A DNA stretch of 64,000 nt from Propionibacterium australiense (GTDB taxonomy: Bacteria > Actinomycetota > Actinomycetes > Propionibacteriales > Propionibacteriaceae), in NCBI RefSeq assembly GCF_003666605.1, contig NZ_RCIV01000002.1, positions 186,001-250,000 of the forward strand. The letters run 5' to 3'. This document shows, piece by piece, positions 1 through 64,000 of this stretch. A program made the translations under genes and the position numbers. The notes under the pieces were generated by a model, which worked only from the letters and a program-made list of their open reading frames with translations, did no database searches and was not told the origin of the DNA. Positions within the stretch are counted from its first letter, which is position 1, and each line of letters begins with the position of its first letter.

Positions 1-1138
1 TGGCCTGCGGGTCGGCACCGATGTAGGCGGTGACGGTGTTGTTGCTGAGGTTGATGTCGAGCCAGTGCTCGCCCGGTGCCGCGGGGTGGGCGAGGTTCTC
101 GGCGCCGTCCGCGACGACCGTGTCGTCGTTCTGCGCCTCGACGCTGTCATAGGTGAAGGTGCCGGAGTAGGGCCGGCCTGCGGTGAGCGTGTCGAGGAGC
201 TGCCGGGTGATCTCGTCGACATTGTTGACGGACAGGCCGTCCGTGCCCTCAACGGTGACGCGGAGCACCTCGCCGGAGGAACTCACCAGGCGGGTGCCGT
301 TCACCGGTTCGACGTTGGTGCTCGCAGCGGCACCGCCAACCCATGCGGACACGCTGTCCTCGTCGAGCCCGGGGCTCGCTGCAAGATGACCGTCCTGACC
401 GGTGAGGACAACCCAGGACGCCTTGTCGGCCATGGTGGCCGCGATGACGACACCGTCCGTGCCGGTCACCTGGACCTCGGGGGCGATGAGCGTGTTGGCG
501 GCCTCGGCCGTGGACTGCGCCTGCTCCGTGGTGACGGCTGGATCGGTCTCGGTGAGTTCCATCGCCAGCGACCGCTCGCTCAGCGACCGGCCGGCCTCGG
601 CCGCCAACTCCGTGACGGCGCTCATGTCGTAGCCGCGGCCCTTCTCACCGGGCGAGACGACGAAGGCGGCGTCCGGCGCGGAGAACGTGACCGACGCGTC
701 CTTCGCGGTCGCGCCGTGCTGGGCGGCCAGCTCCTCGAGGAATGCCTGCTGCACGCCTTCGTCGACGGTGATGACGGCCGGGACGTCCCTCTTGCGAACG
801 ATGGCGGCGAAGCGTGCGGCCACCGAGCCGTTCGCCTCGAAGGCCTCCTCGGTGGTGGCCTGCGCGTCGACGCTGATCCCGAGCTCGGACAGGGAAGCAC
901 GGCGATCCTGTCCGTCCATGGTGAGGACGACGGCCAGTTCCTCCGCACGCTGCTCGACCATCTCGTGCACGGCCTCGGCCGACATGCCGTTGATCGACTG
1001 GCCCGCGACGCTCGTGCCCGGCAGGCCGCGATCGGCCGTGCGCACCGCGTACCCGACGGCACCCGCCGCGGTGGCGACGGCGATCACCAGCAGCGCGACG
1101 AGCAGGCCCGTCCTCTTCCTCGACTTGACTCTGCCCAC
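1..1138 (-). CDS. L,D-transpeptidase with peptidoglycan-binding region (partial, 3' end outside window)
   Basis: Cell-wall enzyme expected to make 3-3 cross-links in peptidoglycan. The 379 residues visible begin with a basic stretch and a single N-terminal membrane segment (about residues 10-28), so the protein is probably a membrane-anchored extracytoplasmic enzyme. The middle resembles the PG_binding_4 repeats found before YkuD domains. The last visible residues, 'HWLDINLSNNTVTAY', match the first strand of a YkuD catalytic domain; the catalytic Cys lies beyond the edge. The GTG start is forced by an in-frame stop 12 nt upstream. A TAGACT box at 1145-1150 sits 6 nt before the GTG, so the mRNA is probably leaderless. 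VanW-type proteins share the N-terminal region, but the YkuD strand favours an Ldt. Confidence 0.8.
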   Translation of the reverse strand, partial: MGRVKSRKRTGLLVALLVIAVATAAGAVGYAVRTADRGLPGTSVAGQSINGMSAEAVHEMVEQRAEELAVVLTMDGQDRRASLSELGISVDAQATTEEAFEANGSVAARFAAIVRKRDVPAVITVDEGVQQAFLEELAAQHGATAKDASVTFSAPDAAFVVSPGEKGRGYDMSAVTELAAEAGRSLSERSLAMELTETDPAVTTEQAQSTAEAANTLIAPEVQVTGTDGVVIAATMADKASWVVLTGQDGHLAASPGLDEDSVSAWVGGAAASTNVEPVNGTRLVSSSGEVLRVTVEGTDGLSVNNVDEITRQLLDTLTAGRPYSGTFTYDSVEAQNDDTVVADGAENLAHPAAPGEHWLDINLSNNTVTAYIGADPQA

Positions 1139-1215
1139 CGGGGCAGTCTAAGGGATGCGCCCCGGTCGGCCCGGGTGTTCCATTGTGTGGCATGCCGGCC
1201 GAGGCGCGGACCGGC

Positions 1216-1755
1216 TCAGGCCGGTATCTCGGCGGTGGTGACGATGAAGCCGCGCGCCAGGGTGTGGAAGAACACGTTGAACCCGAGGAAGGCCGGCGTC
1301 GCATCGGCCCCGATGCCGAGGTGGTCGACGTCCAGGGCGTGGACCGTCAGGAAGTAGCGGTGCGGGCCGTGCCCGGCCGGGGGAGCGGCTCCGACGAAAC
1401 GGGCACTGCCCGCGTCATTGCGCAGCTGCAGGGCACGATCGGGCAAGCCAGAGCCGGTGTCGTCACCGGCGCCGGCGGGCAGACTCGTGCAGGTGGCGGG
1501 GATGTTGGCCACCACCCAGTGCCAGAAACCGGAGCCGGTCGGGGCGTCTGGGTCGTACATGGTGACCGCGTAGCTCTTGGTGCCGGCCGGCGCGCCCGAC
1601 CAGGACAGCTGAGGCGAGACGTCACCGCCGCCGGGAACGCCCATGAGACCGGACATCTGAGCGAGATCGAGCTTCTGCCCGTCGCGAACAGTCGTGCTGG
1701 TGATCGTCAACGGCGGAACGGACTTCATCGTGGCGAAGGGATCGTTTGCTGTCAT
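1216..1755 (-). CDS. YbhB/YbcL family Raf-kinase-inhibitor-like (PEBP) protein
   Basis: Small soluble protein of the phosphatidylethanolamine-binding family; the bacterial role is not established. The 179-residue product carries both family signatures, 'YDPDAPTG' in the middle and 'GPHRYFLTVHALD' later, and has the usual length (about 160-180). The ATG at 1755 was chosen because GAGAGG lies about 9 nt upstream; two in-frame ATGs further upstream (1764 and 1782) are possible. It stands alone, transcribed in the same direction as the L,D-transpeptidase gene but separated from it by about 80 bp. Confidence 0.85.
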   Translation of the reverse strand: MTANDPFATMKSVPPLTITSTTVRDGQKLDLAQMSGLMGVPGGGDVSPQLSWSGAPAGTKSYAVTMYDPDAPTGSGFWHWVVANIPATCTSLPAGAGDDTGSGLPDRALQLRNDAGSARFVGAAPPAGHGPHRYFLTVHALDVDHLGIGADATPAFLGFNVFFHTLARGFIVTTAEIPA

Positions 1756-1921
1756 CTTCGACATCCTCTCGACGTTGGTCATCCAAGGCTACCGTCAACG
1801 CTCCCGGGCCGCCCGGACCGGCCCCGGCCACTGCCGTGCCAGGGGCCTAGCCGGGTGCTCCGCTTGACCCCGCAGGGCACTCGACCAGTCGCGTCGCGTC
1901 ACCATATGGTCACATTCCAAG

Positions 1922-1940
1922 ACAGGCAAGGCTATCCATA
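1922..1940. promoter_or_regulatory. Putative DtxR/IdeR-type iron box overlapping the siderophore operon promoter
   Basis: The 19 bases match 12 of 19 positions of the DtxR/IdeR consensus TTAGGTTAGGCTAACCTAA, with the core AGGCTA intact. The site lies between a possible -35 (AAGACA, 1919-1924) and -10 (TACGAT, 1943-1948), about 57 nt before the binding-protein start. Iron-dependent repression of the downstream ABC operon is the natural reading; the match is by eye. Confidence 0.5.
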
Positions 1941-1997
1941 GCTACGATGACCTTCACCTCGGTCAATCTGGACCGTTCGAGATCAATGGAGAACACC

Positions 1998-3137
1998 ATG
2001 GCCGTTTCACGTCGCCTTCTTCTCGCTGGTGCCGGCGCCGCAGCGGGTGCTGCCGCCCTCAGTGCATGCTCCAGCTCCGATAGCTCTGACACCGCATCGT
2101 CCTCTGCAGCGGGCTCGGCGGCCGGTTCCTATCCCGTCACCGTGGTCCACGCCCAGGGGGAGCTGACCCTGGACGCCAAACCCGAGAAGGTCGTCGTCTT
2201 CGACCTCGGCGTGCTCGACTCGATGGTCGCCCTCGGCATCGACGGCGCCGTCGCGGGCGTGCCGCAGAACCAGAACACCTACCCCGATGAGCTGTCGAAG
2301 TTCGAGAGCGACACGTACACCAATGTCGGTTCCCTCTTCGAACCCGACGTCGAGGCCATCGCCGAGCTCGGCCCTGACCTGGTCATCGTCGCCAACCGTT
2401 CCGCGAGCTCCTACGAGGCCCTGGCGGAATCCTTCCCGACGATCGACGCCTCGGCCGTCACCACCGAGTCGAGCGGGGCACCGGCCTCGGGCGGCCCCAG
2501 CGCCTCGGATCAGGCCTCCGCGGGCCAGTCCGCGTCCGAGGAGCGTTCCTCCGACCAGGGGCAGCGGCGTGGCGGCGGGGGCCGCGGAGGCGGCGAGGGC
2601 GGCGGCCGCAACTCGAGCGTCGAGATGACCGCCTCGCTGAAGAACCTCGCCACCATTCTCGGCACGGCCTTCGGTGTCCAGTCCGAGGGCCAGGCCAAGG
2701 TCGACGAGTTCACCTCGGCGGCCGCCGAGATCAAGTCCCTCGCATCCGGCAAGGGCACCGGCCTGGCGCTGCTGACCAACGGAGACGCCGTGTCCGCTCT
2801 CGGTGCCGGCTCGCGGCTGGACGTCATCTTCAACGAGTTCGGCGTCACCCCGGCCGTCGAGGACGTCGAGGCCCAGACCCACGGCGAGGCGATCTCCTTC
2901 GAGTTCATCGCCGAGGCCAACCCCGACATGCTCTTCGTCCTCGACCGCGCCACGACGATCGGCCAGGAGGGCCAGTCGGCCCAGGAACTGCTCGACAACG
3001 ACCTGGTCAACGGCACGAACGCCGGCAAGAACGGGAAGATCTTCTACCTGTCCGGAGCCTCCTGGTACATCGTCGGTGCGGGACTGAACAACTCCCTCTC
3101 CCAGGCCGCCGAGATCAAGGCCGATCTGGAGAAGTGA
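1998..3137 (+). CDS. Iron-siderophore ABC transporter substrate-binding lipoprotein (YclQ/FepB-like)
   Basis: Extracytoplasmic binding lipoprotein that delivers ferric siderophore to the permease pair encoded next. The signal peptide has a twin-arginine-like 'SRRLLLAG' start and a lipobox 'LSAC' with the lipidated Cys at residue 24. The body is a Peripla_BP_2 (class III) fold, with 'VVVFDLGVLDSMVALG' as its first strand and helix. ATG 1998 is chosen over an earlier in-frame ATG because GGAG lies 7-8 nt upstream and the signal peptide begins there. Residues about 157-205 form a Ser/Gly/Arg-rich low-complexity insertion that ordinary members lack. The gene overlaps the first permease by 4 nt (GTGA). 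The best overall match of the operon is Bacillus YclNOPQ (petrobactin), but the true ligand cannot be read from sequence. Confidence 0.88.
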   Translation: MAVSRRLLLAGAGAAAGAAALSACSSSDSSDTASSSAAGSAAGSYPVTVVHAQGELTLDAKPEKVVVFDLGVLDSMVALGIDGAVAGVPQNQNTYPDELSKFESDTYTNVGSLFEPDVEAIAELGPDLVIVANRSASSYEALAESFPTIDASAVTTESSGAPASGGPSASDQASAGQSASEERSSDQGQRRGGGGRGGGEGGGRNSSVEMTASLKNLATILGTAFGVQSEGQAKVDEFTSAAAEIKSLASGKGTGLALLTNGDAVSALGAGSRLDVIFNEFGVTPAVEDVEAQTHGEAISFEFIAEANPDMLFVLDRATTIGQEGQSAQELLDNDLVNGTNAGKNGKIFYLSGASWYIVGAGLNNSLSQAAEIKADLEK

Positions 3138-4159
3138 GGACCACGTCCCCGGTCCGTACCGGCACGGCTGATGCTGCGCCGGTACGGACCCGCTCCCGTC
3201 GGGCCACCATCCTTGCTGGCGCCCTCCTCGTCGTGCTGTCGGTGGGCTCGCTGTTCATCGGCACCCAGCGCCTCAACCCGGCGGATCTGCTGCGTCTCGA
3301 CGCCGGACAGGTGCACCTGCTGGCTGTCTCACGAGTGCCGCGCACGCTGGCCGCGATCCTGTCCGGCATGTGCGTGGCAGTGGCCGGCTCGGTCATGCAG
3401 CTGGCCGTGCGCAACCGATTCGTCTCACCGACGACCGCCGGCACGACCCAGTTCGCGCTCGGCGGCCTGCTCGCGATGGCGATCTGGTTCCCGGCGGCGC
3501 CCCTGGTGTGGAAGATGGCCAGCGCCTCCTTGTTCTCGGTGGCAGGCTCGCTGCTGTTCGTCGCACTGCTGCGGGCACTGCCGCGCCGGCGCACCAGCAG
3601 CGATGTGACCGTGCCGCTGGTGGGCATGATGCTCGGCGGCATCGTCGAGGCCGTCACGACGTTCTTCGCCTGGCGCCACGACCTGCTGCAGTCACTCGGC
3701 TCCTGGACGGTCGGCGATCTGTCCACCGTACTGGCCGGGCGCTACGAGCTGCTGTGGATCGTCGCCGCACTCGTCGCCCTGGTCTACCTCGCGGCCGACC
3801 GCCTGACCGTGGCCGGTCTGGGGCGCGAGACCGCCGTCGGACTCGGCCTCGATTACGAACGGACGATCGCGCTCGCCCTCGTCATCGCCTCGGTCACGAC
3901 GGCCGTCTCGGTCGTCGTCGTCGGCACGCTGCCATTCCTGGGGCTCGTCGTACCGAACATCGCCTCCAGGCTGCTCGGCGACAATCTGCGTCGCACCCTG
4001 CCATGGGTGGCGCTGGCCGGGGGAGTGCTGACCCTGGCCTGCGACATCGCCGGGCGCCTCGTGCGCTATCCCTACGAGGTGTCGCTGTCGGTCATCATGG
4101 GCGTCATCGGCTCGGCCGGTTTCCTCGTCATCCTGCTGCGGAGCGTGGACCGTGGCTGA
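3134..4159 (+). CDS. Iron-siderophore ABC transporter permease (FecCD family, YclN-like)
   Basis: Inner-membrane half of the siderophore transporter. The 341-residue product has the many hydrophobic segments expected of FecCD permeases, an Arg-rich cytoplasmic N-terminus, and the family's conserved stretch 'GTLPFLGLVVPNIAS' that contacts the ATPase. The GTG start overlaps the preceding stop (GTGA), and the 3' end overlaps the second permease by 8 nt, so the four genes are almost certainly one translationally coupled operon. Confidence 0.92.
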   Translation: MRTTSPVRTGTADAAPVRTRSRRATILAGALLVVLSVGSLFIGTQRLNPADLLRLDAGQVHLLAVSRVPRTLAAILSGMCVAVAGSVMQLAVRNRFVSPTTAGTTQFALGGLLAMAIWFPAAPLVWKMASASLFSVAGSLLFVALLRALPRRRTSSDVTVPLVGMMLGGIVEAVTTFFAWRHDLLQSLGSWTVGDLSTVLAGRYELLWIVAALVALVYLAADRLTVAGLGRETAVGLGLDYERTIALALVIASVTTAVSVVVVGTLPFLGLVVPNIASRLLGDNLRRTLPWVALAGGVLTLACDIAGRLVRYPYEVSLSVIMGVIGSAGFLVILLRSVDRG

Positions 4160-5177
4160 CCATCTACTCACCGCCGGCGGACCCGCCAAGGCCAAGAGCG
4201 CACCGTCACCGAGGCGCCGCGCCCAGAACCGCAACGGCGCGCTGCGCATCGGGATCATCCTGGCCTGCGTCCTGGCGGCCTGCGCGGTCTTCCTGATCGT
4301 CGACGCGCGCAATCCCTGGCGCGTGCTGCCCTATCGCGCCCCGAAACTCGGCGCCCTGCTCGTCGTCGGCTGGGCGACCGCCCTGTCGACCGTCATCTTC
4401 CAGACCATCACCGGCAATCGCATCCTCACCCCGGCGATCATGGGGTTCGACGCCCTCTACTCGCTCCTTCAGACCCTGCTCATCCTCTTCCTGGGCGGGA
4501 TCGGCTATGCGTCACTGCCCAGCACGGTGCGTTTCACCATCACCACGGCGATCATGGTGGGCTTCTCGCTGCTGCTGTTCGGCGCGGTGTTCCGGGGCCG
4601 ACGCTCGGTGACGACCGTCGTGCTGGCGGGCATCATCGTCGGCACCCTGCTGCGCGCCGTCACCACCTTCGTGCAGCGCATCATGGACCCCAGCGACTAC
4701 CTCATCCTGCAGTCGCGCCTGTTCGCCTCGTTCAACACGGTCGACTCGCGGCTGCTGGTCTTCACGGCCGTCGTCGTCGCGGCCACGACGGTATGGGCCT
4801 GGCGCCAGCTGCGTGCTCTCGACGTGATGGCCCTGGGCCGGGACACTGCCGTCGGCCTGGGCGTCGACGCGCGCGGCCTGACTTGCCGGGTGCTCGTCAT
4901 CGTCGCGGTCCTCATCTCGGTGTCCACCGCCCTCGTCGGACCGATCACCTTCTTCGGCCTGCTCGTGGCGCACCTGGCCTACAAGGCCGCAGGCACCGAC
5001 AGGCACGTCATCACGGTGCCGATGGCGATCGCGCTGGCCATGCTCGTGCTCGTCGCGGGCCAGACGATCCTGCACAAGGTCCTCGGCGACGAGACCGTGC
5101 TGTCGGTCGTCATCGACTTCCTCGGCGGCGTCGTCCTCATCGCACTGCTCATCCGTCGTCCCGGGAGGCCCTCATGA
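4152..5177 (+). CDS. Iron-siderophore ABC transporter permease (FecCD family, YclO-like)
   Basis: Second membrane subunit of the siderophore transporter, 341 residues, paralogous to the upstream permease. The coupling region 'GPITFFGLLVAHLAYK' corresponds to the same place in the first permease. GTG start; it overlaps the upstream gene by 8 nt and the ATPase gene by 4 nt (ATGA). Having two distinct permeases rather than a homodimer matches the YclN/YclO arrangement. Confidence 0.92.
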   Translation: MADHLLTAGGPAKAKSAPSPRRRAQNRNGALRIGIILACVLAACAVFLIVDARNPWRVLPYRAPKLGALLVVGWATALSTVIFQTITGNRILTPAIMGFDALYSLLQTLLILFLGGIGYASLPSTVRFTITTAIMVGFSLLLFGAVFRGRRSVTTVVLAGIIVGTLLRAVTTFVQRIMDPSDYLILQSRLFASFNTVDSRLLVFTAVVVAATTVWAWRQLRALDVMALGRDTAVGLGVDARGLTCRVLVIVAVLISVSTALVGPITFFGLLVAHLAYKAAGTDRHVITVPMAIALAMLVLVAGQTILHKVLGDETVLSVVIDFLGGVVLIALLIRRPGRPS

Positions 5178-5932
5178 TCTCGGCCAAGGCGATCACCAAG
5201 TCCTACGGCGCCCGCCGGGTGCTCGACTCGATCACGCTCGACCTGCCCGCGGGCGGCGTCGTGGCGCTCGTCGGCGCCAACGGGGCCGGCAAGTCGACCT
5301 TCCTGTCGGTCATCTCACGTCTTCTCGCCGCCGACGCCGGCAGCGTCACGGTCGGCGGGCTCGACGTGACGAGCGCCCATCCGGGAAGACTTGCCCGCAC
5401 CCTGTCGGTGCTGCGCCAGGACAATCACCTCGACGTGCGCCTGACCGTGCGCGATCTGGTGGCCTTCGGCCGCTATCCCCACTCGCACGGGCGCCTGACC
5501 ACCGACGACGACCGCATCGTCGACGAGGCCATGGACTGGATGGACCTCGGCGAGCTGGCCGACCGCTACCTCGACGAGATGAGCGGCGGCCAGCGCCAGC
5601 GCGCCTTCGTCGCCATGGTGCTGGCCCAGCAGACGCCCTACGTCCTGCTCGACGAGCCGCTCAACAACCTCGACATGGTGCACTCGGTGTCGATGATGAC
5701 GACGCTGCGGGCGGCCGCCACCGAACTGGAACGCACTATCGTCGTCGTCCTGCACGACATCAACATGGCCGCCGCCTGGGCCGACCACGTGGTCGCCCTG
5801 CGCGACGGCGCCCTCGTCGCGCAGGGCACACCCGAGCAGATCATGACCCGCCAGTGCCTCAGCGAGGTGTTCGGCATGGACGTGCCCGTCCACGAGATCG
5901 ACGGGCACCGCATTGCCATGGTCTGGGGCTGA
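5174..5932 (+). CDS. Iron-siderophore ABC transporter ATP-binding protein (YclP-like)
   Basis: Cytoplasmic ATPase of the siderophore importer, 252 residues. Walker A 'GANGAGKST' is at about residues 35-43, the ABC signature 'MSGGQRQR' near 139, Walker B 'YVLLDEP' just after it, and the switch His in 'VVLHDIN'. The segment 'RLTVRDLVAFGRYPHSHGR' is typical of iron-siderophore ATPases, and the length equals that of Bacillus YclP. It is the last gene of the operon; a hairpin at 5954-5995 follows. Confidence 0.93.
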   Translation: MISAKAITKSYGARRVLDSITLDLPAGGVVALVGANGAGKSTFLSVISRLLAADAGSVTVGGLDVTSAHPGRLARTLSVLRQDNHLDVRLTVRDLVAFGRYPHSHGRLTTDDDRIVDEAMDWMDLGELADRYLDEMSGGQRQRAFVAMVLAQQTPYVLLDEPLNNLDMVHSVSMMTTLRAAATELERTIVVVLHDINMAAAWADHVVALRDGALVAQGTPEQIMTRQCLSEVFGMDVPVHEIDGHRIAMVWG

Positions 5933-5953
5933 ACCCTCCGCCCGGTGCGCCGG

Positions 5954-5995
5954 AGAGCCTCGGGTTGTCAGCGTCGCTGACCGCGCGAGGGCTCT
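5954..5995. terminator. Hairpin between convergent siderophore operon and chelatase gene
   Basis: Outer arms AGAGCC/GGCTCT enclose a perfect inner inverted repeat GTCAGCG-T-CGCTGAC. There is no T-run. Its position between two converging genes suggests a bidirectional terminator. Confidence 0.5.
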
Positions 5996-6026
5996 GCCGG
6001 CCGTCGGCCCGTGCCGCTGCCGCGCC

Positions 6027-6734
6027 TCAGCCCGACAGGGCCCCCAGGTAGCGGCGCACGACGGCCTCGACGAGCACTTCGTGCACCCCGATCGGTTCGG
6101 CGGCCGGCAGGCCGAGGGCGGCGATGCGCTGCTGGTAGAGGCCGGGGAACAGGGCATGGGTCGACACGGCGATGTCGTTGGCACCGGCCTCGCGCAGGCG
6201 GGCGACCGCCTCGACGAGACTGGGGTGCCTCGCGTAGAAGAAACCCACCTCGACCGGGCGGCCGAGCAGTCGCGACAGCCGTCCGGCCGTGGCCCGAGTC
6301 TCCTCGTTCGCCTCGTCGTGGTTCGAGCCGGCCGAGGCCAGGACGACGCCGTCACCGAGCGGGCCGGCCTCGGCGAGCCGGTCGCGCAGGGCCGGATCGA
6401 GGTCTGCACCGACGTGCTCGGTCGCCCTGGCCAGGCCATGGGTGCGCCGGATGGCTGCCGGGATGTCGTGGGTGACGTGGTACCCGGCGCTCAGGAAGGC
6501 GGGGACGACGACCGCACGCCCCACGGCGGGCAGGGTTCGTTCAAGGGTCTCCTCGTGCACGTCGACCCAGCCGATGCCGACACGGACGCCGGGCAGCCGG
6601 GCGGCGACGCGTTGACGCAGCTGCTCGGCGCGGTCCAGGCCGGCCGGGTTGCGGGTCCCGTGCAGGGCGATGACGAGTGCGGTGCCGGCTGTCGCATCGC
6701 TGGTGGTACTGGGCGTCGTGGTTCGAGCTGGCAT
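6027..6734 (-). CDS. Sirohydrochlorin chelatase (CbiX/SirB-type)
   Basis: Expected to insert Fe2+ (siroheme) or Co2+ (cobalamin) into sirohydrochlorin. The 235-residue product is a two-domain, long-form chelatase. The N-terminal half has 'ALHGTRNPAG' with the family's catalytic His; a second domain begins near 'LASAGSNHDEANEET', and 'VSTHALFPGLYQQRI' is also conserved. The ATG at 6734 has GAGG 6-9 nt upstream. The gene is solitary, but a leader peptide ORF (6852-6935) precedes it on the same strand with about 117 nt between, which favours a siroheme/sulfur-assimilation role over cobalamin synthesis. Confidence 0.85.
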   Translation of the reverse strand: MPARTTTPSTTSDATAGTALVIALHGTRNPAGLDRAEQLRQRVAARLPGVRVGIGWVDVHEETLERTLPAVGRAVVVPAFLSAGYHVTHDIPAAIRRTHGLARATEHVGADLDPALRDRLAEAGPLGDGVVLASAGSNHDEANEETRATAGRLSRLLGRPVEVGFFYARHPSLVEAVARLREAGANDIAVSTHALFPGLYQQRIAALGLPAAEPIGVHEVLVEAVVRRYLGALSG

Positions 6735-6851
6735 GTGTCCTCACATGGATGACGACTGAACGTGGTGTTCCAGGGGTGTGAAGGGATGACAGGAGCCCTG
6801 GCCGGATCCTCGGTCAGGGGCCCTGGCGACGGGCCGGAGGGAGTTTCTCGT

Positions 6852-6935
6852 TCAGCGGCGACACAGTGCCGAGGACACGGCGGCGAGGTCGATGTGGGGC
6901 CTGCCCACGAGCATCCAGACCTCTCGCCAGTTCAT
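6852..6935 (-). CDS. 27-codon cysteine/sulfur-type leader peptide upstream of the chelatase gene
   Basis: A tiny ORF encoding 'GRPHIDLAAVSSALCRR' at its C-terminus. This matches the pattern '(R)RHxDLxRVxSALCR' of the short actinobacterial 'putative leader peptides' found before sulfur-metabolism genes, ending in the Cys-Arg pair. The ATG is preceded by TAGGAT (6942-6947) at 6 nt, so transcription probably starts at the A of the ATG. The role inferred is ribosome-mediated attenuation sensing Cys-tRNA, controlling the chelatase gene downstream. The pattern match is from memory, without a database search. Confidence 0.65.
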   Translation of the reverse strand: MNWREVWMLVGRPHIDLAAVSSALCRR

Positions 6936-6966
6936 GGGTTCATCCTAGCCAGTCGTGTCCGGCCGA

Positions 6967-6980
6967 CCGACCATGGTCGG
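6967..6980. promoter_or_regulatory. Palindromic operator-like site upstream of the leader peptide promoter
   Basis: Perfect 14-bp palindrome CCGACCATGGTCGG, lying about 20 bp upstream of the TAGGAT box of the leader peptide, where a -35 or operator would be. The cognate regulator is unknown. Confidence 0.35.
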
Positions 6981-7147
6981 CCGGGTCTGAGAGCCTGCCC
7001 ACATACACACAAGTCATCTGAGGACTAGAGGGCATTTTGGGGATGTCGTCGCTCAAGCTGATGTAGAAACCTCATCAACTACCAGAAGGTCTTGTGCATT
7101 CGCGTCTGGAAGACTTAGACTCACGCCAAGTCCTCAGAGGAGTTGGC

Positions 7148-7840
7148 ATGGCTCAGTCCCGTCTCGACATCGCGGTCGCCGAACTGCTGGGCCGCGTGGT
7201 GGACGGCAGCTATGCCGTGGGCTCGGCTCTTCCGGGGGAGGAGGCGCTCGCGTCCGCGCTGTCCGTTTCCCGTCTCACCGTGCGCGAGGCGACTCGGGTC
7301 CTGACGACGAAGGGTGTTCTCTCGGCTCGCCAGGGTTCGGGGACGTACGTCAATGAACCCGCCGACTGGCACGATCTCGCCAGCCTGGTGGCGCTGGCCC
7401 GTCACGGCAGCTCGGAACGCGAAATCGGCCTGGCCCTGTTGGAGGTGCGGCGCATGATCGAGGTCGGCAGCGCCGGACTCGCCGCCGCCCGCATCACCCC
7501 AGAGCGCCTCGCCGACATGGCGGACACCATCGTCGAGCTCCGGCGGGCGGACGCCGCGGACGAGGTCGATGCCGCGGCCGCCGCGGATCTGGCCTTCCAC
7601 GACCACATCATCGAGGCCACCGACAATCTCTTCATCCACGCCATCTTCGCCCCCCTGCGCGAGGAACTCATGGCCGCCCGGCAGGTGACGTCCGCCCATC
7701 ACGAGGTGCGGGCCCACGCCGTGGCCCAGCACGAACGCATCCTCCTGGCGCTGCGCCTCGGTTCCCCCGATGCCGCCAAGGCGGCCATGCGCGCCCACAT
7801 GGATCAGACCACCAACGATCTGCTCCAGTACACGACCTGA
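7148..7840 (+). CDS. GntR family regulator, FadR/FCD subfamily
   Basis: Probable local regulator of the four-carbon acid-sugar operon that follows. The N-terminal winged helix carries the GntR hallmark 'LPGEEALASALSVSRLTVRE'; the C-terminal FCD domain has 'LAFHDHIIEATDN' and a later 'VAQHERILLALR', which supply the metal/ligand-binding Asp and His residues. ATG 7148 is chosen because AGAGGAG lies about 6 nt upstream; the reading frame stays open for 54 nt further upstream. The product has 230 residues, normal for the family. The next gene starts about 100 nt downstream. Confidence 0.88.
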   Translation: MAQSRLDIAVAELLGRVVDGSYAVGSALPGEEALASALSVSRLTVREATRVLTTKGVLSARQGSGTYVNEPADWHDLASLVALARHGSSEREIGLALLEVRRMIEVGSAGLAAARITPERLADMADTIVELRRADAADEVDAAAAADLAFHDHIIEATDNLFIHAIFAPLREELMAARQVTSAHHEVRAHAVAQHERILLALRLGSPDAAKAAMRAHMDQTTNDLLQYTT

Positions 7841-7938
7841 CCAGCCACCATCACCCGGCCGCCCGGTACCAGCCGGTGGCCCCGGTCCATGACCCACAAC
7901 TCACCCAGAACGGAAAACAGTCACAAAGGAGTGCACTC

Positions 7939-9357
7939 ATGGAGACATTGGAAGGGCTCACCGCCGGCATCCCAGCCGGCCCCAGCGTGAACCCGGCAGA
8001 TGTATCTGCTGGCCTGACACGGGCGCTCGTCGTCCTCGACGACGATCCCACCGGCACCCAGTCCGTTGCCGATCTGCCTGTCGTCACCGGCTGGCAGGTC
8101 GAGGACCTCGAATGGGCGTTGTCCACCGGGGCGAGCGCCGTGTACGTCATGACCAACTCGCGCAGTCTCGACCCCGACATGGCCAAGCAGGTCAACACCG
8201 AGGTGGTCACCAACGCGATGACCGCCGCAGAACGAGTCGGCAGGCGGATCATCTTCGTGTCCCGTTCCGACTCGACGTTCCGGGGCCATTTCCCGCTGGA
8301 GCCCGACACCATCGCCGACGTGCTCGAACGTGCGGGCACGACCGTGGACGGCGTTGTCCTGTCCCCGGCCTTCGCCGATGCCGGTCGTATCACGGTGCAC
8401 GGCGTCCACTACGCCGGCAGTGCGAAGGCCGGCTTCGTGCCCGTCGGACAGACCGAGTTCGCCGCCGACAAGACCTTCGGTTACCAGGCCTCCTACCTGC
8501 CCGAGTGGGTGGAGGAGAAGACATCGGGGGCCGTGCGGGCGCAGGACGTCGTCGTCATCGACCTGCTGACCCTGCGCACCGACGAGGACGCCGTCGTCGA
8601 TCGCCTGAGGTCCGTACGGAACCGAACGCCGATCGCCGTCGACTGCGTCGAGGAGAATGACCTGTTGCTGCTGGCCCGCGCCCTCCAGCGGGCCGAGGCC
8701 GCCGGCGCCAATTTCGTCTACCGCGTTGGCCCGCCCTTTGTCCGGGGACGCATCGGGCAGACGCCACACGCCCCCCTCACCTCGGAACAGTCCCGCCCCG
8801 CCGACTTCGCCCCCGCCTCCGACGCCGTCGGAGGGCTCATCGTGGTGGGCTCGCACGTGGGTCTGACCGGACGCCAGGTCGATGCGCTGCGCGAGGCCAC
8901 CGCCACGCCGGAAATCGTCATCGACGTCCCCACCGTGCTCGACGCCGACCGGCGTGACCCGCATGTCAGGCAGGTCGCCGAGCAGGCCGCCGCCGCGCTG
9001 CGTCAGGGAAACGTCGTCGTCCGCCGCGGCGGTGCTTTCGTGGCCGGCCGTGACGCGGGGGAGTCCCTGGAGTTCGCACGGCGCGTCTCCGCGGCTGTCG
9101 TCGAGATCGTTCAGCGCATCGTCGCCATCCGCTGTCCCCGTTTCGTCATCGCCAAGGGCGGCATCACGTCCTCCGATGTCGCCTCCCGCGGTCTGGGCAT
9201 ACGCCGGGCGCTCGTCCGCGGCCCCATGCTGCCCGGCATCGTCTCCCTGTGGGAACCGCAGGACGGCCCTGCCGCAGGCATCCCCTACATCGTGTTCGCG
9301 GGCAACGTCGGGGATGAGGGCTCGCTCACGGACGTCGTCGGCACCCTGAACGCCTGA
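7939..9357 (+). CDS. Four-carbon acid sugar kinase family protein (OtnK/DtnK, DUF1537)
   Basis: ATP-dependent kinase expected to phosphorylate a C4 sugar acid such as D-threonate, D-erythronate or 3-oxo-tetronate. The 472-residue product has the N-terminal family motif 'VVLDDDPTGTQ' (about residue 31), 'SRSDSTFRGHFP' in the substrate domain and the C-terminal nucleotide-binding stretch 'VIAKGGITSSDVASRGLG'. AAAGGAG 8 nt before the ATG fixes the start. It lies in a regulator-kinase-dehydrogenase-permease array; the aldolase and isomerase (OtnC/OtnI) that usually complete the pathway are not in this cluster. Confidence 0.88.
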   Translation: METLEGLTAGIPAGPSVNPADVSAGLTRALVVLDDDPTGTQSVADLPVVTGWQVEDLEWALSTGASAVYVMTNSRSLDPDMAKQVNTEVVTNAMTAAERVGRRIIFVSRSDSTFRGHFPLEPDTIADVLERAGTTVDGVVLSPAFADAGRITVHGVHYAGSAKAGFVPVGQTEFAADKTFGYQASYLPEWVEEKTSGAVRAQDVVVIDLLTLRTDEDAVVDRLRSVRNRTPIAVDCVEENDLLLLARALQRAEAAGANFVYRVGPPFVRGRIGQTPHAPLTSEQSRPADFAPASDAVGGLIVVGSHVGLTGRQVDALREATATPEIVIDVPTVLDADRRDPHVRQVAEQAAAALRQGNVVVRRGGAFVAGRDAGESLEFARRVSAAVVEIVQRIVAIRCPRFVIAKGGITSSDVASRGLGIRRALVRGPMLPGIVSLWEPQDGPAAGIPYIVFAGNVGDEGSLTDVVGTLNA

Positions 9358-9454
9358 CCACCACGACCGGCCGGTGCCACGTCGCATCCGCCTTGTCCGT
9401 CCATCCGCACCACAACCGGGATGTGCATCCCGCAACCGATCAAAGGAGATCATC

Positions 9455-10343
9455 ATGACCACCAACGTCGCCGTGCTCGGACTCGGAGCCATGGGCCTGG
9501 CCATGGCCACGAACCTCGCTCAGCACTTCACCGTCTGCGGCTTCGACATAGCCGCTGACCGTCTGGCTCTGGCCGAACGCAGTGGTGTTCGGCCCGCGGC
9601 ATCAGCCCTTGAGGCGGTCGCTGATGCCGACGTCGTACTGGTCGCCGTCCGCAATCAGGCGCAGCTCGAGGAACTGCTCTTCGGAACGAGCGGCATCGCC
9701 GCCGCCATGCGGACCGGCGCCGCGATCCTGCTCACGTCCACGGTCGGCAACGCAGGCGTGGAGGCGGTGGCAGGCCGCCTCCACGACATGGGTCTGCTGC
9801 TCGTGGACGCTCCCGTCTCCGGTGGACCGGTACGGGCCGGCAGCGGTGACCTGCTCGTCGTCGTCGGCGCCGATGACCGGGCCTGGGCGGCGACCGAGGA
9901 CGTGCTGGAGGCCATCTCGTCCACGTTGGTGCGCGTGGGTGACGAACCCGGTTACGGCCAGTCCATGAAAACCGTCAACCAGCTCCTGTGCGGTGTGCAC
10001 ATCGCGGCTGCCGGCGAGGCCCTGGCGCTGGCTCGCGGCCTCGGCCTCGACGCCGAGGCCGCCCTCAAGGCGCTCATGGCGGGTGCGGCGGAATCCTTCA
10101 TGCTCGGCGACCGCGGGCCGCGGATGCTGCAGGCATACGACGAGCAGGGGGGCGGAGGTGCGTTCCCGGCTGGACATCTTCGTCAAGGACATGGGTATCG
10201 TCACCGCCGCGGCCAAGAGCGTGGGACTGTCCACGCCGGTGGCTGCCGCCGCCGAGCAGCTGTATCTGCAGGGCGCGCGGCGTGGCCTGGGCGCCAAGGA
10301 CGACTCCACCGTGATCACCGTGATCGCGCCCGAGCGGGACTGA
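9455..10343 (+). pseudogene. NAD-dependent beta-hydroxyacid dehydrogenase (LtnD/YgbJ-like), frameshifted
   Basis: Should oxidise the C4 sugar acid before or together with the kinase. Rossmann motif 'GLGAMGLAMA', substrate loop 'DAPVSGGPVRAG' and catalytic Lys in 'SMKTVNQLL' are all intact in the first frame. At a run of six G (10147-10152) the frame is lost; the remaining 60 residues ('EVRSRLDIFVKDMGIV' onward) continue in another frame to the TGA at 10343. Adding one G or removing two would restore a protein of about 296 residues. It could be a true pseudogene, a phase-variable tract or a sequencing error. AAAGGAG precedes the ATG by about 6 nt. Confidence 0.8.
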
Positions 10344-10352
10344 GGGCGGATC

Positions 10353-11723
10353 ATGTCCACCACCGTCCTGCTTCTGCTGGCCGTAGCGGCCATCGCGGTT
10401 CTGCTCGCCCTGGTCATCAGGGCGAAGATGAGCGCCTTCGTGGCGATGATCCTGGTGTCCATGGTCCTCGCCCTCGCCGCGCGCATCCCGATCGGCGACG
10501 TCGTCCAGACGATGATCGATGGCATGGGGAAGACCCTCGGATCGGTCGCCATCGTCGTCGGTCTGGGGGCCATGCTGGGCCGGGTCATCGAGGCGGCAGG
10601 CGGCGCCGAGGTCCTTGCCGAACGCTTCACGCGCCTGCTCGGGCGTGAGCGCGTGGTTGCCGCCGTCGTCGCCGCTGCCTTCATCCTCGGTATCCCGATC
10701 TTCTTCGACGTCGGCTTCATCATCCTGGCCCCGATCGTCTTCGGCTTCGCCTCCATCGCGAAGATCAACCCGCTCAAGATCGGTCTTCCCGTCGCGGCGA
10801 CGATGCTCGCCCTGCACGTCGTCATCCCGCCCCACCCGGGGCCGGTCGCCTCTGCGGCGACCCTGGGCGTCGATGTCGGCCTGCTGACAATGCTCTCCCT
10901 GCCCGTCTGCGCCCTGGTGGCGGTTGTGGTCTACTTCGCCTCCAAGCGTCTGCACCTGGAAAGAGTTGCCGTCGGGCAGACGCCGTTCGGTGGTGGCGCC
11001 TCCGAGAGCACTGGGTCCGCGGATGTGTCCAGTGGCCAGGTCACTCGTGCGCGCACCGGTCCCGGAACGGTCGTCTTCCTCATTCTCGAACCGATCGCGC
11101 AGATCATGTTCGGCACGGTGGGGCAGATGCTGGTCGACGAGTCGTCCATGGCCTACACGGTGCTCGGGTTCGTCGGGTCCTCGACGACGGCACTGCTGAC
11201 CGCCGTCATGCTCGCCTACTTCATCGTCGGTCACCAGCAGCGCTGGAGCCTGGAACGGCGTGGCACGATTCTCGACTCCGCGCTACCCGATGTGGCCACC
11301 ATCGTCTTCGTCACGGGCGCCGGCGGAGTGTTCGCCGGTGTCCTCGTGGCCAGCGGCATCGGCGATGCGCTGGCACAGGCGCTGGTGGCCACGCACATGC
11401 CGATCCTCCTGACCGCCTTCGTCATCTCGGCTGCTCTGCGGGCCTCGCAGGGATCGGCCACCGTGGCGATCCTGACCACGGCGGGGCTGCTGGCCGATGC
11501 GATCGCTGGCGGCGGCTACTCGGCCCTGCAGGTGGTGTTGATCCAGATGGCGATCGGCTTCGGCTCGCTGGGGTTCTCCCACATCAACGACTCCGGATTC
11601 TGGATCGTCACCAAGTACCTGGGGTTGTCCGTCAAGGACGGCCTCAAGAAGTGGACGGTGCTGTCAACCATCGCCGGGCTCACCGGCTTCCTACTCACCG
11701 GCGCCGTGTGGCTCGTCGCGTGA
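10353..11723 (+). CDS. GntP family permease (gluconate/C4 sugar-acid:H+ symporter)
   Basis: Membrane transporter, 456 residues with about 12 hydrophobic segments. It contains the GntP signatures 'VIVVGLGAMLGRVIEAAGGA', 'IFFDVGFIIL', 'HVVIPPHPGPVA' and a C-terminal 'HINDSGFWIV'. It begins 9 nt after the dehydrogenase stop with GAGGGCGGA as ribosome site, so it belongs to the same operon and probably imports the substrate of the kinase/dehydrogenase. Confidence 0.9.
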   Translation: MSTTVLLLLAVAAIAVLLALVIRAKMSAFVAMILVSMVLALAARIPIGDVVQTMIDGMGKTLGSVAIVVGLGAMLGRVIEAAGGAEVLAERFTRLLGRERVVAAVVAAAFILGIPIFFDVGFIILAPIVFGFASIAKINPLKIGLPVAATMLALHVVIPPHPGPVASAATLGVDVGLLTMLSLPVCALVAVVVYFASKRLHLERVAVGQTPFGGGASESTGSADVSSGQVTRARTGPGTVVFLILEPIAQIMFGTVGQMLVDESSMAYTVLGFVGSSTTALLTAVMLAYFIVGHQQRWSLERRGTILDSALPDVATIVFVTGAGGVFAGVLVASGIGDALAQALVATHMPILLTAFVISAALRASQGSATVAILTTAGLLADAIAGGGYSALQVVLIQMAIGFGSLGFSHINDSGFWIVTKYLGLSVKDGLKKWTVLSTIAGLTGFLLTGAVWLVA

Positions 11724-12126
11724 ACTCGACAACGAGTACGTGAATGGCTGAGGCCAGGCCCATGATGGCATCACCCGGTACCGCTTGATCTGGATGGTGG
11801 GTCGAGCGGTGCTGGGTGACGACGCCGGCACCCTCATGTACTGGGACGGCGGGCACGGCACGGACGAGGAGGTCGCGGCACCGAGTGCATCCCCAAGAGA
11901 CCGGATGCGCCGGCTACTCGGCGCGAGCACGCGCCCGCTGGCCACATCACACGGGACTCCGCGAACAGAGACTCTAGGGCATCGGCTTCACGGTAGGGGT
12001 GTCCCGCTCTCGTGCCGTCGTTCTTGGACGCGATCTGCACGGGGCGAGGATCGTGTCCGGGGTACGCAGGCTTTCACCCCTCGGACAGGCTGGCACTGTC
12101 GCCTTGTTTGACGCAGTATCTCTTCT
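11724..12126. other. 403-bp gap with possible gene remnant
   Basis: No intact gene is seen. On the plus strand about 11733-11880 reads as protein-like sequence ('GITRYRLIWMVGRAVLGDD', then 'LMYWDGGHG') after an in-frame stop and has no start of its own, so it may be the end of a decayed gene; the family is not recognised. Nearer the LicT-type gene a GC-rich imperfect hairpin (about 12052-12095) is present. Confidence 0.3.
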
Positions 12127-12987
12127 ATGGAGCTGGAGGTTCTGCGCGTTTTCAACAACAATGTGGTTCTGGCGCGTGACGAGCTGAACCGCGAGGTGGT
12201 CCTTACCGGGCGTGGTATCGTTTTCAAGAAGAACTCTGGTGATCCCATCGACCCAGATCGTGTCGCGCGCCGGTTCGTCCCTGCCCGGAACGCCCTCTCG
12301 GTCGGCGAGGTCATTGCAGACATCCCGATCGAACGCATCGCTCTCATCGAGCAGGTCTTCGCGCGCGCCACCCGCGAACTCGGCGCTCCCGTTCCTTCTT
12401 CGACGATCATCGCCGTCGTTGATCACGTCAACCAAGCCATGGAACGCATCAACCAGGGCCTGACTATGGACTATCCATTGCGAGCCGAGGTCGCTCATCT
12501 GCACCCGGAGGAATTACGCCTAGCCGAACGCATGATCGACGAGCTCAATGCTCGTCAAGAAGTGCAGCTGCCCAAGGGTGAGGCCATTGCCCTCGCCCTG
12601 CATCTCTTCGATGCCGTCATCAGCAGTTCTTCGGCCGAGCAGAGCTGGGCCCAGTCACGGCTCATCGCCCAGACCTTCGATGTGCTCCAGGGCGCCTACG
12701 GCGCCGACTTCGACGCAGGCTCCATCGATGCGGCACGCTTCGCCGCTCATCTGCGTTACTTCATCATCCGGGCTCGCGGTGGCAAGCAGGTAGAGAACAA
12801 GACGACTGAGGCCATCGCGGAGGCACTGCGACAAGACCGGCCACGGACGTACCGGGTGGCCCAGCACGTGCGCGAACTGCTCGAACTTCGCTTGGGCATC
12901 GAGGTTTCTGAGGACGAGATGGCCTACCTGACTATGCACCTGGCCCGGCTTGAAGCCGGGGTCAGGCGACGTGCCACCACGCTTTGA
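12127..12987 (+). CDS. BglG/LicT family transcription antiterminator
   Basis: RNA-binding antiterminator controlled by PTS phosphorylation. The 286-residue product has an N-terminal CAT RNA-binding domain ('VLRVFNNNVVLARDE', 'VVLTGRGIVFKKNSGD'), then PRD1 (about 65-170, His in 'VAHLHPEE' and 'ALHLFDAV') and PRD2 (about 175-280, 'AHLRYFIIRARGG', 'YLTMHLARLE'). It lies upstream of a leader with a matching RAT and terminator (13427-13504) and the beta-glucoside PTS gene, its obvious target. The gene itself appears intact although both targets are broken. Confidence 0.92.
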   Translation: MELEVLRVFNNNVVLARDELNREVVLTGRGIVFKKNSGDPIDPDRVARRFVPARNALSVGEVIADIPIERIALIEQVFARATRELGAPVPSSTIIAVVDHVNQAMERINQGLTMDYPLRAEVAHLHPEELRLAERMIDELNARQEVQLPKGEAIALALHLFDAVISSSSAEQSWAQSRLIAQTFDVLQGAYGADFDAGSIDAARFAAHLRYFIIRARGGKQVENKTTEAIAEALRQDRPRTYRVAQHVRELLELRLGIEVSEDEMAYLTMHLARLEAGVRRRATTL

Positions 12988-13396
12988 TGCACGCCTGCTG
13001 TCATCCTCGGGTCCTGTCCGATTATTCGGTATCGCATCCATGCCCACCCAGATGGCGCTGATGCCTGGCCATCGGCTGAGACCGGGGTTTCGTTACGATC
13101 CCTCAGGGGCGTTGATACCGGCGTCCCCGATACTGTGATCGTTGATCACCAACGCGGCACCGATGCCGCTGTGGAGATGGCCTGCCGCCACGGCCGACAG
13201 GGTCATGGCTCATCCACGAAGCTTATTCACAGGAACCTTCACCAGTAGTATCGCTCCTTGTTATGCAGGCATCCATCGGTGCTGTGAATAAGCCCCACGA
13301 TCCCAGATGCTCTGCAGGCTCCTCGTCCGGGACCGCCTCGATCACCTGGGGCAGATGGACTCAGGCGAGGTATTGCCACGAAGCGTGCAAGTCTGC
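12988..13396. other. Intergenic region with possible LacI remnant and an inverted-repeat element
   Basis: About 13123-13215 on the plus strand translates to 'VIVDHQRGTDAAVEMA', resembling the effector-domain core of LacI regulators, but with no start or flanking domain; it may be a relic. At 13221-13232 and 13282-13293 there is a perfect 12-bp inverted repeat (GCTTATTCACAG / CTGTGAATAAGC) flanked by CCACGA on both sides. Nothing else is supported. Confidence 0.3.
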
Positions 13397-13402
13397 TAAC
13401 GT
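13373..13402 (+). promoter_or_regulatory. Promoter of the beta-glucoside PTS operon
   Basis: TTGCCA (13373-13378), an 18-bp spacer and TAACGT (13397-13402) lie just upstream of the RAT/terminator leader, placing the start of transcription near 13409. Confidence 0.5.
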
Positions 13403-13426
13403 CCTGCATGGACCCGGTGGTCCATA

Positions 13427-13454
13427 GGATTGTTACCCGTCAGGGGCAAGACCT
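13427..13454 (+). promoter_or_regulatory. Ribonucleic antiterminator (RAT) for the LicT-type protein
   Basis: GGATTGTTACCCG...GGGGCAAGACCT is the classic RAT sequence (GGATTGTTACTGC...GGCAAAACC in bgl leaders). It overlaps the 5' arm of the following terminator, so RAT folding and terminator folding are mutually exclusive, as in Bacillus bglPH. Confidence 0.88.
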
Positions 13455-13504
13455 GAGGCATCCCGTGCACTGTTCGCGCGGGCAGAGCCTCAGGTCTTTT
13501 TTAT
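13450..13504 (+). terminator. Conditional intrinsic terminator in the PTS leader
   Basis: Perfect 10-bp arms GACCTGAGGC and GCCTCAGGTC enclose an inner CCCG/CGGG stem and are followed by TTTTTTATTT. This is the attenuator that the upstream antiterminator should override. Confidence 0.9.
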
Positions 13505-13531
13505 TTCAGGGTCCTGGTACGACATGACTAG

Positions 13532-17795
<4,264 letters not shown>

Positions 17796-17857
17796 CGTGA
17801 AGCTTTCGGGCGTTGAGACGCCCTTGTCGTCTTCGAACTGTTGAGCTGCACGGACGA

Positions 17858-17895
17858 GCGCCGTGGCCCGGTGTGCGCATGCCGGGCCACGGCGC
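17858..17895. terminator. Bidirectional terminator hairpin between GH1 and rpmG2
   Basis: Perfect 14-bp inverted repeat GCGCCGTGGCCCGG / CCGGGCCACGGCGC around a 10-nt loop, placed between two converging transcripts; no T-run. Confidence 0.6.
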
Positions 17896-17929
17896 CCATC
17901 CATCACCTGATGTCCAAGAGCCCGTCTGG

Positions 17930-18103
17930 TCACCTCCTCTCCCTGAACTCGACGTGACGGCGGATGACCGGGTCGTACTTGCGGAGGACGAGCCGGTCAG
18001 GGGTGTTGCGCCGGTTCTTCGTCGTGACGTACCGGTAGCCGGTGCCAGCGGTGGACTCGAGGATGATCACAGGCCGGGCGGTGGCCGGTTTCCTCGCCGC
18101 CAT
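17930..18103 (-). CDS. rpmG: 50S ribosomal protein L33, zinc-independent paralogue
   Basis: 57-residue ribosomal protein with the L33 core '[23 protein letters not shown]'-like segment (residues about 24-46). It has no cysteine at all, so it is the C-minus form that needs no zinc. It overlaps the L28 stop by one base (TGATG) and forms an operon with it, divergent from the L31 type B gene and behind a Zur-like box, so it is probably made under zinc limitation. Confidence 0.92.
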
Positions 18104-18339
18104 CAGAGCCTCACCCCCGCAGCGATCAGGTCGGCGACGACGGCATCGATGCCCCTCCGGTCGATCGTCCTGATGGCCCGCGCCGACAGGCGCAGCCGGA
18201 CATGGCGACCCAGCGACGGCACCCAGTACCGCTTGGTCTGGAGGTTGGGGTCGAATCGGCGCCGGGTGCGCCGATGGCTGTGACTGACATTGTTGCCGAA
18301 GCCAGGGCCTGCTCCGCTGATCCGACATCTTCTGCTCAT
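18103..18339 (-). CDS. rpmB: 50S ribosomal protein L28, zinc-independent paralogue
   Basis: 78-residue L28. It begins '[20 protein letters not shown]' and keeps the '[13 protein letters not shown]' and '[12 protein letters not shown]' blocks; only one cysteine remains, so the zinc-binding set of the C-plus form is absent. First gene of the L28-L33 pair, translationally coupled to L33. The upstream 69 bp are shared with the divergent L31 gene and contain the Zur-like site. Confidence 0.92.
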
Positions 18340-18352
18340 GATTCCCCTTCGA

Positions 18353-18374
18353 TATAATGCGAATGATTATCATT
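18353..18374. promoter_or_regulatory. Zur-like palindrome and -10 box between rpmB and rpmE2
   Basis: AATGATTATCATT (18362-18374) is a perfect odd palindrome with the core of Fur/Zur boxes (TGATNATCA). A consensus -10 TATAAT (18353-18358) on the plus strand sits just upstream, so a bound repressor would cover the start site of the L31 transcript. The zinc-free ribosomal paralogues on both sides support Zur over Fur. Confidence 0.7.
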
Positions 18375-18408
18375 AGACCACAGAAGACAACTGCCCGGAA
18401 GGACCGCC

Positions 18409-18648
18409 GTGAAGCGAGGCATCCACCCCGTCTATCAACCCGTCGTGTTCAGGGACAACGCCACGGGCGAGATGTTCCTGACCCGCTCGACCCTCGGCTC
18501 GTCCGAGACGGTGGAGTTCAACGGCGAGATCTACCCGCTGGTCAGGGTGGAGATCTCATCGAGCAGCCATCCCTTCTGGACCGGCAGGAGCCGCGAGATC
18601 GACACCGAAGGACGCATCGAGCGCTTCAGGCGTCGCTACGGCGACTGA
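18409..18648 (+). CDS. rpmE2: 50S ribosomal protein L31 type B (zinc-independent)
   Basis: 79-residue L31 of type B: '[16 protein letters not shown]' at the start and '[20 protein letters not shown]' near the end, with no CxxC zinc ligands. The GTG start has GGAAGGA about 5 nt upstream. Divergent from rpmB-rpmG and sharing the Zur-like site; known actinobacterial homologues release zinc from the ribosome when zinc is scarce. Confidence 0.95.
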
Positions 18649-18821
18649 GGCATCACGCCTCTGCGGGAGCTGCCTGCCGGTCTCGACGGTCGGTTCGTCG
18701 GGGGCCATGTCCATCGCGCCTCCCCGGGAGCCGCCTGCCGAGCAGGGCCACCCGGTGCAGAGCCGACATGCCCTGCGCCGGGTGAAACCTCAGGTGGGGA
18801 CGGCGCCGGACGGCGTGTCAC

Positions 18822-19625
18822 TCACTGCCAGGCGGCTGCCTGCGGGTCGATGCCCTGGGCGCGCGCCGAGGCGTCGACGACGTCCTTGAGCCAGACGGCC
18901 AGGCCTGGCTCAAGGGCATCGAAGTGAGCGACCCAGCGCGGATCCTCGCTCTGGGTACGGGCGATGAGGACCTGCTTGGACACGGTGACGTCGAACCAGG
19001 TGCCGAGAGTGTCCAGGTGCCGCTGGGCGAGTTCGTTCGCCTCCGGGCTGCCAGGCTCGACCCCGTTGCGCCTGGCGGCGGCGAGTGCGGCCTCCAGCGC
19101 CGCAGTGTCGTCACGGGCACGTTCCCAGTCCTCGCGGGTCATGGCGGCCCTACGACGCTCGGCCTCGGCCCAGTCCACGGTTCCGCCCCAGCGGCGTTCG
19201 GCCTCGGCCTGGTACTCGGGGGTCCACGTCGTGCCCCAGATCACGGCCTGCTCGGACGGGGTCAGATTGGTGTTGCTCATGGTCTTCTCCATCATCGTGT
19301 CGACTGCCCGGACCATCCGGTGCAGGTGTTCGATGCGCTCCATGAGCAGTGCGCGCTGGCGGGCCAGGTGAACGCCGGCATCGGCGCCGGGGTCGTCCAG
19401 GACCTCGGCGATCCGGGCCAGCGGCATGCCGGTCTCCCGGTAGACGAGCGCCCGGTGGAGCCGGGCGATGTCATCGGCCGAGTAGAGGCGGTAGCCGGAC
19501 CAGGTGTGCCCGGAAGGGCGGACCAGGCCCACGGCATCCCAGTGGTGGAGCGTCCGCACGCTCACCCCCACCAGGGACGCCACTGCGCCCACGGTCAGGT
19601 CCTGCACGTCCTCGTTGGTGCCCAT
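18822..19625 (-). CDS. MerR family regulator with TipAS ligand-binding domain
   Basis: TipA-like regulator, 267 residues. The N-terminal MerR winged helix ('LTVGAVASLVGVSVRTLHHW', 'GYRLYSADDIARLH') is followed by the dimerisation helix and, from about residue 115, an all-helical TipAS domain ('LTPSEQAVIWG', 'RHLDTLGTWFDVT'). TipAS domains bind thiopeptides and other multidrug ligands. ATG 19625 is used; an in-frame TTG 27 nt upstream is possible. No obvious target gene is adjacent, though autoregulation is usual. Confidence 0.88.
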   Translation of the reverse strand: MGTNEDVQDLTVGAVASLVGVSVRTLHHWDAVGLVRPSGHTWSGYRLYSADDIARLHRALVYRETGMPLARIAEVLDDPGADAGVHLARQRALLMERIEHLHRMVRAVDTMMEKTMSNTNLTPSEQAVIWGTTWTPEYQAEAERRWGGTVDWAEAERRRAAMTREDWERARDDTAALEAALAAARRNGVEPGSPEANELAQRHLDTLGTWFDVTVSKQVLIARTQSEDPRWVAHFDALEPGLAVWLKDVVDASARAQGIDPQAAAWQ

Positions 19626-19728
19626 GGCTTCAGCATCTCTCACGGGAACCAACCTGGTGCCTCACGCCGCGTGAGGGTCAAGCAGTCGTGCTCGTCCTCG
19701 ATGATCCGCCCGCACGTGCCCGTTCAGA

Positions 19729-20112
19729 TCACCCCTGAGGCACGACACATCGCGTGAAGGTCTTGGCCAGGCGCCGGTCGCAGGTGAGCAGCGGGCACTC
19801 GAGCCGCTCGGCGAGTGCCACATACATGGCGTCGTGGGCGCTAGCGCTGTCGCGCAGCGCCCATGCGGCACTGATCAGGGGCGACATGTCGACCCAGATG
19901 ACACCGAGATCGTCGAAGTCGTGCAGGGCGGCCTCGGCTCGTGTGCCGGTGATGTCCCCACCTCTCACCATTCCTCGCATGACCGAGACGACCTCCACGG
20001 CGAGCAGCTGTGGCGCGTAGACGTCCTCGTCGCCGATCGTGGCCGCTACGGCCCGCCCCTGCGTGGTGCCGAGAAGGAGCTCGGCCGCAGCGGATGCGTC
20101 GATGACCCACAT
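19729..20112 (-). CDS. PIN-domain toxin (VapC/FitB-like ribonuclease)
   Basis: 127-residue PIN-domain ribonuclease toxin. The acidic active-site residues are visible: Asp5 in 'VIDASAAAE', Glu40 in 'LAVEVVSVM', Asp near 93 in 'SAHDAMYVALAE' and Asp near 111 in 'LLTCDRRLA'. Its start overlaps the antitoxin stop by one base (TGATG), as is typical for such modules. It probably cleaves tRNA or mRNA when the antitoxin is lost. Confidence 0.92.
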   Translation of the reverse strand: MWVIDASAAAELLLGTTQGRAVAATIGDEDVYAPQLLAVEVVSVMRGMVRGGDITGTRAEAALHDFDDLGVIWVDMSPLISAAWALRDSASAHDAMYVALAERLECPLLTCDRRLAKTFTRCVVPQG

Positions 20113-20342
20113 CAGGGGCGTCTCATGCGCTCGCGCTCAAGCACCTCGGACGCGGGTGGCAGTTCACTGCCCGGATCGCGTCCCTGGATTCTCTCGTAGA
20201 GTTCGGCCCGAGACGGACGGGAGGCGACACGTTCGAGCTCGCGGAGCAGATAGTCGCTGAGCGAGCGTCCCTCGCGCGCTGCCCTGGCCTTGAGCTCGCG
20301 GCTCAGCTCATCGGGGACATTCCTGATCTGCACGGTTGACAT
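20112..20342 (-). CDS. FitA/VapB-like ribbon-helix-helix antitoxin
   Basis: 76-residue antitoxin. The N-terminal ribbon-helix-helix 'VQIRNVPDELSRELKARAA' binds DNA; the C-terminal part with 'AELYERI' should wrap the toxin. First gene of the toxin-antitoxin pair. GCATGTCATGC (20350-20360), a perfect 11-bp palindrome 8 nt before the start, is the likely operator for autorepression. Confidence 0.9.
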   Translation of the reverse strand: MSTVQIRNVPDELSRELKARAAREGRSLSDYLLRELERVASRPSRAELYERIQGRDPGSELPPASEVLERERMRRP

Positions 20343-20349
20343 GTATCAA

Positions 20350-20360
20350 GCATGTCATGC
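20350..20360. promoter_or_regulatory. Operator-like palindrome of the toxin-antitoxin module
   Basis: GCATG-T-CATGC, embedded in a stretch with several CATG repeats directly upstream of the antitoxin start; the expected place for ribbon-helix-helix autorepression. Confidence 0.4.
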
Positions 20361-20581
20361 ATGCGTGGCGCATGGAGACCGGGGCGGTGCTCACACCCCG
20401 GTGACGAACAGGACGACAGATGCACGCCACGGCAGGGAACCGTCCGGTGACCAGGGGTGGCCGATGTCTCATCCCGGTGCTCCACCTGCGGGTGGAATTC
20501 GGCCCCGAGGGCTCGCTCGCGGGAGTGAGTGGGGATGGGACGATGGCCACAGAACCCTGCATCGGGCCTAGTCTGAGCGCC

Positions 20582-21679
20582 ATGAACAGCGACAACGCAC
20601 AGCAACCGAACGTTCCCGTCACAGTGCCGGAACACCGCTCGGCCGATGGGGGAGCGCTCGCGGCGACAGCGGCGCCGGCCCCTCGATATCAGGTCCTCGA
20701 TGTCCTGCGCGGCTTCGCGGTCTGCGGCATCCTGCTGGTCAACACCGGCGACATCACCAATCTGGGCATGGACCTCCCCGTCGTCATGGGCCGGGGATTC
20801 TCCACCACGCAGAACGTTCTTTTCTACCTCGTGTCGACCCGCTTCGTGCCGATCTTCTCCTTCATGTTCGGGATGAGCCTCATGTTCGTCGCCGACTCGG
20901 CCCGCCGGCGCGGCGCCCGGCCCTGGCGGGTGCTCCTGCGGCGCATGCTCGGACTGCTGGTCATCGGGCTGCTGCACTCCCTGATCTACCCCGGCGAGGT
21001 GCTCAAGACCTACGCCGTGGTGGGCATGGTCCTGATCCCCGTCGTTCTGAGCGCACCGCGCCGGGTGGTGGCCGCCCTGGGGGTGGTGGCCACCGTCGCC
21101 AGCTTCGCGGTCGCCGGGTCGAGCGTGCTGAACGTGCCGGGGCTCTTCCTGCTCGGCGCCATGGCGGTCGCCTACGGCCTGCCGACCTTCCTCGAACACC
21201 CCGACCGCCGTCTCGTCATCGCCGCGGGCGCCCTCGCGGTGCTGACCGGGCTGGCCGTGTTCTGGCAATTCAGGAGCGGCGACGGCGATCCGCGGTTCGT
21301 GTCCGCCGGCGGGATCGCCGGCGGCGTGCAGGCAGCCCTCTACGTGGTCCTCGTGGCGCTGGCCTGTGCCACGCCGCTGCGGCGCCCGCTCGCGGCCTTC
21401 CTCGAACCGCTGGGTCGCACGGCACTGAGCTGTTACGTGGGCGCCAGCTGCATCGTCGTGCCCGTCGGCCTCCTGCTGGGCTGGCGCGAGAGCGAGGACC
21501 TGCTGCCCGTGCTGGGCGTGGCCGCGGTGGTCCTGGTGATCCAGTCCGTCATCGCGCGGCTGTGGCTGCGGCATTTCCGCTACGGGCCGCTGGAGTGGAT
21601 CTGGCGCTGCCTGACCTGGTGGAAGCCCCAGCCCATGCGGCGTGACACGAACCGGGACACGGTGCGGTCACCGGCATGA
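20582..21679 (+). CDS. DUF418 domain-containing membrane protein
   Basis: Multi-pass membrane protein of 365 residues with about 9-10 hydrophobic segments. The N-terminal 'YQVLDVLRGFAVCGILLVN' and C-terminal 'LEPLGRTALSCYVG' plus 'FRYGPLEWIWRCLTWW' are hallmarks of the DUF418 family (related to acyltransferase-3/YeiB proteins). The function is unknown. ATG 20582 has TAGTCT 7 nt upstream (20569-20574) and no ribosome site, suggesting a leaderless mRNA. A strong hairpin follows the gene. Confidence 0.88.
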   Translation: MNSDNAQQPNVPVTVPEHRSADGGALAATAAPAPRYQVLDVLRGFAVCGILLVNTGDITNLGMDLPVVMGRGFSTTQNVLFYLVSTRFVPIFSFMFGMSLMFVADSARRRGARPWRVLLRRMLGLLVIGLLHSLIYPGEVLKTYAVVGMVLIPVVLSAPRRVVAALGVVATVASFAVAGSSVLNVPGLFLLGAMAVAYGLPTFLEHPDRRLVIAAGALAVLTGLAVFWQFRSGDGDPRFVSAGGIAGGVQAALYVVLVALACATPLRRPLAAFLEPLGRTALSCYVGASCIVVPVGLLLGWRESEDLLPVLGVAAVVLVIQSVIARLWLRHFRYGPLEWIWRCLTWWKPQPMRRDTNRDTVRSPA

Positions 21680-21683
21680 CCCG

Positions 21684-21728
21684 CACATGGTTCAGGCGCG
21701 GCCCCGCGGACCGCGCCTGAACCATGTG
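21684..21728. terminator. Perfect 18-bp hairpin between convergent DUF418 and NSS genes
   Basis: CACATGGTTCAGGCGCGG and its exact complement CCGCGCCTGAACCATGTG enclose a 9-nt loop; no T-run. Position between two converging transcripts points to a bidirectional terminator. Confidence 0.75.
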
Positions 21729-21791
21729 AAATCGGGTGAACCGCGCGTCAGGGTCCGCGCTCGGCCGGCCCGTGACGTGCGCGGCCGCGAG

Positions 21792-21899
21792 TCAGCCCTT
21801 GGCGCGGCTGCGCCGGGCCAGTGAGATCACGGAGACCAGCAGTCCGCCCCAGATGATGGCGATGGCCGCGGCCATGGTGGTCATTGCGATGGCGGTCAT
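21792..21899 (-). CDS. MetS-like small subunit of the NSS amino-acid transporter
   Basis: 35-residue hydrophobic protein (first residues 'MTAIAMTTMAAAIAIIWGG', ending in a basic 'RRSRAKG') with one membrane helix. It starts one base after the NSS transporter stop, with AGGAGG about 10 nt upstream inside that gene. Position, size and 'IIWGGL' core match the MetS/'NSS small subunit' family known from the Corynebacterium MetPS methionine/alanine transporter. Confidence 0.8.
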   Translation of the reverse strand: MTAIAMTTMAAAIAIIWGGLLVSVISLARRSRAKG

Positions 21900-21900
21900 C

Positions 21901-23469
21901 TCAGCGCGCCTCCTCGAGCTCGAGTTCGTCCAGGTCCACTGGCGTGAAGTCGTCAACGGGTGTTCGCCACTTGATCAGGGTGAGGACGGCGGTGGCGACC
22001 GCGCAGACGAAGAGCATCCCCCACCCGAAGACCGCCTCGAAACCGGGCGTGTAGCTGGCCGGGTCGTAGCCGGCCGTGGCGTAGGCCCAGACGGTCTGGA
22101 CGAACATGAAGCCGAGCAGCACCGGTACGACGATGCAGATGATCACCTGCCACCAGACGCCGACGAGCCGGGAGTCCGAGACGGCGTTGAGGTGGCGGCG
22201 CAGCGTGCCGGTCTGGCGCAGGACGAGACCGACGCCGACGCACATGATGATGGCCGAGACGACCACGCCGATGTTGTTGATGAACGCGTCGACGACGTCC
22301 AGGTCGTACAGGCCCGAGTCGGTGCCGAACAGCACGAGCGAGATCACCATGGCCGGTATCCCGGCGATGAGGGAGGCCTTGACCGAGCTGAGGTTGAACT
22401 TCTCGGTGACACCGGCCGCGACCACCTGGATGATCGAGATGAACGACGTCAGGCCGGCCATCGTGAAGGAGGCGAAGAACAGGACGCCGAACAGGGCCCC
22501 GCCGGGCATCTGCGAGATGATCGTGGGGAAGGTGATGAACGACAGGGCCACACCGCTGATGCCCTCCAGCTCGCCGACGGTGACGCCCTGCTGGTTCGCC
22601 ATGAAGCCGAGCGTGGCGAAGACGCCGATGCCGGCGAGGATCTCGAAGGAGGAGTTCGCGAAGCCGGCGACGAGGCCGGTGCCCAGCAGATCGGAACGCC
22701 TGCGCAGATAGGAGGAGTAGGTCAGCATGATGCCGAAGGCCACGGACAGCGAGAAGAAGATCTGTCCGAAGGCCGCCATCCACACGCGGTAGTCCCCGAG
22801 CGCGCTCCAATCGGGCGTGAACAGGGCGTTCAGCCCCTCGGCGGCTCCGGGCAGCGTGATGGCCCTGATGACGAAGGCCACGAACATGACGACGAGCAGC
22901 GGCAGGAAGATCTTGTTCGCACGCTCGACACCGTTGGTCACACCGAGCGCGATGACGGTGAGACCGAAGGCCCACACGATGATCAGCGGAATGACGACAC
23001 CGCCCACCGGCGAGGCCGAGTAGGCGACGGCGTCGGTGTTGAGGCCGATGAACTCGTAGAAGAAGCTCTGTGCGTCATCGCCCCAGGCCGCGTTGATGGA
23101 GAAGAGGGTGTAACGCAGGGCCCACGCCACGATGACGGCGTAGTAGGTCATGATGACGAAGCAGATGAGCACCTGCCACCATCCCAGCCATTCGAACCTG
23201 CGGCTGAGCCTGCGGAAACTCGCCGGTGCCGACCCGCGGAAGCGATGCCCGATGGAGTAGTCGAGGAAGAGGACGGGAATGCCGACCATGAGCAGGGCCA
23301 CGACGTAGGGGACGATGAAGGCGCCGCCGCCGTTGGTGTAGGCGACGCCGGGGAAGCGCCAGATGTTGCCCAGGCCAACGGCTGAACCGATCGCGGCGAG
23401 CAGGAAGCCCAGCTGGCTTCCCCACTGTTCGCGCGGATTGGACTCTTGTGACAGAGCCGGGGAGGACAT
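21901..23469 (-). CDS. Neurotransmitter:sodium symporter family amino-acid transporter (MetP-like)
   Basis: Sodium-coupled amino-acid importer, 522 residues, LeuT fold with 11-12 membrane segments. TM1 shows the family motif 'AIGSAVGLGNIWRFPGVAY', and 'FFSLSVAFGIMLTYSSY' is TM6 with the substrate/sodium site. ATG 23469 is preceded by AAAGGTGGG. It forms a pair with the MetS-like peptide, so methionine/alanine uptake as in Corynebacterium MetPS is the best guess. Confidence 0.9.
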   Translation of the reverse strand: MSSPALSQESNPREQWGSQLGFLLAAIGSAVGLGNIWRFPGVAYTNGGGAFIVPYVVALLMVGIPVLFLDYSIGHRFRGSAPASFRRLSRRFEWLGWWQVLICFVIMTYYAVIVAWALRYTLFSINAAWGDDAQSFFYEFIGLNTDAVAYSASPVGGVVIPLIIVWAFGLTVIALGVTNGVERANKIFLPLLVVMFVAFVIRAITLPGAAEGLNALFTPDWSALGDYRVWMAAFGQIFFSLSVAFGIMLTYSSYLRRRSDLLGTGLVAGFANSSFEILAGIGVFATLGFMANQQGVTVGELEGISGVALSFITFPTIISQMPGGALFGVLFFASFTMAGLTSFISIIQVVAAGVTEKFNLSSVKASLIAGIPAMVISLVLFGTDSGLYDLDVVDAFINNIGVVVSAIIMCVGVGLVLRQTGTLRRHLNAVSDSRLVGVWWQVIICIVVPVLLGFMFVQTVWAYATAGYDPASYTPGFEAVFGWGMLFVCAVATAVLTLIKWRTPVDDFTPVDLDELELEEAR

Positions 23470-24014
23470 GATGCCCACCTTTCTAGGTCGAAGGAGCGGA
23501 AAGTACTTGGACGTGGCGTACGCACGCCAGCGAGCACGTCCGACAGGCCCGGTCATTATGGGGGAGTGTCTGAGCGCACGACGCGCCAGTCCATAATGCG
23601 AGCCGGCATGTCCGTTTCTGATCTGTTCGCGCCGGGGTGAACGGGGGGCCAGTGCCCTGCTCGTTCGTGCGATCTGGCCGAACACTCGCGCCGATGCGAT
23701 GACGTCGGGGTCGAGGTACTTACCGGGCGCGCAGGGAGCAGAACACGTCCCGGTCCGGGGCATGGGACGAACCCCCGGCCGGCGCCGGTGCGTGCAGGGG
23801 GTATGTCCAAACGGCATGCGCCGGTGGAGCCGATGACGAGGAAGGTTCTACCGGATCAGGTCCGTCGGGCTCGGTGAATCGGCGCTGGGCTATCCCGAAT
23901 GGTTCAGCGAGCAATTCCTGTCCGGGTGTGCTGCGGACCGGCGGGATCGACCCCGTGGCCCGGTGCGGAACGATCTGGTGTCAGCCATCGGAAAACTCTC
24001 TTGTTCTCTGATTG

Positions 24015-24052
24015 AACTGATGGTAACCAAGCAAACTGATGGTAACCAAGCA
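24015..24052. repeat. Two tandem 19-bp repeats upstream of the LysP-like permease
   Basis: AACTGATGGTAACCAAGCA occurs twice back to back (24015-24033 and 24034-24052) with no mismatch; each copy contains GGTAACC. The pair ends 8 nt before the permease -35, the usual position for an activator or a side-by-side repressor site. Confidence 0.7.
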
Positions 24053-24060
24053 ATGAGGAC

Positions 24061-24088
24061 TTGGTGTGTTTCGTTCTCGTGCTAGCAT
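24061..24088 (+). promoter_or_regulatory. Promoter of the LysP-like permease
   Basis: TTGGTG (24061-24066), 16-bp spacer, TAGCAT (24083-24088); predicts a leader of about 130 nt before the start at 24225. Confidence 0.45.
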
Positions 24089-24224
24089 GTGCAGCGCGGT
24101 TTCTCCTGTTGAGTGTTCCCCGTCACGCATTTGTCATCTCGAGGTGGACCGTGTTCGGTGTCTTTGACAGCCCTACGAGATCGCCGACGGCGACTCAGAC
24201 CAACCGTGTGAATGAGCCTCGAAG

Positions 24225-25721
24225 ATGTCCATATCAGAAGAACAGAACGCCCTTGATGCCCGGCCGGATCGGCTGACACGAGGACTCAAGGCGCGTCACA
24301 TGTCCATGATCGCGATCGGTGGAGCCATCGGAACAGGTGTCTTCCTCACCACCGGGAAAGCGGTCAGCAATGGCGGCTCTGGAAGCGCCACGATCGCCTT
24401 CCTCGTGATCGGGTTCATGATGTACCTCATCATGACCCAGCTCGGTGAGATGGCGACCGCCATGCCGGTCTCCGGGTCGTGGAGCACCTATGCCGGGAAA
24501 TTCGTCGATCCGGCATTCGGCTTCGGGATCGGCTGGAACTCGTGGTTCTCGGCGGTCATCACCATCCCGACCGAGATCACGGCCGCCAACATTCTGCTGA
24601 GATTCTGGCTGCCGGACCTGCCGCTTCTGGCGAGCATCTGCATCAGTCTGTTGTTCCTCGGTCTCCTCCTCGTTCTCAACATCGTCTCTGCCGGCTTCTA
24701 CGGGGAGAGCGAGTTCTGGTTCGCGGGGATCAAGGTGGTGACCTGCGCCGTGTTCATCATCGTGGGCATCCTCACGATCCTCGGAGTCCTCGGCGGCAAC
24801 GCGGTCGGGTTCGGGAACTGGACGGTGGAGGAGGCCCCCTTCGTCAATGGGTTCAGCGGGCTCATGGTCGTCATGGTGACAGCAGGTTTCGCCTTTCAGG
24901 GTTCCGAGTACGTCGGCATCACCGCGGGTGAGAGCGAGAACCCGTCGCGTGACGTGCCGCGAGCCATCAACTCGGTGTTCTGGCGCATCCTGATCTTCTA
25001 CGTCGGGACGATCGTCGTCATCTCCTTCCTCATTCCCTACACCGATCCGAACCTTCTCGCGGCGTCGAGCAGCAACGTGGCAATGAGCCCGTACACGATC
25101 GTCTTCGAGCGCGCCGGACTCGCTGCCGCGGCATCCGTGGTCAACGCGGTCCTCCTGACCTCCGTTCTGTCGGCCGGCAATACGATGATGTACGGCTCTT
25201 CGAGGATGCTCTACGCGCTCGCCAGTGAGGGCAAGGCACCCCGCGTCTTCAGCAGGACGAATGCGCGCGGCATACCGATCAATGCGCTGCTGGTCAGTGT
25301 CTGTGTCGGCCTGGTCTCGATCGTCGCGGCGATCTACGGCGATGTGGTACTCGGCTGGCTCGTCAACATCAGTGCGGCCACTGGGTTCGTCAAGTGGCTC
25401 GCCATATCGAGTTCCCACTACCGGTTCCGCAAGGCATGGCTCCTGCAGGGACATTCGGCGGAGGAGCTGCCCTACCGGGCGAAATGGTACCCGTACGCGC
25501 CGTTCCTCGCCTTCACGCTGACCGTGTTCATCTTTTTCGCACAGGTCATTCCGGGTCCTGGCGGTGAGTTGAACTGGAGTGACATCATCTCGACCTATTG
25601 CGGTATCCCGGTGGTCCTGGTGACCTGGCTCGGTTACAAGATCGTCAAACGCACCAGGGTCATCGCGCTCAAAGACATCGACCTGAGTGAGGTGAAAGCA
25701 GACCGTGCGGAACGCCTATGA
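24225..25721 (+). CDS. Amino-acid permease of the APC superfamily (LysP-like)
   Basis: Amino-acid:proton symporter, 498 residues with 12 predicted membrane segments. The N-terminal 'LKARHMSMIAIGGAIGTGVF' is the AAT/LysP signature; 'AFQGSEYVGITAGESENP' and 'SSRMLYALASEGKAP' are also conserved. Lysine or another basic amino acid is the likely substrate by resemblance, but specificity is not certain. It is monocistronic, with a long regulatory upstream region containing tandem repeats. Confidence 0.88.
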   Translation: MSISEEQNALDARPDRLTRGLKARHMSMIAIGGAIGTGVFLTTGKAVSNGGSGSATIAFLVIGFMMYLIMTQLGEMATAMPVSGSWSTYAGKFVDPAFGFGIGWNSWFSAVITIPTEITAANILLRFWLPDLPLLASICISLLFLGLLLVLNIVSAGFYGESEFWFAGIKVVTCAVFIIVGILTILGVLGGNAVGFGNWTVEEAPFVNGFSGLMVVMVTAGFAFQGSEYVGITAGESENPSRDVPRAINSVFWRILIFYVGTIVVISFLIPYTDPNLLAASSSNVAMSPYTIVFERAGLAAAASVVNAVLLTSVLSAGNTMMYGSSRMLYALASEGKAPRVFSRTNARGIPINALLVSVCVGLVSIVAAIYGDVVLGWLVNISAATGFVKWLAISSSHYRFRKAWLLQGHSAEELPYRAKWYPYAPFLAFTLTVFIFFAQVIPGPGGELNWSDIISTYCGIPVVLVTWLGYKIVKRTRVIALKDIDLSEVKADRAERL

Positions 25722-25869
25722 CGGGAGCGAGGATTTCCCCGGACTCGACACACCGGGTCCGCGCCGCACGCTCGGCATCGCCGTGCGGTCCGATTGCCCC
25801 ACGGCCACCTCCGCTCGGGCGATCCTGTTGTGACGAGGATGACCACAGCGGTGCTCCTGGTTTCACGGT

Positions 25870-27270
<1,401 letters not shown>

Positions 27271-27491
27271 GCCAGGAACGCTAGGGGCTGGAGCGCGCTC
27301 CAGGTCAAGCGGTCAGGGCCGCTCCTGGCCGGGCAACGACGCGGCGAAGCGCCTCCGAGAACAGGCAGGATCGTTGCGGGCCACACCCGATCACAGCGCA
27401 CGGATGGTTCCGGGTGTGGCCCTCGGCCGGGGCGATTCCTTGATGACCCGACGATCCCGGCACGGAGAACCCGGGGCAGTTCAGGACGTGC

Positions 27492-28448
27492 TCAGCGGAA
27501 CGGTGTCGAGGCCTCGTCCAGGGCGGCGATCTCGTCGGCGGTCAGGTCGAGCGTGGCCGAGGCGAGCAGGGCCGGGAGTTGTTCGGGGGTGCGGGCCGAG
27601 GCGATCGGCGCCGTGACGCCCTTGGCGCGTAACCAGGCCAACGAGACGGTGGTCACCTCGACCTCGTGGGCCTCGGCGACGCCACGCACCACGTCGAGCA
27701 GCGAGAAGGCGGCGCTGGTGGCGGCCTCGTCGGGCAGATAGGCGTCGATCATGCCGGCCCGTGCCGTGCCCTGGATGTCCTGGGGCGAGTGGTACTTGCC
27801 GGTCAGCAGGCCCGAGGCGAGCGAGAAGTACGGGAAGACCGCCAGCTCGAACTCGCGGGCGAGCGGGCCGTAGCCGTTCTCCACGTCGCCGCGGTGCAGC
27901 AGGTTGTAGTGCGGCTGGAGGGCCACCGGACGGGCCAGGCCCTCGCGATCGGCGTACTCGATCCAGGCGCGTTCACGCTCGACGGAGAAGTTCGACAGCC
28001 CGATGTGACGCACCGCGCCGGCCCTGACCAGGGCGTCGAAGGCGGCGGCCATGTCCTCGACGCTCTGGGTCGGGTCGTCGTAGTGGGCGTAGTACAGGTC
28101 GATGTGGTCCGTGCCCAGGCGGCCCAGCGAGGCCTGCGCGGCGGCCGCGACATTGGCGGGGGAGAGGCCCTTGAACTGCGGGTGGGTGGCCACCTTGGTG
28201 GCGATGACCACCTGGTCGCGTTTTCCACTGGAGGCGAGCCAGCGCCCGATGATCGTCTCGGACTCCCCGCCGTGGTTGCCGGGGGCCCAGGCCGAGTAGC
28301 CGTCCGCGGTGTCGACGAGCGAGCCGCCCGCCTCGACGAAGGCGTCGAGCACGGCGAAGGAGGTCTGTTCGTCACTCGTCCAGCCGAAGGTGTTGGCGCC
28401 CAGGGCGAGCGGGAGGATGTCGATGCCGGTACGCGGAAGCTGCACCAT
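27492..28448 (-). CDS. Aldo/keto reductase
   Basis: NADPH-dependent oxidoreductase, 318 residues, TIM barrel. Active-site Tyr in 'DTADGYSAW', Lys in 'VIATKVATHPQF', His in 'YYAHYDDP', and the cofactor-binding end 'PIASARTPEQLPALL'. GGAAAGG lies about 9 nt before ATG 28448. Same strand as the MerR-AKR fusion, about 220 bp upstream of it; a target relationship is possible but not shown. Physiological substrate unknown. Confidence 0.9.
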   Translation of the reverse strand: MVQLPRTGIDILPLALGANTFGWTSDEQTSFAVLDAFVEAGGSLVDTADGYSAWAPGNHGGESETIIGRWLASSGKRDQVVIATKVATHPQFKGLSPANVAAAAQASLGRLGTDHIDLYYAHYDDPTQSVEDMAAAFDALVRAGAVRHIGLSNFSVERERAWIEYADREGLARPVALQPHYNLLHRGDVENGYGPLAREFELAVFPYFSLASGLLTGKYHSPQDIQGTARAGMIDAYLPDEAATSAAFSLLDVVRGVAEAHEVEVTTVSLAWLRAKGVTAPIASARTPEQLPALLASATLDLTADEIAALDEASTPFR

Positions 28449-28642
28449 GAGAGAGAACCTTTCCGTGCTGGTGGTCCACCGTCGGTGAGTCCGACTGTAC
28501 AGAACCCGGGACGGCTCATGCGCTGCCCGTGCGGATCGGGCCGGAGCAGCCGACCGACTCCCGCCCCGGTGCCGTGACAGGAACACCCCGATCCTGGGGA
28601 ACCGGACGCGTCGGCAGGGCCGATGGCCGGTCGGGAGCACGA

Positions 28643-28675
28643 AGGGCGGTTTCCCCGGATCCGGGGAACCGCCCT
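28643..28675 (-). terminator. Terminator hairpin downstream of tRNA-Pro
   Basis: AGGGCGGTTCCCCGG... on the minus strand folds on itself (arms of 15-16 nt with one bulge, loop AT), starting 4 nt after the tRNA 3' end. Confidence 0.65.
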
Positions 28676-28679
28676 CTCG

Positions 28680-28753
<74 letters not shown>

Positions 28754-29149
28754 CCGGGCCACTGATGACCCGCCGGTGCACTTTAGCTCAGTTCGCTCGC
28801 GGTTTTCCAGTCGGGAGCCCGGAGCGGTGCGGGCCGGGTCGTGTCGGACCACCGCCGAGCCCGTCGCCTCCGCCGGCCCATGCTCAGTCTGGGGTATTAC
28901 CAGCGACGATCCGCTGTTGCGACTATGGTGGCAGCTGTGGCACGAGTTCAGTGTTGAGCAGCTGTCTGACGCGATCGGCTCATCCCCGCTACGACAAGCC
29001 GTGGAGCAGCAGAACTGCCCGACGGGCAGCACACCCCCGTTCGCTTGTGGATGAATGGACAGGCGATCACGCCCCCTAGGGGCTCTGAGAGGATGTGCCA
29101 CGGCGGGCCGCCCCCGGCCCCTGCTATCGATCATGAGGAAGGAACCGGC
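28754..29149. other. 396-bp intergenic region before the sucrose operon
   Basis: Divergent control region between tRNA-Pro and the SRPBCC gene. No gene or clear riboswitch is visible; a short palindrome GCCCCCTAGGGGC lies about 80 nt before the first start codon and could be an operator or hairpin. Confidence 0.35.
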
Positions 29150-29626
29150 ATGGAGGAAGTGGACACAGTCCTTGAGGTCGAGAGAGAGTTCACCTATCCA
29201 CGGGATGTGTTGTTCCGGGCATTCACCGAACCCGCCGCGTTCAGTCAGTGGTTCGCCCCGACTGGCTGGCACGTGGTACCCGAGTCGGTGGAACTGAACC
29301 CCCAGCTGGGCGGACGCATCCGTCACACCAAGGTGCGCGACGACGATCCCGAGAAGATCTGGGTCGTCGACGGCGTCTACACCGAGGTCTTCTACCCGGA
29401 CGTCCTCGTCACCCGCCAGCGCATCAGCGGCATCTCCGGGATCGACCCGAGCCGTCCGGTCGAGCTGCGCGTGGAGTTCACGCGCCTGGGCCAGGGCAAG
29501 ACGCTGCTGAGGATCGTCCAGGGGCCCTACACGGAGTCGGCCGCTCTGGACTACTCCGACGGCTGGGAGTCCATCCTCGATCACCTTCAGACCTATCTCG
29601 AATCCTCCAAGGACAACAAGCGATGA
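29150..29626 (+). CDS. SRPBCC (AHSA1/CalC-type) domain protein
   Basis: Small soluble helix-grip protein, 158 residues. The AHSA1 signature 'LEVEREFTYPRDVLFRAFTE' opens the domain, followed by 'PAAFSQWFAP' and a C-terminal 'DGWESILDHLQTYL'. ATG 29150 is preceded by GAGGAAGGAA. Its gene overlaps the sugar transporter start by 4 nt (ATGA), so the two are coupled; a ligand-binding or accessory role in the sugar operon is inferred, not known. Confidence 0.85.
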   Translation: MEEVDTVLEVEREFTYPRDVLFRAFTEPAAFSQWFAPTGWHVVPESVELNPQLGGRIRHTKVRDDDPEKIWVVDGVYTEVFYPDVLVTRQRISGISGIDPSRPVELRVEFTRLGQGKTLLRIVQGPYTESAALDYSDGWESILDHLQTYLESSKDNKR

Positions 29627-30996
29627 GTCAGACCACTACGGCCACCACCGTCATCCGGCGCAAGCCGATGATGTCGATGAAGCAGATTCTTCTCATGAAT
29701 CTGGGCTTCTTCGGCATCCAGTACTCGTTCGGTATGCAGCAGACGGCCATCAACCCCATCTACAACTTCCTCGGGGCCTCGCCCGAGCAGCTGCCCCTGC
29801 TCAACATGGCCGGCCCGATCACGGGCTTGTTCATCCAGCCCATCATCGGATCCCTGTCCGACCGCACCTGGAGCGAGCGGTGGGGCCGACGGAAGCCCTT
29901 CTTCCTCATCGGCGCCACGGGCTGCGCGATCTGCCTGTTCTGCTTCCCGTTCGTCTCGGCCGTCTGGATGGCGGCGCTGCTGCTGTGGCTGCTCGACGCC
30001 TCGAACAACACGGCCATGGAGCCCTACCGGGCCTTCATCGCCGACAAGCTGCCCCCGAGCCAGACGGCCAAGGGCTTCCTGGCGCAGAGCTTCTTCACGG
30101 GGCTGGGCATCACGCTCGCCAACATCTCCCTGTTCCTGTTCCAGCACGTCCTGTCGGGCATGACGGCCGCCGGGCTGCCGTACTGGGTCTTCGGCTCGTT
30201 CATGCTCGGCTCGGTCTGCTCGATCGGCACCGTGCTCGTCTCCGTGCTCAGCACCCCGGAGATCCCGCCCTCGCCGGAGGAGCTGGCCAGGCTGCGGTCG
30301 AAGCAGAACGGCAACGCCCTCAAGGGCATCTGGACGGCCATCGTCGAGATGCCCACCCAGCTGCGCAAGCTCGCCCTGGTCTACCTGTTCCAGTGGTACG
30401 CGATGAATGTCTACTGGCAGTACGTGTCACTGTCGGTCGCCAAGAGCGCCTTCGGCACCACCGACACCCACTCGGAGGCCTACGAGTCCGCCGTCACCTG
30501 GACCGGCCTCATCAACGGCGGCTACAACGTCGTCACCTTCTGCGTGGCCTTCCTGCTGGTCTCCTTCGCCAAGAAGCACGGCGCCAAGTACGTCCACTCG
30601 GCCTGCCTCCTGCTCGCGGTGGTCGGGCTGCTGTTCTTCCCGCACATCGGCAACAAGTTCCTGCTGTTCCTGCCGATCATCGGGCTGGGCATCGCCTGGG
30701 CCTCCATCATGGGCGTGCCCTACATCATGGCCGTGCGCATGGTGCCGTCCAGCCGCTTCGGCGTCTACATGGGCATCATCAACATGATGATCGTCATCCC
30801 GCAGCTGCTCCAGACCCTCACCTTCGGTGCGGTGTACAAGCACCTGCTCGGCTCCAACCCGACCAACGCCATCACCTTCGCCGCCGTCCTGCTGGGCTGC
30901 GCCGCGCTGTCGATGCTCTGGATCAAGGAACCGCCGATCGTGCGTGACGTCGACGACGTCGCGGCCCCGGCCAAGGTTCAGATGGGGGAGGACTGA
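29623..30996 (+). CDS. MFS sugar transporter of the SLC45/sucrose-transporter type
   Basis: 457-residue, 12-segment membrane protein. 'NPIYNFLGASPEQLPLLNMA' and 'SDRTWSERWGRRKPFFLIG' (the loop 2-3 motif RWGRRKP) are typical of SLC45/GPH-like sucrose and maltose transporters. Coupled to the SRPBCC gene upstream, and followed closely by a universal stress protein and amylosucrase genes, which makes sucrose:H+ symport the likely role. Confidence 0.85.
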   Translation: MSQTTTATTVIRRKPMMSMKQILLMNLGFFGIQYSFGMQQTAINPIYNFLGASPEQLPLLNMAGPITGLFIQPIIGSLSDRTWSERWGRRKPFFLIGATGCAICLFCFPFVSAVWMAALLLWLLDASNNTAMEPYRAFIADKLPPSQTAKGFLAQSFFTGLGITLANISLFLFQHVLSGMTAAGLPYWVFGSFMLGSVCSIGTVLVSVLSTPEIPPSPEELARLRSKQNGNALKGIWTAIVEMPTQLRKLALVYLFQWYAMNVYWQYVSLSVAKSAFGTTDTHSEAYESAVTWTGLINGGYNVVTFCVAFLLVSFAKKHGAKYVHSACLLLAVVGLLFFPHIGNKFLLFLPIIGLGIAWASIMGVPYIMAVRMVPSSRFGVYMGIINMMIVIPQLLQTLTFGAVYKHLLGSNPTNAITFAAVLLGCAALSMLWIKEPPIVRDVDDVAAPAKVQMGED

Positions 30997-31000
30997 TCCC

Positions 31001-31522
31001 ATGGAACTCGATCGTTACCGCAAGATCCTCGTCGGCACGGACGGCTCATCGCTCGCCGGGCCAACCGTCACCCGGGCGGCACGGCTGGCCGTGGCCGACG
31101 ACGCCGATCTCATCGTCGTGTGCGCCTACACGAAGCTGCCGCTGCGCGAGGCGGCCAAGGAGCCCAACATCGAGGGCTCGGTGGCCACGCTCGGCCAGGT
31201 ACCGGGCTCGGAGGCGGCCACCCTGGCGATCCAGGAGGCCATGCAGGTGGCCCACGCAGAGGGCGCCCGCGTGACGGCGGCCCTGCTCGTGGACTCCGAT
31301 CCGGTCGCCGCGATCCTCGAGACCGCGCGCGACAACAAGGTCGACGCCATCGTCATCGGCGCCATCCGCGACACCTCGATCGCCGGGCGCCTGCTGGGGA
31401 CGGTGTCCTCCGATGTCGTACGACGGGCTCACCGTGACGTGCTCATCGTGCGTCCGACCGAGGACGCCCCGGAGCCCGCCGTGGCCGAGGACGTCCACGT
31501 CGCCGATGCCACGGAGGACTGA
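31001..31522 (+). CDS. Universal stress protein (UspA family)
   Basis: 173 residues, single Usp domain: 'KILVGTDGSSLAG' at the start and the ATP-binding 'IVIGAIRDTSIAGRLLGTVS' near the end (here G-A-I-R in place of the usual G-x-R/H-G). GGGGGAGG precedes the ATG. It begins 4 nt after the transporter stop and ends 3 nt before the amylosucrase GTG, so it is a true member of the sugar operon. Its link to sugar metabolism is unexplained. Confidence 0.9.
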   Translation: MELDRYRKILVGTDGSSLAGPTVTRAARLAVADDADLIVVCAYTKLPLREAAKEPNIEGSVATLGQVPGSEAATLAIQEAMQVAHAEGARVTAALLVDSDPVAAILETARDNKVDAIVIGAIRDTSIAGRLLGTVSSDVVRRAHRDVLIVRPTEDAPEPAVAEDVHVADATED

Positions 31523-31525
31523 GAC

Positions 31526-33406
<1,881 letters not shown>

Positions 33407-33494
33407 GCAGGGCGCCGGTGCGCCTGCGTTTTCCGGCCGGCACGGTTCTGGGAGAATGTCGACAGTGACGAGACTTCCGACGAGGGGATGGGCC

Positions 33495-33959
33495 ATGCCT
33501 CAGCACATGAACGTGGAGAGCTTCAACCTGGATCACAGGAAGGTGGTGGCGCCGTTCATCCGGGTCGCCGATGTGAAGGAGCTGCCCGCCGGTGACGTGC
33601 TCACCAAGTACGACGTGCGCTTCTGCCAGCCCAATCGGGAGCACCTCGAGATGGAGGCCGTGCACTCCATCGAGCACGCCTTCGCCGAGTGCGTACGCAA
33701 TCACTGCGATGCCGTCATCGATTTCGGCCCGATGGGCTGCCAGACCGGTTTCTACCTCATCATGGCCGGTTCCCCCGACGTGCCGGCCACCTGCGAGCTG
33801 GTCGAGCGCACGCTGCGTGACCTGCTCGAACTGGCAGAGGTTCCCGCCGCCAACGAGATCCAGTGCGGCTGGGGTGCCCATCACAGTCTGGCGGCTGCCA
33901 AGGACGCTGCCGCCACGATGCTCTCCCGCCGTGCCGAGTGGGAGCAGGTCATGGCCTGA
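33495..33959 (+). CDS. luxS: S-ribosylhomocysteine lyase
   Basis: Cleaves S-ribosylhomocysteine to homocysteine and the AI-2 precursor DPD as part of the methyl cycle. 154 residues, normal for LuxS. Metal ligands are His57 and His61 in 'HSIEH' and a Cys in 'QCGWGAHHS'; the catalytic Cys is in 'MGCQTGFYL'. Monocistronic as far as seen. Recycles homocysteine, fitting the methionine genes at 40.8-42.6 kb. Confidence 0.95.
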
Positions 33960-34056
33960 CAGCGCAGGCGCACGAGCATCGTGTCCGGCCCGATGGCCGG
34001 GCGAGTAGCACATACCACGGGAAGCCCGGCAGCGCCCGGGGACGAGAGGAGCCCCC

Positions 34057-34830
34057 ATGGCCAGCGCCACCAACGGGCCGGCACGCATCGAAGCCATCGA
34101 CCGAGCCCTGGTACTGCTCGAGGACCTGTCCCGGGCCGGGGCCGGCGGTTTCTCCCTCGCCGAGATCTGTTCGCGTGTCGGCATGAACAAGTCGACCGCC
34201 TACCGCGCCCTCACGACCATGCGCGGGCGCGACTACGTCCAGCAGGACCCGGAGTCGGGCAACTACGCGCTCGGCCCGGCGGCCCTCATGCTGTCGTCCA
34301 GGTACTTCACCGACGACGCCTTGGCCCAGGGGATGCACCCGGGGATCGTCGCATTGTCCCGCGAGATCGATGAACTCGTTCACCTCGGTGTCATGAAGGG
34401 CGACACGATCGTCTACCTCGACAAGGTCGAGCCCTCACGCACGATCAGGGTGTGGTCCGACATCGGTCGCACCGTCCCGGCATGGAGCACCGCACTGGGG
34501 CGGGCCATCCTGGCCTTCACCGGCGTCGAACGTCAGCAGCTGGCCGCCTACCTGCCGGTCGGCGACAGCGCCCGGGAGGATCACCTGTGGCTGATGCTCG
34601 AGTTCGCACGCGACCACGGCTACTCCTTCGAGAACGAGGAGAACGAGCCGGGCATCGCCTGCCTCGGCGTTCCCCTGCTGCGCGGCGACCACCCGGTCGC
34701 GGCTTTGAGCGTGACGACCTTCGCCTCCACGTTCACCCCTGATCGCCGGGCCGAACTGGTCAGCGCCATCGCAGCCGTCGTACCGCCTCTGCTGCCCGGC
34801 GGTATCGCCCTGCCCGAGCTGCGCGCCTGA
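34057..34830 (+). CDS. IclR family transcriptional regulator
   Basis: 257 residues. N-terminal winged helix 'GFSLAEICSRVGMNKSTAYR', then an IclR effector domain with 'VHLGVMKGDTIVYLDKVEP' and 'GIACLGVPLLRGDHPVAALS'. GAGAGGAG precedes the ATG. It lies directly before the KDPG aldolase and KDG kinase genes on the same strand and probably controls them, in keeping with KdgR-type IclR proteins; two palindromes in the gap between them are candidate sites. Confidence 0.9.
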   Translation: MASATNGPARIEAIDRALVLLEDLSRAGAGGFSLAEICSRVGMNKSTAYRALTTMRGRDYVQQDPESGNYALGPAALMLSSRYFTDDALAQGMHPGIVALSREIDELVHLGVMKGDTIVYLDKVEPSRTIRVWSDIGRTVPAWSTALGRAILAFTGVERQQLAAYLPVGDSAREDHLWLMLEFARDHGYSFENEENEPGIACLGVPLLRGDHPVAALSVTTFASTFTPDRRAELVSAIAAVVPPLLPGGIALPELRA

Positions 34831-34895
34831 TCCGACAGGAGTCCCTGTACCCGTCTCCGGCCCATGACGCCCGCCATGGTTGACCGCTCCGTGCT

Positions 34896-34930
34896 GACAT
34901 CCGATCGATGTCGGTGTACACTTCAAGTGT
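34896..34930. promoter_or_regulatory. Two palindromes in the control region of the KDPG aldolase gene
   Basis: GACATC-CGATC-GATGTC (34896-34912) and ACACTT-C-AAGTGT (34918-34930), both with perfect arms, lie before an unusually AT-rich stretch (34930-34975) that probably holds the promoter. Candidate operators for the upstream IclR protein. Confidence 0.45.
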
Positions 34931-35030
34931 TTCTTGCAGAAAACTCAATATTTCATTGAACAAAATATATGTCGAGTGTCTGGCCCGATCCCGCGGACTC
35001 AGACCTCGTGCACCGAAGGGATCGTCTGAC

Positions 35031-35660
35031 ATGTCCGCGGACCTATCGACCATCACAGCCCACCGGATCATCCCCGTCGTCGTCCTCAACAGCGCGGACC
35101 GGGCCGACGGGCTCGCCCAGGCCCTCGTCGACGGCGGCCTGCCCGTCGCCGAGGTGACCTTCCGCACCGACGCGGCCGTCGAATCCATCGAGATCATGGC
35201 ACGCCATGGTGACGTCCTCGTCGGCGCGGGCACCGTCCTCGACGTCGGCCAGGTGCACCGCGCTCTCGATGCCGGTGCGGGCTTCATCGTCAGTCCCGGG
35301 TACAGCCAGGCCGTCGTCGACGAGTGCCTCGGCCTCGGCGTCCCGGTCCTGCCGGGCACGGCGACCCCCACCGATGTGACAGCCGCCGTCAACTCCGGTC
35401 TCGACACCGTCAAGTTCTTCCCCGCCGATCCCCTCGGGGGTGCCGCGACCATCAAGGCCCTGTCCGGCCCGTTCCCGCAGGTGCGGTTCATCCCTACTGG
35501 CGGTGTCAACGCCGCGACCGTGGGCGAGTACCTGGCCCTCGACTGCGTCCCCGCCGTCGGAGGCTCCTGGATGGTCCCGGCCGGGCTCATCGACGCCGGT
35601 GAGTTCAACCGGGTCACCGAGCTCGTCGCCGGGGCCGTCGACGCCGTCAAGGCCTGCTGA
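35031..35660 (+). CDS. eda: KDPG/KHG aldolase (2-dehydro-3-deoxy-phosphogluconate aldolase)
   Basis: Cleaves 2-keto-3-deoxy-6-phosphogluconate to pyruvate and glyceraldehyde 3-phosphate. 209 residues, TIM barrel. 'VAEVTFRTDAA' contains the active-site Glu and substrate Arg, 'GAGTVLD' is conserved, and the Schiff-base Lys is in 'DTVKFFPAD', followed by 'FIPTGGV'. ATG 35031 with GAAGGGA upstream is chosen over an open frame that extends 123 nt upstream. Next gene: KDG kinase, 14 nt downstream. Confidence 0.92.
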   Translation: MSADLSTITAHRIIPVVVLNSADRADGLAQALVDGGLPVAEVTFRTDAAVESIEIMARHGDVLVGAGTVLDVGQVHRALDAGAGFIVSPGYSQAVVDECLGLGVPVLPGTATPTDVTAAVNSGLDTVKFFPADPLGGAATIKALSGPFPQVRFIPTGGVNAATVGEYLALDCVPAVGGSWMVPAGLIDAGEFNRVTELVAGAVDAVKAC

Positions 35661-35674
35661 GGGGGAGTACCACG

Positions 35675-36781
35675 ATGACTGCTGGCATCACCCTGCGCCC
35701 GGCCGATCAGTGCGCCTTCGACGCCGCGAGCCTCGGCGAGGTCATGTTGCGACTCGACCCGGGCGAGGGCCGCATCCGCACCACCCGCGTCCTCCACGTC
35801 TGGGAGGGCGGCGGCGAATACAATGTGGTCCGCGGCCTGCACAAGGTCTTCGGCCTGCGCTGCACCGTCCTCACCAGCCTGGTCGACAACGAGATCGGTC
35901 ATTTGGTCGAGGACCTCGTCGAACAGGGCGGCGTCGACACGTCCAACATCGCCTGGGTTCCCGGCGACGGTGTGGGACGGACGGTTCGTAACGGCCTGAA
36001 CTTCACCGAACGCGGCTTCGGCGTCCGCGGCTCGGTCGGCGTCTCCGACCGCGGCAACACCGCTATCGCCCAGGCCAGGGCCCGCGACTTCGACCTGGAT
36101 GCCCTGTTCACCAAGGCGGGCGTGCGCTGGCTGCACACCGGCGGCATCTACGCCGCCCTGTCCGAGCAGAGCGCCCGGACCTGTGTCGACGTCGTCCGGG
36201 CGGCCCACGAGGCCGGTACCGTCGTCTCCTACGACCTGAACTATCGTCCGAGCCTGTGGCGAGCCATCGGGGGGCGGGCCCGCGCCCAGGAGGTCAACCG
36301 CGAACTCGCCAGGTACGTCGACGTCATGATCGGCAACGAGGAGGATTTCACCGCCGCTCTCGGTTTCGGGGTCGAGGGCATCGACGAGAACCTCACCGAC
36401 CTGCCCGTCGACAAGTTCGGAGCCATGATCGAGTCCGTTGCCGACGCCTACCCGAATTTCAAGGTCATCGCGACCACTCTGCGGGGTGTCCGGTCGGCCT
36501 CCAACAACGACTGGGGCGCCCTGGCCTGGAGCCGGCCGGACGGCCTCGTCCAGGCGACCCAGCGCGACGCCATGGAGATCTTCGACCGGGTGGGCGGCGG
36601 CGACTCCTTCGCCTCGGGCCTCGTGTACGGCCTGCTGAGCGGTGAGCCGCTGCAGACCTGTGTCGAGTACGGCGCGGCCCACGGGGCCCTGGCCATGACG
36701 ACCCCTGGCGACACCTCGATGGCCACCAGGGCCGAGGTGTTCAAGCTGGCCGGCGGCGGAAACGCCCGCGTCGATCGCTGA
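35675..36781 (+). CDS. PfkB family sugar kinase, likely 2-dehydro-3-deoxygluconate kinase
   Basis: 368-residue ribokinase-fold kinase that would phosphorylate KDG to KDPG, the substrate of the aldolase encoded just upstream. 'GGGEYNVVRGL' is the N-terminal sugar-binding motif, 'YDLNYRPSLW' is typical of KDG kinases, and 'DRVGGGDSFASGLVYGL' contains the catalytic Asp and anion hole. GGGGGAG lies before the ATG. The pair could serve breakdown of uronates or glucosaminate; the upstream enzymes are not in this window. Confidence 0.88.
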   Translation: MTAGITLRPADQCAFDAASLGEVMLRLDPGEGRIRTTRVLHVWEGGGEYNVVRGLHKVFGLRCTVLTSLVDNEIGHLVEDLVEQGGVDTSNIAWVPGDGVGRTVRNGLNFTERGFGVRGSVGVSDRGNTAIAQARARDFDLDALFTKAGVRWLHTGGIYAALSEQSARTCVDVVRAAHEAGTVVSYDLNYRPSLWRAIGGRARAQEVNRELARYVDVMIGNEEDFTAALGFGVEGIDENLTDLPVDKFGAMIESVADAYPNFKVIATTLRGVRSASNNDWGALAWSRPDGLVQATQRDAMEIFDRVGGGDSFASGLVYGLLSGEPLQTCVEYGAAHGALAMTTPGDTSMATRAEVFKLAGGGNARVDR

Positions 36782-36872
36782 AACCGTTCCTGGCCGGTTC
36801 CCGGCCCTGTGAACGACACCGATCGGCGCGTCCGGTACGCGCGCCCGGGGCACTCGGTGAGAAGATCCTTCG

Positions 36873-38432
36873 GTGAATCCTCAGCAGAGCGCCCAGTCCC
36901 ACGTGGAGCGCATCAGCGTCGACAGGCGCAGATGGTGGGGATTGGCCGTCCTCACTGTCGCTCTGCTCATGGCGTCGATGGACAACACGATTCTCAACAT
37001 CGCTCTGCCGACACTCGCCCGCGAGCTGCACGCCACGAACGACGCCCTGCAGTGGACCGTCGACGCCTATCAGCTCACCTATGCCGGATTCCTCCTGGTG
37101 GCCGGCAGCCTCGTCGACCGCTGGGGGCGCAAACGCACCTTCATGACCGGCGTGATCCTGTTCGGCGTGTGCTCGATCGCCGCCGGCCTGGCCAGGGGGG
37201 CTGCCATGCTCATCGCGGCACGCGCCCTCACCGGTATCGGCGCCGCCCTGCTCACGCCATCCACCCTGGCCGAGGTCTCCGTGCTCTTCCGTCGTCCAGC
37301 CGAGCGGACGACGGCCTTCGCCGTCTGGTCCGGGGCGAACGGTGCAGGCGCAGCGATCGGGCCGCTGCTGTCGGGCGCCCTGCTCGAGCGCTTCAGCTGG
37401 TCGTCCATCTTCTTCATCAACGTACCCCTGGCCGCGTTGTGCGTGGCGGCCGGAACCATGCTGCTGCCCCGCGCCGCGCCGGCCCGGCACGAGGGACGCA
37501 TCGACTGGTCCGGTGTCCTCGCCTCCATCCTCGGCCTGTCGCTGCTGTGCTGGGCCGTCATCTCCGCGCCCGGTCTGGGGGCCGGGTCCCCGCTCGTCAT
37601 CGGCGCATTCCTCGTCAGCCTGGTCGTGCTCGGCCTGTTCGTCTGGGGACAGACGCGGGCCGGGACGCCGCTGCTCGACCTTGCCCTGTTCAAGCGCCGC
37701 ACCTTCACCGTCGCGGTCGCGGTCTCCGGCCTGGTCACCGGCGGGGGAGCGGGGGCCCTGTTCGTCCTGGCCCAGTACATGCAGTACGTGCTGGCCTTCA
37801 CACCCTGGCAGTCCGGCCTGGCGATCATGCCGGTGGCGGCCTGCATGCTCGCCGGCGCCGTCAGCGCACCGAAGGTGCTCAACAGGATCGGCATCAAACG
37901 CATCGTCGTCATCGGACTGGCACTGGTCGCCAGCGGCTTCGCCGCCATGGCCCTGAGCGGTTCCGCGATGGCCTACTCGCATCTCGTCGTCGGTGCCTGC
38001 GCCTTCGGCCTGGGTGCCGGGATGCTCATGCCCGCAGCGACGCAGGCCGTCATGGACTCCCTGCCCGCCGGTTCCGAGGGCGAGGGCTCGGCAACCAACA
38101 GTGCCCTCATGCAGGTGGGCAGCGCCCTCGGCGTGGCCGTCATCGGCAGCCTGCTGGCCTCCACCTACCGCGCCGGGCTCGAGGGCAGGGCCGTGCTCTC
38201 GGGCCTGGACGAGGCCACTCGCGAAACCGTGCTCAGCTCTGCCGGGCAGGCCTTCTCGATGGCGCTGGACGGCATGGACGAGCTGCTGGCAGCCATGCGC
38301 GAGGCCTTCTCCGCCGGCATGACGCTCGGGCTGGGGGTCTGTGCCGGCATCGTCGCCGTCGCAGCCATCGCCGTCGTCGTCCTGTACCCGGCACCTGCCG
38401 GCGAACCGGCAACCGGGCCGGGGCGGAGCTGA
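36873..38432 (+). CDS. MFS transporter, DHA2 (EmrB/QacA) drug-efflux type
   Basis: 519 residues with 14 predicted membrane segments. Motif 'MDNTILNIALPTLARELH' in TM1 and 'LVDRWGRKRTFMTG' (motif A) mark the DHA2 family; 'WRSIFFIN'-like 'WSSIFFINVPLA' is also typical. Proton-driven export of drugs or other amphiphiles is expected; the actual substrate is unknown. GTG start; no regulator adjacent. Confidence 0.9.
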   Translation: MNPQQSAQSHVERISVDRRRWWGLAVLTVALLMASMDNTILNIALPTLARELHATNDALQWTVDAYQLTYAGFLLVAGSLVDRWGRKRTFMTGVILFGVCSIAAGLARGAAMLIAARALTGIGAALLTPSTLAEVSVLFRRPAERTTAFAVWSGANGAGAAIGPLLSGALLERFSWSSIFFINVPLAALCVAAGTMLLPRAAPARHEGRIDWSGVLASILGLSLLCWAVISAPGLGAGSPLVIGAFLVSLVVLGLFVWGQTRAGTPLLDLALFKRRTFTVAVAVSGLVTGGGAGALFVLAQYMQYVLAFTPWQSGLAIMPVAACMLAGAVSAPKVLNRIGIKRIVVIGLALVASGFAAMALSGSAMAYSHLVVGACAFGLGAGMLMPAATQAVMDSLPAGSEGEGSATNSALMQVGSALGVAVIGSLLASTYRAGLEGRAVLSGLDEATRETVLSSAGQAFSMALDGMDELLAAMREAFSAGMTLGLGVCAGIVAVAAIAVVVLYPAPAGEPATGPGRS

Positions 38433-38508
38433 CGGCGGTCCGCCCCGTGCCAGCCGCCCATGCTGTACGAGCGCCGGGCGGAGGGGATATATAGTTTGCT
38501 TCGCAACC

Positions 38509-38625
38509 AACGTGCCCGGGGTCGGTGAAAACCCGAACCGGCGGTAAAGCCCGCGAACCAGCTCAGCTGGCCGAACCGGTGAGATTCCGGTGCCGACGGT
38601 CATAGTCCGGATGGGAGAGCACGTG
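38509..38625 (+). ncRNA. FMN riboswitch (RFN element)
   Basis: The conserved RFN blocks are in order: GGTGAAAACCCGAACCGGCG, GGTAAAGCCCGCGA, GGTGAGATTCCGGTGCCGAC, and AGTCCGGATGGGAGAGC. Stem P1 is formed by ACGTGC (38510-38515) and GCACGT (38619-38624). It lies about 100 nt before an ABC permease gene, and so should shut off the permease and binding protein when FMN is plentiful. Confidence 0.95.
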
Positions 38626-38636
38626 CGGACCCGTGG

Positions 38637-38668
38637 GGTCGGCAGTGGCACATGCCGTGCCGCCGACC
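38637..38668 (+). terminator. Expression-platform hairpin downstream of the FMN riboswitch
   Basis: GGTCGGC and GCCGACC arms enclose a nested GGCAC/GTGCC stem. There is no T-run, so it may act by Rho, pausing or alternative pairing with the aptamer rather than as a plain intrinsic terminator. Confidence 0.5.
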
Positions 38669-38722
38669 GTGCGGCCCTGCCTGCGTCCCGGTCACGGCGA
38701 TGTGACAGGAGATGCACGGCCG

Positions 38723-39625
38723 ATGAGAACGATCCGGGCGAACAGGGTGCCGGCGCCGCTGGTCGTGCGCGTGGGCGCCCCCGTGGCCGTGTTCAGCGTC
38801 CTGCTCCTCACCTGGCAGTTCGTCGTCGTCTCGGGCACCGTCCCGCCCACCCTGCTGCCCAGCCCGGGGCAGGTCCTCGCCCGCCTGGTCAGCGACCTGA
38901 GGGCGGGCGTCCTGGTGCACCGCACGCTCGTGACGATCTGGGAGGCGATCCTCGGCTGCGCCCTGGCCAGTGTCGTGGCCCTGCCGATCGGTTACCTCAT
39001 CGCCCACGTCCGCTCGGCGGAGGCGGCGTTCTCGCCGTACCTGGCCGCATCCCAGGCGATCCCGGCGGTTGCGCTCGCCCCGCTGCTGGTCATCTGGGTC
39101 GGCTATGGCCTGCTGCCCATTGTGCTGCTGTGCGCCCTGCTCGTCTTCTTCCCGCTGGTCCTGTCGACCACGCTCGGGATCCGCACCATCGATGACGAGA
39201 TCACCGAGGCCGCCGAGCTCGATGGCGCCTCGGGGTGGTCGATGATCGCTCACGTCGAGGCGCCGATGGCCCGCTCGGCGATCCTCACCGGCATCCGCAA
39301 TGGTTTCACGCTGTCGATCACCGGTGCCGTCGTCGGTGAATTCGTCATGGGTGGCAAGGGCCTGGGCATGATCGTCTCGGTCGAGTCGGCCACCGCCGAC
39401 ACCACGGGCCTGTTCGCCACCATCATCGTCCTGTGCGTGCTCGCCGTCGTCATCTACATGACGATGCTCCTCGTGGAGAACCTCACCGATCCCTGCCGCG
39501 CCGCCGGGGACCGTGTCGGATCCGAGCCCGAGAACGACGCCGAACCCTTCCCGCACCCCAGGACCCTGAGCCCTCACATCGTCCCCTCGGACCCCCGGAC
39601 AGCCGACAAGGAGCTGATCGCATGA
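38723..39625 (+). CDS. Riboflavin-type ABC transporter permease (RibX-like, SsuC/ThiX family)
   Basis: Membrane component of an importer, 300 residues with about six segments. The ATPase-contact EAA loop 'EAAELDGASGWSMIAHVEAP' is clear. ATG 38723 (GGAG about 11 nt upstream) is chosen because homologous sequence starts there; the frame is open 90 nt further upstream, into the riboswitch platform. FMN-riboswitch control plus a co-transcribed NMT1-type binding protein matches RibXY flavin transporters, not taurine or thiamine-precursor systems. No ATPase gene is adjacent. Confidence 0.85.
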   Translation: MRTIRANRVPAPLVVRVGAPVAVFSVLLLTWQFVVVSGTVPPTLLPSPGQVLARLVSDLRAGVLVHRTLVTIWEAILGCALASVVALPIGYLIAHVRSAEAAFSPYLAASQAIPAVALAPLLVIWVGYGLLPIVLLCALLVFFPLVLSTTLGIRTIDDEITEAAELDGASGWSMIAHVEAPMARSAILTGIRNGFTLSITGAVVGEFVMGGKGLGMIVSVESATADTTGLFATIIVLCVLAVVIYMTMLLVENLTDPCRAAGDRVGSEPENDAEPFPHPRTLSPHIVPSDPRTADKELIA

Positions 39626-40623
39626 CTCATTCCCGTTTCCGCCGCCTGTGGCAGGCCCTGCTCCTGGCCATGGGGCTCACGCTCGTCGTCTCGGCCTGCT
39701 CCGGCAGCGAATCGCCGGGCTCCGGCGCCAGTGACGGCGACGAGATCGTCGTCGGCCTGACCTACACCGCAGACATCCAGTTCTCGCCGTTCTACGTGGC
39801 AGCCGAGAAGGGCTATTTCACGGACGAGGGCCTCACCGTGACGCTGCGTCACCATGGCACGTCCGAACCCCTGCTCGGCGCACTGCAGTCCGGCGACGAG
39901 GACGTCGTCTACGCCGGCGGGGACGAGATGATGGTCAACCGGGCCCAGGGCGTCGACGTCGTCGACTTCGCCACGATCTATCAGAGCTACCCCGGTGAAC
40001 TCATCGTCCCGGCCGATTCCGCCATCGGCTCCCTCGCCGACCTGAAGGGACATTCGATCGGCGTCCCCGGCGAGTTCGGGGAGACCTGGTACACCCTGCT
40101 GGCACTGCTCGACGAGGCCGGCCTGAGCCGTGACGACGTGGACATCCAGAGCATCGGGTTCACCCAGCAGTCGGCCCTCATGACCGGCAAGGTGGATGCC
40201 GTCGTCGGTTTCGCGAACAACGATGCCGTCCAGTTCCGGCAGGCCGGCTTCGAGATCCGCGAGATCGCCCCGAGCGAGGGCACCCCGCTGGTCGGCCTCG
40301 GCCTGGGCGCCACGGCCAGCACCCTGTCCGAGCGGCGTGACGATCTGACCGGTCTGCTCAACGCGCTGGAACGGGCCGCCGACGACTGCGCCTCGAACCC
40401 GGACGAGGCCGTCGAGCTGTCGGCCCGGTACATCACCACGCTCACCGACGACGAGCAGCGCGCGAAGGCCAGGGCCACGCTCGAGGCGACCAACGCCCTG
40501 TACGGCGATGACTTCGGCAAACAGGACAGCGACAGCTGGGCCGCCATGAGCGCCTTCCTCATGGAGAAGGGCATCACCGCCGAGGCAGTCGACCCCGACC
40601 AGGCCCACGTCACGCTGAGCTGA
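39622..40623 (+). CDS. Riboflavin-type ABC transporter substrate-binding lipoprotein (RibY-like, NMT1/THI5 fold)
   Basis: Extracytoplasmic binding protein, 333 residues. Signal peptide with lipobox 'LVVSACSGS' (Cys about residue 28), then the NMT1/THI5 domain: 'LTYTADIQFSPFYVAAEKGY', 'GDEDVVYAGGDEMMVNRAQG' and 'DLKGHSIGVPGEFGETW'. Overlaps the permease by 4 nt (ATGA), with AAGGAG upstream. Family members bind pyrimidines, sulfonates or flavins; the FMN riboswitch points to riboflavin or a precursor. Confidence 0.86.
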   Translation: MTHSRFRRLWQALLLAMGLTLVVSACSGSESPGSGASDGDEIVVGLTYTADIQFSPFYVAAEKGYFTDEGLTVTLRHHGTSEPLLGALQSGDEDVVYAGGDEMMVNRAQGVDVVDFATIYQSYPGELIVPADSAIGSLADLKGHSIGVPGEFGETWYTLLALLDEAGLSRDDVDIQSIGFTQQSALMTGKVDAVVGFANNDAVQFRQAGFEIREIAPSEGTPLVGLGLGATASTLSERRDDLTGLLNALERAADDCASNPDEAVELSARYITTLTDDEQRAKARATLEATNALYGDDFGKQDSDSWAAMSAFLMEKGITAEAVDPDQAHVTLS

Positions 40624-40761
40624 GAACCGGTTCGTGGCCCGATCGCCGGGCACCGGCGTCATGACGGCGCCCGGACGGGACCGGCACCCGGCTAGAGTTG
40701 AGCAGCGACCCCGTGACACCGACCGGCAGTGCGCGGACCGAGCCCATTCAGGAGTGACCCC

Positions 40762-41931
40762 ATGACATCGGCCGAGCCCAGGACGCTCGTCGAGACGAAG
40801 ACGATCCGTCTGTTCGACGAGAACAGACCGCTCGACTTCGTGCGAGGCGGCCGCCTGAGCGAGGTCAACGTCGCCTACGAGACCTACGGCACCCTCAACC
40901 GGGCCCGCGACAACGCCGTCTACGTCTGTCACGCCCTCACCGGCGACGCCCACGCGGCCTTCTGGCACGAGGGCGACAACCGTCCCGGCTGGTGGGACGT
41001 CATGATCGGACCGGGCAAGGCCATCGACACGGACCGCTGGTTCGTCATCGCCTCGAACATCCTGGGCGGCTGCCAGGGCACCACCGGCCCCTCCGACATC
41101 GACCCGGCCACGGGGGAGCCCTACGGCCTGGACTTCCCGCTCATCGACATGCACGACTTCGTCACCGTGCACCGGGCGCTGCTGGCGGCTCTCGGCGTCG
41201 AACACCTGCACGCCGTGGTCGGCGGCTCGCTCGGCGGCATGCAGGTGCTCGACTGGTCGCTGACCCATCCCGAGGACATGGACCAGGCCGTCATCGTGGC
41301 CGCCTCCAGCCGCCTCACCGCGCAGAACATCGCCTTCAGCGCCGTCGGGCGCGAGGCGATCATGCGGGACGAGAACTTCTACGACGGCCGCTTCGCCGCC
41401 CACGACGCCAATCCCACGGTGGGGCTCGCCGTGGCGCGGATGATGGCGCACATCACCTACACGAGCGAGGAGGGTTTCGAGGAGAAGTTCGCCCGCCGCC
41501 CCCAGTTCGACGCCCGCCATCCCGGTTTCGGCGTCGACTTCGCCGTCGAGAGCTACCTGGATCATCAGGGCAGCGTCTTCGTCAACCGTTTCGATGCCCT
41601 CAGCTACCTGTACCTGACCCGCGTCATGGACTACTTCGACCCGTTCGCCGATCCGACCGCCATGGACCAGGTCGCCAGGACTGCCCTGAAGTACCTCGTC
41701 ATGAGCTTCGACTCCGACTGGCGTTTCGGCACCGCCCACTCCCGGCGCATCGTCCGCCGACTCCAGTCACGCGGCCTGCCGGTCAGCTTCCGTGAGATCA
41801 GCGCGCCATGGGGCCACGACTCCTTCCTGCTGAAGATCGACCCCTATCTCGACACCGTCCGCGCCTTCCTCGAACAGCCGGCCACACCGAAACCGAGCAT
41901 TCACCGTCGCCGCATGGGGAGGCACCACTGA
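40762..41931 (+). CDS. metX: Homoserine O-acyltransferase (MetX)
   Basis: First committed step of methionine synthesis: acylation of homoserine. 389 residues, alpha/beta hydrolase fold. Nucleophile Ser in 'VVGGSLGGMQVLDW', Asp in 'MSFDSDWRF', His in 'APWGHDSFLL'; 'HALTGDAHAA' and 'GCQGTTGPSDIDP' are further MetX motifs. Acetyl- versus succinyl-CoA use cannot be settled by eye. GGAG precedes the ATG; a TAGAGT -10 candidate lies at 40693-40698. Overlaps metW by one base (TGATG). Confidence 0.93.
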   Translation: MTSAEPRTLVETKTIRLFDENRPLDFVRGGRLSEVNVAYETYGTLNRARDNAVYVCHALTGDAHAAFWHEGDNRPGWWDVMIGPGKAIDTDRWFVIASNILGGCQGTTGPSDIDPATGEPYGLDFPLIDMHDFVTVHRALLAALGVEHLHAVVGGSLGGMQVLDWSLTHPEDMDQAVIVAASSRLTAQNIAFSAVGREAIMRDENFYDGRFAAHDANPTVGLAVARMMAHITYTSEEGFEEKFARRPQFDARHPGFGVDFAVESYLDHQGSVFVNRFDALSYLYLTRVMDYFDPFADPTAMDQVARTALKYLVMSFDSDWRFGTAHSRRIVRRLQSRGLPVSFREISAPWGHDSFLLKIDPYLDTVRAFLEQPATPKPSIHRRRMGRHH

Positions 41932-42566
41932 TGCCACCGGACCGTCTGACCCAGGGCCTGCTGCGCCACGACCTGCAGTCGGTGGCCGCACTCATCAACA
42001 GAGGCGAACGCGTCCTCGACCTCGGTTGCGGGGACGGCGACCTGCTCGCCTATCTGATCGGCGCCATGGACTGCACGGGCACCGGCGTCGAACGCGACCC
42101 CGGTGCCGTCATGGCGGCCATCGGACGGGGCGTACCGCTCATCGAGCTCGACCTCGACACCGAGCTGGGGGAGTTCGGCGATGACTCCTTCGACGTCGTC
42201 GTGCTGTCCCGTACGCTGCAGGCGGTGCTCCGCCCCAAGGACGTCATCATGCAGATGCGACGCATCGGCCGGCGTCTCATCGTGACCATGCCCAACTTCG
42301 GTTTCTGGCAGCACCGGCTACGGCTGCTGAGCGGCCGCATGCCCCAGAGCCGTGACCTGCCCTACACCTGGTACGACACCCCGAACCTGCACCACACCAC
42401 GCTGGTCACCCTCGAGGAGTTCTTCACAGACTGCGGGCTCACCGTCGCCCAGCGCATCCCGCTGGACGGCAGGGGACGTCAGCCGCGCATCGGCGGGCGT
42501 CTCCTGCAGCACGGCGCGAACCTCCTCGCTGGTTCGGCGATCTACGTCCTCGCGCGCAGCAGCTGA
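41931..42566 (+). CDS. metW: Methionine biosynthesis protein MetW
   Basis: 211-residue SAM-methyltransferase-fold protein that works with MetX in many bacteria. 'RVLDLGCGDGDLLAYL' is the SAM-binding loop and 'RRLIVTMPNFGFWQHRL', 'DLPYTWYDTPNLHHTT' are MetW-specific. Translationally coupled to metX. Its exact chemistry is not established; it is needed for full homoserine acyltransferase activity in several species. Confidence 0.93.
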   Translation: MPPDRLTQGLLRHDLQSVAALINRGERVLDLGCGDGDLLAYLIGAMDCTGTGVERDPGAVMAAIGRGVPLIELDLDTELGEFGDDSFDVVVLSRTLQAVLRPKDVIMQMRRIGRRLIVTMPNFGFWQHRLRLLSGRMPQSRDLPYTWYDTPNLHHTTLVTLEEFFTDCGLTVAQRIPLDGRGRQPRIGGRLLQHGANLLAGSAIYVLARSS

Positions 42567-42636
42567 CCCGTCCACGGCGCCGTGCACAATGCGGGCACTC
42601 GGACCAGGACCGTTGTCATCTGCCAAAATGACGTTC

Positions 42637-43104
42637 ATGGAGTCGACCGACCAGAAGATTCTCGCGCTGCTGGCCCGCGACGGTCGCATGTCTTTCACCG
42701 ACATCGGCCGTGAAACCGGCCTGTCAACGTCAGCTGCCCAGCAGCGCGTGCGGCGCCTGGAACAGCGCGGTCTCATCTGCGGCTACCGGGCCAGGCTCAA
42801 CGGCAAGGCCCTCGGTCGCTCACTGGTGGCCTTCGTCAAGATCATCCCGGTGGGCCATGTGACGGACGACACCAGCGTCGTGGAACTGCTCGAGCAGATG
42901 CCGGAGATCACCGCGTGCTACTCGGTGGCGGGTGACGCCAGCTATCTGTGCCAGGCCGAGGTCGGCAGCCCCGAGGACCTGGACGATCTGCTCACCCGGA
43001 TCCGCATCGCCCAGCCAGTGGCGACCTCGACGACGATCGTGCTGCGCACCATGTTCGCCGACCGGCCACTCGTCGACGAACCAGGCGCCCCGAACGGCGC
43101 CTGA
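42637..43104 (+). CDS. Lrp/AsnC family transcriptional regulator
   Basis: 155 residues: winged helix 'DGRMSFTDIGRETGLSTSAA' then a RAM ligand-binding domain ('VAFVKIIPV', 'ACYSVAGDASYLCQAEV'). ATG 42637 is preferred because CAAAAT lies 7 nt upstream and no ribosome site is visible; ATG 42628 is in the same frame. It follows metX-metW by about 70 nt and could sense an amino acid, but its targets are unknown. Confidence 0.88.
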   Translation: MESTDQKILALLARDGRMSFTDIGRETGLSTSAAQQRVRRLEQRGLICGYRARLNGKALGRSLVAFVKIIPVGHVTDDTSVVELLEQMPEITACYSVAGDASYLCQAEVGSPEDLDDLLTRIRIAQPVATSTTIVLRTMFADRPLVDEPGAPNGA

Positions 43105-43131
43105 GGGCGCGCCGCGACTGGTTCGGCACCC

Positions 43132-44724
43132 ATGAGCCAACGACCCGACCGGACCGCCGCCCTGCGGGGCGGACCACCGCAGACCGTCCTGCCCTGGTGG
43201 GCGGCGCTCCTGGCGTCCCTGGCGGCCGGCGCCCTGCTCGCCCTGGCCTACCAGCCCTTCGGCCTCTGGTTCACCGCGCCGCTCGGCGTCGGCGTGCTGT
43301 GCTGGCTGTCCCGCCAGGCCCGCGTGCGCCGGGCCGTGTGGTCCGGTTTCGTCGCCGGCCTGGTCCTGTACGGGGTGACGGTCAGTTTCGAGTACATCGT
43401 GGACTGGTGGTTGCCGCTGCTGCTCGTACCGGTGCTGGCCCTGTGGCTCGCCCTCGTCGCCGCGATCCAGCGTCTCGTCCAGCGGTTGCCGCTGTGGCCG
43501 CTGTGGGCGGCGGCGGCGTGGACCGCGGTCGAGGCCTGCGCACAGCGTTTCCCGCTGGGCGGTTTCGCCTGGGACAGGCTGGGCTTCACCACGGCCGACG
43601 CGCCCTTCGGCGGTTATCTGTGGGTACTCGGCGCCGCCGGCACGGGATTCGTCGTCGCACTGACCGGCACGCTCCTGCTCGCCGCCGCGGATGCCCTGGC
43701 GGGGATCGGCCGCCGTGCCGCGCGAGCCGCGACGCTCCTCGTCCTGGTGGTCCTCATCCTCGCCGGCGGGGCAGTGCTGCGGGCGGTCCCCGTGGCCGAG
43801 CCCGGGGAGGGCGAGGTGACGATCGCCGTCGTCCAGGGCGACGTCGACGGCTCGGCGGGCCCGCACGCCATGGGCTATGCGCGCTCGGTGACCGACAACC
43901 ACGTCTCCGAGACGATCATGGCGATGGCCCGCGCCCGTACCGGGCTCGACCCGATGCCGGACCTGGTGCTGTGGCCGGAGAACTCCACCGACATGGACCC
44001 GAACAGCGACGAGCAGACGCGCGAACTCATCGCCCGGGCCCAGGACATCGCCGGCGTGCCGATCCTCGTCGGCGCCGTCACCGACGGGCCCGGTGCCGGC
44101 GAACGGCAGACGACGGCATTGTGGTGGACCGCCGACGGCGAGACCGATCGTCATGCCAAGCGCAACGCAGTCCCCTTCGGTGAGTACACCCCCATGAAGG
44201 ACCTCGTCTTCTCGCTCGTGCCGATGGCCAGGCAGGTCGGGCGTCAGACGGTGCCGGGCACCGAGCCCGGTGTCCTCGACGGGGAACTCAACGACGGGCG
44301 CCGGCTCAGCGTCGGCACCATCATCTGCTACGAGCTGGCCTTCGACGCCACCGTCTACGACACCGAGCGGTACGGCGGCCAGGTGATGACGGTCCAGTCG
44401 AACAACGCCACCTATGAGGGCACCATGCAGCCGCTCCAGCAGTTCTCCCTCACACGCATCAGGGCCATGGAGATGCGCCGCGAGATCGTCGTGTCGACGA
44501 CCAGTTCCTACTCGGGCCTCATCGGCGCCCGCGGTGAGGTCATCGCCCGCAGCACTCCCGGCACCGCCTACGCCCGCTCCTTCACCGTGCCCGTCCGCTC
44601 CGGGACCACGCCGGCCATGACGATCGGTCTCTGCTGTGAGCTGGCGGGCGTGGTCCTGGTCGTGGCAGGTGCGGCGGCCGGGGTGGCCGTGGGCCGTGCG
44701 CGAACCCGGGCAGCGGATCGCTAG
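43132..44724 (+). CDS. lnt: Apolipoprotein N-acyltransferase
   Basis: Adds the third acyl chain to lipoproteins at the membrane. 530 residues: about eight hydrophobic segments in the first 200 residues, then a nitrilase-like domain with Glu in 'LVLWPENST', Lys in 'DRHAKRNAVPFGEYTP' and Cys in 'VGTIICYELAFDA'. Followed by polyprenol-phosphomannose synthase; in mycobacteria these two activities form one protein (Ppm1), here they are separate genes. Confidence 0.92.
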   Translation: MSQRPDRTAALRGGPPQTVLPWWAALLASLAAGALLALAYQPFGLWFTAPLGVGVLCWLSRQARVRRAVWSGFVAGLVLYGVTVSFEYIVDWWLPLLLVPVLALWLALVAAIQRLVQRLPLWPLWAAAAWTAVEACAQRFPLGGFAWDRLGFTTADAPFGGYLWVLGAAGTGFVVALTGTLLLAAADALAGIGRRAARAATLLVLVVLILAGGAVLRAVPVAEPGEGEVTIAVVQGDVDGSAGPHAMGYARSVTDNHVSETIMAMARARTGLDPMPDLVLWPENSTDMDPNSDEQTRELIARAQDIAGVPILVGAVTDGPGAGERQTTALWWTADGETDRHAKRNAVPFGEYTPMKDLVFSLVPMARQVGRQTVPGTEPGVLDGELNDGRRLSVGTIICYELAFDATVYDTERYGGQVMTVQSNNATYEGTMQPLQQFSLTRIRAMEMRREIVVSTTSSYSGLIGARGEVIARSTPGTAYARSFTVPVRSGTTPAMTIGLCCELAGVVLVVAGAAAGVAVGRARTRAADR

Positions 44725-44805
44725 ACTGAGCCCGTTGCCGCGCCACCGTCGCTGCAGTGATCTCTGACGGCCCGGACGGGCCCTCTCCAGTACGAGGAGT
44801 GTGTC

Positions 44806-45615
44806 ATGGTTGACCGCAAGCACGAGCCCTTGGACAAGGTACTCGTCATCATCCCCACCTACAACGAGGCTGAGAACCTGGAGTCCATCGTCCAGCGGCT
44901 GCGCGAGGCGGTACCGACCGCGGATGCCCTCATCGCCGACGACAACTCCCCGGACGGCACCGGAGACATCGCCGACCAGCTGGCCGCCCAGGACGATCAC
45001 ATCCACGTGCTGCACCGCGCCGGCAAGGAGGGGCTGGCGGCAGCCTACGTCGCCGGCTTCCGGTGGGGGCTGGAGAACGGCTACGACGTGCTCGTCGAGA
45101 TGGACGCCGACGGGTCCCACCAGCCGCAGTTCCTGCCCGCCATGCTCGCCGCGCTGAGGAATGCCGACATGGTGAAGGGTTCGCGCTGGGTGCGCGGAGG
45201 CGAGGTCGTCGACTACGACCTCAAACGCGAGTGGCTGTCGCGGCTGGCGAACATCTGGATCCAGGCCGTCATGGACCTTCCGGTGCATGACAGCACCGGC
45301 GGCTTCAACGCGTTCCGGGCCAGCGCGCTGGAGGCCATGGACCTCGACACGATCGCCTCGAAGGGATACACCTTCCAGGTCGATCTCACCCGCCGTGTCA
45401 TCGCGGCCGGCGGCACCGTCGCCGAGGTACCCATCAGCTTCCCGGACCGTCAGCTCGGCGAGTCCAAGATGAGTGGCTCGATCATCGTGGAGGCACTGCG
45501 CCGCACGGCCGGCTGGGGCTGCGAGAAGCGTTCGGCCCAGATCAGGCAGCTCGCCGAGGCGACCACGGACAGGATCAAACCCCTGCTCGGCAGCCTCACC
45601 GGCAAGGCCCGCTGA
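44806..45615 (+). CDS. Polyprenol monophosphomannose synthase (GT2)
   Basis: Transfers mannose from GDP-mannose to polyprenyl phosphate, supplying lipoglycan and protein mannosylation. 269 residues, GT-A fold: 'VIIPTYNEAENLESIV' at the start, the metal-binding DxD in 'LVEMDADGSHQPQ', and 'VPISFPDRQLGESKMSG' near the end. CGAGGAG precedes the ATG; a TAGACT box near 44723 could be its own promoter. No C-terminal membrane domain, so it is the soluble form coupled to Lnt as in the Ppm1/Ppm2 arrangement. Confidence 0.92.
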   Translation: MVDRKHEPLDKVLVIIPTYNEAENLESIVQRLREAVPTADALIADDNSPDGTGDIADQLAAQDDHIHVLHRAGKEGLAAAYVAGFRWGLENGYDVLVEMDADGSHQPQFLPAMLAALRNADMVKGSRWVRGGEVVDYDLKREWLSRLANIWIQAVMDLPVHDSTGGFNAFRASALEAMDLDTIASKGYTFQVDLTRRVIAAGGTVAEVPISFPDRQLGESKMSGSIIVEALRRTAGWGCEKRSAQIRQLAEATTDRIKPLLGSLTGKAR

Positions 45616-45647
45616 CCGAGCGAGGGAACCCCCTCGTCCCCATGAGA

Positions 45648-45693
45648 TGAGGGGGCCGCGGACCAGCTCACGTGCTGGTCCGCGGCCCCCTCA
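45648..45693. terminator. Bidirectional terminator between ppm synthase and rbpA
   Basis: Perfect 20-bp arms TGAGGGGGCCGCGGACCAGC / GCTGGTCCGCGGCCCCCTCA with a 6-nt loop, between two convergent genes. Confidence 0.8.
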
Positions 45694-45726
45694 CTCGAGA
45701 AGTGCTCTGAGAACGGAACCGGGCGC

Positions 45727-46065
45727 TCAGTAGTGCGGGGTGTGGCGCACGACCTCGAGCCGCTCGGCGAGCAGCTCCTCGAGCTCGGAGATCGAGCGGC
45801 GCTCCAGGAGCATGTCCCAGTGCGTGCGAGGCGGTTTGACCTGCTTGTCCTCGGGCTGGGTGCCGTCGGAGCGAGCCGCCACGGCCCCGCAGCGCGGGCA
45901 CTCCCACTCGGCCGGGAGCTCGGCCTCGGTCGAGAAGGTGATGTCGAAGTGGTGGCCCTTGGGGCAGTCGAAGCCAAGAACCTTGCGGGCGGCGAACTCG
46001 ACTCCCTCTTCGTCCTCGAAGCTCTTGGCCCCGAGGCCCATGCCGCGTAGTGCTCGATCTGCCAT
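45727..46065 (-). CDS. rbpA: RNA polymerase-binding protein RbpA
   Basis: Actinobacteria-specific transcription factor that stabilises the sigma-core complex and open promoter. 112 residues: N-terminal tail 'MADRALRGMGLGAKSFEDE', zinc-binding core with Cys/His in 'FDCPKGHHFDI' and 'WECPRCGAVAARSDG', basic linker 'KQVKPPRTHWDMLLERRS' and the sigma-interacting helix 'ISELEELLAERLEVVR'. GAAGGAA precedes the ATG. This gene is strong evidence for an actinobacterial host. Confidence 0.95.
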   Translation of the reverse strand: MADRALRGMGLGAKSFEDEEGVEFAARKVLGFDCPKGHHFDITFSTEAELPAEWECPRCGAVAARSDGTQPEDKQVKPPRTHWDMLLERRSISELEELLAERLEVVRHTPHY

Positions 46066-46255
46066 CTCAGTTCCTTCTTGTCCTGGCCCTCACGGGCGAT
46101 CCTGCAGTGCTCGGAGGTATCGGCAGCGATGTCTCATCGGCTCAACGACTCAGGCGCTGTCGTTGTTCCACGAGCAGACCCGCCCCGGTGCACATCACCA
46201 ACCATAATCAGGCTCCGAGTCATGAATACCATGCCGGCGAACAGCAGGTGAGCTC

Positions 46256-47050
46256 TCACCACAGATCACGGTCCGTGCACAAGGCTTTCAGCTCGTCGAT
46301 GCGATTCGAGACGATGCCGTCGACGCCGGCGTCCATGAGCGAGCGCATCTGGTCCGGATCATCGACCGTCCACACGTGGACGCGCATGTCCCTCTCGCGT
46401 GCGGTGCGCAGCAGGTTACGGGTGAGCACCTTGACGCTGACCGGCCCGATCCGCTGCCGCACCGGGATCTGGAAGGCCTGCACGCCCGCATTCACGAAAC
46501 GGGGCAGCAGCGGCACGAAGGACGACCAGGCGACCGCACCCAGGGACGCCGATGTGGCCACGCGCGGCCCCATGGCACGGCGGAAGGCAGCCAGCCGCCT
46601 GGGACTGAAACTCGCCACGCAGACCCGGTCGTAGGCGTTGTGACGGCGAATCGCCCGCGCCAGTGGTGCGATGGCGTTGGGCTCCTTGATGTCGATGTTG
46701 ATGCGTGCCTCGGGCAGCGCCTCGAAGACCTCGTCCATCGTTGGGATCGGTTCGCGGCCACCGATGCGTGCGGTCCTCACCTGCGCCCAGTCGAGTTCGG
46801 CGATGGCGCCCCGGTGATCGGTGACCCGGTCGAGCCGCATGTCGTGGAAGGCGAGCAGTTCGCCATCGGACGTGGCGTGCACATCCGTTTCGACATAGCG
46901 GTAGCCCAGGTCGTCGACGGCGTGCTGAAAGGCGGCCAGGGAGTTCTCGAGTTCCTCGCCGATCCTGTCGTCCCAGCCGCCGCGGTGGGCGAGCGCCGAG
47001 AAGGGCGCATCGAAGTAGGCATAGTCGCTGGCGTTACGGATGGTGCGCAC
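46256..47050 (-). CDS. Glycerophosphodiester phosphodiesterase
   Basis: Hydrolyses glycerophosphodiesters to glycerol 3-phosphate and an alcohol. 264 residues, TIM barrel: 'ALAHRGGWDDRIGEELENSL' with the first catalytic His, 'YVETDVHATSDGELLAFHDM' with the metal-binding Glu/Asp and the second His, and 'NIDIKEP'. No signal peptide, so cytoplasmic. GTG start, 15 nt after the PGPGW gene stop; the two are probably one transcript. Confidence 0.9.
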   Translation of the reverse strand: MRTIRNASDYAYFDAPFSALAHRGGWDDRIGEELENSLAAFQHAVDDLGYRYVETDVHATSDGELLAFHDMRLDRVTDHRGAIAELDWAQVRTARIGGREPIPTMDEVFEALPEARINIDIKEPNAIAPLARAIRRHNAYDRVCVASFSPRRLAAFRRAMGPRVATSASLGAVAWSSFVPLLPRFVNAGVQAFQIPVRQRIGPVSVKVLTRNLLRTARERDMRVHVWTVDDPDQMRSLMDAGVDGIVSNRIDELKALCTDRDLW

Positions 47051-47065
47051 GATCCGGGATGCCTC

Positions 47066-47737
47066 TCAGCCGACACCGGGCAGATGGGACAGCCACCGAG
47101 CCGCCCAGCCCGGAACCCAGGAGGGAATGCCGATGACGAGCAGAACGATGTAGAAGCAGGTCACGACGATGGCGCCGAAGGCTCCCATGCCGATCACCTT
47201 CGCCCTGACCGACCAGCACTCGATGCGGCGCACGAGCATCATGACGGTGACGGTGATGCGATGAGCCCATCGGAACTCGCTGGCCAGCACGGCCATGCCG
47301 ATGAGGAACAGCGGGATGCCGCCGGGGCCCGGCAACCAGCCCGTGAGCGCTGAGAGAACGAGAAGAAGGGCACCGAGGACGCCGATGCCGGTGCGGTAGG
47401 CCAGGGAAGTGGCCGGGTTCGCATGGATACGGGCGCGCCAGGCGAACCGTTCCCGCCGGGGAATCAGCCAGCGGTGCATGGCCGGCCTGATGCCGTGCGC
47501 TCGTGGCACGACTGTGCCGCCATCATTCCTGTACAGAGGCTCCGCGACGTCCTCACCGGCACCTGGCGACCCATCGGCTGCGTCATCGGGACCCCCTGCA
47601 GCCGTCGGCAGCGAGGGCGGCGCTGTGAGCAGGGAATCGTTCTCAGCCGCAGCCTCTTCGTTCCCGTCGGGTAGCCCACGAGCCCCCAGGGCGTGCAGCA
47701 GCTGCGGCGCCTGGTCGAAGACCTGTGCTGTGCTCAC
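47066..47737 (-). CDS. PGPGW-type transmembrane protein
   Basis: 223-residue membrane protein of unknown function. The N-terminal 95 residues are acidic and low in structure; after 'RIHANPATSLAYRTGIGVLG' come two membrane segments separated by the family motif 'GWLPGPGGIPLFLIGMAVLA', then a third pair near the C-terminus. The motif is that of the PGPGW/TIGR02611 family, common in actinobacteria. First gene of a likely operon with the glycerophosphodiesterase. GTG start is tentative. Confidence 0.78.
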   Translation of the reverse strand: MSTAQVFDQAPQLLHALGARGLPDGNEEAAAENDSLLTAPPSLPTAAGGPDDAADGSPGAGEDVAEPLYRNDGGTVVPRAHGIRPAMHRWLIPRRERFAWRARIHANPATSLAYRTGIGVLGALLLVLSALTGWLPGPGGIPLFLIGMAVLASEFRWAHRITVTVMMLVRRIECWSVRAKVIGMGAFGAIVVTCFYIVLLVIGIPSWVPGWAARWLSHLPGVG

Positions 47738-47931
47738 GGGTCAATGCTGCCAGAAGAACATGGCAGCCACGGCATTCCTCCCCTCAGATTCGCTCTCACG
47801 GGGGAGACGCCGGGCCAGGAGTGCGCCTCTGGTCGCATGAACTCAGAGCCACGGAGGATCCTGAGCTATGCCCAAGGGGGCACGGCGGTGGGGTCCGGCC
47901 GTTCGCCCGGACCCCACCGGTGGCCGAAAGA

Positions 47932-49467
47932 TCACTCGTAGAAGGGCTCCACGTGAGCGCCGAGCGCGTTGAGCCTGGTGGGCAGGTCCTCGTAGCCGCG
48001 GTTGATGACGTAGACGTCACGGAGCACGCTGTTGCCCTTGGCGGCGAGCATCGCGAGGAAGAGGCAGACCGCGGGGCGCAGCGCCGGCGGCGAGACCATG
48101 TCGCGGCCACGCCACCGCGTCGGACCGTTGATGACGAGACGATGCGGGTCGAGCAGTTGCACGTTCGCGCCGAGCTGCGACAGCTGCAGCAGGTGGATGG
48201 AACGGTTCTCGAAGACCCAGTCATGGATCTGCGTCTGGCCGTGGGCCGTCGCGGCGATGACCGCGAAGAACGGCAGGTTGTCGATGTTGAGGCCGGGGAA
48301 CGGCATCGGATGGATCTTGTCCGGCGGTGCCTTGAGCTCGCTGGGCCGCACCGTGACGTCGGTCAGGCGGGCAAGACCATTGCCGGACCGGTACTCGTGG
48401 CCGAGGGAGTAGTCAAGGCCCATCTGCTCCCCGAGGATCGCGAGCTCGACCTCGAGGAACTCGATGGGCGCGCGTTCGATGGTCAGCTCGGAGCCTGTGA
48501 CGATGGCCGCGGTGATGAGACTCATGGCCTCGATCGGGTCCTCGCTGATCTGGTACGAGACGTCCATGCTGGGCGGCTCGTCGAGTCCATGGATGACCAG
48601 CGTCGTCGTGCCGATGCCCTCGATCTGAACCCCGAGCAGCATGAGATAGGCGCACAGGTCCTGCACCATGTAGTTGGGTGAGGCATTGCGGACGATCGTC
48701 GTGCCCGGGGTGATGGCGGCCGCCATGAGCGTGTTCTCGGTGACGGTGTCGCCGCGTTCGGTGAGCACGATGCGACGCTCGGTCCCGTGGTCGTGGTCGG
48801 CCGAGACGTTGTACTGGCCGTTCGTCGCGTGCACCTGGACGCCGAAGTGGCGCAGGGACTGCAGATGGGGCTCGACGGTGCGCACGCCGAGATCGCAGCC
48901 GCCGGCATAGGGCAGCTGGAAGTTCTCGTAGAAGCGGCTGAGCGGCCCCATGAACATGAGGATCGACCGGGTGCGGCGGGCCGCGGCCTCGTCCATGCCG
49001 GCCAGGTCGAGCTCATCGGGACGATGCAGCGTCAGGTCCTTGCCGTCGGGCGACCACGCGACCTCGACACCGATGCTCGTGAGCACCTCGATGAGACGAT
49101 TGACCTCTTCGATGTGGGCGATGCCCTTGAGCACCGTGCGGCCGCGGTTGAGCAGGCTCGCGCACAGCAGCGCGACGGCGGCGTTCTTGCTGGAGCGCAC
49201 CGGGATGGAGCCCTCCAGGTGGGTCTCGCCGCCGATGCGGAAGTTCAGGGCACTCGTGTTGCCCGGAACGATCAGGGGCGATTCCAGTGCGTTGGCGATC
49301 CGGTTGATGGTTTCCAGGGACAGGTTCTGGTGTCCGGACTCGATCCGGTGGATGGCGCTCTGGCTCGTGTTGAGCTCGGAGGCCAGCTGGTTCTGGGTCA
49401 TGCCGCGCTGCTTGCGCGCATCACGGATGAGCCGGCCGATGTTGGCGGGGGTAGGTTCCTGAGTCAC
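47932..49467 (-). CDS. XRE-type HTH fused to a MurA-like UDP-GlcNAc 1-carboxyvinyltransferase
   Basis: 511 residues. Residues about 10-65 are a Cro/CI helix-turn-helix ('RGMTQNQLASELNTSQSAIH'); the rest is an EPSP-synthase/MurA fold: 'SSKNAAVALL' (Lys/Asn pair), 'YAGGCDLGVRTVEP' with the Cys of the MurA active loop, 'PPALRPAVCLFLAMLAAKG' with the conserved Arg, and 'NRGYEDLPTRLNALGA'. The active loop differs from canonical 'GGCAIGARPVD'. GTG 49467 is chosen because TATGAT lies 6 nt upstream (49474-49479); ATG 49485 is the alternative. It may be a second MurA, or a regulator that senses cell-wall precursors. Confidence 0.85.
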   Translation of the reverse strand: MTQEPTPANIGRLIRDARKQRGMTQNQLASELNTSQSAIHRIESGHQNLSLETINRIANALESPLIVPGNTSALNFRIGGETHLEGSIPVRSSKNAAVALLCASLLNRGRTVLKGIAHIEEVNRLIEVLTSIGVEVAWSPDGKDLTLHRPDELDLAGMDEAAARRTRSILMFMGPLSRFYENFQLPYAGGCDLGVRTVEPHLQSLRHFGVQVHATNGQYNVSADHDHGTERRIVLTERGDTVTENTLMAAAITPGTTIVRNASPNYMVQDLCAYLMLLGVQIEGIGTTTLVIHGLDEPPSMDVSYQISEDPIEAMSLITAAIVTGSELTIERAPIEFLEVELAILGEQMGLDYSLGHEYRSGNGLARLTDVTVRPSELKAPPDKIHPMPFPGLNIDNLPFFAVIAATAHGQTQIHDWVFENRSIHLLQLSQLGANVQLLDPHRLVINGPTRWRGRDMVSPPALRPAVCLFLAMLAAKGNSVLRDVYVINRGYEDLPTRLNALGAHVEPFYE

Positions 49468-49627
49468 GGCGACATCATAACTCATTCTTGAGATATTGCA
49501 TGTCGCCGACGTTTCCCGCCGAGCCGTCTCACGCGTCATCGTGGGGGAGCGGGGCACCGATGTCGCTCAGAGCGAACCGGAGAGACGGACCTCAGCCGGC
49601 TTGGATGCGATCCTTTACAGTGACGAC

Positions 49628-51031
49628 ATGAGCGCTCATTTTGATGTTGTTGTTCTCGGTGCCGGCCCCGGCGGCTATGTCGCCGCCATCCGTGCAGCGC
49701 AGCTCGGCAAGAAGACCGCGGTCATCGAGAAGCAGTGGTGGGGCGGTGTCTGCCTCAATGTGGGCTGCATCCCCACGAAGGCCCTCCTGCGCAACGCGGA
49801 GCTGGCCCACATCGTCACGAAGGAGGCCGCGACCTTCGGTATCAGCGGGGACATCACCGTCGACTACGGCAAGGCCTTCACCCGCAGCCGGCAGGTCAGC
49901 GACCGCATGGTCAAGGGCATCCACTTCCTGATGAAGAAGAACAAGATCACCGAGTACGACGGCTACTGGGGCACCTTCCTCGACGCGAAGACCCTCCAGG
50001 TCGCCAAGGACGACGGCACCACCGACACCGTCACCTTCGAGAACTGCATCATCGACGTCGGCGCCACGGCCAAGATGCTGCCCGGCACGAGCAAGTCGGC
50101 CAATGTCTACTCCTTCGAGGAGATGATCCTGTCCGACCAGCTGCCCGGCTCGATCATCATCGGTGGTTCGGGCGCCATCGGCACCGAGTTCGCCTACGTC
50201 CTGGCCAGCTACGGCGTCGACGTGACCATCGTCGAGTTCCTCGACCGCATGGTCCCGAACGAGGACGAGGAGATCTCCAAGGAGCTCACCCGCGAGTACA
50301 AGAAGCTCGGCATCACGATCATGACGAGCACCGCCGTCCAGTCCGTCGTCGACACCGGCACCGGCGTGGACGTCACCGTGGCCCCGGCGGCCGGCGGCGA
50401 GTCCCAGGTGCTGCACGCCGACAAGATGCTGCAGGCCATGGGCTTCGCCCCCCGCGTCGAGGGCTACGGCCTCGAGAACACCGGTGTCGCGCTCACCGAG
50501 CGGGGCGCCATCGCGATCGACGACTACTGCCGCACCAATGTCCCGGGCATCTACGCCATCGGCGACTGCACCGCCAAGATGATGCTCGCCCACACCGCCG
50601 AGGCCATGGGCGCCGTCGCCGCCGAGACCATCGCCGGGGTCGAGACCATGCCCGTGGACTACACGATGATTCCGCGCGCCACCTACTCCCAGCCCCAGAT
50701 CGCCAGCTTCGGCCTCACGGAGAAGCAGGCCCGGGACGCCGGCTACGAGGTCACCACGAGCAAGTTCCCGTTCAGCGCCAACGGCAAGGCCGTCGGCATG
50801 GGCGCCGCCACCGGGTTCGTCAAACTCGTCGCCGACAGCCGCTACAACGAGATCCTGGGCGCCCACATGATCGGCGAGGGCGTCACCGAGCTGCTGCCCG
50901 AGCTCACCCTCGCCCAGAAGTGGGACCTGACCGCCGGTGAGGTCGCGCTCAACGTCCATGCCCACCCGACCCTGTCCGAGGCCCTGAAGGAGGCCGCCGA
51001 GGGCATCGAGGGCCACATGACGAACCTCTGA
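49628..51031 (+). CDS. lpd: Dihydrolipoyl dehydrogenase
   Basis: FAD-dependent E3 subunit of 2-oxoacid dehydrogenase complexes. 467 residues: FAD motif '[20 protein letters not shown]', redox disulfide in '[16 protein letters not shown]', NAD motif '[20 protein letters not shown]', and the C-terminal His-Glu pair in '[15 protein letters not shown]'. ATG 49628 has TACAGT 6 nt upstream and no ribosome site, so it is probably leaderless. Divergent from the HTH-MurA gene. E1/E2 genes are not nearby, as in other actinobacteria. Confidence 0.95.
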
Positions 51032-51051
51032 CCGCCCGGGACCGGCCCGAA

Positions 51052-51082
51052 CCGTGGGGCGTCCCCTTCCGGCGCCCCACGG
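51052..51082. terminator. Hairpin between lpd and the convergent ClC gene
   Basis: Perfect 10-bp arms CCGTGGGGCG / CGCCCCACGG with an 11-nt loop, between two converging genes. Confidence 0.65.
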
Positions 51083-51104
51083 CCGTGCAGTGGCCCCGCT
51101 CCCG

Positions 51105-52379
51105 TCAGTGCCGGCACCTGCGCAGCGCGCCCGTGACGAGCCGGTCGAGGCAGCAGACGGCCCACACGGCGAGCAGCACCGCGACCGCGACCGGCAACGG
51201 AGCCCTCGTCAGCTCGATCGCGAAGAAGGCGGCGAAAAGAGGCGCCTTCTGGTTGAGGGCGAGGACGCAGCCCGCCCCTGCGATCGTCAACACCGCCGTC
51301 GTGGCCGGATCGGCTCCCGCCACGACACCGACGATCCCACCCGTGCAGGCCCCGACGGCCAGCGAGGGCGTCAGCAGGCCCCCTGTCGACCCGGTAACGA
51401 GGGCCATGGCGGTGCCGCAGCTCTTGGCCATGAGAAGAGCGACGAGCGCAGGCGGCGCGAGAGAACCGGTGAGGACGGCTTGGACGGCCACCTGCCCGTT
51501 CCCGACGACGAGCGGCTGCCAGATGGCCAGTGCCGCGACGGCGAGCGACCCGAGCGGAACGGTCCGGACGAGCAGGCGGGTCGGCGGTACGTGCCGGCGA
51601 GCGGCACCGATGAGCGCGTTGAAGCCCCAGCCGACGACCAGGGCCGCCGCCACGAGGACCAGGACCCATGGGTTGATCGGCCCATCGGCAGGACCGGACG
51701 GTATGGCATAGCTGGGCTCGTCATGGTTGAACAGCCATGAGACGGCGGTGGCGATGGCGCAGACGAGCGCGACCAGTCCGGCGTGCACCCACCCGCGACG
51801 CGTCCGCAGATCCGGGTGCACGATGAGCTCCAGCGTGTAGCAGGTGGCGGCGATCGGTGCGTTGTAGACGGCTGCCAGGCCCGCCCCGGCCGCAGAGCCG
51901 ATGAGCAGCCGGCGGCTCTCCCCGCCGAGCCTCGTGCGGTCGAGTACCGCTTGGCCGCCGACCGCAGCGAGGATGCGCGGGGCCGCCTCGCGGCCGAGCG
52001 AGATGCCCGAACCGACGATGAGCAGCTGGGCGAGGGCGTCCGCGATGCCGGTGGCGGCCGGCATGCGGGTGCATCTGGCCGGTTCGGGGCCGACCGCCTC
52101 GGCGATGCCGGGTGGCATGCCCGTGGGCCGGGGCCTGATGGACCGCCAGCAGATCCCGCAGACCAGACCGGCCAGGACCGCCACGCCCAGTCGCCGCCAC
52201 ACCGGTGCGGCAGCGACACCGCCCGGGGCAGTGGTGTAGTCGAAACCGAAGCAGATCGTCTCGATGCCGGTCGAGAGACAGCGAGTCAGTGAGCCGATGA
52301 GGCCGGCGAGCACCGCGACGAGCACGACGGCCAGAGCCGGCCGCGCCCAACCGTGCGCGGCTCTCGGGCGCTCGGTCAC
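51105..52379 (-). CDS. ClC family chloride channel/antiporter
   Basis: 424-residue membrane protein of the voltage-gated chloride channel family. 'GSGISLGREAAPRILAAVGG' holds the gating Glu (GREGP motif, here GREAAP), 'GSTGGLLTPSLAVGACTGG' is the second selectivity motif, and 'YNAPIAATCYTLELI' follows the first. The usual Glu pair after that helix is reduced to a single Glu, so the proton-coupling residue may be absent. The GTG start overlaps the phosphoglycerate mutase stop by 4 nt, so the two genes are coupled. Confidence 0.85.
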   Translation of the reverse strand: MTERPRAAHGWARPALAVVLVAVLAGLIGSLTRCLSTGIETICFGFDYTTAPGGVAAAPVWRRLGVAVLAGLVCGICWRSIRPRPTGMPPGIAEAVGPEPARCTRMPAATGIADALAQLLIVGSGISLGREAAPRILAAVGGQAVLDRTRLGGESRRLLIGSAAGAGLAAVYNAPIAATCYTLELIVHPDLRTRRGWVHAGLVALVCAIATAVSWLFNHDEPSYAIPSGPADGPINPWVLVLVAAALVVGWGFNALIGAARRHVPPTRLLVRTVPLGSLAVAALAIWQPLVVGNGQVAVQAVLTGSLAPPALVALLMAKSCGTAMALVTGSTGGLLTPSLAVGACTGGIVGVVAGADPATTAVLTIAGAGCVLALNQKAPLFAAFFAIELTRAPLPVAVAVLLAVWAVCCLDRLVTGALRRCRH

Positions 52380-53131
52380 GTACCGCCCTCTGCCGCTACC
52401 CTGGCGGCCTCGACCTGGGCCGTGGCCGGGTCGAGATAGCTGCCGGCGCGGTCCAGCGGATCACCGTGCTCATCGGTCTCGAAGACCAGCGGCTGGGCCG
52501 CCGGGATGTTGAGCCGCTCGACCTCGGCGGCGGTCACCCCGCCCATGAGCAGGCACAGCGCGCGCAGGGAGTTGCCGTGGGCGACCACGGCGACCGGTCC
52601 CTCGCCGTCGGCCAGCTGCCCGCGCAGCCATGCCCAGAAGGGACGCACGCGTTCGACGACATCGGCCAGGGACTCGCTCATGCCGAGGACGAGCGGCCCC
52701 AGCTCGACGCTGCTGGTGGGCCAGCCGGCGCGCTGCTCTTCGGTGGCCGCCGGGGGCCGGCCGGTCAGTGTGCGCCGCCAGGTGAAGAAGGCCTCCTCCC
52801 CCCAGCGGGCACGGCACTCGTGCTTGGGCACGCCGGTCAGGCAGCCGTAGTCGCGCTCGGCGAGCCGCCAGTCCAACCGCAGCGCCGCCTCCGGGCAGAG
52901 CACCTCCTGAATGCCCTCGGCCGTCCGGGTGGCGCGCAGCAGGGGAGAGGCGACCACCAGGCGGGGGTGCAGCCCGGCGTCGGCCATGAGCCGGGCCGCG
53001 ACGCCGATCTGGGCGACACCGCGCTCCGACAGGTCGACGTCGAGCAGGCCGGTGAAGATCTGGTCGGCGTTGTAGACGGACTCGCCGTGCCGGACCAGGA
53101 CGAGAGTGCGCCGCTGCTCACCGTTCTGCAT
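52376..53131 (-). CDS. gpmA: 2,3-bisphosphoglycerate-dependent phosphoglycerate mutase
   Basis: Glycolytic interconversion of 3- and 2-phosphoglycerate. 251 residues: 'LVLVRHGESVYNADQIFTG' with the phosphohistidine, 'RLAERDYGCLTG' with the catalytic Glu, and 'VVAHGNSLRALCLLM' with the second His, followed by 'LNIPAAQPLVFETD'. GGGAGG precedes the ATG. It is somewhat divergent from housekeeping GpmA (for example 'PKHECRARWGEE' in place of 'NKAETAEKYGEE'), so a second paralogue elsewhere is possible. Confidence 0.88.
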   Translation of the reverse strand: MQNGEQRRTLVLVRHGESVYNADQIFTGLLDVDLSERGVAQIGVAARLMADAGLHPRLVVASPLLRATRTAEGIQEVLCPEAALRLDWRLAERDYGCLTGVPKHECRARWGEEAFFTWRRTLTGRPPAATEEQRAGWPTSSVELGPLVLGMSESLADVVERVRPFWAWLRGQLADGEGPVAVVAHGNSLRALCLLMGGVTAAEVERLNIPAAQPLVFETDEHGDPLDRAGSYLDPATAQVEAARVAAEGGT

Positions 53132-53215
53132 GGTCGCCTCCCTCCCTCCTGACCGGGGGACCGGTCTATGGGGCCGACGTTGCGGCATCGTCTGAGCGCT
53201 TGGTGGATCGGCGGC

Positions 53216-53941
53216 TCAGACGGACGTCAGACGCGTCATCCGCCCGTACTCGTCGAATGTGGCCTGATAGGCGGTCCCGTCCTGGAAACCGATGCGCCAC
53301 CCGCCCGACTCGTCCCCGCTGAACTCCGCCCCGAACCACTGCGCATAGGCCCGTACCGGTTCGGTGACCTCCCAACCCTGGCTGACCAGGTGCATGACGA
53401 GCTGGGGGAAGCGGACGGGGGAGGCCTCGAAGCGGGGGACCGACTCGTCGTGGATCGTGAGGAAGGCCCGCCCTGGCCCGTAGCTGCCCGAGTACTGGGC
53501 CCGTGGCGCGAGCCAGGCGAAGCACGAGAACTGCAGGGCCCAGGCCGGTGCGCCCTCCGTCGAGGACTGCTCGTCGACGGGGAACTTGGCGGTGCGCAGC
53601 TGCCAGACCCGGTCGTGGTGGGGGCTCGCGTCCCGCAGCCAGATGGCCGCCTCGGCCATGGGGTTGCCCTGGAAACCCGAGTTGGCCCAGGACCACAGCC
53701 AGGTGTTGTCCAGTTTCGAGAGCGAGCCGAGCAGCTGGGCCTTGAACGTGCGTTTACCCAGGGTCAGCGTGCCGGCGTCGGGGTCCACAGTGAAGGGCTT
53801 CATCGAGTCCTCGCCGAGCCACTCGCGGAAGGCCTGCTGGGTCTCCATGACGATGAGTTCGTGCAGGGAAGCGAAGCGGCACAGCTCGGAGTGGTCCACG
53901 GGGGCATCGGGCGCGATGACGGGAAAGGGTTGTTGGGTCAT
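53216..53941 (-). CDS. DUF6882-like protein of unknown function
   Basis: 241-residue soluble protein without signal peptide. Features: 'LLGSLSKLDNTWLWSWANSG' in the middle, 'PRAQYSGSYGPGRAFLTI' and the C-terminal 'GGWRIGFQDGTAYQATFDEYG'. These resemble the DUF6882 family as I recall it; no catalytic motif is evident. GAGGAGG precedes the ATG. It lies 26 nt after the ArsD-like gene on the same strand and so is probably co-transcribed with it. Confidence 0.65.
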   Translation of the reverse strand: MTQQPFPVIAPDAPVDHSELCRFASLHELIVMETQQAFREWLGEDSMKPFTVDPDAGTLTLGKRTFKAQLLGSLSKLDNTWLWSWANSGFQGNPMAEAAIWLRDASPHHDRVWQLRTAKFPVDEQSSTEGAPAWALQFSCFAWLAPRAQYSGSYGPGRAFLTIHDESVPRFEASPVRFPQLVMHLVSQGWEVTEPVRAYAQWFGAEFSGDESGGWRIGFQDGTAYQATFDEYGRMTRLTSV

Positions 53942-53967
53942 GAATCCTCCTCGGACGGGGTGGTTGG

Positions 53968-54465
53968 TCACCTGGGTGAATACGATCGGCCTCGGTGAGA
54001 ACACCCACAGCCGCCACCACAGCCACAGCCATCACCGGTGCGGCCGGCCATCGGCGCCTCGACGGGGGAGCCGCTGCCGGGCCTGCGCACGGCCGGTCCG
54101 TCGGTGTTTCGTGGTGCCGGTGGGGCCGCAAGCCCGCGCCCGGCCGTGTCCTCGCCGGGCAGGGTGATTGAGCGGACGGCCTGCATGGCACCGGCGTACC
54201 GGCGCAGCTGATCGGCGCTCGGATAGCGCCCGTACAGCACGATGAGCTCGTCGACGGTCGTGGCCGGCAGCATCTCCTCGCCCTCCACCTCGATGAGGCG
54301 GCGGACCACCAGGCAGCGTCGGAATGCCTCCTGGTTGCGGCCCAGGCGCAGCCGCTCGACCTCGATGCCCTCTGCCGTGACGGCGGCGACGGCCCGCTCG
54401 AAGGCCGCCAGCTCGGCAGGGTCGGCCGTGTCGGCGGCCTGCTCGTAGATGCGGATGCTGCGCAT
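53968..54465 (-). CDS. ArsD-like protein with a cysteine-rich C-terminal tail
   Basis: 165 residues. Residues 1-100 resemble ArsD, the arsenic metallochaperone/repressor: 'MRSIRIYEQAADTADPAELA' start, 'VERLRLGRNQEAFRRCLVVR' and 'LPATTVDELIVLYGRYPSAD'. The ArsD cysteines at 12, 13 and 18 are absent. Instead the protein has a Pro/Ala/Gly-rich linker and a tail 'GCGCGGGCGCSH' with four Cys and a His, suited to metal binding. AAGGAG lies before the ATG. No arsA, arsB or arsR is nearby, so another role is likely. Confidence 0.65.
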   Translation of the reverse strand: MRSIRIYEQAADTADPAELAAFERAVAAVTAEGIEVERLRLGRNQEAFRRCLVVRRLIEVEGEEMLPATTVDELIVLYGRYPSADQLRRYAGAMQAVRSITLPGEDTAGRGLAAPPAPRNTDGPAVRRPGSGSPVEAPMAGRTGDGCGCGGGCGCSHRGRSYSPR

Positions 54466-54548
54466 GGCTCCTTGTCCTGTGGGTGTTTCGAGCGTTCCGA
54501 CCACAATCCTATGCGTCCGGGGCCGCGGGAGGACAGCCAGCGCTGCGG

Positions 54549-55517
54549 CTACCGTTCGGCGCGGCCCCGGACGACGCCACGGCGCACGGTGAAGTGCCAG
54601 CTGAGGCCGTTCCTGGTGAGCACCTGCGAACGCAGGTCCTCGGGCAGGATGCCGGTGCGGTCGGTGTAGCCGAGCAGGTACTCGTCGAACGGGGGGAGTG
54701 TGTACGTCCTGGCCAGGGCCCGTTCCAGTTCCCTCGCGGTGATGCCGGACTGCCAGTCGGGCACGTAGTACACGCCCTCGCGGTGATAGCCGGTGCCCAG
54801 TTCCAGGGCGCGCCGAATGGTGGTCTTGCCGCAGTGGGTCCACCAGGTGAGGTCGTCGAGCGTCGCCGGACCGTGGGAACTGACATAACGTGTGGCCAGT
54901 TCGGCCAGCGCCTCGTCGCCGGTCGGCTCGTGGTGCGAGCCGGGCAACCGGTGGACGAGCCGGAAGACCTCCTCGCGGCCGCGCCTGGCGCCTTGGACGA
55001 TCAGGCCCTCGCTGCCGAAGGCACGCAGCAGTCCAGGGCCGTGACTGCGGGTCAGGTCGACACCGGCCCGGGCGAGGACCTCGTAGCACTGGGTCCGCGT
55101 CAGCGGCCCGGCGGCGAGGGCCTCGTGCAGGGCCCGGCGTGGCGCGTCGAAGCCGTCGGGCAGGTCGAGCCGGGCCGCGTAGGCCTTCTCGGTGAGCATC
55201 CCGCCGAGCCGGCTGAGCCAGGCGGCGTCCTCGGCCGCCATGTAGTGCAGGGTGCCGCGCTGGGGCCAGCACCGGACGATGCGCCCGGCATCGAGCTCGG
55301 CCTCGGCCGCCGCGGTCCACGTCCGGCTGCGCCGGCGGCCCTGCCGGAGCGCGATGGCCTCGAGTCCGCCGACGTAGTGCTGGCCCTGCAGGGCCAGCAT
55401 CCAGCGGCACACGTCGACGGGTGCGAGGACGCGCCCGGTCAGCGGATGGGCCTCCGACGGCGCGAGCAGCTGAGCGATGAGCCGGCGCGCGGCGATCTCG
55501 CGGAGGGACAGGGCCAT
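54549..55517 (-). CDS. HTH_42 (AlkZ/YcaQ-like) winged-helix DNA glycosylase family protein
   Basis: 322-residue protein of the winged-helix 'DUF1006/HTH_42' family, which includes DNA glycosylases that unhook alkylated or cross-linked bases. 'WMLALQGQHYVGGLEAIAL' provides the Q-x-Q motif described for AlkZ; 'RCWPQRGTLHYMAAEDAAWL' and 'LPPFDEYLLGYTDR' are further family marks. ATG 55517 is chosen because the domain starts there. Repair of alkylation damage or self-resistance to a DNA-damaging metabolite is possible; many members are uncharacterised. Confidence 0.8.
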   Translation of the reverse strand: MALSLREIAARRLIAQLLAPSEAHPLTGRVLAPVDVCRWMLALQGQHYVGGLEAIALRQGRRRSRTWTAAAEAELDAGRIVRCWPQRGTLHYMAAEDAAWLSRLGGMLTEKAYAARLDLPDGFDAPRRALHEALAAGPLTRTQCYEVLARAGVDLTRSHGPGLLRAFGSEGLIVQGARRGREEVFRLVHRLPGSHHEPTGDEALAELATRYVSSHGPATLDDLTWWTHCGKTTIRRALELGTGYHREGVYYVPDWQSGITARELERALARTYTLPPFDEYLLGYTDRTGILPEDLRSQVLTRNGLSWHFTVRRGVVRGRAER

Positions 55518-55586
55518 GGCGACCAGGTTAATCGGGTGTCCCCGCAGGCCGGGGCCGAACACGAAGATCCGGACCCGGGCCCGGGA

Positions 55587-56657
55587 TCAGCGGAGCTCAC
55601 CCCTGCGGGCGGCGGCCCACAGATCCACCTCGCCGTCGTCGGGCAGTAGCTCGTCGATCGCCGCGAGTTCGTCCTCGGACAGCTCCATGGCCTCCAGCGC
55701 CCGGACGTTCTGCTCGATCTGCTCCACCGAGGAGGCGCCGATGACCAGCGACGTCATGCGCGGATCGCGCAACGCCCACACCAACGCGAGCTGGGCGAGG
55801 GTCTGACCGCGCTCCGTGGCGATCCGGTTCAGGCCCCGCAGTCGCTCGAGCATGCCCTCGTTCAGCCATTTCGTGTCGAACGTCGTGCCGGCGGCCGCGC
55901 GCGAATCGGCCGGGATGCCGTTCAGGTAGCGATCCGTGAGGAGTCCCTGGGCGAGAGCGGTGAAGCCGATGAGTCCGAAACCGAGTTCCTCGGCGGTCTC
56001 CATGAGGCCCTCGGTCTCGATCCAGCGGTTGAGCATCGAGTAACTGGGTTGCTCGATGAGCAGGGGAGTTCCCATGTCCGACAGGATGCGCACGGCCTCG
56101 CGGGCGCGCGGGGCGTCGTAACTCGAGATGCCGACGTAGAGCGCCTTGCCCTGCCGCACGGCGGTGTCGAGGGCGCCCATCGTCTCCTCGAGCGGGGTCG
56201 TCGCATCGAGGCGGTGGCTGTAGAAGATGTCGACGTAGTCGAGTCCCATGCGCGACAGGCTCTGGTCGAGGCTCGCGAGCACGTACTTCCGTGAACCCCC
56301 GCCCTGGCCGTAGGGGCCGGGCCACATGTCCCAGCCGGCCTTGGTCGAGATGATCATCTCATCGCGGTAGGGCCTGAAGTCCTCGCGCATCAGCCGACCG
56401 AAGTTCATCTCGGCGGCGCCATGGGGCGGCCCGTAGTTGTTCGCGAGGTCGTGGTGGGTGATGCCGAGGTCGAAGGCGCGTCGCGCAACGGCACGCTGGA
56501 TCTCGAACGACCTGTCGTCACCGAAGTTGTGCCAGTAACCCAGCGAGAGCACCGGCAGGTCCAGTCCCGATCGGCCGCAGCGGCGGTACCTCATGACGCC
56601 GTCGTAGCGATCCGGAGCGGGAGCATAAGCAGGAGGTGTCGTTGCCATGGGCCTCAT
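55587..56657 (-). CDS. Aldo/keto reductase (L-glyceraldehyde 3-phosphate reductase-like, YghZ family)
   Basis: 356 residues, TIM-barrel NADPH reductase. 'HDLANNYGPPHGAAEMNFG' with the active Tyr, 'ISTKAGWDMWPGPYGQGGGS' with the active Lys and the YghZ-specific loop, 'FYSHRLDATTPLEET' with the His, and 'VIGASSVEQIEQNV' for cofactor. This sub-family detoxifies methylglyoxal and reduces L-glyceraldehyde 3-phosphate in E. coli. Start at 56657 or 56648. Same strand as the HTH_42 gene, 70 nt apart. Confidence 0.9.
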   Translation of the reverse strand: MRPMATTPPAYAPAPDRYDGVMRYRRCGRSGLDLPVLSLGYWHNFGDDRSFEIQRAVARRAFDLGITHHDLANNYGPPHGAAEMNFGRLMREDFRPYRDEMIISTKAGWDMWPGPYGQGGGSRKYVLASLDQSLSRMGLDYVDIFYSHRLDATTPLEETMGALDTAVRQGKALYVGISSYDAPRAREAVRILSDMGTPLLIEQPSYSMLNRWIETEGLMETAEELGFGLIGFTALAQGLLTDRYLNGIPADSRAAAGTTFDTKWLNEGMLERLRGLNRIATERGQTLAQLALVWALRDPRMTSLVIGASSVEQIEQNVRALEAMELSEDELAAIDELLPDDGEVDLWAAARRGELR

Positions 56658-57271
56658 TCAACCAAGACCCTTCGCACCTGCCAACGAGATTCCCCCGGAG
56701 ACTCCCCGGATCCGAGACCGGTCCATGTGCCCGATAATCAGCATTATGTCAGAACGCAGGATGTGAGGCGATCTTCAGGATCCGCCACCCTCCGATGCCG
56801 GGTCCCCCATCGTGACGACAGCCGGGCCGGACTTGTTCGACTGCACCGCCGACAGAACCTCGCATCGATGGGCGGCGCCGTGTGACCATGCCCGAACTCG
56901 GCGGGCCGTACGAACACCGACCGACTGACCGACTGGACCCCCGGGACTCCGGGTGCAGAACCCCTTGAGAGCTTGTGGCCAGCGATGGGCAGATCAGTGG
57001 CCACAAGCCCGAGGCATCCACGGCGGCCGGCTCCAGACTCGCCCGCGGCACCCCACGTGGCAGCCGTCGAGAACATCAAGGGGTGGGGATCTCGACTGCC
57101 CTTGCACCACGCAAAAGTTATGTTCCCACATGAGCAAGCTGTGAGTACATTGTGTATTGATGTTTTCGCTTCCGGCGAATTGAGTCCGGTACGACTCATC
57201 TGCCCGCCTGGCGCCGAACCGTCAGCGGGCCCATGACGTCCGGCGCTGCCCCGGCGGGTACTCTTCTCGCC
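56658..57271. other. 614-bp intergenic region
   Basis: No supported gene. It contains a hairpin GCTTGTGGCCA/TGGCCACAAGC (56971-56981, 56998-57008) and, nearer the peptidase, a lower-GC stretch (57110-57180). Minus-strand frames here have no recognisable motifs; an old insertion or gene remnant is possible but cannot be shown. Confidence 0.35.
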
Positions 57272-58405
57272 ATGACCGATCCCCGCCTGCTGTGGGTCCC
57301 TGGCGTCGATGAGCATCGGACGCGGCTCGCCCGACTGTCCAGGCGACTGCGAGCAGCCGGGCTGGACGCCGTCGTCATCGCGCCCGGCGCAGACCTGCGC
57401 TTCTGCCTGGGACGCACCCAGGGCTCGCACGAGCGGTTCACGGGGCTCGTCGTGCGAGCGGCCGGCGACCCGTTCCTGCTCGTCCCACGGCTGGAGAGCC
57501 CCGGCTGGGCCGGCTCGCCGGCCGAACAGATCGTGGACGTGCTCACCTGGGCCGATGGCGAGGACCCCTACTTGGTCATCGCCGGCAGGCTCGGCGCCGG
57601 GGCCCGGGTCGGTGTGGACGACTACATGCCCAGCATGCACGTGCACGGCCTGGGCGAGGCCCTCGGCTCTGCGGTCGTGCCCGGCGGTCCGGTGATCCGG
57701 GATCTGCGCATGGCCAAGACAGCGGACGAACTCGAGGCGCTGCACGGCGTCGGCGAGGCCATTGACCGGGTCCACGCCCGCGTCGGCGAGTGGCTGCGGC
57801 CTGGGCGCACCGAGGCCCAGATCGGCGCCGACATCGCCGCGGCGATCGTCGAGGAGGGGCACTGCTGCGCCGACTTCGTCATCGTCGGCTCCGGCCCCAA
57901 CGGGGCCAGCCCGCACCACGAGCAGTCGGACCGCATCGTGCGGGCGGGTGATCCCGTCGTCATCGACATCGGCGGCCCGGCGCCGAGCGGCTACTTCAGC
58001 GACTCGACCCGCACCTATGTCTGCGGCGAGCCCACCGACCCGGAGTTCGAGCGCGTCTGGCGGATCGTCCGGGACGCCCAGCGGGCCGGCATCGCCGCCG
58101 CCCGCGCGGGTCAGCCCTGCTCCGGCGTCGACGCCGCCGCCCGCGCAGTCATCACGGACGCCGGCTACGGCGAGTACTTCATCACCCGGACCGGGCACGG
58201 CATCGGCATGGAGGTGCACGAGCACCCGTACATGGTGCGCGGCTACGACACCGCCCTGGCGCCGGGCATGGCCTTCTCGGTCGAGCCGGGCATCTACCTG
58301 CCGGGGCGTTTCGGCGTGCGCATCGAGGACATCGTCGCCATCGGCGGCGACGGCGGACCGGTGCTGTGCAACCACAGCCCGCAGGACTGGCGACTGCCGG
58401 CCTGA
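57272..58405 (+). CDS. M24 family metallopeptidase (Xaa-Pro peptidase)
   Basis: Removes N-terminal residues before proline from short peptides. 377 residues: N-terminal creatinase-like domain ('LDAVVIAPGADLRFCLGRTQ') then the pita-bread catalytic domain with metal ligands in 'VIDIGGPAPSGYFSDSTRTY' (two Asp), 'GHGIGMEVHEHPYMV' (His), 'FSVEPGIYLPG' (Glu) and 'RIEDIVAI' (Glu). ATG 57272 has TACTCT 7 nt upstream (57259-57264) and no ribosome site, suggesting a leaderless mRNA. Confidence 0.92.
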   Translation: MTDPRLLWVPGVDEHRTRLARLSRRLRAAGLDAVVIAPGADLRFCLGRTQGSHERFTGLVVRAAGDPFLLVPRLESPGWAGSPAEQIVDVLTWADGEDPYLVIAGRLGAGARVGVDDYMPSMHVHGLGEALGSAVVPGGPVIRDLRMAKTADELEALHGVGEAIDRVHARVGEWLRPGRTEAQIGADIAAAIVEEGHCCADFVIVGSGPNGASPHHEQSDRIVRAGDPVVIDIGGPAPSGYFSDSTRTYVCGEPTDPEFERVWRIVRDAQRAGIAAARAGQPCSGVDAAARAVITDAGYGEYFITRTGHGIGMEVHEHPYMVRGYDTALAPGMAFSVEPGIYLPGRFGVRIEDIVAIGGDGGPVLCNHSPQDWRLPA

Positions 58406-58474
58406 TCCTCCCGCCGGGGCAACACGGAAGAACTCACGGTCCCCACGCGAGGGATGGCACTAGGCTGTCCGCTC

Positions 58475-59674
58475 GTGAGCAGGCTCGACCACCGTTACAC
58501 GATCGGTGCCTCCTATGTCGCCTACGTCGTGCAGGCCATCGTCAACAACCTCGGCCCGCTGCTGTTCGTCATCTGGCACGACAGCTTCGGGGTCTCGCTG
58601 GCCAGGCTCGGCTCGATCGTCGGCCTGAACTTCGGCATGCAGCTGGTCATCGACTTCTGCTCCGCCAGGATCATCGATCTCATCGGGTACCGGGCCGCCA
58701 TGGTCATCGCCCACGTCGCCGCGACGATCGGTGTCGCGGGCATGGGCTGGTTCCCCTTCGTCATGTCCGATCCCTACGCGGGGCTGCTGGTCGCCATGGC
58801 GATCGCCGCCGTCGGGGGCGGCCTGCTCGAGGTGCTCATCTCCCCCGTCGTCGAGGCCTGCCCGACCGAGAACAAGGCCTTCCACATGAGCCTGCTCCAC
58901 TCGTTCTACTCGTGGGGGCAGCTGGCCGTCGTCCTGCTCACGACGGCCGGTTTCGCCGTCTTCGGCATCGCCTCGTGGCGGATCGTCTGCTTCTGCTGGG
59001 CGGTCGTTCCACTGGCCAATGCGGTGCTGCTGTGGTTCGTGCCCTACTACGAGCTGGTCACCGACGGCGTCTCGATGAGTTACCGGCAGCTGTTCTCCAG
59101 GCCACTGTTCTGGGGCTTCATCGTGCTCATGCTGGCGGCCGGCGCCTCCGAACAGTCGATGAGCCAGTGGGCCTCGACCTTCGCCCAGACGGGCCTGGGC
59201 CTGAGCAAGACCGTCGGCGATCTGCTCGGACCCATGCTGTTCGCCCTGTGCATGGGAAGCTCACGGGTCATCTTCGGTGCGAGGGCGACGACGGCCACGC
59301 TGTCCCGCACGGTACGGGTCTGCGCCGTGCTGTGCATCGTCGCCTATCTGCTGGCGATCCTCGCTCCCCTGCCATGGCTGGGTCTGGCCGGGATGGCACT
59401 GTGCGGTTTCAGCGTCGGCATCTTCTGGCCGGGGACCTTCTCCCTGGCCTCGGAGGCATTCCCCCGCGGCGGTACGGCGCTGTTCGCCCTGCTCGCACTG
59501 GGCGGTGACGCCGGATGCGCCCTGGGACCGGACCTGGTCGGCCATGTCGCCGACCATTTCGGCTCACTGTCGACCGGCCTGCTCGTCGGTCTGGCCTTCC
59601 CGGTCATCATCCTCACGGTGACGACGGCGGTGCGCGCCGGCGACAGGCGCTCCCCCGCCACCGCCCGGGCCTGA
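58475..59674 (+). CDS. MFS transporter
   Basis: 399-residue, 12-segment permease. Starts 'RLDHRYTIGASYVAYVVQAI'; 'LHSFYSWGQLAVVLLTTAGF' and 'FWPGTFSLASEAFPRGGTAL' resemble FucP/sugar- or YfkF-like MFS proteins, but the substrate is not clear. GTG 58475 is preceded by TAGGCT at 8 nt (58461-58466), suggesting leaderless expression; an ATG at 58454 in the same frame would overlap that box. Begins 69 nt after the peptidase, same strand. Confidence 0.82.
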   Translation: MSRLDHRYTIGASYVAYVVQAIVNNLGPLLFVIWHDSFGVSLARLGSIVGLNFGMQLVIDFCSARIIDLIGYRAAMVIAHVAATIGVAGMGWFPFVMSDPYAGLLVAMAIAAVGGGLLEVLISPVVEACPTENKAFHMSLLHSFYSWGQLAVVLLTTAGFAVFGIASWRIVCFCWAVVPLANAVLLWFVPYYELVTDGVSMSYRQLFSRPLFWGFIVLMLAAGASEQSMSQWASTFAQTGLGLSKTVGDLLGPMLFALCMGSSRVIFGARATTATLSRTVRVCAVLCIVAYLLAILAPLPWLGLAGMALCGFSVGIFWPGTFSLASEAFPRGGTALFALLALGGDAGCALGPDLVGHVADHFGSLSTGLLVGLAFPVIILTVTTAVRAGDRRSPATARA

Positions 59675-59706
59675 GTGCCCGGTCCCCCGCCCCGGCGAGG
59701 CGGGGT

Positions 59707-62289
59707 TCACGCGCCACGCGCCCCGGCCGTACGGCGCGCGCGGACCAGCCTTGCGATGACTGCGCGCCAGCTCACCCTGTCGCCGTCACTGAGATAGGCC
59801 GTGGCCAGTGCCCTGCCGATCGAGGGCAGATGGCTCGGGTCGGCGTAGACGAGGTAGAGCGGCCGATAGTCGGGCCCGAACTTCGACTTGAAGTGGTGCA
59901 GCGAGGTGAAACCGTAGTACGGCTCGAGCGCGCCGGCGATCTGGTCGACGACGACGGTGATGGTGTCGGAGACCTCGTCCTCGACGGGCTCGTTCACGCG
60001 CTCGGCCCTGGCCAGCGGCGAGCCGGACAGGCTCATCACCGTGTAGCCCTCTTCCTGGAAGGTGAGTGCGGCCTGACCGATGAGCAGTTCCATGCCGCTG
60101 TGGAAGGCGCCGGGATGGCCACTGCGGCGCATGACGTCGAGCAGCCAGCCGATCACCCGCCCATCGGCGTACAACGGCAGCCAGGAGGCCACGGCGTGCA
60201 CTCGTCCGGTCTCGTCGACCGCGAGCTCGCAGCGCACGGCCGGGTCGTCCATCTCGGGCAGACCACCGAGCGTGAAACCCATGGGCGGCAGCGCCTGCTC
60301 GTCCTGCCAGCCCTCGACGACGAGGGCGATGTCGTGCCTCAGCTGCGCCGAGCACTGCGGCAGGCTCGTCCACAGCACGCTGATGCCCTCGCGTCTGGCC
60401 CGGTTCATGGCGGTGCGGACGTCCTGGAAGCGCCTGCCCCGGAAGGTCACCTGGCCGAGTTCGAGCCGCGACTCCTCGGCGATCCGCATGGCATGCCAGC
60501 CTCGTTCACGTGCTGCCCGGGCGAACTGCGGACCGACCGAGTAGAAGCAGGGCACGAGGCCCTGCCCATCGCAGAAGATGCTGAACTGGGCGGCCGTGCA
60601 GATCTGATTGCTGCTCAGCGGCTCCCCGACCGTCAACGCGACACCGTGCGAGGCGCGGTAGGCCACCGCGGACTGCCGGCCGGGCCCGAACCAGTGGATC
60701 GCAGCGGGCCAGGTGGCCATCCACGAGAAGAGCCCGCCCCTTCCCCGGACGACGAGTTCACGCACTCGGGTCCTGTCGCGCGTGACGTGCATCGGGCTGA
60801 CCGCCATGTCCCGCACGAGCACGACGAGGAAGGCCAGGGTGGTCAGGGGCGGGACGAGATTGGTGACGAGTTGGGCTGGCAGTGAGGCGGCGCTGAGGAC
60901 CAGTGGCATGCCGGTGAAGACCTCGAGCCCCAGCACCCGTGCGAGGGCGTCGTGGACGAGATCACCGAGCCGGGCTGTCGGCTCCCAGGAATGCGGCATG
61001 ACAAGGCCTGCGAGGACGAAGACCACGAGGCCCGCCAGGTAGGGGGCGGCGTAGTGGGCCAGGCGGGTCAGGACCTCGCGATGCGACAGCCTGACGGTGA
61101 ACAGCCGCGCGCAGAGCACCAGCATGGTGATGACCGCGACCGGCTCGAGCGCCGGTACGAGACTGGTCATCACACGCAGGCCCAGCACCGTCCGGTCCGC
61201 CTGCTCCCCTGGTCCGGCCGGCCCGGTCATCCCGGTGAGGATCAGCAGGACCGTCGTGGCACCCATCGCCGTGTTGACACCGAGCGCCCAGAGCCAGGCG
61301 GAACGACGCCCGCGGAGCAGCCCGACGCAGACCACGAGCAGGATCAGTGAGGGAAGCACCGTCGTGAGCAGGGTCGGGAAACCGGCCGTCTCGTGAAGGC
61401 GGGCCAGTGCGCAGGCGTGGTGACTCGCCAGGGAGCAGATGACACGCAGCTCCGGGGGCTCGAAGGAGCCGGTGCGCACATAGCCATCGAGCTGGGCCAG
61501 TGGGCTCTCCACGGCGGCCGACCAGGCGGCGACGAGCGGGCCGATGCCGGTGCAGGCGACGATGAGCGCCACGAGCACGCGTCGCTCTGACCGCACCGGA
61601 CGGACACCGGTCCGGCGGCGCCCCCGCCACATGACGGCGCTCATCACGATACCGGCGAGCATGGCGCCGCAGGTGAGGCAGGCCGTCGAGCTCGGGTCGT
61701 ACAGCATCAAGGTGACGGCCATCGCGAGCCCTGTCCAGCGCACCCGCGTGCACCACAGCCGGGACATGCCGCCCGAGACCGTCATGAGCGCACCCAGGAG
61801 CGCCGGGAGGACACCGCAGGTCCAGCCCTCGCGCATGGCGGCGGCCCAGTCCGGCCACCAGGGGTGAATGGTCCAGGTGAGTGCGGTGACGAACAGGAAA
61901 CCCACCAGGTGGCAGGCGAGCAGGACGAGGCCGTAGCGCAAGGACCCGAGACGCTGCTCGATGGTCGGACCGATGATGGTCACGACGATGAGGACGATGA
62001 GCAGCGCGGTCCATGTTCCGGGGGTGATCAGTTCCAGCCCGATCCTGCCGGGGGTCACCGTGGCGGGATCGAGACGCAACCACGGCCGGTGGGAGACCGG
62101 ACCGATCCTGATCGGGCTGGACGGGGTCAGCCAGTCCTCGACCACGGTCATCACGAGCGAGGCGAGTGCCAGGGTGAGACTGACCGGGGCATGCCACAGC
62201 CGGACGCACCAGCCTCCCAGACCCGCCCCGGCGCGCGGGTCGGCGACGGCTGCCCCGGGCGGCGTGCCCTCATCGACCACTGCGTGCAT
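59707..62289 (-). CDS. MprF-like membrane protein: rhomboid-like N-terminus, membrane core and DUF2156 (aminoacyl-PG synthase) C-terminus
   Basis: 860 residues. About residues 35-220 are hydrophobic with a rhomboid-like pattern: 'TIIGPTIEQRLGSLRYGLVL' then 'GWTCGVLPALLGALMT', where the serine of the rhomboid GxSG motif is replaced. About 240-505 hold further membrane segments. From about 540 a DUF2156/GNAT-like domain resembles the MprF synthase: 'FSIFCDGQGLVPCFYSVG', 'WLLDVMRRSGHPGAFHSGME' and 'EPYYGFTSLHHFKSKFGPDY'. It probably transfers an amino acid from tRNA to phosphatidylglycerol, altering surface charge and resistance to cationic peptides. Confidence 0.82.
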   Translation of the reverse strand: MHAVVDEGTPPGAAVADPRAGAGLGGWCVRLWHAPVSLTLALASLVMTVVEDWLTPSSPIRIGPVSHRPWLRLDPATVTPGRIGLELITPGTWTALLIVLIVVTIIGPTIEQRLGSLRYGLVLLACHLVGFLFVTALTWTIHPWWPDWAAAMREGWTCGVLPALLGALMTVSGGMSRLWCTRVRWTGLAMAVTLMLYDPSSTACLTCGAMLAGIVMSAVMWRGRRRTGVRPVRSERRVLVALIVACTGIGPLVAAWSAAVESPLAQLDGYVRTGSFEPPELRVICSLASHHACALARLHETAGFPTLLTTVLPSLILLVVCVGLLRGRRSAWLWALGVNTAMGATTVLLILTGMTGPAGPGEQADRTVLGLRVMTSLVPALEPVAVITMLVLCARLFTVRLSHREVLTRLAHYAAPYLAGLVVFVLAGLVMPHSWEPTARLGDLVHDALARVLGLEVFTGMPLVLSAASLPAQLVTNLVPPLTTLAFLVVLVRDMAVSPMHVTRDRTRVRELVVRGRGGLFSWMATWPAAIHWFGPGRQSAVAYRASHGVALTVGEPLSSNQICTAAQFSIFCDGQGLVPCFYSVGPQFARAARERGWHAMRIAEESRLELGQVTFRGRRFQDVRTAMNRARREGISVLWTSLPQCSAQLRHDIALVVEGWQDEQALPPMGFTLGGLPEMDDPAVRCELAVDETGRVHAVASWLPLYADGRVIGWLLDVMRRSGHPGAFHSGMELLIGQAALTFQEEGYTVMSLSGSPLARAERVNEPVEDEVSDTITVVVDQIAGALEPYYGFTSLHHFKSKFGPDYRPLYLVYADPSHLPSIGRALATAYLSDGDRVSWRAVIARLVRARRTAGARGA

Positions 62290-62355
62290 GGCCCCGATGG
62301 TAGGGACTGCGCGCCCGGAACCGGCCGTGACGGGCCGAGATGATCCCAGGTCGGC

Positions 62356-63867
62356 TCAGGACAGCTTGGTGATGATCAGCTCGCGCACGCGCTTGGCGTC
62401 CGCCCTGCCGCCCATGTGCCTCATGACGACGCCGATGAGGGCACCGGCGGCCTGCGTCTTCCCGCCCCGGATCTTCTCCGCGACGTCGGGGTTGGCCTCG
62501 ATGGCGGCGTCGACGGCCGCCGAGAGGGCCCCCTCGTCGCTGACCACGGCCAGGCCCCGTGACTCGACGATCTGCTCAGGGGAGCCCTCGCCGGTCAGGA
62601 CGCCCTCGAGGACGGTGCGGGCCAGTTTGTCGTTGATCGTCCCCGCCTCGACGAGTCGCTGCACCTGGGCCACCTGGTCCGGGGTGATCGGCAGGTCCTC
62701 GAGCAGGCTCCCCCGCTCGTTGGCGGCCCGGGCCAGTTCGGTGAGCCACCACTTGCGGGCGGCCGCCGGGCCGCAGCCGGCCGTCACGGTGGATTCGATG
62801 AGTTCGAGGGCGCCCTCGTTGCCATTGACGTCGCGCATCTCCAGGTCGGAGAAACCCCACTGCGACTGCAGACGGGCGCGTTTGACGGCGGGCATCTCGG
62901 GCAGGCCGGCACGCAGTTCCTCCACCCACTCGTGGCTGGGCGCCACCGGGACCAGGTCGGGTTCGGGGAAGTACCGGTAGTCCTCGGCCTGCTCCTTGGA
63001 CCGGCCGGCGGTGGTGAAACCACCGACCTCGTTCCACATGCGGGTCTCCTGCTTGACGCGACCACCCCCGGCCAGGACCGCGCCCTGCCGGCAGATCTCG
63101 TAGTGCAGGGCGGCCTCGACCGAGCGCAGCGAGTTGACGTTCTTCGTCTCGGTGCGGGTCCCCAGCTCGGTGCTGCCCTTGGGCATGAGCGAGACATTGG
63201 CGTCACAGCGCAACTGGCCCTGCTCCATGCGGCCCTGCGAGACACCGAGTGCGCGCACCATGTCGCGCAGGTGCGTCATGTAGGCGCGTGCCACCTGCGG
63301 CCCCTTCGTGCCGGTGCCATGGATCGGCTTGGTGACGATCTCGACCAGCGGCACGCCGGCCCGGTTGTAGTCCATCAGGGAGTGGTCAGAGCCCTGGATA
63401 CGACCGGTCGCCCCACCCACGTGCAGGGACTTGCCGGCGTCCTCCTCCATGTGGGCGCGTTCGATCGGTACCTCGTAGCGGGCACCGTCGACCTCGAGTT
63501 CGACGAGGCCGTCGAAGGCGATCGGCTCGTCGTACTGACTGATCTGGTAGTTCTTCGGCATGTCCGGGTAGAAGTACTGCTTGCGGGCGAAGCGGCACCA
63601 CCGGGAGATCTCGCAGCCCAGCGACAGTCCGATGCGGATGGCCGACTCGACGGCCTTCCTGTTGACGACCGGCAGGGATCCCGGCAGCCCCAGGCAGACC
63701 GGGCAGGTTCGGGTGTTGGGCTCCCCTCCGAACTCGGTGGAGCATCCGCACCACATCTTCGACCGGGTGCCCAGTTCGACGTGCACCTCGAGGCCGAGGA
63801 CGACGTCGAACCGCTCCATCACCTCGTCGTAGTCCATCAGTTCGTCGCTGCTGTACTGCACGCTCAC
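62356..63867 (-). CDS. gatB: Asp-tRNA(Asn)/Glu-tRNA(Gln) amidotransferase subunit B
   Basis: 503 residues; with GatA and GatC it converts mischarged Glu-tRNA(Gln)/Asp-tRNA(Asn). '[20 protein letters not shown]' opens the kinase domain, '[16 protein letters not shown]' and '[14 protein letters not shown]' are GatB signatures, and the C-terminal YqeY-like tail '[20 protein letters not shown]' binds tRNA. The GTG at 63867 has GGGAGG about 9 nt upstream and overlaps the gatA stop (GTGA). Confidence 0.95.
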
Positions 63868-64000
63868 CTCGTGACCTCCCCATCGCTGGCAGCGGGCAGG
63901 TCCGGGACCTGCAGGCACAGATCGGCGGTCCCGGCGAGTCTCTCGAGTGCCGCGCCGACCCGGTAGACCCGATCGTCGCCGAGCACGGGAGCCATCACCT
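63864..64000 (-). CDS. gatA: Amidotransferase subunit A, C-terminal end (partial)
   Basis: Only the last 45 codons are in the window. '[20 protein letters not shown]' matches the C-terminal helix of GatA (amidase family), and the stop overlaps the gatB start by 4 nt, the normal gatA-gatB order. Confidence 0.85.

Follow-up and report, generated by a model that had tools for sequence, protein, structure and literature searches.

The window, that is, the whole 64,000-nt stretch of Propionibacterium australiense DNA that was analysed, contains a gene for a sirohydrochlorin chelatase, which is preceded by a short ORF with a cysteine codon near its end. The elements of the locus are the following:

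6027–6734, minus strand: sirohydrochlorin chelatase (CbiX), 235 aa, two CbiX domains (PF01903, E 8e-25), with relatives in sulfate-reduction operons
6735–6742, minus strand: GAGGACAC, Shine-Dalgarno region of the chelatase, partner of 6871–6878 in the predicted free RNA (inverted repeat and fold)
6801–6813, minus strand: CCGAGGATCCGGC, which could pair with the same leader segment instead, a candidate for a competing helix (85% complementarity, inverted repeat I3)
6852–6935, minus strand: cysteine leader ORF of 27 codons, MNWREVWMLVGRPHIDLAAVSSALCRR and a stop codon (sequence and family match)
6861–6863, minus strand: UGU, putative sensing Cys codon (codon 25), nine codons past Asp16 and followed by C (sequence and family-wide invariance)
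6871–6878, minus strand: GTGTCCTC, within leader codons 20–22, complementary to the chelatase Shine-Dalgarno sequence (inverted repeat I8 and fold)
6942–6947, minus strand: TAGGAT, putative -10 box 6 nt upstream of the leader ATG, with a predicted leaderless transcript from that ATG (sequence, P. acidifaciens and family enrichment)
6967–6980, no strand assigned: perfect 14-bp palindrome CCGACCATGGTCGG, 32–45 nt before the ATG, not conserved and probably outside the system

The 27-codon ORF that the original prediction placed before the chelatase is confirmed in the sequence, with 117 nt between its stop codon and the chelatase ATG (6734), and its match to the NCBIfam family NF042934 ("putative leader peptide", cis_reg_atten; 26.8 bits, E 2.8e-6) is far from chance. 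The score falls short of the curated cut-off of 27 by 0.2 bits, and the residue at D+3 is Ala, where 97% of the family have Arg; both points count against the explanation favoured here. The Arg at D-4, the Asp-Leu pair, and the Cys nine codons after Asp are all present (R12, D16, L17, and C25), and the gene context of NF042934 is also found, with the ORF 117 nt upstream of a chelatase whose orthologues lie in sulfate-reduction operons. The runner-up family, NF042936 (Ms4527A Cys-rich leader), scores 16.5, far below its cut-off of 45. The Rfam search gave nothing over the gathering threshold and two weak matches below it. The proposed membership in the actinobacterial cysteine leader family is supported by the NF042934 match and the motif residues, and the ORF is, as judged from its sequence, a cysteine-sensing leader peptide of an already known class. 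It has a single Cys codon, and a run of cysteine codons is absent.

The TAGGAT box is found six bases before the ATG, as had been stated, with GAACCC as the spacer. The chelatase leader mRNA would start at or next to the AUG from this -10 box. In the upstream alignment with P. acidifaciens, TAGAGT, 6 nt, and a GTG occupy the equivalent place, and of 136 leaders in the family, 62 have a TANNNT element 5–8 nt before a start, against an expectation of 11.6, with almost all of these elements at 6–7 nt. Both the conservation of the -10/start spacing and its enrichment speak for the leaderless start predicted earlier. Not every leader follows this pattern; the cysHDN leaders, by eye, carry a Shine-Dalgarno sequence.

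The perfect 14-bp palindrome in the -35 region is real, but no support was obtained for its having a role. The window holds 14 such palindromes against 9.7 expected, so CCGACCATGGTCGG is not remarkable. A transcription-factor operator at this site, acting as the main control of the chelatase, would agree with the overlap with the -35 region; with palindromes of this length at chance level, and with this one absent from P. acidifaciens and not common to the promoters of the remaining leaders in this genome, such an operator is very unlikely. The palindrome was left out of the model because it occurs at chance level and is not conserved.

The chelatase leader is not the only one in the genome. 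In a six-frame profile search for the leader family over the whole 3.0-Mb genome, the four best matches each precede a sulfur gene: the chelatase (genome-wide E 8.5e-5), SiR, TauE, and cysK. A fifth leader was found by pattern; the motif DNA pattern has four matches only in this genome, all of them true leaders, and its reversed control has none. All five leaders are located upstream of sulfur-assimilation genes, and the four that accompany the chelatase leader are:

before SiR (sulfite reductase): MIRGHILVQRRHVDLCAVASALCR (six-frame search)
before a TauE/SafE-type permease: MLRLVVRRHIDLVRVAAMACRAPRL (six-frame search)
before cysK: MVHLVARRHIDMMRVVSVAMCRTCSR (six-frame search)
before cysH-cysD-cysN: ...RQHIDLMLVTTATC (found by pattern)

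Close orthologues of the chelatase were found in a search of 147 genomes of the taxonomic family; a search of genome contigs with the chelatase returned P. acidifaciens and one weak relative only. In the relatives, the chelatase is the last gene of an operon with the order SiR-cysH-cysD-cysN-(TauE)-chelatase, and in at least four of the genomes examined (G054, G142, G123, and G040) a single leader stands at the operon head, ahead of SiR. In the genome of the window this operon is broken into four fragments, each of which has a leader of its own. The description of the chelatase as solitary is correct locally, but the operons of the relatives identify it as a former member of a sulfate-reduction operon. 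In P. acidifaciens, the closest relative and a member of the same genus, the chelatase is likewise solitary, and its upstream DNA aligns with the leader, keeping the HVD...A.V.SA..CR pattern, the -10 spacing, and the UGU. Conservation of the peptide in this relative is partial, as it holds for the coding pattern and the codon but not for the frame, which is broken in the draft assembly by one extra base (L016 4831–4960, GGGG for GGG). This base may represent real decay to a pseudogene or an assembly or sequencing error. The broken frame, together with a family score just below the cut-off, would suit a chance reading frame without function, but this is hardly credible for an ORF with a genome-wide E of 8.5e-5 that lies exactly before a sulfur gene and follows the -10 spacing rule as well as the UGU and Asp-to-Cys spacing rules described below.

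Genome G295, a distant one from the same class, has an independent leader, MTGALLTARLHVDLQRVSSAVC..., directly upstream of another CbiX gene, so the leader-chelatase pairing is not unique to the genus. The contig concerned (G295:C251, L166/L233) has two divergent leaders ~150 nt apart, one before the CbiX chelatase and the other before SiR. The assignment of a leader to the siroheme chelatase is well founded. Cysteine-linked, ribosome-mediated control of the chelatase is well supported at the sequence level because the family match, the five-leader sulfur regulon, the ancestral operon with its leader, and the leader-CbiX pair in the distant relative all point to it. The regulon, the ancestral operon, and the leader family likewise support the idea that siroheme supply is tied to cysteine status; siroheme iron insertion, a cofactor step needed by sulfite reductase, would be placed under the same leaders as the enzymes. 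Other genes downstream of the sampled leaders, as judged by eye from N-termini, are cystine-symporter-like, rhodanese-like, sulfonate-binding-like, and cysteine-dioxygenase-like. The last of these are cupin proteins preceded by leaders of the same family (L052 and L058); cysteine dioxygenase is catabolic, and its induction by cysteine shortage would be unexpected.

In 135 of 136 leaders, the Cys that lies nine codons beyond the conserved Asp is encoded by UGU. That this Cys is always TGT was noticed while reading codons, after which 60 further loci were fetched as a held-out set; TGT is present at the conserved Cys in 70/71 cases of the discovery set and 43/43 of the held-out set. In the merged set, the Asp+9 codon is TGT in 130/130, and differences at the wobble base occur in the codons for Arg, His, Val, Asp, Leu, and Arg. 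The Asp-to-Cys distance is nine codons in 130/137, and UGU is followed by C or T in 133/137. Two cases without TGT were found, one real (L061) and one, a regex match (L143), that is not a leader. TGT is a rare codon, accounting for 13–14% of the Cys codons in the flanking ORFs, and TGC prevails among the remaining Cys codons of these motifs (45:10 and 23:1), so the UGU is not a regional codon bias. PMC9094748 attributes a lower G/C skew of such ORFs to their cysteine codons.

Annotation-free DNA patterns, identical but for the last base (UGU or UGC), were applied to 198 genomes of the class. The UGU pattern has 213 matches in 103 genomes, 49 genera, and 26 families (summed and counted by hand), and the UGC pattern has 4, two of which (L231 and L232) look like leaders; reversed-pattern controls over the 198 genomes gave zero matches. 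The UGU rule spans many families, and drift is therefore an unlikely cause, though related sequences are not independent. No mention of the rule was found in the searchable literature, and it appears to be undescribed; it is the part of the system that may surprise specialists, and a one-base change (UGU to UGC) could probe it.

The conservation at the peptide level, the fixed spacing, and the invariant wobble codon suggest a "hungry UGU" sensor assisted by the nascent chain, which would itself take part in sensing. The invariant UGU may account for single-Cys leaders working at all. The entire actinobacterial family may rely on a single dedicated hungry codon that does not vary, UGU, decoded by tRNA-Cys (GCA) with a G-U wobble and kept at a fixed distance from the conserved nascent-chain motif. 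Such leaders would combine a hungry-codon attenuator with an arrest peptide, and the synonymous choice would itself be essential; we put this forward tentatively, as somewhat more doubtful than probable. In a pure arrest peptide, the nascent chain would respond to a metabolite, be it cysteine, sulfide, or some other sulfur compound, and uncharged tRNA-Cys would not be the signal. This would explain why one Cys is enough and why R, D, L, and R are conserved with free synonymous codons at nine codons from Cys (130/137), but the invariance of the codon, and not merely of the residue, argues for the decoding of UGU, and the poly-Cys relatives have the same motif; metabolite sensing is thus considered improbable.

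With NF042934 the chelatase leader has in common the short ORF, the RxHxDLxxVxSALC(R) motif, a location shortly before a sulfur-assimilation gene, the nine-codon Asp-to-Cys distance, and UGU, and it differs in the score under the cut-off, in the Ala replacing the usual Arg at D+3, and in the predicted control of a solitary chelatase. Cysteine-responsive translation attenuation by related M. smegmatis leaders is cited in PMC13236596 and PMC9094748, which also refer to the work of Canestrari et al. (2020) on leaderless poly-cysteine short ORFs in mycobacteria. The latter share the predicted leaderless start, the core motif, and the occurrence of several leaders per genome as one cysteine regulon; compared by sequence, the leader studied here has one Cys codon and not a run, and it scores 16.5 against the 45 of NF042936. 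Leaders of cys genes were predicted for Propionibacterium acnes in PMC1262725, where the cys operon leader also stands before sulfate-assimilation genes and is without a terminator, but it is described as having runs of Cys codons and precedes an operon, whereas here the chelatase is alone. The uORFC-8-2 motif, which precedes cysS in Rhodobacterales (PMC8632094), is likewise a Cys-codon leader with ribosome-mediated attenuation, but it has tandem Cys codons with UGC dominant, an intrinsic terminator, and belongs to another phylum; it is an unrelated leader.

The explanation as a whole, in which a cysteine-sensing leader stalls at UGU and controls the chelatase, is considered probable. The ribosome would translate the leader from an mRNA starting at or near its AUG and, when Cys-tRNA is short, would stall when UGU codon 25 is in the A site, with probable help from the conserved RxHxDL... 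nascent chain. Stalled there, it would cover the preceding leader segment, and the downstream mRNA would stay open for translation (or transcription) of the chelatase. When cysteine is plentiful, the ribosome would finish and leave, and the free RNA would fold, shutting the chelatase start region. In this way the chelatase would respond together with sulfite reductase, cysHDN, TauE, and cysK, each with its own leader. The sensor half of this system is well supported, and the candidate outputs are masking of the Shine-Dalgarno sequence or Rho.

In the fold model, the pairing probability of the leader segment with the chelatase Shine-Dalgarno region is 0.80 in the free RNA and 0.01 with a ribosome on UGU25, although in the latter state the Shine-Dalgarno sequence pairs elsewhere and is still 84% paired (0.84 total). 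Synonymous shuffles matched the observed helix in 61/2000 cases by duplex energy and in 12/200 by pairing probability, and a shorter shuffle test gave p 0.20, so that the helix is weakly significant overall. By eye, it is not kept in P. acidifaciens. An anti-Shine-Dalgarno in the conserved Val-Ala/Ser-Ser codons was rejected as a family-wide mechanism, as synonymous shuffles of 102 leaders revealed no excess (KS p 0.91), and the count of downstream RNA partners for UGUY (9 seen, 4.3 expected) is not convincing. A classical transcription attenuator was rejected as well, since the search for an intrinsic terminator after the leader found none. A perfect 6-bp hairpin, CATGTG-AGGA-CACATG, is present at window positions 6732–6747 (minus strand), with the core of the chelatase Shine-Dalgarno sequence in the loop and the start codon in the stem.

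The same sensor could also act through Rho-dependent transcription attenuation: once translation of the leader has ended normally, Rho would be recruited by the following 117 nt, which are C-rich and untranslated, and transcription would stop before the chelatase, while a stalled ribosome would block the candidate Rho step. The stretch TCATCCCTTCACACCCCTGGAACACCACG ahead of the chelatase is C-rich and G-poor, and, with an intrinsic terminator not found at the locus and leader-Shine-Dalgarno pairing not a family feature, this agrees with the proposal of Rho for cys leaders without terminators (PMC1262725, 2005). The M. smegmatis poly-Cys leaders, however, are reported in later papers to act by translation attenuation (PMC13236596, PMC9094748), and a Rho-dependent output is regarded as possible but rather unlikely.

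Further features were observed elsewhere in the window. A 17-nt inverted repeat (88% complementary; 7010–7026, CAAGTCATCTGAGGACT, and 7129–7145, AGTCCTCAGAGGAGTTG, 102 nt apart) flanks the likely promoter of a divergent GntR/FCD regulator (7148–7840, plus strand) and is a possible operator pair. By eye, the regulator is followed by a DUF1537-type kinase, a 3-hydroxyisobutyrate-dehydrogenase-like oxidoreductase, and a GntP-type permease, and the region 7148–11723 is probably a catabolic cluster for a four-carbon sugar acid. A phospho-beta-glucosidase-like ORF (15454–16017, plus strand) is, also by eye, seemingly shortened by a transposase-like ORF on the opposite strand (15980–16744, minus strand).
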